Shown here one piece after another: positions 1-37,463 of a stretch of DNA of 37,463 nucleotides. Position numbers and translations under genes: made by a program. Position 1 is the stretch's first letter, and each line of letters opens with the position of its first letter. The stretch comes from an uncultured Planctomycetaceae bacterium (GTDB lineage: Bacteria; Planctomycetota; Planctomycetia; Planctomycetales; Planctomycetaceae), in NCBI GenBank assembly GCA_913031625.1, contig CAJWGB010000024.1, positions 1-37,463 of the forward strand. Direction: 5' to 3'. The notes beneath the pieces were generated by a model. That model did not search any database. It was given only the letters and a program-made list of their open reading frames with translations, and was not told the origin of the DNA.

Positions 1-1
1 T

Positions 2-169
2 ATTACTGCACTTCAATCAATGACTGCAACATTCTTGCAAAATATAAAAGAGGTTCAACGATGCCATGTTCAGATAGACAGGGTGAAAGACGAGTTAGCG
101 CGATCAAAGTCAAAGTGGGCTGCTGCTGATAGAGTGAGATGTAAAGCAGCTGCATCTGCATGTGTATGA
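2..169 (+). CDS. Possible 3' end of an upstream gene (open frame entering the window)
   Basis: Frame 2 is open from the left edge to a TGA at 167-169. Its translation has a plausible amphipathic, charged stretch (IDRVKDELARSKSKWAAAD) that could be a short helix or coiled coil. I recognise no family. The stretch is visibly more AT-rich than the coding DNA after position 170. An open frame of about 55 codons can occur by chance, so this may equally be non-coding leader or remnant sequence. It matters because it overlaps the spot where the next gene, the alpha/beta hydrolase, appears to have lost its N-terminus. Confidence 0.2.
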   Translation: MTALQSMTATFLQNIKEVQRCHVQIDRVKDELARSKSKWAAADRVRCKAAASACV

Positions 170-887
170 ACCGGACGGGCACCAGGCCACCGACCGTCGG
201 CCCGTATTCCTCGCGATCCACGGTGGGGGCTGGACGGGAGGCAGTGCTCAGGGATTTGCGCCATTCCCGGCCCATTTTGCAGAACAAGGGATGCTGGGAA
301 TCAGTCTGGAGTATCGGCTGCACAGCAGGAAGACAGGCGTCAGTGTCTTTGACTGTGTCAAAGATGCCCGCAGCGCAGTCCGATGGGTTCGCAGCCATGC
401 GACTCAGCTGGGAGCAGATCCAGATCGCATTGTGGTGATGGGCGGCTCTGCGGGAGGACACCTGTCTGCGTCCACGGCATTGTTCCCGAGTATCAATGAC
501 TCCGGCGACGACACGAAAGTCTCGGCTCGCCCGGACGCAATGATTCTGATGTATCCGGTCATCGATACGTCCGCCGCGGGCTATGGACAGCCAAAGATTG
601 GGGATCGATGGAAAGAGCTCTCTCCAGTCCACAACGTCAAGTCCGGTCTGCCACCTGCACTGATCTTTCATGGAACCGGAGACGACGTGACGCCATTCCC
701 TGCCGCGTCCGAATTCCATGCAAAGTCCAGGGAACTGGGCAACATCAGTGAACTCATAGTTCAGCCAGCTGGACGACACGGGTACATCATCTTTGACCCT
801 GTTGAACTGGATCGAGCACTGGCGCAGATGGAAGGTTTCCTCCTTCGGCAGAAACTCACTTCACAGCAGGAGAAGCCCGGTGAATAG
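162..887 (+). CDS. Alpha/beta hydrolase (acetyl-esterase/BD-FAE type), apparently 5'-truncated
   Basis: An esterase-like alpha/beta hydrolase of 241 residues from the only usable start, GTG at 162. Visible signatures are the oxyanion-hole HGGGW (about residues 20-24), the nucleophile elbow GGSAGG, the acid region GTGDDVTP and a late RHGY histidine, so the catalytic triad looks complete. Relatives are normally secreted and longer, with a signal peptide ahead of a strand of the type LxLHVYEPDG. Here that strand continues upstream of the GTG (DVKQLHLH, codons 138-161) until a TGA at 135-137, so part of the ancestral N-terminus lies outside the present reading frame and no signal peptide remains. 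The 3' end overlaps the amidohydrolase start by 8 bp, implying a two-gene operon. It may be a cytoplasmic variant, a decaying gene or the product of a sequence error. The fold is secure; the substrate is unknown. Confidence 0.8.
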   Translation: MYEPDGHQATDRRPVFLAIHGGGWTGGSAQGFAPFPAHFAEQGMLGISLEYRLHSRKTGVSVFDCVKDARSAVRWVRSHATQLGADPDRIVVMGGSAGGHLSASTALFPSINDSGDDTKVSARPDAMILMYPVIDTSAAGYGQPKIGDRWKELSPVHNVKSGLPPALIFHGTGDDVTPFPAASEFHAKSRELGNISELIVQPAGRHGYIIFDPVELDRALAQMEGFLLRQKLTSQQEKPGE

Positions 888-2592
888 AGTCCTCATTGCT
901 TTACTGCTTACTTCAACCGTATGGGCTGAAGAACCGGTGGACCTGATTCTGGTCGGTGGAAAAATCGTGACTGTCGACAGCAGTTTCCGAGTCGACTCAG
1001 CCATGGCTGTGCGGGACGGAAAGGTCGTCCGAACCGGAACCGACGAACAGATCATGCAGTTGCCTCACGATAGCGCCCTCGTGGTCCAACTTGACGGAAA
1101 GATGGTGTTGCCAGGACTGATCGATTCCCACACGCACCCGACCGGAGCCAGCCGATTTGAGGCAGACCATGAGGTCCCTTCCATGGAAACGATCCAGGAT
1201 GTTCTGGACTATGTGAAGGCGCGAACAAAGGTCGTGCCAAAGGGGGAGTGGATCAATCTGTCGCAGGTGTTCATCACCCGACTTCGGGAGCAGCGTTTCC
1301 CCACCCGCAAAGAACTGGACTCGGTCGCGCCGGATCATCCCGTTTCGTTTCGCACGGGACCGGACGGCAGCGCGAATTCCCTGGCACTCAACGCAAACGG
1401 TATTGATCGTGAGTTTGCCGCAAAACATGCCGACAACGTAATGGTCGACGATTCAGGAGAACCCAATGGCATTCTGAGAAAAGCATCAGCCGTCCTCAAA
1501 GTTCGAGGTTCGTCTTCAAAGAAGCTGTCTGAACCGGAACAGGATGATCGCCTGACTGCCCTGTTTCGAGACTACAACAGCGTCGGGATCACGGCCACCA
1601 TCGATCGCAACTGCAACGACAGTGCGCACAAACAGTACGTGCGCATGCTGGATGCCTGTCGACTGTCTGTTCGCATCCGTATGTCACGTGGCCTCAGTCC
1701 GCGTCAGGACCTGAAGACTATCGAAGCCCGGCTGGATGCGTTCGCCGAAGACGACCTCTTCACAGATCCAAAGCCTCGACTGGGAATCATCGGCGTTAAG
1801 TGTTTCCTTGACGGAGGCATGTTGACCGGAAGCGCGTTCTTCCGTCAGCCATGGGGAATCAGCAGGATCTACGGTATTGAAGACCCTGCCTATCGCGGCA
1901 TGCAGTACATCGAAACAGAACGTGTGGAGGAACTTGTTCGTGCATGTGCGCAACGAGGACTTGCTTTTACCGCACACTGCCAGGGTGATGCTGCGGTGGA
2001 AGCATTGATCGGAGTCTACGAGAAGGTGAATGAGTCCGTCCCAATCAGTCCGACAAGATCCTCCGTCACACACTCAAGCTTCATGAGCAGGAAGGCGATT
2101 GACGGTGCAGCTCGTCTCGGGATCGGCGTCGACCTTCAGCCAGCGTGGCTCTACCTGGATGCCCGAACCCTGCTGGCACAGTTCGGTGAAGAACGGCTGA
2201 ACTATTTCATCCCCCTCAAGAGCCTGATGGCCGCCGGCGTCAAAGCCGGTGGAGGGAGTGATCACATGCAGAAGATCGGCAGCTATCGCAGTGTCAATCC
2301 GTACAACCCGTTCCTTGGAATGTGGATTGCCGCCACACGAAGTGCTCGCTGGTACGATGAGCCCGTACACCTGGAACAGGCATTGTCGCGAAAGCAGATG
2401 ATTCAGTTTTATACGATCAACAACGCCTGGCTGATGCGAATGGAAAAGGAAATTGGGTCCCTGGAACCGGGGAAACGCGCTGACTTTGTCATCATTGACC
2501 GTGACCTGCTGACGTGTTCGGACGAGAACATACGAGACACCAAAGTCATTTCGACCTGGATGGACGGACAGAAACTGACGCCGACTAAGTAA
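880..2592 (+). CDS. Secreted amidohydrolase, YtcJ-like (Amidohydro_3)
   Basis: A metal-dependent amidohydrolase of about 570 residues. I chose GTG at 880 because it gives a clean signal peptide (VNRVLIALLLTSTVWA, cut before EEPVD), has a purine-rich ribosome site (CAGGAGAAG) about 5 bp upstream, and overlaps the hydrolase stop by 8 bp, which suggests translational coupling. The order of motifs is that of the YtcJ family: an N-terminal small-barrel strand (DLILVGGKIVTVD), the metal-binding DSHTHPTG, a mid-barrel lysine/aspartate segment (IGVKCFLDGG), the histidines in FTAHCQGD and SVTHSSF, the GGGSDH aspartate near the end of the barrel, and a final EPGKRADFVIIDRD strand. Members hydrolyse amide or related bonds in diverse substrates and many are uncharacterised, so I give none here. 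Export and pairing with an esterase suggest a periplasmic degradative step. Confidence 0.88.
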   Translation: MNRVLIALLLTSTVWAEEPVDLILVGGKIVTVDSSFRVDSAMAVRDGKVVRTGTDEQIMQLPHDSALVVQLDGKMVLPGLIDSHTHPTGASRFEADHEVPSMETIQDVLDYVKARTKVVPKGEWINLSQVFITRLREQRFPTRKELDSVAPDHPVSFRTGPDGSANSLALNANGIDREFAAKHADNVMVDDSGEPNGILRKASAVLKVRGSSSKKLSEPEQDDRLTALFRDYNSVGITATIDRNCNDSAHKQYVRMLDACRLSVRIRMSRGLSPRQDLKTIEARLDAFAEDDLFTDPKPRLGIIGVKCFLDGGMLTGSAFFRQPWGISRIYGIEDPAYRGMQYIETERVEELVRACAQRGLAFTAHCQGDAAVEALIGVYEKVNESVPISPTRSSVTHSSFMSRKAIDGAARLGIGVDLQPAWLYLDARTLLAQFGEERLNYFIPLKSLMAAGVKAGGGSDHMQKIGSYRSVNPYNPFLGMWIAATRSARWYDEPVHLEQALSRKQMIQFYTINNAWLMRMEKEIGSLEPGKRADFVIIDRDLLTCSDENIRDTKVISTWMDGQKLTPTK

Positions 2593-2603
2593 GTGAAGAA
2601 TTG

Positions 2604-2690
2604 GACCGCCATAGAGGCCACAGAGGTAAGCAGAGACTCTGTGCGTCTCCGTGAACTCCGCGAACCCTTTGCCCTGTGAACTCTGTGGTA
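2604..2690. repeat. CTCTGTG/CACAGAG-rich intergenic repeat block
   Basis: The gap between the amidohydrolase and the next gene is built from short units of the type CCACAGAGG, CTCTGTG, TCCGTGAACTCCG and CTCTGTGG. CACAGAG (2619-2625) and CTCTGTG (2637-2643) form a small hairpin, and GAACTCTGTGG recurs at about 2678-2688. Similar units reappear at about 10500-10525. This resembles a dispersed intergenic element, but one window cannot show its copy number. Confidence 0.5.
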
Positions 2691-2708
2691 GAAAATCGAG
2701 CGAGTCCC

Positions 2709-4145
2709 ATGAATGTAAGAGTCTTACTACTCCTTCTCATCACGATTGCTGCCACATCAAACGCTGACGACACGGTCCACATCGGGTCGCGTCGCGAGTT
2801 GTTCCTCGATGACGTGTTGATCGGATCGATGAATGGAACGCAGCTGAAGATGCACGAACCGCAGCGTCTGCGCCGGATGCCAGCCCGACCGTTCGGCCAT
2901 TACGCGACGGTGCTGCAGGACGGCAACAAACTGCGACTTTATTATCGCGGCGACAAAGTCCCGGGCGCGCACTGGAGAAACGGCTGGGGAAAGTACCACG
3001 AAGGCGAAGTCACTCTGTATGCCGAAAGCACAGACAACGGCGTCCACTGGACGGAGCCTGACCTGGAGATTCATGACGTCGCTCAGATGCCGAAAGGCAA
3101 TGTAGTCGTGGACATGAGCGACGACACATTCCTCGTGACGCATAACTTCACACCGTTTATCGACACGCGTCCTGGAGTGCCTGCAGACGAGAAGTACAAG
3201 GCACTCGGCGGCAATCGCTATCCGCCGGAGAACTGGGGTGGATGGAAGACTAAGGACGAGCGAGCTGAGTTGCGAAAGAAATACGGTCCCGGTGGCCTGA
3301 AGGCCTTCGCATCGGCAGACGGCCTACGCTGGCGAGTGCTTCAGAAAGAGCCAGTCATTTCTGAAGAGCAGGGCAGTTTTGATTCCCAGAACGGAGCCTT
3401 CTGGTCAGATTCAGAACAGTGCTATGTGTGCTATTTTCGCTGGTTTGATAAGGGGCGTCGAGCAATTCGGCGCAGCACCAGCAAAGACTTCCTGGACTGG
3501 TCAGAACCTGTCGACATGCAGGCCAACGAACCAGGGGAACACCTCTATACGAGCTGCACTCATCCCTATTTTCGAGCGCCCCACATTTACGTTGCCTTGC
3601 CTACGCGATTTCAGGCCTCCGCTGGTGCAATTACTGACATCGCACTGATGGCAACGCGTCCCGGCAGCGACCGTTACCACCGCCACTTCAAAGAAGCATT
3701 CATTCGGCCAGGCCTTGGCCCTCGCGGGTGGGGGAACCGGGCCAACTACATCACGCTCAATGTCGTTCAGACAAGTGACACTGAAATGAGCATGTTCATG
3801 TATGGGGGAGCTCAGTACGTCCTCAGACTGGACGGATTCATCTCAGTCAATGCTGGCTTCAAACCAGGCGAATTCATCACGGAGCCGTTTGTGTTCGCAG
3901 GAGAGCACCTTGAGTTGAACTACTCCACTGCCGGAGCCGGTGAGATTCGTGTGGAGATTCAGAACGCGGATGGCAGTCCGATCACGGGAGTTTCACTGGA
4001 TGACTGCCAGCCATTGAAGGGTGATGCAATTGGGGGAGACGTACTGTGGAAGGAGACAGAATCTCTCAGCCACCTCGCCGGCAAGCCCATTCGTCTGCGT
4101 TTCCTGATGCGTGAGGCTGACATCTATTCACTGAAATTTCGGTAA
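2709..4145 (+). CDS. Secreted beta-propeller-like protein, glycoside-hydrolase-like (GH32/43/130-like), function unknown
   Basis: A 478-residue exported protein. The ATG at 2709 gives a textbook signal peptide (MNVRVLLLLLITIAATSNA); a GTG at 2676 would add 11 residues and mask it. The mature protein opens with HIGSRRELFLDDVLI, an opening typical of a planctomycete family with a five-bladed-propeller-like glycosidase fold. The body has propeller-type strands: YYRGD, LYAESTDNGVHW, FASADGLRW, RSTSKDFLDWS. The last ~100 residues look like an all-beta accessory domain ending in LRFLMREADIYSLKF. I cannot identify the three catalytic acids, so enzymatic activity is not shown. The gene stands alone with a repeat-filled 116-bp leader. 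A role in extracellular saccharide processing is inferred from fold and neighbours. Confidence 0.72.
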   Translation: MNVRVLLLLLITIAATSNADDTVHIGSRRELFLDDVLIGSMNGTQLKMHEPQRLRRMPARPFGHYATVLQDGNKLRLYYRGDKVPGAHWRNGWGKYHEGEVTLYAESTDNGVHWTEPDLEIHDVAQMPKGNVVVDMSDDTFLVTHNFTPFIDTRPGVPADEKYKALGGNRYPPENWGGWKTKDERAELRKKYGPGGLKAFASADGLRWRVLQKEPVISEEQGSFDSQNGAFWSDSEQCYVCYFRWFDKGRRAIRRSTSKDFLDWSEPVDMQANEPGEHLYTSCTHPYFRAPHIYVALPTRFQASAGAITDIALMATRPGSDRYHRHFKEAFIRPGLGPRGWGNRANYITLNVVQTSDTEMSMFMYGGAQYVLRLDGFISVNAGFKPGEFITEPFVFAGEHLELNYSTAGAGEIRVEIQNADGSPITGVSLDDCQPLKGDAIGGDVLWKETESLSHLAGKPIRLRFLMREADIYSLKFR

Positions 4146-4220
4146 TTCGACCAGCTGTCGGCGGGTCAGAGAAGTGGGCAGTGCCAACCGATGAACGGAT
4201 CGTTCTTAAGGTGACGCGGT

Positions 4221-4257
4221 GGACGGTCCTCACCCTACAAAGGCTGAAGGACTGTCC
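4221..4257. other. Imperfect hairpin downstream of the propeller gene
   Basis: GGACGGTCCT (4221-4230) pairs with AGGACTGTCC (4248-4257) at 9 of 10 positions around a 17-nt loop. No T-tract follows, so it is not a standard intrinsic terminator. It lies in the 255-bp gap before the CotH gene, which otherwise holds nothing I recognise, and could act as an mRNA 3'-end structure. Confidence 0.35.
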
Positions 4258-4400
4258 GAAGACGGACACACTCGGCCCCAAATGGTTACTCTCTGACACA
4301 CACCACGCGAACACCGAATTGGCTGGCATTTGTCGAAACCTTCACAATCATGTGGGGTTTGAGCAAGCGTCAATGCCACCCCGATTTGCCGGAACTCAAC

Positions 4401-5450
4401 ATGTCACAGGCTCTTTGTTTGCGCCCATTCTTAGTCCTTTTCCTGCTCGTGGTGCCGAGCACCACTCACAGGACGGTCGCTGCGGACAAACTGAAAGCCT
4501 CCGACATGCTCGATCCAAACCGGGTGCTGGAGATACGCCTTGAAATGCCGGAGGAGTCATGGGACAAACTCCGGCGACAGACGCGAGACGCATCCACAGC
4601 ATTCAACGGACTGCCCAATCGGAAGCCGTACACGTATGTGAAGGCGGACTTGTGGATCGGCGATCTGAAGGTCGAATCCGTCGGCGTTCGAAAGAAAGGA
4701 TTCTTTGGTTCGGCAGACACACGCCGCCCTTCGCTGAAGATCAAATTCGACGAGTATGTCGACCAGGATCCGGTGAGCGGTCTGAGTCGAATCACATTGA
4801 ACAACAACAAACAGGATCGGTCTCTGGCCAGTCAGTTTCTGACTTATCAGCTGTTTCGCCGGGCAGGCAACCCCGCGCCTCGTTCAAACTGGGCGCGCGT
4901 GACCGTCAACGGCAAAAGCCTTGGCGTGTACACTCATGTGGAGAGCGTCAGGAAACCATTTCTAAAACACAACTTCGAAAAGAAGTCCGGCAACCTTTAC
5001 GAAGGAACGCTCACCGACTTTCACCATTCGGCCGTGGAAAGTCTGGAAGCCAAAACCAACGAAGACGACAACGATCGATCGGACGCAGAATCCCTCGCAA
5101 AGCTGCTCAACGCTGACGGGCCGCTGAACGTCGAAGAACTCGAGAAGCAGATCGATCTACCTGCCTTCCTGCGGCATTGGGCGCTCGAAAGTCTGATCGG
5201 GTTCTGGGACGGGTACAGCAGCAATCAGAACAATTACTTCATCTATTTCCGACCATCGGATGGCAGAGGCGTCTTTATCCCATGGGGAGCAGACGCGTCC
5301 TTCACCAGCTGCACACCGTTCAGCTTCGGAATGCGTGAAGTGGGCCCCATCTATGCTCAGGCCGTTCTCGCCAACAGACTTTATCGCGCGGAAGGGATAC
5401 CGGATCGGTACCGCGAGACGATGCAGTCAATCCTGAACAGTCAATCCTGA
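4401..5450 (+). CDS. CotH-kinase family secreted protein, N-terminal part of a frameshifted gene
   Basis: The CotH-like (PF08757-type) portion, about 349 residues from ATG 4401, which begins a signal peptide (MSQALCLRPFLVLFLLVV); an in-frame ATG at 4350 would place 17 extra residues ahead of it. Recognisable CotH elements are the entry strand RLEMPEESWDKLRR, VGVRKKGFFG, the lysine-bearing RPSLKIKFDEY, LNNNKQDRSLASQ, the VNGKSLGVYTHVESV strand and GNLYEG. The helical second half follows (LESLIGFWDGYSSNQNN). The frame ends at TGA 5448-5450 inside a 14-bp tandem duplication. Removing one copy restores a continuous frame into the downstream EF-hand portion (stop 6392-6394), so the intact gene would encode about 659 residues. 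CotH homologues in spore coats are protein kinases; the role of planctomycete versions is unknown. Confidence 0.82.
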   Translation: MSQALCLRPFLVLFLLVVPSTTHRTVAADKLKASDMLDPNRVLEIRLEMPEESWDKLRRQTRDASTAFNGLPNRKPYTYVKADLWIGDLKVESVGVRKKGFFGSADTRRPSLKIKFDEYVDQDPVSGLSRITLNNNKQDRSLASQFLTYQLFRRAGNPAPRSNWARVTVNGKSLGVYTHVESVRKPFLKHNFEKKSGNLYEGTLTDFHHSAVESLEAKTNEDDNDRSDAESLAKLLNADGPLNVEELEKQIDLPAFLRHWALESLIGFWDGYSSNQNNYFIYFRPSDGRGVFIPWGADASFTSCTPFSFGMREVGPIYAQAVLANRLYRAEGIPDRYRETMQSILNSQS

Positions 5451-5451
5451 A
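5424..5451 (+). repeat. 14-bp perfect tandem duplication causing a frameshift
   Basis: CAGTCAATCCTGAA occurs twice without spacing, at 5424-5437 and 5438-5451. The duplication adds 14 bp, a non-multiple of three, and puts a TGA at 5448-5450 in the CotH frame. With one copy deleted the frame reads MQSILKEAFHEEHLLAEA and runs into the downstream open frame. Confidence 0.95.
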
Positions 5452-5551
5452 AGAAGCGTTCCATGAAGAGCACCTGCTGGCAGAAGCTGACCGCATCCAG
5501 AAACTCCTGAAACCCTATGTCGGCCCGAGCCAGGCAGACTATGTCAAAGGC

Positions 5552-6394
5552 ATGGATGAGATTCGTTCTTTTGTCCGGCGGCGACGGGCCTCAATCGAGA
5601 AAGCCCTGAAGGCCGACCGCCTTGAGATTCCGCGCGAACCACGTTCCCCGTCTTACCTCGTGGACGAGGGCAGATTAGCAGGTTCATTTTCAGTTCCATT
5701 CGACGGCGATGGAGAATCCACAGCGACATTCAAAGTGACGCTGGATGACTCCAAAATGAGTATCACGGGATCGACGGTGACGGCATCACTGAAGACGCCA
5801 TCACGTTCATGGTTTAACCGAGGCGGATCAGGGGATGAAACGCCGTCGGCGGAGAAGAACATCAGTCTGGTCATCAAAATGGAGCGTGATGGCAAAGAAC
5901 CGGTGACTGCATCGGTCACTCTTCACCGGCTTGATCTCGAAGATCCAATTGGGAAGACAATTGAGGTTTCCGGGACGTTTCGCGAAGGAGCTGCCCGCCG
6001 TTCCTTTGGGTTCGGCGGCGGATCATCGCAATATGTTATCGGCGATCTGACATTGAAAGAATTCGGCCTGAAATTCGGCCTGAATAAGGGGGATGTCATC
6101 AGCGGTGACATGAAGCTGCGGATAGTCCGATCTCGCGGCGGCTTTTTCGCACGTCGCGGAGAGGACAATCGACAGCCGTCTCAGGAGACGCAGGAGCCCG
6201 AAAAGCCCAAAGAACCAAACGTGTTCCTCCAGGCACTGACAATCACACGAGCACTCGATACAGACCGTGACCGCACAATCAGTGCCGAAGAGATTGAGCA
6301 GGCCTCAGACCGATTGAAGGCGCTTGATCTCAACAAAGACGGAAAACTCGACAGGGAGGAGATGGAAAACCTGTTCGGTACTCCTCGGAAATAG
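5552..6394 (+). CDS. C-terminal part of the split CotH gene, with paired EF-hands
   Basis: The downstream half of the CotH gene. The frame is open from just after the duplication at 5452, and residues before the nominal ATG at 5552 (KEAFHEEHLLAEADRIQKLL) are clearly coding, so 5552 is an internal methionine rather than a true start. After a helical segment comes a region of beta strands rich in D, T, S and G (about residues 40-220), then two EF-hand loops near the C-terminus: DTDRDRTISAEE and DLNKDGKLDREE, both with acidic residues at the calcium-ligand positions. Such C-terminal EF-hands are common on exported planctomycete proteins. If translated alone it would lack a signal peptide and the CotH core, so it is probably non-functional unless frame is restored. 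Confidence 0.75.
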   Translation: MDEIRSFVRRRRASIEKALKADRLEIPREPRSPSYLVDEGRLAGSFSVPFDGDGESTATFKVTLDDSKMSITGSTVTASLKTPSRSWFNRGGSGDETPSAEKNISLVIKMERDGKEPVTASVTLHRLDLEDPIGKTIEVSGTFREGAARRSFGFGGGSSQYVIGDLTLKEFGLKFGLNKGDVISGDMKLRIVRSRGGFFARRGEDNRQPSQETQEPEKPKEPNVFLQALTITRALDTDRDRTISAEEIEQASDRLKALDLNKDGKLDREEMENLFGTPRK

Positions 6395-6525
6395 TGGTGG
6401 TGAGCCCGCCCCACAATTCAGAGTAACCAATCGCAAACCGCGTGCGTCTGCCGCTTCATGTAAACGATGACAGCAGTTTCTTATCTGAAGCGGTCAACGT
6501 CGCCCTGCGGCGCCCGACCTTCGTC

Positions 6526-6589
6526 GATTAGCCTAAGGCAACGAGGGCGCAGCCTTAGATTAGCCTAAGACAACCAGATCGCAGCTCAA
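6526..6589. repeat. Degenerate 32-bp tandem repeat with internal hairpin
   Basis: Two adjacent 32-bp units (6526-6557 and 6558-6589) both begin GATTAGCCTAAG and match at about 25 of 32 positions. The first can fold through TAAGGC (6534-6539) and GCCTTA (6552-6557). It lies in the convergent gap between the CotH gene and the MFS gene; no coding potential is seen there. Confidence 0.6.
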
Positions 6590-6632
6590 TCTCACCGTGG
6601 ATAACACACTCAACAACCGTACCCGACAAGCA

Positions 6633-6705
6633 AGGTGGGCACCGCCCACGATGGTATCAGTGACCGGCGAGACGTCTTCGACGGAATCGTGGGCCATGCC
6701 CACCT
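6633..6705. repeat. 20-bp inverted repeat in a convergent gap, possible bidirectional terminator
   Basis: AGGTGGGCACCGCCCACGAT (6633-6652) and ATCGTGGGCCATGCCCACCT (6686-6705) are reverse complements at 18 of 20 positions, around a 33-nt loop. Each arm is itself a small palindrome (GTGGGC...GCCCAC). It ends 8 bp from the MFS stop codon. No T-tract is present. It may stop transcription from both sides or be a REP-type dispersed element. Confidence 0.6.
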
Positions 6706-6712
6706 ACCTCTG

Positions 6713-8056
6713 CTATCGAATCTTCCGGTCAGGATTCAGCCCCAGAGCCGTCAAAGCAGCAACGACATATCCGGCGGAGAAGAAGAGGAATGCCTCGCTC
6801 CAGTCACCATTCTTATCCCAGTGTTCGCGAATGAACGGCACAGCGAGCGGGGTTACGGCCGCTCCAAAGTTGCCCCACATATTTCCCCAGCCGAAGACCG
6901 CTGCCGTGTTGTTGCCGCCCACGTCCTGCATGTATGCCCACAGTCCCGGAACGCTGAGGTCTGTTGCAAATGCTACGACTGAAGCTGCAGCAATGAACGC
7001 CCATGCGGACTCCAGTTGCAGGCACGAAAGGTACGCGACAACCGCGAGGGTATAGCAGCAAACGAGCGGGATAACGCGTCCCTTCCGACGCCCGAGGAAA
7101 CGGACCGCAAGGTCTGTCATAGGCCCCCCCAGCAACATTCCGACAATGCCGGCAAACAACACAATGGTGGACATCCAGCCGCCGATTTTCGGGTCTACAT
7201 TTTTGACTTCTTTGAGGTATTTCGGCAGCCACGACACCAGGAACACCCAGCCGACATTGATGCCGAACTGGAGTGCGCACATCAGCCACATTGTGCCGCT
7301 CTTGATCAGCGGAATCAGCGGAGGAAAAGAGGGCAGCCCCGTTACTAGTTCATCATCACCTTCTGCAATCAGGCGACACTCCGTATCATTGCAGCCGGGG
7401 TGATCTTCGGGGCGATCGCGAAAGACGAACCAAAAGATGGCCGCGGCCACAAACCCCAGGCTTCCGTAAATGATCAGAACCGCTCGCCAGCCGATAATGT
7501 CCGCCAGCAGCCATGCGGTCAGAATGGGAGCGATCGCGCCGCCAAGCCGCCCTCCGAATGAAACGATGGAACTCGCAGTTCCGCGTTGAGGAAGCGGCAT
7601 CCAGCGTTTAATGAGACTGCCGGCGGTGGGATAGCAGCCAGCCTGCGAAACACCAAACAGAAGACGCGCGGTAATCAACATCAGAAATCCATTCGCCAGC
7701 CCAGTCATGATGGTGCAGATTGACCAGACACAGATGTAGATGGGCAGCATCCTGCGAGCACCAAGTCGGTCTGAAAGCCAGCCCGCCGGAACCTGGCACA
7801 GGGCGTAGGTAAAGAAGAAGGCGGACATGATTCCTCCGACCTGCTTCTCAGACATTCCCAATGACGTCCGAAAGTCATCCAGTTTCGCGATTTCCGCAAT
7901 GCAGATGCGATCAAGATACAGGGCAACAGCCGCAAGCGTCGTGGCTCCAATCACCCAGAATCGCATGGAGCTGGCCCCCACGTGACGCCCCGGTGCATTA
8001 ACCGGCTGGCCGGCCTGCTGATCTGACTTCAGACCATATTCGTAGGGGTTACTCAT
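6713..8056 (-). CDS. MFS transporter, anion:cation symporter (hexuronate/sugar-acid) type
   Basis: A 447-residue major facilitator with about 12 hydrophobic helices. It shows the early helix-1 signature ALYLDRICI (residues about 46-54) typical of the anion:cation symporter family (ExuT, GudP, DgoT) and the loop 2-3 motif GWLSDRLGARR (about 92-102). A central hydrophilic loop (FRDRPEDHPGCNDTECRLI) separates the two six-helix halves. Its ATG overlaps the stop of the upstream dehydratase gene as ATGA (8053-8056), so the two are almost certainly translationally coupled. The operon (mannonate dehydratase, enolase-type dehydratase, transporter) suggests it imports a hexuronate or aldonate across the inner membrane. 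The family call is secure; the exact substrate is inferred from neighbours. Confidence 0.88.
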   Translation of the reverse strand: MSNPYEYGLKSDQQAGQPVNAPGRHVGASSMRFWVIGATTLAAVALYLDRICIAEIAKLDDFRTSLGMSEKQVGGIMSAFFFTYALCQVPAGWLSDRLGARRMLPIYICVWSICTIMTGLANGFLMLITARLLFGVSQAGCYPTAGSLIKRWMPLPQRGTASSIVSFGGRLGGAIAPILTAWLLADIIGWRAVLIIYGSLGFVAAAIFWFVFRDRPEDHPGCNDTECRLIAEGDDELVTGLPSFPPLIPLIKSGTMWLMCALQFGINVGWVFLVSWLPKYLKEVKNVDPKIGGWMSTIVLFAGIVGMLLGGPMTDLAVRFLGRRKGRVIPLVCCYTLAVVAYLSCLQLESAWAFIAAASVVAFATDLSVPGLWAYMQDVGGNNTAAVFGWGNMWGNFGAAVTPLAVPFIREHWDKNGDWSEAFLFFSAGYVVAALTALGLNPDRKIR

Positions 8057-9294
8057 GAGCCCAGTTCCTGCAGACGTCCTGAAACGCGATGGTGATTGTG
8101 ACCTGACTGAAACAGTTCCGGCAGGAATGTCGTTCCAAGTCCACTGTCCGCGGGCGGGACGAGAAAGCCATCTTCAATGACAGGCTGCCGGTCAATCAGC
8201 TGCTCATAAAAGGTACGGATGTGTGCCCGCACCGTTTCCTGAAGGACAACATTGCCGGACGCAACGGCACAATGCAGGCCCGAGTACATTGTGAGCGGTC
8301 CGGTACAGTCATGCATCGTGACGGGCACGTTGAACGACTGAGCAAGGTCCACGATCCGCCGGGTCTCACTGATGCCGCCGGACCACGTCGGGTCGACCAT
8401 AACATAGTCTGCTGCCTGAGCCTGCAGCAGGCTGAGATACGCTGGCCGGCCGAGCAGCATTTCACTGGCGGCAATCGGCAGGCCACTCTGACGTCGAAAA
8501 TCGGCCAGCGTTTCCACGTTGTCGACGCGCAGCACATCCTCAAGCCAGAACGGACGAATTTCTTTGAGTGCTCGAGCCAGTTGCAAAGCAGATGGCAGCT
8601 GAAAGAAAGCATGCCCTTCGATCATGATCTCAATCTGATCACCGACACGGTCTCGAATCTCTCGCAGAGGTTTCATTCCCGCTTCAATATCAGCAGCGGA
8701 AAGATAAAGTCCGCCGGAACGATGGGCATATCGGTCGAAGGGCCACATCTTCATGCCGGTGATCCCCTCGGCCACCAGCTCTTCGGCCAGATCCCCCGGA
8801 GCATGAATTGAGGACCAGTTATCCTGCAGCGGCCCGGACTGACCTTCGTCACCGTAGCCTGGCCATCCCGGATGTTTCCCGTGCACGGGCTCCTGCTGCA
8901 GTGTCCCATACCCGGGGCCACCGCACGTGTTGTAGATGCGAACTCGATCCTGAGTACACCCTCCCAGCAGTTTCCACACGGGCTGCCCGCATGCCTGACC
9001 CAGAATATCCCATAAAGCAACATCGAGAGCCGAGAGTGCACGCAGTTCAGCCCCCGGGTACCCGAACGCCGTGCAGCGTTCATACAGAAAACGCCAGTGT
9101 GATTCGATGTCGGTCGCTTCCTGACCGATCAGTCGTTCCGCCATCCAGTCATGAATCAACGCTTCAATGGCCCGAGGCGTATAATAAGTCTCACCACACC
9201 CAATGAACCCGTCATCTGTATGAATCCGAACCAGAATCAGGTTCGTCATGATGTTGGCGGGGACTGTTGTTTCAATCGCGGTGATTTTGGGCAT
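8053..9294 (-). CDS. Mandelate racemase/muconate-lactonizing-type sugar-acid dehydratase
   Basis: An enolase-superfamily enzyme of 413 residues. I start it at ATG 9294 (MPKITAIETTVP), where the capping domain of the family begins; the frame stays open to 9516 but the extra 74 residues look non-coding. Active-site features in order: the lid/cap segment GETYYTP, Lys182 in GMKMWPFD on barrel strand 2, metal ligands Glu226 (IEGH), Glu252 (WLEDV) and Glu278 (ASEM), and His328 in TMHDCTGP as the likely general acid/base. This pattern fits acid-sugar dehydratases, which eliminate water from aldonates or glucarates to give 2-keto-3-deoxy acids. It sits between a UxuA-type dehydratase (88 bp upstream) and the MFS transporter (ATGA overlap). 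The substrate cannot be read from sequence; galactonate, mannonate or a deoxy-sugar acid are options. Confidence 0.86.
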   Translation of the reverse strand: MPKITAIETTVPANIMTNLILVRIHTDDGFIGCGETYYTPRAIEALIHDWMAERLIGQEATDIESHWRFLYERCTAFGYPGAELRALSALDVALWDILGQACGQPVWKLLGGCTQDRVRIYNTCGGPGYGTLQQEPVHGKHPGWPGYGDEGQSGPLQDNWSSIHAPGDLAEELVAEGITGMKMWPFDRYAHRSGGLYLSAADIEAGMKPLREIRDRVGDQIEIMIEGHAFFQLPSALQLARALKEIRPFWLEDVLRVDNVETLADFRRQSGLPIAASEMLLGRPAYLSLLQAQAADYVMVDPTWSGGISETRRIVDLAQSFNVPVTMHDCTGPLTMYSGLHCAVASGNVVLQETVRAHIRTFYEQLIDRQPVIEDGFLVPPADSGLGTTFLPELFQSGHNHHRVSGRLQELGS

Positions 9295-9382
9295 GCGGAC
9301 TGACTTAACTGCGGCTTGAGGAATCACAAATTGCCGGCTCTCGCTTTGCTCACCGCGGCCTATCGATCTGCCACGGCGAAAA

Positions 9383-10339
9383 TCAGCTGGCGTCCAGCAG
9401 GCCTCGAATATACCCGAAGGCAAACAGCCGTCCCAGCATGGTGTAGCCGGGATCCCCATCGTCCTCGCCAAACAGTTGAGGAACATGATCCGGGCGGATT
9501 GGCCCCTGAAAGCCAACCTGCTTCAACACGCGAATGGCGGCCGCCATGTCTGTCGGACCATTGTCGTGAAAGGTTTCCCGAAACGAGGTCGGCCCCCCAT
9601 CCACATCACGAAAGTGCACATAGGCAATGTGACTTCCAAGTGCCTGAATCGTCTCCGGAATATCAACCCCCATGGTGGCAAACGAGCCCTGACAGAAACA
9701 GATGGCATTGCTGGAGCTCGGAACCAGCTGGACAAGTCGCTCGAAAGACTCAACACAGTTCATGATCCTCGCGCGGCCATTAAATTCCGGCAAGGGAGGG
9801 TCATCGGGATGCATGGCCAGCTTGACTCCTGCCTCCTCAGCGACGGGCACCAGTTCCCGCAGAAATGATTCCAGGTTCTGCCAGAGTTCCTGAGCCGAGA
9901 CGCGGTCAAACTCAACCCTGTCCGCCTGGTCGGTCAGTGACACAGCATTCACTGCATCATTCAGATCAAACGCAGTGACGCGCGCACCACCGCGTTCGGG
10001 AGCATCAAGTGTCGTTCGCACCCAGTCCGTCCCCGACATCCAGTTGTAACAGAGCAGGGGAACACCCGCCTGTCCCATGTCCTTCACGAGATCCTTCATT
10101 GCCTGAAGCTCAGTACCATCGTCGACGCCGCGAATGAGGGACTCAAAGGGCAGGAACCCTTCGATGGCAAGCAGTTTCAGATCGTAGTCATCGAGTTGGG
10201 CCTGAACCTCTCGAATCGCATCCACACCTCGGCCGGGGTAACGATAGACGACTCCTTCAACACCACACTGAGCGGCAAGTGTCATGTTGCGTTCGTCGCA
10301 AGGGGTCAGGACGGTTCCAAGGATCATTGTGTTGCTCAC
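9383..10339 (-). CDS. uxuA: Mannonate dehydratase, UxuA family (short form)
   Basis: Catalyses dehydration of D-mannonate to 2-keto-3-deoxy-D-gluconate in hexuronate catabolism, using a divalent metal. The 318-residue protein is shorter than the roughly 394-residue enterobacterial enzyme but keeps the diagnostic motifs in order: KLAMHPDDPP (His177), the metal-cysteine segment ICFCQGS (Cys216), YVHFRDV (His242), FHDNGPTDM, IRPDHVP (His285) and the C-terminal GYTMLGRLFAFGYIRGLL. Translation probably begins at GTG 10339, with an internal ATG four codons later as alternative; the ribosome site is weak. It is the first gene of a three-gene minus-strand operon with another dehydratase and a transporter. 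No KDG kinase, aldolase, mannonate oxidoreductase or uronate isomerase is in the window, so the pathway must be completed elsewhere. Confidence 0.85.
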   Translation of the reverse strand: MSNTMILGTVLTPCDERNMTLAAQCGVEGVVYRYPGRGVDAIREVQAQLDDYDLKLLAIEGFLPFESLIRGVDDGTELQAMKDLVKDMGQAGVPLLCYNWMSGTDWVRTTLDAPERGGARVTAFDLNDAVNAVSLTDQADRVEFDRVSAQELWQNLESFLRELVPVAEEAGVKLAMHPDDPPLPEFNGRARIMNCVESFERLVQLVPSSSNAICFCQGSFATMGVDIPETIQALGSHIAYVHFRDVDGGPTSFRETFHDNGPTDMAAAIRVLKQVGFQGPIRPDHVPQLFGEDDGDPGYTMLGRLFAFGYIRGLLDAS

Positions 10340-10603
10340 ATTCTCTGGCGTTCGACCAGTGGAGGGACAAATGCCAACTCCACACAGTCCGCAATACCCC
10401 CAATGCTACTGACTTTTGAACTCCGATTCTTCCCGGACATGTGGCAGGCCGACTCAGTGCGTCAAACACCTGACGTTTCCAGGTGACGATTGCCGGACTG
10501 CTCTGCTTCACTGTGGCCTCCGTGGTGAATCTGATCATGAATAACGACAGAGGAACAGAGAGCGTGTTTGCTGAGGTTTCTGCAGATTGATAGGATCAAA
10601 ACA
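10340..10603. promoter_or_regulatory. Divergent intergenic region between uxuA operon and thuA-like gene
   Basis: This 264-bp gap must hold promoters for both directions. It contains the inverted repeat CACCTG (10467-10472) / CAGGTG (10480-10485) with a 7-nt spacer, a candidate operator. It also holds a block around 10500-10525 (CACTGTGGCCTCCGTGGTGA) that resembles the repeat at 2604-2690. I could not identify convincing -10/-35 boxes. Confidence 0.4.
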
Positions 10604-11530
10604 ATGCCCGCCCCTTCCGGAACATCAAAGGCAACTGCAATGCAGCAACTTTCCCACACCGCTCGAGTTTTTTTAGGCGTAACGCTCGGACTACTGCTCA
10701 GCCCTCATCTCATCGCTGCCGACAAAGCAAAGGTTGTCTTTATTGCCGGAAAGCCAAGTCACGGGCGAATGCACCACGAGCATCGCGCCGGCAACATCCT
10801 GCTGGCAGACGCTCTCAACAAATCGGGATTGAATGTGGAGGCCGTGCATGTGCCTCATCCAGGCTATCCCAAAGACACGGCCATTCTTGAACGTGCAGCG
10901 ACAGTGGTCATCTTCTGCACCGGGCATCGAGGCCATGTCCTGAATGCTCACCTGGATGAGTTCGACAGGCTAATGAAGTCAGGCACGGGTGTGGTGATGA
11001 TTCACTGGGCGACGGAAGCCGAGAAGGGCAAGCCGGGCGAGAAGTTTCTTGAGTGGATGGGAGGGTTCTGCGACCTGAACTGGTCCGTCAATCCTCACTG
11101 GAAACCCAACTTCACCAACCTTCCCGTTCACCCGATCACCAACGGGGTTAAAGAGTTCAGCGTGAATGATGAGTGGTACTACCACATGCGTTTTGTGAAG
11201 GACCTGAAAGGCGTAACTCCAATTCTGTCTGATCTGCCACCACCGGAAACTCTCCGTCGCCCCGACGGTGATCGCAGTGGGAACCCAACTGTGCGAAAAG
11301 CTGTCGCCAGCGGTGAACGCCAGCATGTCGCATGGGCCTATCAGCGGCCGTCAGGAGGCCGGGGGTTTGGTTTCACCGGAGCACATAACCATGTGAGCTG
11401 GCAGGACGACAACTTCCGTAAAGTAGTGTTGAACGCAATTCTGTGGACCGCGAACATGGATGTACCAAAGAACGGCTGCCCTTCCGAACGCCCGAATGAC
11501 AAGCAGATTAAACAGAACCTGGATCGATAG
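10604..11530 (+). CDS. Secreted ThuA-domain protein (trehalose-utilization-like)
   Basis: A ThuA (PF06283-type) protein with a class-I glutamine-amidotransferase-like fold. ATG 10604 gives 308 residues and has a plausible ribosome site (TAGGATC). ATG 10640 would give a tighter signal peptide (MQQLSHTARVFLGVTLGLLL, cleaved after SPHLIAA) and is a real alternative. The domain opens with KVVFIAGKPSHGRMHHEHRAG and continues with ATVVIFCTGHRGH, GVVMIHWATE, the HPITNGVKEF segment, DEWYYHM and the C-terminal RGFGFTGAHNH. These histidine-rich strands are typical of the family. ThuA homologues take part in disaccharide oxidation in rhizobia, but planctomycetes carry many secreted paralogues of unknown function, often acting near sugar dehydrogenases. 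It is divergent from the sugar-acid operon. Confidence 0.86.
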   Translation: MPAPSGTSKATAMQQLSHTARVFLGVTLGLLLSPHLIAADKAKVVFIAGKPSHGRMHHEHRAGNILLADALNKSGLNVEAVHVPHPGYPKDTAILERAATVVIFCTGHRGHVLNAHLDEFDRLMKSGTGVVMIHWATEAEKGKPGEKFLEWMGGFCDLNWSVNPHWKPNFTNLPVHPITNGVKEFSVNDEWYYHMRFVKDLKGVTPILSDLPPPETLRRPDGDRSGNPTVRKAVASGERQHVAWAYQRPSGGRGFGFTGAHNHVSWQDDNFRKVVLNAILWTANMDVPKNGCPSERPNDKQIKQNLDR

Positions 11531-11593
11531 TCGCGGCACTTCGGTCTCATCACCGAAAATTGCCTCTGTCGACGTCAGTCATGTTGCAGCATT

Positions 11594-11763
11594 GCTTCTG
11601 TGAGCCGAAGGCCGTGAGGCCTCGGGTGAAACGCACCGTCCTGTCGCTCGTTGACACCCGAGGCTGACTGGAGCTTCTGTGAGCCGAGACGCGTGAGCGT
11701 CCGGGTGAAACGCACCGTCTTATCGCTCGTTGACACCCGAGGCCTCACGGCCTTCGGCTCACA
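11594..11763. repeat. Doubled REP-like palindromic element with a 30-bp perfect inverted repeat
   Basis: Two 71-bp direct units (11594-11664 and 11673-11743) share GCTTCTGTGAGCCGA at the left, GGGTGAAACGCACCGTC in the middle and CGCTCGTTGACACCCGAGGC at the right. Within each unit CGGGTG pairs with CACCCG. The left end of unit 1 (11599-11628) and the right end extending past unit 2 (11734-11763) are perfect reverse complements over 30 bp, so the whole can form one long cruciform. The arrangement recalls bacterial REP/BIME elements. No transposase is adjacent. Confidence 0.85.
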
Positions 11764-11941
11764 CGTACTTCATGCAGCAAAGCCAATCGTTGCAACCACG
11801 TACAACGATGGACCCAAGTTCCCGGGCAGCAAGGGATTGCATTTGCGAACAGATCTCTCGTTCACGCTTCGGGTTTCCATCCAGGCAGCCGCCAAACCGA
11901 ATATCGAAAGCGCTTCAGGGGCGTCTGGGGGCCAACAGAAA

Positions 11942-11967
11942 ACACCCGCTCGAAGTCGAGCGGGTGT
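11942..11967 (-). terminator. Intrinsic terminator of the DUF1559 gene
   Basis: ACACCCGCTCGA (11942-11953) and TCGAGCGGGTGT (11956-11967) form a perfect 12-bp stem. Read on the minus strand it is followed by TTTTCTGTT, giving a classical Rho-independent terminator about 50 bp after the DUF1559 stop codon. Confidence 0.88.
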
Positions 11968-12018
11968 GAGTGATTTTATTGGAGAGCCGAAACGTCTGGC
12001 GAAGTCCACGACAGACAC

Positions 12019-13047
12019 TTAGAACTCAACAGCGTTGCCGTCATTGCGAGCACCAAGGTTGCGCCAGACACCGAGGTCGATACTGTCACTGAAGCTTGTG
12101 ACAGATCCATCCATCATCAACGCATTCACAGAACCGACATGCCAGCTGCGAGCAGTAATGGCAGCGTAGGTTGGTGTCGAACAGCTCTTGTCTTCGCGGC
12201 ACGAAGTATAGTCACCTTCCATCTCGCGAGTTCCGCCTGGTACGAACACTTCGCTGTTAGGCGGCAGGGTTGTGGTACAGCCCGTCTGATGAACTCGGCC
12301 ATCAACCCACTCCGTATGCCCAGTCTCAGACTTGTTACTACCGCCCATGGAAATGAGTGACGTCACTTCAGAAGAAAGACTCGGCACCGAGGCTGTTCCC
12401 TGATCCCCGTCTCGGTTGTACGGGGTAAAGGCTTTCACCTCCATAAAACCCAGCGTGTTGGACGTTCCGTCAGTGAAGTGAGCCGTATTGAACTTTGAAT
12501 TCGGTGCAAACGCGCCATTGCCTGGAGAACGTGTGGCATTAGTCCACACTCGCCAGGTGCCACCGTTGTAGCCGTATGTGATTGGGTAATGGACTGCAAC
12601 ACCGCCGCTTTCGCGCTGGCGATCATTCGGGTCACTTGGGCAGATGAACAGTCCAACTCGCTGAGTTGCTATTCCCAGGTTGGCGGGGTCTCCATACGCA
12701 AGTGACAGATTAGCCTGACGAAACAGGTTTGCCTGTTCGACATACGGCAGAATCCTGGCATGGACTGACCATTCTCCACCCGGTGTGTTGTTGGTACTGA
12801 CATCAGAAACAAACGACGGGGGAAAGAACCTATACACATCCAGGTAATTGTGCAGTGCCAGGCCCACCTGCTTGAGGTTGTTTCGGCATTCTGTTCTTCG
12901 AGCAGCCTCCCGCGCAGACTGAACTGCCGGCAGCAGCAAGGCAACCAGAATGGCAATGATGGCGATGACCACCAGCAATTCGATCAGTGTAAAGCCCCGG
13001 ATCCTGCGAGGTCTGTTGGATGATTCCGATTGAGTGTGAAACAGCAT
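12019..13047 (-). CDS. DUF1559 protein with type-IV-pilin-like N-terminus
   Basis: A 342-residue member of the DUF1559 family that is heavily expanded in Planctomycetes. I start it at ATG 13047 ([11 protein letters not shown]), which has a strong ribosome site GGGAG 8 bp upstream, not at the frame's first codon. The prepilin signal is [19 protein letters not shown]: cleavage after Gly18, N-methylated Phe19 and Glu at +5, followed by one hydrophobic helix and [18 protein letters not shown]. The C-terminal hallmark [14 protein letters not shown] is present near residue 310. The protein is expected to be processed by prepilin peptidase and assembled as a pseudopilin-like envelope component; the precise role is unknown. 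The gene is monocistronic with its own terminator (11942-11967), and its 5' region holds two palindromic sites (13165-13180, 13260-13275). Confidence 0.93.
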
Positions 13048-13164
13048 TGATACGCTCCCATGTCTTAAATTGACGATTGGGCCATGATCCACCGTGGATC
13101 GGAGCGTGGCTGGCTACTCGAGTGCCCAGATTCTGGGCCAGCGTTTGCTTGCGTGCTCTTGGCA

Positions 13165-13275
13165 ACTGAGACTCAGTCTCAACAGCAAGATAAAGGATAA
13201 TGTCGACCAAAAGAAGCCTGCAACTCGAATTTGCACAGGAAAATCACTAATTCCGGCTCACTGAGACACAGTCTC
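13165..13275. promoter_or_regulatory. Pair of near-identical palindromic sites (candidate operators)
   Basis: ACTGAGACTCAGTCTC (13165-13180) and ACTGAGACACAGTCTC (13260-13275) match at 15 of 16 positions and lie 95 bp apart. Each contains GAGAC-N3-GTCTC, and the first extends to the perfect palindrome TGAGACTCAGTCTCA (13167-13181). They sit in the 472-bp gap between the divergent DUF1559 and exbD genes (13048-13519), where no coding sequence is evident. This is what a dimeric repressor or activator would need, but the regulator is unknown. Confidence 0.5.
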
Positions 13276-13519
13276 CCAACTATGACAAGAGCTCCGGACG
13301 CCGACGATGACTCGCCAGCTGTGAGCCGACGATGCCATTCAGCACACACTGAGAGACTGCAGTTCGCCGTTACGAAAACTCGTTCCGACTGTTGACCTCG
13401 TCGTACCTCACGAAAGAATTCCGGGTGATGGATTGCTCGACGGATTAGCCCCAGCGGCTGTCGCATATCCTTCTCTCAAGGTAGGATGAACTCGGTCGGT
13501 TCGGCTTCCTGGTGCTTTT

Positions 13520-13987
13520 ATGAAGTTTCGCCTCAATAAGACTGGTGGCAAACGCCGCGTTGATATGACGCCGATGATTGATTGCGTCTTTCAACTCCTG
13601 CTGTTCTTTCTGGTCGCCAGCAATTTTCAGGAACAGGCCCGTACGACGGGTGAGGGAGAACTGGGAGCCAGCCTGCCGTCCGTCACATCTGCCATGCCGA
13701 TGGTGATGAAGCCGCGAGAGATGATCGTAAACCTCGACGCAGATGGAAAAATGTATCTGGATGGCCAGCTGCATTCAGAACAGCAACTCGCGGCACGTTT
13801 TCAGCGAGCTCAGACAGATAACCCCGGCAACACGTCCGTCGTGATTCGCGGCGATGAAGCTGTCGACTGGAAGTATGTGGCCCGGGTGATGGGCCTGTGT
13901 AACGACGCGGAGATTCCAAAACCAAGACTGGCTGTCCTGACAGATGGCCAGGAAGGCGGACCCAACGGTGGTCCGGCAACCCCTTAG
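13520..13987 (+). CDS. exbD: ExbD/TolR-family biopolymer transport protein
   Basis: A 155-residue inner-membrane protein with the ExbD/TolR layout: a short basic cytoplasmic N-terminus (MKFRLNKTGGKRRVD), one transmembrane helix containing the conserved protonatable Asp (MTPMIDCVFQLLLFFLVAS, Asp21), and a periplasmic domain with the IVNLDADGKMYLDGQ strand and the late VVIRGDEAVDWKYV segment. The family works with an ExbB/TolQ proton channel to turn proton motive force into movement of an envelope partner. No ExbB/TolQ gene is visible nearby. The next gene begins 14 bp after this stop, so ExbD and the 1,103-residue membrane/toroid protein form one operon and probably work together. The upstream 472-bp gap holds two palindromes. 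Confidence 0.9.
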   Translation: MKFRLNKTGGKRRVDMTPMIDCVFQLLLFFLVASNFQEQARTTGEGELGASLPSVTSAMPMVMKPREMIVNLDADGKMYLDGQLHSEQQLAARFQRAQTDNPGNTSVVIRGDEAVDWKYVARVMGLCNDAEIPKPRLAVLTDGQEGGPNGGPATP

Positions 13988-14001
13988 CCCTCGGACACAG
14001 C

Positions 14002-17000
14002 ATGGCCAGCTTACTCAGCATGTCGAAGGAGGAGTATGCTCAGCAGGGCAAAAGCACCACCCCTGCGCCGGCCATCACACTGTCCATCGCGTCCGGCGTC
14101 TTTGCATTTGCCGGCATGGTCCTTCGATATCGCCCCGGTGATCCTGTTCCGATTTCAGGGATGGATACATTCGTCGGTCAGCTGTTCCTTTCAGTTGGAC
14201 TAACACTTTTCCTGCTGTTTCTGACGGTACTCATCCGTGGCGTCATGATGAAGCGGGTTCAGTGGGCCGTTCTGATCAGCCTGTTGATTCACTTTGTGAT
14301 CTGTCTGTCACTGCGTGCCGTTTTTGTGAGTGTGATGAGCCCCGTTATGGGCGACATCTCAGCTGTTGAAGAAGAGCAGGAAGTTGCACTCCCCGATTAC
14401 GGCGGAGTTGAATCCACGCCTTCACAGGAGCAGACATGGCAACAACCGTCCCATGTTGAGGTCCGGCAGAACGCGGAGCAGCAACTCGATCGGCAGACGG
14501 CTGACGTCCCGACAAACGCAGAGCCTGAGCGAGTTGAATCGGAACAGAATGTTGCGGAAGCAGCTGTTCCGGACCGACAACAGCAACAGGAGCAAATGCA
14601 GGATGCTGTTGATCACCAGATCCAACGTACTACTCAGCGAGCTCAGGCTGATACTCCGGATCAGGTGCAGTCACCAAACATGCGCACGGCTGAGTCCAAT
14701 CAGCCCAGGTTGAACGCACGAGAGATCGAACGCCAGCAGGCCGACCCTCAGAATTCTCGCCGACGTATGGAGCAGATTGATGAACGCACGGAGCAGTCCC
14801 TGAGTGCCGCCAGTGTGAATGCACGGTCGGACGTCACTCCGCAGGAACTCCAGTCCATCAACGCTCAACAGAACCGGCGAGCTCCGCGCCGCACAGAAAC
14901 GGAAACCGAAAGCGCCGAGAACATCCGCATGGCTGATACAGCTGATGTCTCACAGTCGCTGACTGGACCGAGATCATTCAACGTGGAACGCCAGACGCAG
15001 TCACAACTGACTGAGCGTACCCAGTCAGCTGTCCCTCGCACCGGCTCCTCATCACCTTCCTTGCAGACTGTGAACCCTTCACGGGCAACAAATTCTGACT
15101 CCCCTGATTTCGCAAGCATCAGTGGTGGAAGTGCGGGACTCCCACGTCGCACGACTCAGAACAATCGAAACATCTCTGCAGCCGACACACGGGTCACGGA
15201 CACAATTAGCGGACAGAGAACCGGATCGTCAGGCACTCCTGTATTAAACGCTGCGGATACGGCTCAGGTCAGTCGAGGTCAGAGCGGACTTCCGACTCAG
15301 AATTCAGGATTGTCAGGACGAGCCGGCGGCTCAGGTCGACTGATGACCGTGCGAAACGGCCCTTCCAGCCTGAGTTCCGGAACGACAGGGACAGCTCGCG
15401 GATCAAACCAGGGCCCCTCCCTTGGCGCTGCAGTCGGGAGTGGGAATTCCGGCGGACGGACGGCTCAAGCGGGACGTGGCGTCCCGGGCGCAGTGGATAC
15501 AACAGCCTCATTGTCTGGATCCGCAATGGGTTCCGGCCAGTCAGGAAACTCCAGCGGTACGCAGACCGGTGCAGGGCAGGGGAGCGATACCGTGCTTGCC
15601 GGCGGACCCTCTCGCAACGCGTCCGGCCTCGGACGCAGAACTTCCTCTCTCCCCGGCAGTATGCGAAGCGGCGGTACAGGCAACTCCGGCGGTGGACCAG
15701 GATCTTCCAGCGACCAATCAGTCGCGCTGGGCGCCATTGGCCGGTCCGGCCTTGCGGGGCGATCAACTGATTCAGGCGCCCGACTTCAGGGAGCCATCAG
15801 TGGAGGACAGTCCGGGGGCCGCGGAACAGGGCGTTCTGGCCCCGGTGTTTCGCTTCCGTCCGGAGCACTTGAAATTGCAGGCAGCCCGCTCGGAGGATCG
15901 GGATCAGGAACAACCGGTAGTTCAGGAGCCGGCACGGGCAGAGTGGCGCCTCCTTCAGCAAGTGGTGATATTGTGGGTGGTGGTGATGGAATTGGTGGAG
16001 GCCGTCTGGGAGGACCTCGAGGAGCAACACTCCGGCGAGCATCCGCCGGCCTGCCAGGCGTTCGTTCGGGCGGTGGCTCGGGCCTTGCACGATCTCGTCC
16101 CTCGCTTCGAGGGTCACTCAGCGGAAGCAGTCTCGGACGTCGGACATCGTCAACCCAGAGTGCACCAACACTGGCTTCGTCGTCGGAGATCGCAGCCATG
16201 GTGCGAAGAAACGTTCCAGGAATCAGCAATGTCCTGACAGAGCGAATCAGTGCCACGTTTTCAATGAGAACGCCTGAAGCCCGAAAGGAAGCTGTCGAAC
16301 GGCTTGGCGGAAGTAAAGAATCCGAACAGGCAGTTGAACGAGGTTTGAAGTGGTTGGCTGGTCATCAATATGCAGCCGGTCACTGGAGTGTCCACGAGAT
16401 GAATTGCCAGGATCACCGATGTACGGGCCATGGCAGTTCGGAGGCAGATGCAGGGGCAACGGGAATGGCACTCCTTGCATTTCTTGGCGCCGGGAACACG
16501 CACCAAAGCGGACAATACACAGCGGAAGTTGGGCGCGGCATCAGGTGGCTGCTGGCGAATCAGCAGAAATCGGGTGATCTGTCGGCGACTCAGAACGAAT
16601 ACGTAAGGTACTACTCCCACGGGCTTGCGGCGATCGCACTGTGCGAGGCCTATGGGATGACAAAGGATCCCCAACTCGAGCAGCCTGCTCAGGCCGCACT
16701 CGACTTCATCGTTGCCTCGCAACATCCGGATCTGGGCGGCTGGCGCTACAAGCCGCGAACAGAATCCGATACCTCGGTCAGTGGGTGGCAGCTGATGGCA
16801 CTGAAGAGTGGGCAGATCGCGGGACTTCAGGTTCCATCATCCGCCTTCCGAGGAGTTGGTGGCTGGCTGAATCGTGTCGAAGACAAGACGGCCCCCGGAC
16901 GGTTTGCATACCACCACCACCCCAGCTACTCCACCACAGAAACAATGACCGCAGAAGGCCTGTTGATGCGGCAATATCTGGGGGCTCGCCGGGACGACTC

Positions 17001-17313
17001 AGCACTGAATGCTGGCGCTTCATGGCTGCAGCAGCGACTCCCGCATCTGTCCAACCGAAACGCCTACTACTGGTATTATGGAACACAGGTGATGTTTCAT
17101 CTGCAGGGAGAGCACTGGAAGAACTGGAACGCCAGCATCCGTCCGCTGCTTGAGACAACACAGGAAACACAGGGGCCATCTGCAGGCAGTTGGAATCCGG
17201 ACGGCGCCAAACGTGGTCACGCTGGTGGACGTCACTACGTCACATGCCTCAATCTGCTGATGCTGGAAGTCTATTACCGGCACCTGCCCCTCTACCTGAA
17301 CCTGCGACAGTAG
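14002..17313 (+). CDS. Giant membrane-anchored protein with disordered linker and squalene-cyclase-like toroid domain
   Basis: A 1,103-residue protein in three parts. Residues ~24-115 contain three hydrophobic helices (ITLSIASGVFAFAGMVL, QLFLSVGLTLFLLFLTVLI, AVLISLLIHFVICL). Residues ~125-740 are a low-complexity linker, first rich in Gln, Glu and Arg, then in Gly, Ser and Arg, likely disordered. Residues ~776-1095 form an alpha/alpha toroid of the prenyltransferase/squalene-oxidase repeat type, with repeated helices such as VERGLKWLAGHQ, GIRWLLANQQKSG, ALDFIVASQHPDLGGWRY and TVSGW-like turns (VSGWQLMAL). No DxDD cyclase motif is seen, so it is probably a binding scaffold, not a terpene cyclase. 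ATG 14020 is an alternative start. It is coupled to exbD; a TonB-like long periplasmic linker driven by ExbD is a plausible but untested model. Confidence 0.82.
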   Translation: MASLLSMSKEEYAQQGKSTTPAPAITLSIASGVFAFAGMVLRYRPGDPVPISGMDTFVGQLFLSVGLTLFLLFLTVLIRGVMMKRVQWAVLISLLIHFVICLSLRAVFVSVMSPVMGDISAVEEEQEVALPDYGGVESTPSQEQTWQQPSHVEVRQNAEQQLDRQTADVPTNAEPERVESEQNVAEAAVPDRQQQQEQMQDAVDHQIQRTTQRAQADTPDQVQSPNMRTAESNQPRLNAREIERQQADPQNSRRRMEQIDERTEQSLSAASVNARSDVTPQELQSINAQQNRRAPRRTETETESAENIRMADTADVSQSLTGPRSFNVERQTQSQLTERTQSAVPRTGSSSPSLQTVNPSRATNSDSPDFASISGGSAGLPRRTTQNNRNISAADTRVTDTISGQRTGSSGTPVLNAADTAQVSRGQSGLPTQNSGLSGRAGGSGRLMTVRNGPSSLSSGTTGTARGSNQGPSLGAAVGSGNSGGRTAQAGRGVPGAVDTTASLSGSAMGSGQSGNSSGTQTGAGQGSDTVLAGGPSRNASGLGRRTSSLPGSMRSGGTGNSGGGPGSSSDQSVALGAIGRSGLAGRSTDSGARLQGAISGGQSGGRGTGRSGPGVSLPSGALEIAGSPLGGSGSGTTGSSGAGTGRVAPPSASGDIVGGGDGIGGGRLGGPRGATLRRASAGLPGVRSGGGSGLARSRPSLRGSLSGSSLGRRTSSTQSAPTLASSSEIAAMVRRNVPGISNVLTERISATFSMRTPEARKEAVERLGGSKESEQAVERGLKWLAGHQYAAGHWSVHEMNCQDHRCTGHGSSEADAGATGMALLAFLGAGNTHQSGQYTAEVGRGIRWLLANQQKSGDLSATQNEYVRYYSHGLAAIALCEAYGMTKDPQLEQPAQAALDFIVASQHPDLGGWRYKPRTESDTSVSGWQLMALKSGQIAGLQVPSSAFRGVGGWLNRVEDKTAPGRFAYHHHPSYSTTETMTAEGLLMRQYLGARRDDSALNAGASWLQQRLPHLSNRNAYYWYYGTQVMFHLQGEHWKNWNASIRPLLETTQETQGPSAGSWNPDGAKRGHAGGRHYVTCLNLLMLEVYYRHLPLYLNLRQ

Positions 17314-17633
17314 CTTTAGCGTCGAGCTGAGGACATGAGCAAAGGAAACGAGTCATTTGCGAACAGCTCCTTCGCTCACTCGAGGACATTCGAGCTAACG
17401 ACAGACCTGAATCGAAGGTGCTCTGCAGCATCGCAGGCTTGAAGCGGCGATTCGTGTCCCGCAAAAATGGCTTACTGGCGCGAGCAATTGAAAGAACCTC
17501 GTGCCCAGAGACTGAGCAGAAGTTCCATTCGAGACCATGAAGTTAACAGTGCCGGCTTGATTCGTGCCGTGAATCGCGGGATTGGGTTTCGCCCTCAGCA
17601 ACCGGCCGGCTCTCAGTTGCAGACCACAGGGAC
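17314..17633. other. Convergent intergenic region, no gene seen
   Basis: This 320-bp gap separates the toroid gene (+) from the receiver-like gene (-). I see no credible coding sequence. The first ~60 bp can form a loose nested hairpin (GAGCTG...CAGCTC enclosing GCAAA...TTTGC) and contain two imperfect copies of GAGGACATNNGAGC, but there is no T-tract. Confidence 0.35.
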
Positions 17634-18005
17634 CTACCCGAGAACTTCGGAGAGTCTGCTAAGGGTTTCCGGAGCGTTCAGGGCCGCTTTGCCAAACCCG
17701 TATTGCGCCCCGGCAGCCACTGCTTTCTCCTGCCAGTCTGCGAAATTGGAAACCAGCATGACGGGGATCTTCTGCAGTTCCTCATCCGACGTGATCTGCT
17801 CAAGAATCAGCATGCCGTCAGAATAGTCCGCATCCAGTTTTCGATTGATCAGAATCAGGTCAAACTCATGCGATTTAAGCAGTTCAAACGCGTCTTTCCC
17901 GTAGTCGGCGGTTGAGACTACCACCTCGAAATGACGCTGCAGCATCGACGAGATGGACGACTGATCCGGGACACACTGTCCAATGCTGAGCACATGACGG
18001 CTCAT
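17634..18005 (-). CDS. Stand-alone receiver-like domain lacking the phosphoacceptor aspartate
   Basis: A 123-residue CheY-like protein with no output domain. The alternating beta/alpha pattern is clear: HVLSIGQ, FEVVVSTADYGKDAFELL, FDLILIN, PVMLVSN, YGFGKAAL. The site normally occupied by the phosphorylated Asp is Asn54 (LILINRKLD), and the acidic pair at the end of strand 1 is replaced by GQCVPD. The conserved Lys (Lys106) and Ser/Thr position (Ser86) remain. It is therefore an atypical or pseudo-receiver that probably cannot be phosphorylated in the usual way and may act by constitutive binding. The ATG at 18005 has an AGGA ribosome site 9-10 bp upstream. It is divergent from the large TPR membrane protein and convergent with the toroid gene. 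Confidence 0.78.
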   Translation of the reverse strand: MSRHVLSIGQCVPDQSSISSMLQRHFEVVVSTADYGKDAFELLKSHEFDLILINRKLDADYSDGMLILEQITSDEELQKIPVMLVSNFADWQEKAVAAGAQYGFGKAALNAPETLSRLSEVLG

Positions 18006-18234
18006 GGCAAAGTCCTTTTTCCTGAGAGCAGAGCAGTAAAACGGGGCGCGTTGTACCTGATCTGCGGAAATTAGGGAGTTCCGGACGGATCAGAAATGAC
18101 GGATCTGTTCAATCTGAAACGACTCAGGACCTTTTACCAACGTGCTCCTGAGGCCTCTCGTAAGACATTCTGCACGGGGAACCTGCGCGCCAGGACTCCA
18201 GACAGCCCAGAAATGCCGTTCGAAAGCGAATATC

Positions 18235-21200
18235 GTGGCGGAACCCGATTCAACGAACAACGAACTTCCGGAAGACAAATCAACTGCTCCGGAACAGCAG
18301 GACCAGACGGAATCCTCTGAAACGAGCGACACACCGACTGCCACTGAGCCTGTTGCTGAGAGTTCAGAGCCCGAGTCTTCCGAATCAGCCAGTCAGCAGG
18401 ACTCAAACGCTGCGACTGAAGAAGATGAACTTCCTGAAGAGGAAGAGTTGACGCCCGAACTGGTTGAAGAGGAAGCGATTCGTGGCGACTTCATGCTGCG
18501 TTGGGCGGCCGTATTTCTGGCCATTCTGTTTGGCTGCAGCCAGATCGGCAACACCAGCGTTCTGACTCTGATCCGCAGCGGTGATGCCATGCGGAGCGGC
18601 TCATTTCTGCCTCTCGGAGACGATCTGCTGTCGTACTCGCTTGAGGGTGAATCCACAGCCAATGTTTCGTGGATGTACGATCACATCATCAGCCTCGTCT
18701 GGGCGTCCGGTGCAGGTATCGGCCTGACCGTATTCAAGGCACTGGTTGCCGGCTTTGTTGCCTGGCTGCTCGGAAGAATTTCCGTCAACGGAATGCCAAC
18801 ATGGTGGAGTTCGATCTGCGTCGTCCTCGCCATGGGTGCGTGTTCGGTCGACTTTGTCCCAACCCCCGATCTCGCCACCGTGGTGGGCATGACCGTCGTC
18901 CTTTACCTGCTTCACAAACAATGCGAAGGAGAGCTGACAGGTTTTGCATGGAAACCAGGTGCTACCATTGCGATCTGGTGTAACTTCGACAGCCACGCTT
19001 TTCTCGGAGTCATCGCGCTTGCCCTCTTTGCTGTGGGCGTCACGCTTCGCAAATCAATGAGCAGTGATAACGGCGGCACAGCAGACTCACCCGGCACCTA
19101 CTGGACAGCTGCCGCCATCGGCTTTGCAGCCCTTCTGGTCAATCCCTCTCCGCTGGCAAGTCTGCTGACGCCTCTCACAACATACACTGTGGAGTACTCC
19201 AACTTTGCAGAGTTGAAGCCAGTCAGTCCAACCGCACCACTGGACGGTCGCACGGAGTATTTTTCAGTCATTACCAGTGACCTGATTTCAGGATTCGAGT
19301 TTGCCTACGTAGCGGGCGCCGCGGTCATGCTGTGTGCCATCGTCGTGCTGACAATCTCTCGCAGCAAATCTGAACTGCCCTGGATCACTCTGCTGTTTGG
19401 ATTTTCTGTGCTGGCAATGTTCCGTTTGCATGAGCTGCCAGCCGCAGCGCTGGTCGCGGCAGTCGCAGCAGGACTTGCGGGACAGCGCTGGTACGGCAGA
19501 ACATTCCAGCTTGAGTATTCGATCAAGCCATCTGAGGTCCTGTTCTCTCGTGGCGGGCGAGCAGCGACCGTCCTGGGATTTGCTGCAATTGCGTACTTTG
19601 CGGCAACCGGCAATTTGCCAACTCGGACTGCCATTGGAACCGGGTTCACTCAGAATCTGCAAACCACGATCGATGCAACCAGCGAACAGTTGGAAGAGCT
19701 GGCAGATGAGCCCGTATTCCACACCACAGTCTCACAGGGCGATCTCCTGATCTGGCACGGCCGAAAGAGCTTTGTTGACAGTCGCCTGGCACTGTTCGGA
19801 CGACATGGTGATGAAGACTCTGCGATCACACGATTCGATGTCCTGCGACACAGCATCGTGCACCTTGAGCCGACTGCCGAGCAAAAGCAGGCAAAAGAGA
19901 AGGCACGCCAGGAGGCCATCATGCGTGGTGAGATTCCACGGGAAGAAGATGATCGTCCATTCGACCCTCAGTGGAAGGAAACGCTGGATGAGTGGGGTTG
20001 TCGATATGTAATGCTTCGTCTGACACCTCCCACCGATACCCTCTACAACAACTACAAAATCATGATGCAGCACCGTGACTTCGCGCCGATCGAGCGCGGG
20101 TCAGCGTCGGCCGTGTTCGCACTCATGGAAAAATTCGACAAACCTCCCAGGACGTTCAGCACACGGGAACTCGTATTCCGCAACTCAGAAGAAGTCACAC
20201 TGGAACAGCCCGAGTTTGCTCGAGAGCCGGACTTCTACCAGAAGTGGATTTACACCTCGGCAAACCCGGAATGGCCAGCCGCGTTGCTGGAGTGCCACCA
20301 CGCCGTCAAGATCGAAGGTGGGCACGTAGACCCGGAACTCGTCAACTTCGCTCTGTCGAATCCGGGGGGACGTCCCATGGTCCTTGAGTGGCATGCCGGA
20401 CAGCTGCTGGCTGTTCGCAAAGCAAACGAAGTTCTGTCACTCAATCCCCAGAACCCGCTGGCCCATCACCTGCGTGCTCTGGCCTATGAAAAACTGGCGA
20501 TCATTGAGTCCGTCACTGGTGCCGGGCAGTTCCCGCTGCGAGTCAGATACATGCAGGTGATTGCCGGCTTCAGACAGGCCGTTCAAATCGCCCCGGACAA
20601 TCCGGAAGCATGGGAAAAACTGTCGCTGTGGTATCAGCGAACCAACCGACCGGACCTCGCGCTGGAGGCACTCGAGAAGTACATCGAGTACGCCAAAGAT
20701 TACATCGAAAACGAATTGCCGGACGACCGCAAGAAGAAGCTGTACGACAATCAGGAACAACTGACTGCGGCCGTCAATCAGACAAAGGAAGAGATTGAAC
20801 AGGCGGTCGCAGAACTTGCCGAGGATCCGGAACAGCGAAAGCTACAGGTAGAGCAGCTTGTTTTTCAGCTGGAACAAAGCGGATTCGTCAAAGCGGCTCT
20901 CGAGATCGTCAAAGAGAATCGGAGTCTGCTGGAAAACAACCTCCGCATTGAACTCAGAATCGGCACAATGATGCTGGAAGCGGGCGAGTTCCAGGAAGGG
21001 ACCGAGCTACTGGATCGCATCGGATCGCGCGCTGAACAGAGTAAGGGCGACCCGACACTTGCTCAGGTTGACTGGCAGAACGACGTCATGCTCGGTCACC
21101 TCATTAGAGCCAACTACCTGCGTTCAACTGACCTGCTTGCTCAGCGATTCCGAACTGTCAGCGCTGCACAGCCTCTGTCGCCGCTCGTCTTTATTTCACC

Positions 21201-21654
21201 CATCGACTTTACACAGGATCCTCGAGCCATCTTCGCTCCTGACATTCCTTACAGTCAGTGGCTGGTCTGGTCAGGAAAATCGAACGTGGCAAATGACCTC
21301 TGCGAAAAGGAGTTTCTGCAAGCCCTGTTCAAGATTGAGTCAGGGAATACCGCGATCGCGCGTGATGTCATCACCCGACTGATCACCGACGAAGGAAATC
21401 ATCGCTACTACTCACTCGCAACGCTGTACCTCAATCAGCTGACTGATGAAGCTGCGGACATCATCAACAACAGTCGACCGAAGATCACGCCGGAGGAGTT
21501 TGAGTTTCCGGAAATCGACGACGAAGACGATTCAGAAACCACGGAAGACGAAGCAACAGAGGATGCGAAAGTGTCTGACGATTCAGCGAAGAACGCCGGC
21601 GACGCTGCTGACGAGAACAAGTCAGCAACACCAGACGACGCTGATCAGGAGTGA
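18235..21654 (+). CDS. Large polytopic membrane protein with TPR domain (GT-C/PMT-like topology)
   Basis: About 1,139 residues. I prefer GTG 18235 because the stretch before it (frame open to 18142) does not look like protein; confidence in the start is moderate. An acidic, Ser/Glu-rich cytoplasmic tail (~80 residues) leads to the first helix (MLRWAAVFLAILFGCSQIGN). Around ten further hydrophobic helices to residue ~460 follow the layout of GT-C glycosyltransferases, with a GDD in the first external loop (LPLGDDLLSYS). A soluble half follows. TPR-like helices are visible at ~720-830 (QIAPDNPEAWEKLSLWY, RPDLALEALEKYIEY) and more helical pairs to ~1080, then a highly acidic Asp/Glu tail. Activity is not shown; a membrane-bound glycosyltransferase-like or scaffold role is an inference. 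Its stop overlaps the convergent small membrane gene by 10 bp. Confidence 0.78.
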   Translation: MAEPDSTNNELPEDKSTAPEQQDQTESSETSDTPTATEPVAESSEPESSESASQQDSNAATEEDELPEEEELTPELVEEEAIRGDFMLRWAAVFLAILFGCSQIGNTSVLTLIRSGDAMRSGSFLPLGDDLLSYSLEGESTANVSWMYDHIISLVWASGAGIGLTVFKALVAGFVAWLLGRISVNGMPTWWSSICVVLAMGACSVDFVPTPDLATVVGMTVVLYLLHKQCEGELTGFAWKPGATIAIWCNFDSHAFLGVIALALFAVGVTLRKSMSSDNGGTADSPGTYWTAAAIGFAALLVNPSPLASLLTPLTTYTVEYSNFAELKPVSPTAPLDGRTEYFSVITSDLISGFEFAYVAGAAVMLCAIVVLTISRSKSELPWITLLFGFSVLAMFRLHELPAAALVAAVAAGLAGQRWYGRTFQLEYSIKPSEVLFSRGGRAATVLGFAAIAYFAATGNLPTRTAIGTGFTQNLQTTIDATSEQLEELADEPVFHTTVSQGDLLIWHGRKSFVDSRLALFGRHGDEDSAITRFDVLRHSIVHLEPTAEQKQAKEKARQEAIMRGEIPREEDDRPFDPQWKETLDEWGCRYVMLRLTPPTDTLYNNYKIMMQHRDFAPIERGSASAVFALMEKFDKPPRTFSTRELVFRNSEEVTLEQPEFAREPDFYQKWIYTSANPEWPAALLECHHAVKIEGGHVDPELVNFALSNPGGRPMVLEWHAGQLLAVRKANEVLSLNPQNPLAHHLRALAYEKLAIIESVTGAGQFPLRVRYMQVIAGFRQAVQIAPDNPEAWEKLSLWYQRTNRPDLALEALEKYIEYAKDYIENELPDDRKKKLYDNQEQLTAAVNQTKEEIEQAVAELAEDPEQRKLQVEQLVFQLEQSGFVKAALEIVKENRSLLENNLRIELRIGTMMLEAGEFQEGTELLDRIGSRAEQSKGDPTLAQVDWQNDVMLGHLIRANYLRSTDLLAQRFRTVSAAQPLSPLVFISPIDFTQDPRAIFAPDIPYSQWLVWSGKSNVANDLCEKEFLQALFKIESGNTAIARDVITRLITDEGNHRYYSLATLYLNQLTDEAADIINNSRPKITPEEFEFPEIDDEDDSETTEDEATEDAKVSDDSAKNAGDAADENKSATPDDADQE

Positions 21655-22091
21655 CGTCCCCGGCCAAACCAGACTGCAGCAAAGACACCGGCGGCCATCC
21701 GCAGCCTGATGTCCGTCGGAAGATCACCCAGGTCACGAAGAAACTCAAAGAATGAGGTCCCTGCGCGGAAGTACTTCCAGTGCAGCAGCAGGCAGAGAGC
21801 TGCGCCGACCACTCCTGAATAGATGGCAAACGTCCATGAGGCGCGGCGGGACATGAGTCCTGTTCCCAGGCCCACAAGGGCTCCTGGAAGTACGATTGCG
21901 TAGAGTCCATACTTCAGTAGAAATGTGAATCCTGCAGCACCAATGATGACACCGGCGACACTGCCGGAGAGCGCTTTGATCAGCACGGCCGGCGTGAGGC
22001 CCTTTGGTACGGAACTTTTCGGTGCCGGGGCGGAAAAAGATTCCGACCGGGACTCTTCAGACTCTTCTTCCAGCAATTCGCTGTCGTTCAT
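21645..22091 (-). CDS. Small multi-pass membrane protein, function unknown
   Basis: A 148-residue hypothetical protein. A charged Glu/Ser-rich cytoplasmic N-terminus (MNDSELLEEESEESRSESF) precedes three or four hydrophobic segments (ALSGSVAGVIIGAAGFTFLL, GLYAIVLPGALVGLGTGLM, WTFAIYSGVVGAALCLLLHW, RMAAGVFAAVWFG). The Gly-rich helices resemble small-Gly-zipper membrane proteins, but I recognise no named family. It runs convergent to the TPR membrane protein, with the last 10 bp of each gene overlapping, and divergent from the first sulfatase. The good codon structure and hydrophobic pattern make it a likely real gene. Confidence 0.72.
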   Translation of the reverse strand: MNDSELLEEESEESRSESFSAPAPKSSVPKGLTPAVLIKALSGSVAGVIIGAAGFTFLLKYGLYAIVLPGALVGLGTGLMSRRASWTFAIYSGVVGAALCLLLHWKYFRAGTSFFEFLRDLGDLPTDIRLRMAAGVFAAVWFGRGRHS

Positions 22092-22230
22092 GTCGTATCC
22101 TCAGTCAGGCGTCTCTGCACTGAGCAGGTGGGCGATTGTTTTCGTCTGGAGAATCCGGACCGGCAGACATTTTATCGTCGGTTCGCTAACGTGTTGAGGC
22201 TCATTCCTTCCTGAATTAGTGACGAGACCA

Positions 22231-23802
22231 ATGCCCTTCGTTCTCAGACTGAAACTGACCATCGTCATCGCCGCCTGTTGCCTGCCTCTTGCTGGTGCTG
22301 AAGATTCGCGACCCAATATTCTGTTCATCTTCTCGGATGACCACGCAATCAACTCAATTTCTGCGTACCGGGGCCCCCTGGCCAAAGTCGCGCCAACCCC
22401 CGGAATTGATCGTCTGGCAAAGGAGGGAGCCGTATTTACGAATTCCTTCTGCGGTAATTCAATTTGTGGCCCGTCACGAGCAACGATTCTGACCGGAAAG
22501 CACAGCCACAAGAACGGGTTCATGAGGAACACCAGTCGCGGGTTCGACCAGAGCCAGTGGACTGTCTCAAAAACACTTCAGAAAGCCGGCTACAACACTG
22601 CAGTCATTGGCAAATGGCACCTCAAGAGCACACCACTCGGCTTTGACTACTTTGAAGTCTTTCCGGGACAGGGCAGTTACTACAACCCCGTCTTCATTCA
22701 GCAGGACGGATCCAAAAAACGATTCGAAGGTTATGCGACAGATCTGACAACCGAGAAGGCGGTCAACTGGCTGAACTCTCGTGACAAGTCAAAACCATTC
22801 TTCCTGATGTGCCAGCACAAGGCTCCTCACCGAACCTTTTCGCCAGCTCTGCGACACCTTGATGACTTCAACGATGTGGAGATTCCTGAACCTCCCACTC
22901 TCTTTGACGACTACGCAGATCGAAGTGCCACACTCGCAAAGAATGAGATGGAGATCGACCGCTGGTTTGACTGGGCCTATGACGCAAAGGTGCGCAAAGA
23001 CGAACGAGGAGAAGTAACGCTGCCCAAACCTGACCGGTACGGGACGCCTGAATATAACCGCATGACCGACGCTCAGAAAAAAATCTGGGACGCACACTTC
23101 GGCCCGCAGAACAAAGAATTCCTTCACAGGTTCGCTGCGGGAGGAATGTACCACAAAGATGTCGTTCGGTGGAAGTATCAACGGTACATGAAGAACTATC
23201 TGGGGACAGTGAAAGCCGTTGATGAAAGCGTGAGCACTCTGCTGAACTACCTCGATAAGCATGACCTCGCTGAAAACACGATTGTGATCTATTCGTCCGA
23301 CCAGGGGTTCTTTCTGGGAGAACACGGCTGGTACGACAAACGCTGGATGTTTGAAGAATCATTTCGGATGCCATTCCTGATTCGCTGGCCTGGCGTCGTG
23401 AAACGCGGCAGTCGGCCGGAGGAACTGATTCAGAACATCGATTACGCCCCCACGTTCCTTGAGGCAGCCGGGCTGGACATTCCGGACGAGATTCAGGGAC
23501 GTTCACTTGTGCCGGTCATGAGCGGAACCGCCAGGAAGTGGCGTCAGAGTCTGTTTTACACCTATTACGAACTAGGCGAACACGCGGTTCCTCAACACTT
23601 CGGAGTTCGCACGGACCGCCACAAGCTGATGTGGTTTCCAAAGACGCGGGAATGGAATCTGTTTGACCTGAAAACGGATCCGCTCGAGATGAAGAGCGTC
23701 CACAACGCCCCCGGTTATCAGGACGTCATGCAGTCCATGATTGCGGAGTATGACCGGCTGAGGGATCAATACGACGCTCCCGAGATAACCGCCCATCCGT
23801 AG
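22231..23802 (+). CDS. Secreted sulfatase (type I, formylglycine-dependent)
   Basis: A 523-residue exported sulfatase that hydrolyses sulfate esters, most likely on polysaccharides. The ATG at 22231 starts a signal peptide (MPFVLRLKLTIVIAACCLPL, cut near AGA-ED); a GTG at 22219 would add four residues. Active-site features: FIFSDDHA (metal ligands Asp36, Asp37), ICGPSRATILTG with Cys79 of the C-x-P-S-R formylglycine signature, the nearby Lys-His elements GKHSHKNG and IGKWHL, and the late metal site YSSDQGFFLGEHGWYDK. The C-terminal part (RTDRHKLMWFP, WNLFDLKTDPLEM) is the usual sulfatase subdomain. Cys79 must be oxidised by a formylglycine-generating or anaerobic sulfatase-maturing enzyme, neither of which is here. 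The subfamily resembles S1 heparan/mucin-type sulfatases, but the substrate is not determined. Confidence 0.93.
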   Translation: MPFVLRLKLTIVIAACCLPLAGAEDSRPNILFIFSDDHAINSISAYRGPLAKVAPTPGIDRLAKEGAVFTNSFCGNSICGPSRATILTGKHSHKNGFMRNTSRGFDQSQWTVSKTLQKAGYNTAVIGKWHLKSTPLGFDYFEVFPGQGSYYNPVFIQQDGSKKRFEGYATDLTTEKAVNWLNSRDKSKPFFLMCQHKAPHRTFSPALRHLDDFNDVEIPEPPTLFDDYADRSATLAKNEMEIDRWFDWAYDAKVRKDERGEVTLPKPDRYGTPEYNRMTDAQKKIWDAHFGPQNKEFLHRFAAGGMYHKDVVRWKYQRYMKNYLGTVKAVDESVSTLLNYLDKHDLAENTIVIYSSDQGFFLGEHGWYDKRWMFEESFRMPFLIRWPGVVKRGSRPEELIQNIDYAPTFLEAAGLDIPDEIQGRSLVPVMSGTARKWRQSLFYTYYELGEHAVPQHFGVRTDRHKLMWFPKTREWNLFDLKTDPLEMKSVHNAPGYQDVMQSMIAEYDRLRDQYDAPEITAHP

Positions 23803-23912
23803 GTCAGGTTTCAACCTGACTCGAAAGAGCAGACGATGCGGAGCCATCCTGCACGGCTACCGGCCGCAGACGCCTGAGCCCCTCACGTTGCGGCGTCAGG
23901 TTGAAACCTGAT
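23803..23912. repeat. Two related palindromes in a convergent gap
   Basis: GTCAGGTTTCAACCTGAC (23803-23820) begins directly after the sulfatase stop codon, and GTCAGGTTGAAACCTGAT (23895-23912) lies just before the DUF952 gene's end. They are both internally palindromic and near reverse complements of each other, with about 74 bp between. They may form a shared terminator or a REP-type element; no T-tract follows. Confidence 0.6.
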
Positions 23913-23928
23913 CTGCCTGACCGTCAAT

Positions 23929-24270
23929 TCACGCCTCAATGTCTTCCGGAAACACGTGCTGTCCGTTCGCGTCTAGGGGAAGGTCGACCACCCAAACAGC
24001 GAGTTCCGTCTGCAGCGTGCCATAGAGATGAGGAAACAGATCACCACCGCGGGAAGGCTCCCACTTCAGGCTTTCTCCCAACAGATCCTCATCAAATGCC
24101 ACCAACACAAGGCCTGGCAAGCCAGTGAAATGTTTGGCCGCGGTTGCGCGCACCTGGTGGGCCGCTGAAAAATGGATAAACCCGTCCTGAAGGTCAATCG
24201 GAGCTCCGTGATAAAGCCCTTCAGCGCACGCATCCTGCCACTCACTCTGCGAGCAGATCTTAAAAATCAT
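23929..24270 (-). CDS. DUF952 family protein
   Basis: A 113-residue cytoplasmic protein matching the small DUF952 (PF06108-type) family. Its signatures are the opening MIFKICSQSEWQDACAEG, the central DGFIHFSAAHQV, and the end PHLYGTLQTELAVWVVDLPL. The function of the family is unknown. ATG 24270 is preceded by an AGGACT ribosome site about 9 bp upstream. The gene is convergent with the sulfatase and divergent from the PVC dehydrogenase; nothing ties it functionally to either. Confidence 0.88.
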   Translation of the reverse strand: MIFKICSQSEWQDACAEGLYHGAPIDLQDGFIHFSAAHQVRATAAKHFTGLPGLVLVAFDEDLLGESLKWEPSRGGDLFPHLYGTLQTELAVWVVDLPLDANGQHVFPEDIEA

Positions 24271-24418
24271 GAATTGGAGTCCTGTCTGACACGAGTCGCC
24301 CGGAACGGTGACTCAGTGGAATTCGTGATTGGGATTTGTGATATTACAAGAGGCTCATGTCAACGAATGAGCTGTACTGATCTCCTGTTAATGTTCTTCC
24401 TGATTCCGGAGTCGTTTT

Positions 24419-27400
24419 GTGCGAATTCTCTCCCTGTTTGCCGCGTTGATGCTTTCCATATCGTTTTCGATGGCTGCTGACCCGAAACCAGCCGGCGCCA
24501 CGAAAGTGATCAACATGAACACGAAGGGATTTCAGCAAAAGCTGGAAGCGGATATTACCGGCGCCAAAGAACTGTATCTGGTCGTCACAGACGCGGGGAA
24601 CGGCTATGGCTGCGACTGGGCAGACTGGCTTGCTCCAACACTCAGTGGCCCCAAAGGAACACTGAAACTGACATCCCTCAAATGGAAGTCGGCCAAAGCG
24701 GAGTGGGGAGAGGTCAACGTCAACAGGAGTGCGGGTGGCACACCTCTCAAGGTGAACGGCAAACTGTTCGACGACGGAATTGGTACTCACGCCAACTCAG
24801 TTATTCACTACGCTCTGCCCGAGGGCTACACAAAATTCAACGCAACTGCCGCAATCGACAACGGAGGGACCGATCAGAATGGTGGCAGCAGCGTGCAGTT
24901 CTTTGTGTATACATCGCAACCTCCCGGCAAACCTCAGGATCCTGGGCACGAACCGGAGCAGGCAGTCGCCGGACTCGATGTTGGTGACGGGCTGAAAGCC
25001 ACGTTAATGGCATCCGAGCCAATGCTCCTGAGCCCCTCCAACATCGACGTCGATCATCTGGGACGCGTGTGGGTCTGCGAAGTTGTCAACTACCGTCACT
25101 TCGCCAATAAGAATAACCCCGCCCGAGAAGCTGGAGACCGCATCCTTGTGCTTGAAGACACGAATGGCGATGCGGTGATGGACAAGCAGACCGTCTTCTA
25201 TCAGGGCCGCGACATCGATTCGGCGCATGGTGTCTGTGTGTTGGGAAATCGAGTCATCGTTTCCGTGGGTGACAGCGTCTTAAATTTCCACGACGACAAC
25301 GGTGACCTCAAGGCTGACCGAAAAGAGGTCATGTTCACTGGAATCCAGGGAACTCAGCATGACCACGGAATCCACAGCTTCACGTTCGGGCCCGACGGTC
25401 GCCTGTACTTCAACTTCGGAAACAGTGGGCGTCAGATTCAGGACGCTGATGGGAAAATCATCACCGACGTCGCCGGCAATCAGATCACAGCCAATCGCCA
25501 GCCATATCAGGAAGGCATGGCGTTCCGTTGCGAACTCGACGGATCAAACGTTGACACACTGGGCTGGAACTTCCGCAATAACTGGGAACTCTGCGTCGAC
25601 AGTTTTGGAGCGATCTGGCAGTCAGACAACGATGACGACGGCAATCGCGGTGTCCGAATCAACTTTGTGATGGAGTACGGTAATTATGGGTACAAAGATG
25701 AGCTGACCGGAGCCGGCTGGAGAAGCCCGAGAACGAATCTCGAAGCAGAAATCCCTCTGCGACACTGGCACCTGAACGACCCGGGCGTTGTTCCCAACCT
25801 GCTGCAGACAGGAGCAGGCTCGCCGACGGGAATCATTTGTTATGAAGGCAGCCTGCTCCCGAAGAGATTCCGGAACCAGCTGATTCATTGTGATGCTGGT
25901 CCCAACGTCGTCCGCAGTTATGCAGTGACAGATGACGGGGCAGGGTACAAAGCAGAGATCAACAACATCCTGGAAGGAGCCCGCGACCAGTGGTTCCGTC
26001 CATCGGATGTGTGTGTGGCTCCGGATGGTTCACTCATTGTGGCCGACTGGTACGACCCCGGAGTCGGTGGACATCGTCAGGGAGATATTAACCGTGGACG
26101 TCTGTTCCGCGTTGCCCCGGCAGGCGCAGGATATAAGTTCGAGAAGCCGGACTTCAGCACTGTGACAGGATCAGTCAAAGCCCTGTTGAGCCCAAATACA
26201 GCGACTCGATATCTCGCATTTCAGTCACTCCTGAAGAGTGGCAAAGACGCAGAGAAAGCTCTGCTCGAGGTGTACGAGAACAACGACAACCCACGGTTCC
26301 GTGCCCGAGCGCTTTGGCTACTCGGCCAGATCGAAGGACGAACGAATCATTACATTGAGAGTGCAATCGCGGACAGCAATTCGAACATTCGGATTGCCGG
26401 CCTGCGACTTGCACGGCGCACGCAATCAGACGCAGACGCAGTCATTGCAGAACTCGTAAACGACAAGTCGCCTCAGGTTCGACGTGAATGCGCGATCGCA
26501 TTGCGACACTCAGAGTCGAAAGAGAAATTCGACCTGTGGGGTAAACTTGCCATGCAATTGCCACGAAACGACCGATGGTATCTGGAGGCTTTGGGAATCG
26601 GAGCAGCCGGGAGTTGGGACCGTTGCCTGAATGACTTTCTCTCCAAAGCCATTAAAGACGACCTGCTCGATGACGATGTCAAAAGCAGAATGGCAGATAT
26701 CATCTGGAGAAGCAGGGGCCTTGGCTCAGCGGGGACAATCATGCTTGAGATAAGCAAGGTCGCACTGAGTGAGGACGATCCTGAGCTGATGTTGAGGTTC
26801 TTTCGCGCCATGGATTTCCAGCCTCAGAGTCAGGTCGAGAAAAACCTTGCCATCCTGTTGCGTCCCGATTTCCTCAGCCAATACAAGCCCGGGAATAAGG
26901 CTCTGCTGCTCGCAGAAACACTGCCACGACTTGGCAACGAATTGTCCAAGAATCCAGACGCAAAAGCGGCCCTTGAATCGGCTCTGGCGGACCTTGAAGG
27001 AACGTCTCAATATGTTCAGCTGGTTGTTCGATTCAACCTGGCGGATCGCTTCCCCAAACTACTGACGCTGGCCCAGGACAAGCCAGCGGAACAGGTCGGT
27101 GTCGAAGCAATCACCGCTTTGGTAAACCAAAAGCAATGGAATTTGCTGACATCAGGATTGCGAGACAAGGATGAGAAGCGTGCAATCGCGACAGCACAGG
27201 CCATGGGTAATTCGCTCAACAATGCGATCACCGGCCCGTTGATGACTGTTGTCAATGACTCAGATGCCCCCATTGAAGTCCGCCGTGAATCGGTCCGAGC
27301 AGCATCCCGGGTCAACAATGGGGCACAGCAACTGATCAGGCTCGTGGAATCAACGAAGCTCGATGATGAACTGACTCAGACCGTTGGCGCAGCTCTGCAC

Positions 27401-27928
27401 GCAGCGCCGTCTCGGGGTACTCGTGAAGCGGCTGCACGCCTCTTTCCACTTCCCGCTGCAAAAGAAGGAGCAGCAATGCCTCCGATCAGTCGTCTGATCA
27501 CCATGAAAGGTGACGCCAAACACGGTGGGATCATCTTTCACACCAGTGGGACCTGCCACAAATGTCACCAGGTTGGCAAACTCGGAAAAGAGCTTGGACC
27601 GGCGTTAACCGAAATTGGCAGTAAGCTCAGCCGACAGGCAATGTATGAGTCAATTCTGTTTCCAAGTGCAGGGATCAGCCACAACTACGAGTCCTACACG
27701 CTGCTGTTGACTAATGGCACAACCGTCAGTGGACTGATCACCAGCGAAACAGATGACAGGATCAGCATCAAAGGGATCGACCTGATCGTTCGCACTTTTG
27801 ACACTGATGACGTGGAAGAAAAAGTGAAGCAGAAGATTTCGCTGATGCCGGCGGACCTGCAAAAAGTGATGTCTGTCCAGGACACCGTGGATGTCGTCGA
27901 GTACCTGCAGACACTGAAGAAGAAATAA
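24419..27928 (+). CDS. PVC-type membrane-bound dehydrogenase with NPCBM, HEAT-like and c-haem domains
   Basis: A 1,169-residue exported protein of the giant Planctomycetes/Verrucomicrobia dehydrogenase family. GTG 24419 starts a signal peptide (RILSLFAALMLSISFSMAAD). Residues ~25-165 are an NPCBM-like carbohydrate-binding domain (LFDDGIGTHANSVIHYALP). Residues ~185-600 are the dehydrogenase-like propeller (PSNIDVDHLGRVWVCEVVNY, HGIHSFTFGPDGRLYFNFG, GSLIVADWYDPGVGGH). Residues ~600-1000 are alpha-helical HEAT-like repeats (RFRARALWLLGQ, QVRRECAIALRHS). The C-terminus carries one c-type haem site, CHKCH (Cys1046, Cys1049, His1050), and ends in DVVEYLQTLKK. The likely role is periplasmic oxidation of a sugar or alcohol with electrons passed to the haem; the substrate is unknown. 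The gene is followed by an intrinsic terminator and appears monocistronic. Confidence 0.9.
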   Translation: MRILSLFAALMLSISFSMAADPKPAGATKVINMNTKGFQQKLEADITGAKELYLVVTDAGNGYGCDWADWLAPTLSGPKGTLKLTSLKWKSAKAEWGEVNVNRSAGGTPLKVNGKLFDDGIGTHANSVIHYALPEGYTKFNATAAIDNGGTDQNGGSSVQFFVYTSQPPGKPQDPGHEPEQAVAGLDVGDGLKATLMASEPMLLSPSNIDVDHLGRVWVCEVVNYRHFANKNNPAREAGDRILVLEDTNGDAVMDKQTVFYQGRDIDSAHGVCVLGNRVIVSVGDSVLNFHDDNGDLKADRKEVMFTGIQGTQHDHGIHSFTFGPDGRLYFNFGNSGRQIQDADGKIITDVAGNQITANRQPYQEGMAFRCELDGSNVDTLGWNFRNNWELCVDSFGAIWQSDNDDDGNRGVRINFVMEYGNYGYKDELTGAGWRSPRTNLEAEIPLRHWHLNDPGVVPNLLQTGAGSPTGIICYEGSLLPKRFRNQLIHCDAGPNVVRSYAVTDDGAGYKAEINNILEGARDQWFRPSDVCVAPDGSLIVADWYDPGVGGHRQGDINRGRLFRVAPAGAGYKFEKPDFSTVTGSVKALLSPNTATRYLAFQSLLKSGKDAEKALLEVYENNDNPRFRARALWLLGQIEGRTNHYIESAIADSNSNIRIAGLRLARRTQSDADAVIAELVNDKSPQVRRECAIALRHSESKEKFDLWGKLAMQLPRNDRWYLEALGIGAAGSWDRCLNDFLSKAIKDDLLDDDVKSRMADIIWRSRGLGSAGTIMLEISKVALSEDDPELMLRFFRAMDFQPQSQVEKNLAILLRPDFLSQYKPGNKALLLAETLPRLGNELSKNPDAKAALESALADLEGTSQYVQLVVRFNLADRFPKLLTLAQDKPAEQVGVEAITALVNQKQWNLLTSGLRDKDEKRAIATAQAMGNSLNNAITGPLMTVVNDSDAPIEVRRESVRAASRVNNGAQQLIRLVESTKLDDELTQTVGAALHAAPSRGTREAAARLFPLPAAKEGAAMPPISRLITMKGDAKHGGIIFHTSGTCHKCHQVGKLGKELGPALTEIGSKLSRQAMYESILFPSAGISHNYESYTLLLTNGTTVSGLITSETDDRISIKGIDLIVRTFDTDDVEEKVKQKISLMPADLQKVMSVQDTVDVVEYLQTLKKK

Positions 27929-27936
27929 ATCGAACC

Positions 27937-27979
27937 GGGAGGGCCAGTCGGCTCGGCCGGAGTGTCGCCCTCCCATTTT
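27937..27979 (+). terminator. Intrinsic terminator after the PVC dehydrogenase
   Basis: GGGAGGGC (27937-27944) and GCCCTCCC (27967-27974) form a perfect 8-bp GC-rich stem beginning 8 bp after the stop codon, with further pairing possible in the loop, followed by ATTTTATCT. This fits a Rho-independent terminator with a short T-run. Confidence 0.75.
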
Positions 27980-28041
27980 ATCTGACCGTTCATTACGAGC
28001 GCTCCGGCGATCAATCGGCGGCAGCACTCCGGACTCATTGC

Positions 28042-29586
28042 ATGTTTGATCGCGCCATTTCAGGTCTGGGCCTGTTCGTCATGATTCTGCTGGCATGGCT
28101 GCTCAGCAGCCAGAAGCGGAAATTCCCATGGCGAGTTGTTGTGGGAGGACTGGGACTGCAGCTTGTGCTGGCACTCCTGATCCTGATGACCAAACGAGGC
28201 CGAGAACTGTTTGAGATCCTTGGCGGAGGATTCGAGAAGACTATTGGGTTTGTCGACGAGGGCTGTGTCATCGTTTTTGGTGACAACTTCAGAGACTACT
28301 ACTTCGCGTTTCGCGTGCTTCCCACAATCATCTTCTTCTCGTCTCTGATGGCCGTGCTGTACCACATGGGGGTGATGCAGTTCATCATTCGCCAGCTGGG
28401 CCGAGTGCTGCAGCACACTCTGGGAACTTCCGGAGCGGAAAGTCTATCGGCAGCCGCCAACATCTTTGTGGGCCAGACAGAAGCGCCATTTGTCATTCGG
28501 CCGTTTCTTCCGGTGCTGACAAAGTCCGAACTCATGGCGATCATGACGGGGGGATTTGCCACCGTCGCCGGAGGAGTGATGGCGCTGTACATCGGCTGGA
28601 ACATCGATGCAGGCCATCTGTTGACCGCATCCGTCATTTCGGCTCCAGCTGGCCTGGTGATTGCCAAGATCATCCTCCCGGAGACTCAGACACCAGTCAC
28701 TGCCGGCCAGACAGATTTTGAAATCCCCAAAGAGACATCAAACCTCATTGAGGCTGCCACTCAGGGAGCCAGCGAGGGACTTAAACTGGCACTCAACGTT
28801 GCTGCGATGCTGATCGCGTTCACCGGACTGATCACACTTCTTGATTTTCTGCTCTCCGAATCTTCGCTGTATATCATTCAGCTGTTCGATGAGTCAGCGA
28901 CGGAAGGCATTACATTCGCGAAACTGTGCGGCTGGGTGTTCTCACCTCTGGCCCGGCTAATGGGGATCGAGTGGAAAGACTGCGTGCCGGCCGGACAACT
29001 GCTGGGATACAAGATGTTCGCCAACGAGCTGATTGCCTTCAAGTACATGAAAGAGATGCTGCCCGGAGTTGAAGGAGCCGCCCATCAGCTGTCGCCGCGA
29101 TCCACCATGATCATGACCTATGCATTGACCGGATTCTCCAGCTTCGCCTCCATTGGGATTCAGGTCGGAGGAATTGGTGGCCTCTGCCAGGAGCGTAAAA
29201 AAGACCTGGCGGCAATTGGCCTGAAAGCCATGCTGGGCGGAACTCTGGCATGCTGCATGACTGCCTGCATCGCAGGGATGGTGGCAGAAGAGTCCAAACC
29301 AGTCACAAAGGAAGTTGAAGAGTCGGCTGAGGAAAAGGCTCGCAGGGAACTGCGAAAAGAAATCCAAAGTGTGATTGAAGAGATGGGGAAGAAGTCGGAA
29401 TCGGAATCCGAGAAAACTAAGGATGGTGAGTCCGCCGAGGGCAAAGCAGACGACACGAGTGCTGTCCTTGCGCCGGACAATAGTCCGGCACACCTCTACA
29501 GACGTGACTGGTTTACCGGGACCGTTGGCACTTTGCCTGATGCCTTCGCTCGCAACAGAGGCTGCAGTCGTTTTATGACAGCCTGA
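28042..29586 (+). CDS. Concentrative nucleoside transporter (CNT/NupC family) with extended C-terminal tail
   Basis: A 514-residue inner-membrane transporter that imports nucleosides with a cation gradient. CNT hallmarks are the N-terminal helices ([14 protein letters not shown]), the gate/core segment [18 protein letters not shown] carrying the conserved GQTEAP motif, [34 protein letters not shown], the NELIAF motif ([17 protein letters not shown]) and [20 protein letters not shown]. Conserved homology ends near residue 415. The tail is charged and probably coiled-coil ([19 protein letters not shown]), then loses any family character: its last ~30 residues (29496-29586) are antisense to the end of the neighbouring sulfatase gene. 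The true stop may have been lost. The tail is absent from typical NupC proteins, so its function is uncertain. Confidence 0.92.
29472..29489 (-). other. Perfect hairpin just after the second sulfatase gene
   Basis: GCCGGAC (29472-29478) and GTCCGGC (29483-29489) form a 7-bp stem with an AATA loop, starting 6 bp beyond the sulfatase stop. It may protect or end the minus-strand transcript although it lacks a T-tract. It lies inside the nominal coding tail of the convergent nucleoside transporter. Confidence 0.5.
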
Positions 29587-30971
29587 GCCTGCTGGTCCGG
29601 TTCAATGGCCAGATTGTGAAACTCATTGGGGTCAGAATGATGGTCGTAGAGCTCCACGCCGCTCTTTCCTTCTGCCCACTCGGTGTAGCGCCAGCGATCG
29701 GTCCGAATGCTGCAGCCCATCACCATGGAATCCAGGCGATCATCATCTGGTCGAAGGACCTGAGTGATGGCAGTGCCATTCCACGTGACCAGAGGATCAC
29801 GCAACAGAGGCTTCAACGTCCGACCGGCAAGTCCTTTCGGTGAACCGATTCCAGCCAGATCAGTCAGAGTCGGGTAGATGTCGACAAACTCGACAATGCG
29901 TCGCGTCGCCTGTCCATTTCCGGTCTGGCCAGGAGCACGAATGATCAGCGGTGCGCGGGCTCCCTCTTCAAACAGCGTTCGCTTTTGCCAGATACCGTTG
30001 TGCTCGCCAAGGTGATAGCCGTGATCGCTCCAGAAAACCACAATCGTGTCCTCTGCGAGTTCCAGTTCATCCAACGCTGCCAGCAGTCGACCAACCTGAG
30101 CATCAATAAATGACACGCAGGCATAGTACGCCTGCGTGGCTCCGAGCAGCACATCATGTGAAAGGTTGTAATTCGGGATGGGGCAGTTGTGGGCAAACGC
30201 TGGTACCGGAATATCGTCCCGATCGTCCGCCGGTGCCCATGGCAACCGCATCTGTGCTTTCGGATAGAGCTCAAAATACTTCTTCGGCGCAACGTACGGC
30301 GTATGGGGGCGAAAGAATCCAACGGCAAGAAAGAACGGACGATCCCGGTTCTTCTTCATCAGCTGGATGGCCTCTGTCGCGATCATTCCATCTGTCTGTT
30401 CTTCGTCAGTCCCATCCGCGGCAAGCCAGCTGAGCGCCGCGCTGATCTTCCGATGAGGCTCGGCATTGAAGATCAGGTCTTCCTCAGCCTTGTCTCGGCC
30501 CTTTGGATTGACGGTCAGATTCCACGACGGCCGGTCATCGAAGCCATCCGTACCAATCGATGCGGGCACGTTGTAGTGATAGATTTTGCCAACTCGGGCG
30601 GCGAAGTAACCGGCTTTCTGAAACGCCTGAGGAAGCGTCACCGCGTCAGGGACATCCTCACGAAAATGCCGATCAAGGTCGTAGACGCCAATCTGATCCG
30701 GCCTTAGTCCGGTCATCAGGGATGCTCGAGTCGGATTACAGAGCGGCAGCTGATTGTAGGCGCGATCAAATCGTACTCCGGTCGCTGCCAGGCGATCGAT
30801 ATTCGGAGTTTTCACAATGAGGTTGCCGTAGCATCCAAGTGCAGTCGATAGATCGTCTACGGCAATAAACAATACATTTGGCGAAGATTTTTTCTGAGCA
30901 GCCACGAGCGGGGAAAACTGCAGCAGACTGCTGAACAGGACGATGGTCGGCAGGAAGAGGCGGAGTGACAT
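29496..30971 (-). CDS. Secreted sulfatase, iduronate-2-sulfatase-like
   Basis: A 491-residue exported sulfatase. I use ATG 30971 because it begins a clear signal peptide ([20 protein letters not shown], cut near LVAAQ); the 39 upstream residues in the open frame look non-coding. Motifs: IAVDDLST (metal ligands Asp39, Asp40), [19 protein letters not shown] with Cys78 as the formylglycine precursor in [35 protein letters not shown], and [19 protein letters not shown] with the late metal site and active Lys. This set is that of the iduronate-2-sulfatase-like branch abundant in Planctomycetes. The substrate is probably a sulfated polysaccharide. The gene overlaps the convergent CNT transporter by 91 bp and diverges from a sulfotransferase 126 bp away. 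Confidence 0.93.
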
Positions 30972-31097
30972 ATTGTGGTCCGTTTGTACGAGCTGACTCA
31001 ATGTGCGCATTTGAGACAGACAGCGGCTCGGTGACAATGCAACACTGGTTAAGTTTGCTGATAATGAAGCAGCTGCCTCCGGCTGCATAACTCTGCA

Positions 31098-32045
31098 ATG
31101 TCTGACCTCGAAACCTCATTTGACCCACTACAGGATCCGGTCTTCATCCTGGGCCTTCATCGTTCCGGAACGACAGTTCTGTACGAGATGCTCAGCGAAA
31201 CCGGGTTCTGGAACACCCTTTGGGCGTGGCATGTCGTCAGCTATGACGACATTCGGGCCGGGCGCGTCAACGTATCGGAGTCTCAGGCCGACTTCACTCG
31301 TCGACTCGCAGAAGCTGGAATGGAGACCCGAGGTGTGGATGCCGTCAAGGCGGGCCCCGAAACCAAAGAAGAATACTGCTTCATCTCTGACAACAGGAAA
31401 CAGGGAACCAGGCTGACAGAGAAATCCCTGCCATTATTTCACCAGATCTGCCAGACTGTGCAGAGCACCTTTCAGGAAGAGCGACCGCTTCTGCTGAAGA
31501 ACCCGTGGGATTTTGCGAACGGTCCGGCAATTTGCCGGCTCGTCCCGACTGCTCGTTTCATCTACATCCATCGCCATCCCATCGAAGTCATTAACTCCAT
31601 GTGGAAGTTTCTGGAGCAGGCGTTTCAGGAGCCCAACGCCTACATCATGATGTTGAGTCGGGAATACCGGCAGGTGGTTGGCAGTTGGAAGATGGGGGCC
31701 ATGCGATTTCTGGTGCGCCGCATGTCCGGCATGATGATCAACCTGCTGATCTGGTGGGTCGGGCGACAGTGCGACCAATACCTCAGAACTGCCGCCAAAG
31801 TATCAGACGACATCAAAGCAGAGCTGACCTATGACCAGCTGTGTGGTACCCCCAACGAGACCATACAGCGAATTCGCGAGTCGCTGGATATCCCGGCCAA
31901 TCAATTCGATTTTTCGAGCATGGTGAAGCGGCGTGAACGCAGGTGCGATCCCAAAATCGAAGCAAGAGCAGCGAAGATCGAGAAACGCTGTGCGAGCTAC
32001 CTGCAGCACATTTCTGACCTGGAGGCGCAACACCCCGTGACATAA
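31098..32045 (+). CDS. PAPS-dependent sulfotransferase family protein
   Basis: A 315-residue sulfotransferase (Sulfotransfer_3-type). The N-terminal P-loop-like 5'-phosphosulfate site is [18 protein letters not shown] (about residues 14-31), and the 3'-phosphate segment is [19 protein letters not shown] with the characteristic Arg-His-Pro-x-x-x-x-x-Ser order. A central KNPWDF and a basic C-terminal part complete the fold. It has no signal peptide, so it acts in the cytoplasm, transferring sulfate from PAPS to an unknown acceptor such as a carbohydrate or a lipid head group. It is divergent from a sulfatase (126-bp gap) and ends 13 bp from the convergent branching-enzyme gene. Confidence 0.85.
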
Positions 32046-32058
32046 AAGTGCATTCGAG

Positions 32059-33969
32059 TCAGGACCTGGCCCCACCGACACGTTCGAACACACTGACACT
32101 GAGAGGCGGGACCTGCAGGGGGACGCTCTGATCTCTCCCATGACACGAATTTGGCTGGCTGTAGACGCCGCCATTGTTGCCAATTCCTGAACCGCTGTAG
32201 CAGGCAGCATCCGTGTTGAGTAACTCCCGGTAATACCCTGGAGCAGTCACGCCGATTCGATAATCGTGGCGTGGTGTCGGTGTCAGATTACAGACAACAA
32301 GCAGCTGCTCAGAGGCATCTTCTGTCTGCCGAATATACGCCATCACGCAGTTCGTGTGATCGTCTCCCACGATCCACTGAAACCCGTTGTGGCTGAAGTC
32401 AGTCGTATGCAGCGCCTCCTGATTGACATACAGGTAATTCAGATCGCGAATCAGATTCCTGACTCCTTCGTGCGTCTCGAACAGACGAAGTTTCCAGTCG
32501 ATCTCGCCATCGTGATTCCACTCTACCCACTGAGCGATCTCGTCCCCCATGAACATGAGCTTCTTGCCGGGAGCCAGAAACTGCATTCCGTAGAGCAGAC
32601 GCAGGTTGGCAAACTGTTGCCATTGATCGCCGGGCATCTGCCCAACAAGAGACTTTTTCCCGTGCACCACTTCGTCATGCGAAAGTGGAAGCATGAAGTT
32701 CTCGGTGTAAGCGTAGACCGACCGAAAGGTGAGATCATTCAGGTGCCATGAACGGTGAACTGCATCGCGGCGCATAAAACGCAGCGTGTCATTCATCCAC
32801 CCCATGTCCCACTTCATTGTAAAGCCGAGCCCTCCGTCATAGACGGGCCGCGACACACCTGGCCAGTCGGTAGATTCCTCAGCAACAGTAACCACACCAG
32901 GAAACTCACGGTGCATGACTGTATTGAAGTCCTTCAGAAACTCAATCGCTTCGAGGTTCTCCCGGCCACCATGTTCATTGGGAATCCACTCACCTTCTTT
33001 TCGTGAATAGTCCAGGTAGAGCATTGAAGCGACTGCGTCGACTCGCAGGCCATCGATGTGGTAGACGTCACACCAGAACCGAGCACTCGACAGCAGGAAT
33101 TCACTCACCTCACGACGACCATAGTTGAAGATCAGCGTGTTCCAGTCCGGGTGAAATCCTTTCCGTGGGTCAGCATGTTCGTAGAGCTTTGTTCCGTCGA
33201 ATTCGGCCAGCCCGTGACCGTCTGTCGGAAAATGTCCCGGGACCCAGTCGAGCAGCACTCCGATGTTTCGCTGGTGCAGATGATCGACGAAATATTGAAA
33301 ATCGTCAGGCGATCCGAAGCGGCTTGTGGGAGCAAAATATCCGGTTGTTTGATAACCCCATGAACCATCAAAAGGATGTTCAGTGATCGGCATCAACTGC
33401 ACATGGGTGTAGCCCATCTCGGCAACGTAGTCACCGATCTGATGCGCAAGTTCGCGGTAATTGAAGAACTCACGCCCGTCTTCCGGACGTTTCCATGATC
33501 CGGGATGAAGCTCGTAGACAGAGACCGGCGCCTGTAGCCAGTCAGTCTCGGCACGGCGTTGAATCCAATCGTCATCCTGCCAGTCGAAGCCCCGAATGTT
33601 CCATGTGACAGAAGCCGTATTGGGGCGATGTTCCGTCGCAAATGCGAACGGGTCCGATTTTTCAATGTAGTAGCCATTCTTCGACCGAATCGCATACTTG
33701 TAGCGGGTTCCCGGTACGGCCCCCTGGATAAAACCCGACCAGACGCCAGACTCGCTTGGCTGCAACATATCCTTGCCGCGACTCCAGCCGTTGCCATCGC
33801 TGATTACGCTGACCTCAGTCGCGTTTGGCGCCCAGACAGCGAAACGGACGCCCTCAGGAAACGGGTGAGCGCCCATGTATCGGTACAGGGTGGAACGATC
33901 CACGTCCTGATCAAAAGTACTCATTGTTTCTTCAGCTGGTTCCTGCCGCGATTGCACTGCCTGGCTCAC
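32059..33969 (-). CDS. glgB: 1,4-alpha-glucan (glycogen) branching enzyme
   Basis: Makes alpha-1,6 branches in glycogen (GH13, EC 2.4.1.18). The 636-residue form has a CBM48-like N-domain ([19 protein letters not shown]), the barrel from [15 protein letters not shown], and the regions diagnostic of Glg[61 protein letters not shown] (nucleophile Asp311), [12 protein letters not shown] (acid/base Glu364), [15 protein letters not shown] (Asp432) and a C-terminal beta domain. GTG 33969 is preceded by a strong AGGTGGAAG ribosome site; ATG 33924 would give a protein 15 residues shorter and is an alternative. No other glycogen genes are in the window. It converges on the sulfotransferase gene. Confidence 0.95.
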
Positions 33970-34647
33970 TCTTCCACCTTTGTTGATTCCATTCTTACGA
34001 TCTGTCAGCCTGCCGCAGCTCCTGCTCCGCGCCCCGTATTATTGTCGAAGATCGGAAGCTGTCGAGTGGATCTGAAGCGTATCCCGGACACGGGACTTAC
34101 CAGATCTCCTCACGCTATCCCGTATTCTCCACAACGGCCACAGGCAGATTCACGGCAGCACGTGGTAAACCGCCCAGACTCCTGATTCACTCGCCCGACC
34201 ATGATGCCAAACTGGCTGTCGCAGAACAGTGAATACTTACGGAGGGTCACCATCAGAGTTGTCATCGAAACAGTTTGCCTGCCTGCTCCAACGCAAACAC
34301 CAGCACACCAGCGCAGCATCGAGAAAATGGGGTCCGGCCTCTGCCGAAAAGCTGGCTCTGTCACTTGAACTGGTTGACGTCTCCACAGAGAAGTTCGGAC
34401 GTCCGGTCTGGATGCGGGAGAAGTGGAAGTGCTGCAGGGGGCGATCAGTGCCGGAACAGGAAACCTTGCAACCGGCGCGGTCTTCGGCATGACCATCGGC
34501 TGACCAGACGAATTCGCCAGTTTGCAGATGACGAGAGGGACCAGGATCTGCATAATCTCAACGCCCCGAGCGAAGTGGATCGCTCAGTTTTCTGACTTGC
34601 GGACGCAGGATCGCATTCGCAAATCAATGGTGTAAGTGCCACCTGAT
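33970..34647. other. Long intergenic region with a possible gene remnant
   Basis: This 678-bp stretch separates the branching enzyme (-) from the radical SAM gene (+). No frame gives a convincing complete protein. One frame at about 34405-34493 reads like the end of a real protein (EVEVLQGAISAGTGNLATGA, then VFGMTIG and a stop), but upstream in that frame it soon breaks down, so it may be a frameshifted remnant. A conceptual 87-residue frame at 34229-34492 and a 54-residue one from 34201 overlap it; none is supported by a recognised motif. Confidence 0.3.
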
Positions 34648-35718
34648 ATGCGCCACGGATCCGCGCTCGACCCACCCAACCGTTTCGATCGTATTCATAC
34701 CGAAACAGACCTCGAACAGGTCGCCTGGGATACTGAATACCTCCGAGAGTGCGACAATCGCTCGATTGAGTTTATTGAAGACACTTCCCGGTCAATCGTT
34801 TCAGAAAACACATCTCCAGACGTACCGTTTCGCTATAGCGTCAACCCCTATCGAGGTTGTATCCATGCCTGCAGTTATTGCTATGCGCGGCCCGGTCATG
34901 AGTTTCTGGGCTTTAACGCGGGCCGCGATTTCGAAACGAAAATCGTCATCAAGAGGGATGCAGCGTCACTGCTGCGGGACTTCCTCGCTCGAGAAGATTA
35001 TGAGCCCGAGACGATCGTCTTCTCTGGTGTGACTGACTGCTACCAGCCAGCCGAGCGACGGTTCCGTCTGACACGCCAGTGCATCGAGGTGGCTCATGCC
35101 TGCAGGCAGCCAGTGGGCATCATCACCAAGAACGCACTCGTAGTGCGAGACATCGATCTGCTGAAGGAGATGGGACGGCAACGCCTGGCGCGTGTGTTTG
35201 TTTCTGTGACGACGCTGGAACCTGACCTTGCAAGTACGATGGAGCCTCGAACGAGTATCCCAAACGCTCGGCTCCGGACGATTCGCGAACTGTCGGCAGC
35301 CGGAATTCCCACTGGCGTGATGGTGGCTCCAGTTATTCCTGGACTCAACGATTCAGAAATTCCTCGCATCCTTGAGGCGGCGCGCGATGCCGGAGCGTCC
35401 ATGGCCGGATATGTGATGCTGCGTCTTCCGCTGACTGTGGAGCCCGTGTTTCAGGAATGGATTCAACGTGAGTATCCGGATCGTGCCGAACGCGTACTTG
35501 GACGTATCCGGCAGGCTCGTGAAGGCAATCTTAACTCAGCTCTGTATGGCGAGCGGATGCGCGGGACCGGAATTATTGCCAACCAGATCGGCAATATGTT
35601 TCAGCTCTTTCGTCAAAGGTATGAATTGAATCAGGAACCACCGGCCCAGGATCTCAGCGTCTTTCAGCGGCCACTCCCGCGGTCCGGGCAGATGCGGCTG
35701 TTTGATCAGGCCGACTGA
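34648..35718 (+). CDS. PA0069-family radical SAM protein
   Basis: A radical S-adenosylmethionine enzyme of about 356 residues; GTG 34636 would add four. The N-terminal part (GSALDPPNRFD) matches the family opening. The 4Fe-4S cluster motif is C-x3-C-x2-C in YRGCIHACSYCYAR (Cys71, Cys75, Cys78). Further family elements are FSGVTDCYQPAERRFRLTRQ, VGIITKNALVVRDIDLL, FVSVTTLEPDLASTMEPRT, the GIPTGVMVAPVIPGLND strand and the terminal GQMRLFD. This belongs to the PA0069/Rv2578c group, related to spore photoproduct lyase, whose substrate is unknown. It is likely cytoplasmic and monocistronic; its upstream gap of over 600 bp has no clear promoter. Confidence 0.9.
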   Translation: MRHGSALDPPNRFDRIHTETDLEQVAWDTEYLRECDNRSIEFIEDTSRSIVSENTSPDVPFRYSVNPYRGCIHACSYCYARPGHEFLGFNAGRDFETKIVIKRDAASLLRDFLAREDYEPETIVFSGVTDCYQPAERRFRLTRQCIEVAHACRQPVGIITKNALVVRDIDLLKEMGRQRLARVFVSVTTLEPDLASTMEPRTSIPNARLRTIRELSAAGIPTGVMVAPVIPGLNDSEIPRILEAARDAGASMAGYVMLRLPLTVEPVFQEWIQREYPDRAERVLGRIRQAREGNLNSALYGERMRGTGIIANQIGNMFQLFRQRYELNQEPPAQDLSVFQRPLPRSGQMRLFDQAD

Positions 35719-35798
35719 CGGCGCACTCGTAGTGGACTTCGCCGGAAGTCCTGTCAATCGCTGCCGATTACTTCCGCTGCAGACTTAAGAACTGAGCT

Positions 35799-36383
35799 TT
35801 AGTCATTCCACGTGACTTTATCCGTCACCGGGCCACGCTGTCCTTCGGGCCAATCGCCGGCTGGATAGCCCACATAGAACAGCCCCAGAACTTTGTCGTT
35901 TTCCCCAAGACCCAGCCAGTCTCGCAGCTGATCACTACAGATGGCTTTGCCGGAAGACCAGTAACCGCCGATCCCCAGAGCAGTTGCGGCAAGATGCAGA
36001 TTCTGAACCGCACAGGCGACTGCCTCGACTTCTTCGATCTCCGGAATCTTCCCGGACTCCTGCCGTTTCATCGCGATCACGATCAGGTGAGACGACTGCC
36101 GGGCGTTCGTAAGCAGCTTCTCTGCCTTCCCTGGTTTCCGAGACTCCGGTGGGGTAATTTCGTTGTAGATTTCTGAGAGTCTGATTCCGAGCTGCTCTCG
36201 GCTTTCTCCCGCGTACACGTGAAAACGCCACGGTTCAGTCATTCCATGAGTGGGAGCCCAGTTGGCGCTCTCCAGAATCTTCCAGACAAACTCATCGCTG
36301 ACCGGTGTGTCAGAAAACTGAGATGGTTTGATGGATCGTCGACGAGCAATCACGCGTGTGACAATCTCTGAGGCGTCTGCCAT
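35799..36383 (-). CDS. Nitroreductase family FMN oxidoreductase
   Basis: A 194-residue nitroreductase that probably uses FMN and NAD(P)H to reduce a nitro or quinone compound. It has the FMN phosphate-binding VIARRRSIKPSQF near the N-terminus, ILESANWAPTHGMTEPWRFH, and the isoalloxazine/dimer segment LHLAATALGIGGYWSSG, and it ends in a GYPAGDWPEG turn. The size and spacing match the YdjA-like small nitroreductases. ATG 36383 is the first start in frame. It is convergent with the radical SAM gene and divergent from the RRM gene, with a 400-bp regulatory gap. The natural substrate is unknown. Confidence 0.9.
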   Translation of the reverse strand: MADASEIVTRVIARRRSIKPSQFSDTPVSDEFVWKILESANWAPTHGMTEPWRFHVYAGESREQLGIRLSEIYNEITPPESRKPGKAEKLLTNARQSSHLIVIAMKRQESGKIPEIEEVEAVACAVQNLHLAATALGIGGYWSSGKAICSDQLRDWLGLGENDKVLGLFYVGYPAGDWPEGQRGPVTDKVTWND

Positions 36384-36783
36384 TTACCGCACCCTATAAT
36401 TGTTATTTACCCATAAATCACGGTTTGAGTGTCACAAACGGGTAAATCTGAACTTTTCGAAAAGATTCAGGACTCCCTAAGTAGAAGGTCCGAACGGATT
36501 GCCATCTGTAGCTGTGATTCGTAGATTATGCTACAAGCTGACTCATAAGAGTCTGGCAGAAGTTCAGAATCACAGATTTGTGTCTGGTGCTTCCGAATCG
36601 GTGATTCGTCCCCGTTTCTGCCAGCTGGGTCGGACGGCTGTCTGGCATAGTTAATGAGTGTCGTGAGAAATTGTCTCCCACACAGGTTAACTGGTCGTGT
36701 CAGAAACCAGGGTCTTTGCTGCTCCTGATGTGTGGGGGAGTGGTGTTTGTATTTTATTTGAGCTGCAAAGCTCGGGGTTCACG
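36384..36783. promoter_or_regulatory. Structured divergent region and likely long leader of the RRM gene
   Basis: A 400-bp non-coding gap between the divergent nitroreductase and RRM genes that is unusually rich in dyads. They are ATTTACCC (36405-36412) / GGGTAAAT (36440-36447) enclosing GTTTG / CAAAC; the palindrome CTTTTCGAAAAG (36453-36464); CTGTGATTC (36512-36520) / GAATCACAG (36567-36575); and CTGGCAGAA (36553-36561) / TTCTGCCAG (36616-36624). The first pair sits where an operator for the nitroreductase would be; the others may form the RRM leader RNA. An open frame from 36697 reaches the RRM gene but its extra 29 residues look non-coding. Confidence 0.5.
36760..36773 (+). other. GNRA-tetraloop hairpin just before the RRM start codon
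   Basis: GAGCT (36760-36764) and AGCTC (36769-36773) close a GCAA loop, a GNRA tetraloop. It ends 10 nt before the ATG at 36784, next to the ribosome-binding region, so it could influence translation. Confidence 0.55.
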
Positions 36784-37065
36784 ATGAGTAAGAACATTTT
36801 TGTTGGCAGCCTTGCATGGGCAACGACCAACGAGTCACTGGAGCGTCACTTTGCCCAGTATGGGACTGTGACTTCCGCCAAGGTCATCACCGACCGCGAA
36901 ACGGGCCGATCGAAGGGATTCGGGTTCGTGGAAATGGAAACCGGTGGCGACGAAGCAATCGACGCACTGAACGGGTCTGATCTGGACGGCCGTCAGATTG
37001 TCGTCAACGAAGCTCGTCCTCGCGAGCCACGACGTGGTGGCGGCGGCGGCGGCGGACGCTACTAA
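36784..37065 (+). CDS. Glycine-tailed RRM RNA-binding protein
   Basis: A 93-residue single-RRM protein binding single-stranded RNA. ATG 36784 is chosen because the RRM begins at once (MSKNIFVGSLAWATT). RNP2 is IFVGSL (residues 5-10) and RNP1 is KGFGFVEM (44-51), both with the expected aromatic residues. The C-terminus is basic and glycine-rich (RPREPRRGGGGGGGRY). This is the organisation of the short bacterial Rbp proteins found in cyanobacteria and Planctomycetes, several of which respond to cold. The gene has a dyad-rich upstream region, a GNRA hairpin beside the ribosome site and a strong terminator at 37157, so it is a single-gene transcript. The target RNAs are unknown. Confidence 0.95.
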   Translation: MSKNIFVGSLAWATTNESLERHFAQYGTVTSAKVITDRETGRSKGFGFVEMETGGDEAIDALNGSDLDGRQIVVNEARPREPRRGGGGGGGRY

Positions 37066-37156
37066 GAACCGGTAACGATTCGTTTCAGGGTCCATCGGAC
37101 TCTCGCCATGGAAGACTGACGCAGGAAGCGCAGACGCCAATTGAATCGGGATCACG

Positions 37157-37186
37157 ACAGTGTTCGTTCGCGAGCACTGTTTTTTT
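37157..37186 (+). terminator. Rho-independent terminator of the RRM gene (UUCG loop)
   Basis: ACAGTGTTCG (37157-37166) pairs with CGCGAGCACTGT-side bases 37171-37180 in a 10-bp stem with one G-T pair and a TTCG loop (37167-37170). A run of seven T residues (37180-37186) follows. The stable UUCG tetraloop and T-run make this a strong intrinsic terminator. Confidence 0.92.
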
Positions 37187-37463
37187 GCGCGCTGAACACA
37201 TCCACGTGCCGGGCGCGCAGATTGAATGCCCGGATCACGTCGCCTCGCAAGCGGTAGGCATTCGCACCGAAGAGGTTTTCGTCGAGTCCGCTGGAGTCCG
37301 CAAACCTTGCCACATCCAGCCAGTGACGGGCAACAGGTTAAAGAAATTGTTTGCGGTTTCACGCAGTTTTTCGTGCAGACCGGATCATCATTCTGCCAAA
37401 GCGGGCGCTCCCCGCATCAGCACTTTGGTGGAGCATCGCAGGGCGCCGCCATACATGGAACTG
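37187..37463. other. Unassigned right end of the window
   Basis: No credible gene is visible after the RRM terminator. Short minus-strand frames run in from the right edge and stop within about 100 bp, so the C-terminus of a minus-strand gene beyond the edge cannot be excluded. GCTCC (about 37408) and GGAGC (about 37431) can pair in a loose stem. Confidence 0.25.

Follow-up and report, generated by a model that had tools for sequence, protein, structure and literature searches.

Short tandem duplications that arise within an open reading frame and inactivate its product are known from the pneumococcal capsule genes cap3A, cap8E/wchA and tts, in which both duplication and reversion have been observed (PMC4243769, PMC4022640); for a 9-bp duplication in the pneumococcal capsule, the expected reversion frequency is at most about 1e-5 (PMC4022640). 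In fission yeast, microhomology-mediated tandem duplications have been described in the ssp1 gene of S. pombe (PMC13207564). Among proteins of the CotH-kinase family, the reference for structure is Bacillus cereus CotH (5jd9/5jda), and in the CotH protein of B. subtilis residue D228 is required for activity (PMC7821199).

The locus considered here lies in a window of 37,463 nucleotides (the whole stretch of DNA that was analysed), which is contig 24 of a draft assembly of 444 contigs, 6.70 Mb and 96% completeness. As in the pneumococcal genes, a short tandem duplication within an open reading frame appears to inactivate the product, and in both cases loss of one copy of the exact repeat could in principle restore the gene; in the capsule genes the gain and the loss of the duplication were both seen to occur, whereas the window gene is represented by one static allele in a draft genome. 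The duplications in S. pombe ssp1 are likewise short, consist of two copies and lead to a premature stop, but they are microhomology-mediated, and the 14-bp unit in the window has no microhomology pair at its ends. The window protein resembles 5jd9 (phmmer E = 2.6e-7); unlike 5jd9/5jda, its subfamily has an additional beta-rich domain at the C-terminus, for which no PDB entry matched with confidence, and the window gene additionally carries an EF-hand tail. We consider it likely that an ordinary, recent 14-bp duplication broke a CotH-kinase-like gene. The main import of the locus is its correct annotation, the event being, as found, an ordinary loss-of-function mutation.

The 14-bp duplication and the reading frame

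The unit CAGTCAATCCTGAA is present twice, head to tail, at positions 5424–5451, and the two copies are 100% identical, exactly as the first-pass annotation had placed them (5424–5437 and 5438–5451). Among 300 windows simulated with a first-order Markov model, none contained a perfect tandem duplication of 14 bp, which rules out a chance origin of the repeat. The features of the locus are the following:

4401–5450, forward strand: upstream fragment, with a signal peptide-like N-terminus and most of the CotH-kinase domain (Pfam PF08757, ORF)
5424–5437, forward strand: 14-bp unit CAGTCAATCCTGAA, copy 1 (repeat found in the sequence)
5438–5451, forward strand: 14-bp unit, copy 2 (either of the two copies may be the newer)
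5448–5450, forward strand: premature TGA, met by the CotH frame past the duplication (ORF)
5452–6154, forward strand: displaced remainder, which takes in the last part of the kinase C-lobe together with the beta-rich domain conserved at the C-terminus (homologues, class-wide search, L004 model)
6060–6084, forward strand: second tandem duplication, perfect and in-frame, 12 bp, AATTCGGCCTGA (TRF; alignment)
6155–6394, forward strand: EF-hand tail of about 80 residues (PF13405/PF00036; stop at 6392–6394)

Because the 14 added bases do not make up whole codons, the ribosome passes into another frame at the duplication and stops at the TGA at 5448–5450, the last residues of the CotH frame before it being ...RYRETMQSILNSQS. 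The upstream ORF, counted from the ATG at 4401, is 349 residues long and has the C-terminus NSQS*; an earlier in-frame ATG is found at 4350. The reading that continues downstream lies in the −1 frame; it is open between 5339 and 6394, with the ATG at 5552 as its first. It is the copy number of the unit, at present two, that sets the frame: when one copy is removed in silico, the CotH frame is joined to the downstream frame, as had been proposed, in a continuous reading of 659 residues over 4401–6394 that aligns without gaps to 17 homologues.

The overlap of about 110 bases between the upstream frame and the downstream −1 frame could suggest that both parts are still translated despite the duplication, by recoding or by re-initiation, and the overlap does contain one heptamer of the form X XXY YYZ, GGGCCCC at 5342. 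This heptamer, however, does not belong to an efficient slippery-site class, and recoding at 5342 would replace about 30 conserved residues that frame 0 encodes before the duplication, so that a programmed −1 frameshift at the sole candidate site would destroy conserved residues and was rejected. A +1 shift at the stop enters the wrong frame. Re-initiation was rejected as well, since the first usual downstream start, the ATG at 5552, lies midway through a conserved helix and is not preceded by a clear ribosome-binding site. Continued translation of both parts is thus very improbable, and the downstream ORF, which lacks a signal sequence and could be started only from a poor internal site, is most likely unexpressed.

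Homologues and the extent of the gene

The one-copy reading was aligned with 17 homologues, with 34–41% identity across the aligned part, from Planctomycetota, Verrucomicrobiota and one myxobacterium. Homologues L003–L005 come from congeneric draft genomes, and the other Planctomycetota include Mariniblastus and Rubripirellula; planctomycete and verrucomicrobial MAGs hold the closest named relatives of the gene. In all 17 homologues, a single open frame spans the junction with no gap at the joint, and the junction residues of the one-copy reading, RYRETMQSIL-KEAFHEEHLLAEADRIQKLL, align to each of them without gaps. In a class-wide search, in which each half was queried separately against a sample of 297 genomes, full-length homologues carried both halves in one open frame of 581–801 residues (1274 in G016).

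No split homologue was seen among the 17 aligned sequences and the 297 genomes of the class; a homologue that ends near residue 349 and is followed by a separate downstream gene, the arrangement that would have spoken for two genes, was likewise found in neither set. Since the homologues run through the junction in one frame, the two ORFs are parts of a single broken gene, and the first-pass view that a two-gene annotation is wrong was correct. ORFs of 349–366 and 280 residues are indeed present, as an ORF caller would list them, but every homologue is one gene, and we regard two truly separate genes as hardly credible; the single-frame homologues rule out their independence. Judged by the alignments, the ORF at 4401–5450 and the downstream frame are a single frameshifted CotH-kinase gene, and the annotation should give one such gene instead of two ORFs. 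The 14-bp unit was absent from all other loci fetched, and the comparison of neighbouring genes with the homologous loci gave no synteny matches.

The downstream frame had been described as an EF-hand frame, a name that fits its end and not its bulk. The EF-hand models PF13405 and PF00036 match only the last 50 or so residues of this frame, whereas the bulk of it is the conserved C-terminal part of the CotH subfamily: residues 346–580 of the one-copy reading comprise the end of the kinase lobe and the conserved beta-rich domain, and the homologues finish near residue 580. The EF-hand tail is absent from all 17 homologues, 16 of which end earlier; L005 has a different, longer extension in its place. 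Similar EF-hands are common in other planctomycete proteins. By these comparisons, the tail is an extra of the window gene, outside the conserved CotH subfamily. The second duplication, at 6060–6084, adds four residues, and in the alignment those four columns are gapped in every sequence but the window protein.

The kinase domain and the cost of the break

The upstream fragment matches PF08757 with E = 1.2e-37 and 130.6 bits over profile positions 4–266 of 322, and thus passes the gathering score (cut-off 23.8). The gene descends from the CotH-kinase family, and its present product is a fragment. The candidate catalytic Asp, in the motif WDGY, lies upstream of the break, is invariant in the homologues and aligns with the Asp of the FDG motif of 5jd9; from this alignment, it would be the counterpart of B. 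subtilis CotH D228.

The fold was considered on an AlphaFold2 model of homologue L004, made from 13 sequences and used in place of the one-copy reading (mean pLDDT 84). The model fits the CotH kinase 5jd9 across 384 columns with a TM of 0.80 by target; by contrast, the window copy is cut inside the C-lobe. In the model, the joint corresponds to L004 residues 366/367, within helix 352–368 of the kinase C-lobe, and the parts that would be lost past the break are the end of this helix, helices 372–389 and 397–419, and the beta domain at 435–584. The unbroken L004 has a complete kinase fold, and the window copy, with its frame broken in a C-lobe helix, does not. With the kinase lobe severed within a helix, the truncated product is presumably inactive.

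The proposed course of events is the following. The ancestral gene would have encoded a secreted CotH-kinase-like protein with a signal peptide, a kinase domain, a beta-rich domain and a lineage-specific EF-hand tail. A single recent tandem duplication of 14 bp would then have hit this planctomycete CotH-kinase gene, giving a frameshifted product of 349 residues from which the final helices of the kinase lobe and all later parts should be missing, and the downstream ORF would be the unexpressed remainder.

A separate observation concerns positions 5280–5310, where the first acidic residue of the PWDYD motif is replaced by Gly throughout the subfamily: 5jd9 has PWDYD where the window-gene subfamily has PWGxD. 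Going by the motif, this replacement possibly reflects a change in metal binding.

Age, origin and frequency of the duplication

Over its 313 codons, the downstream remainder is free of additional stops and frameshifts, and its codon-position G+C is still coding-like and resembles that of the neighbouring genes. On both grounds, the duplication is probably recent, and we take it to be real DNA; in the population sampled, the two-copy allele appears to be common, if not fixed.

The suggestion of a very recent slipped-strand mutation therefore stands as regards recency, which the intact remainder favours, and is weakened as regards simple slippage. There is no microhomology at the ends of the 14-bp unit, the matching run (14) being equal to the unit length (14), so both slippage between pre-existing repeats and microhomology-mediated duplication fit poorly. 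Ku-dependent end joining was rejected as the origin, since no Ku gene was found in the genome.

Perfect tandem duplications of 9–19 bp in frames of at least 250 codons were scanned in sampled stretches of the genome totalling 1.64 Mb. Multiples of three accounted for 45 of the 50 duplications found, some of which share one array; this excess is as expected if selection removes frame-breaking duplications. The other four duplications whose length is not a multiple of three are 10–13 bp long and lie at or beyond gene ends or near a start, one of them exactly where a ketosynthase gene (L121) ends. These four leave their genes whole, and a genome-wide habit of gene-splitting duplications was rejected; the 14-bp duplication is the sole perfect one that splits a gene, a one-off in the 1.64 Mb scanned. 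In the complete relative G005, 400 kb were sampled and showed a comparably low background of duplications.

The draft source of 444 contigs, together with the fact that the allele breaks a gene which is intact everywhere else, might point to an artefact of assembly or of strain mixture, in which case the living population would be one-copy and its gene intact. The window, however, contains no N, the duplication lies well inside a 37-kb contig, the 1.64 Mb show no pattern of like lesions, and the assembly holds no second allele. Moreover, de Bruijn assemblers do not produce a 14-bp duplication out of reads with one copy except where ends are joined and not merged; an assembly error at this place would be of an unusual kind. 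We therefore regard an artefact as unlikely.

Since exact adjacent repeats can drop a copy, the 14-bp repeat is in principle revertible, and the locus had also been read as a reversible on/off switch, in which copies of the unit come and go within the population and the CotH protein is phase-variable. The account of pneumococcal capsule loss in PMC4243769, where it cites Waite 2001 and 2003, documents reversible spontaneous duplications of this nature. We found no positive evidence for such a switch in the window gene, and consider it quite improbable: the unit is present in two copies only, its ends lack a microhomology that would promote repeated duplication, no homologue has repeats or a break at the equivalent place, and no second gene-splitting duplication was found in 1.64 Mb of the genome. 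Revertibility is common to any such duplication and is no sign of selection for switching, and the assembly shows one allele only, the search for a one-copy allele elsewhere in it having found none. We give little probability to the reading that the duplication switches the secreted kinase-like protein reversibly at low frequency, with cells of one copy and cells of two copies living side by side in the population sampled. If both alleles did coexist, the locus would represent phase variation of a secreted kinase-like protein beyond the usual pathogens.

Other repeats were noted in the window and in the genome. Just downstream of the broken gene, at 6526–6585, there are two imperfect copies of the 28-nt GATTAGCCTAAGGCAACGAGGGCGCAGC. 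In the same genome, a 20-bp perfect tandem duplication, TAGATAGCCGAAGGCAAAGG, is found at L061:7314, in an apparently intergenic position, and loosely resembles the GATTAGCCTAAGGCAA repeats at window position 6526. An intergenic tandem repeat at 11594–11743 has a 79-bp unit in 1.9 copies that are 89% alike.
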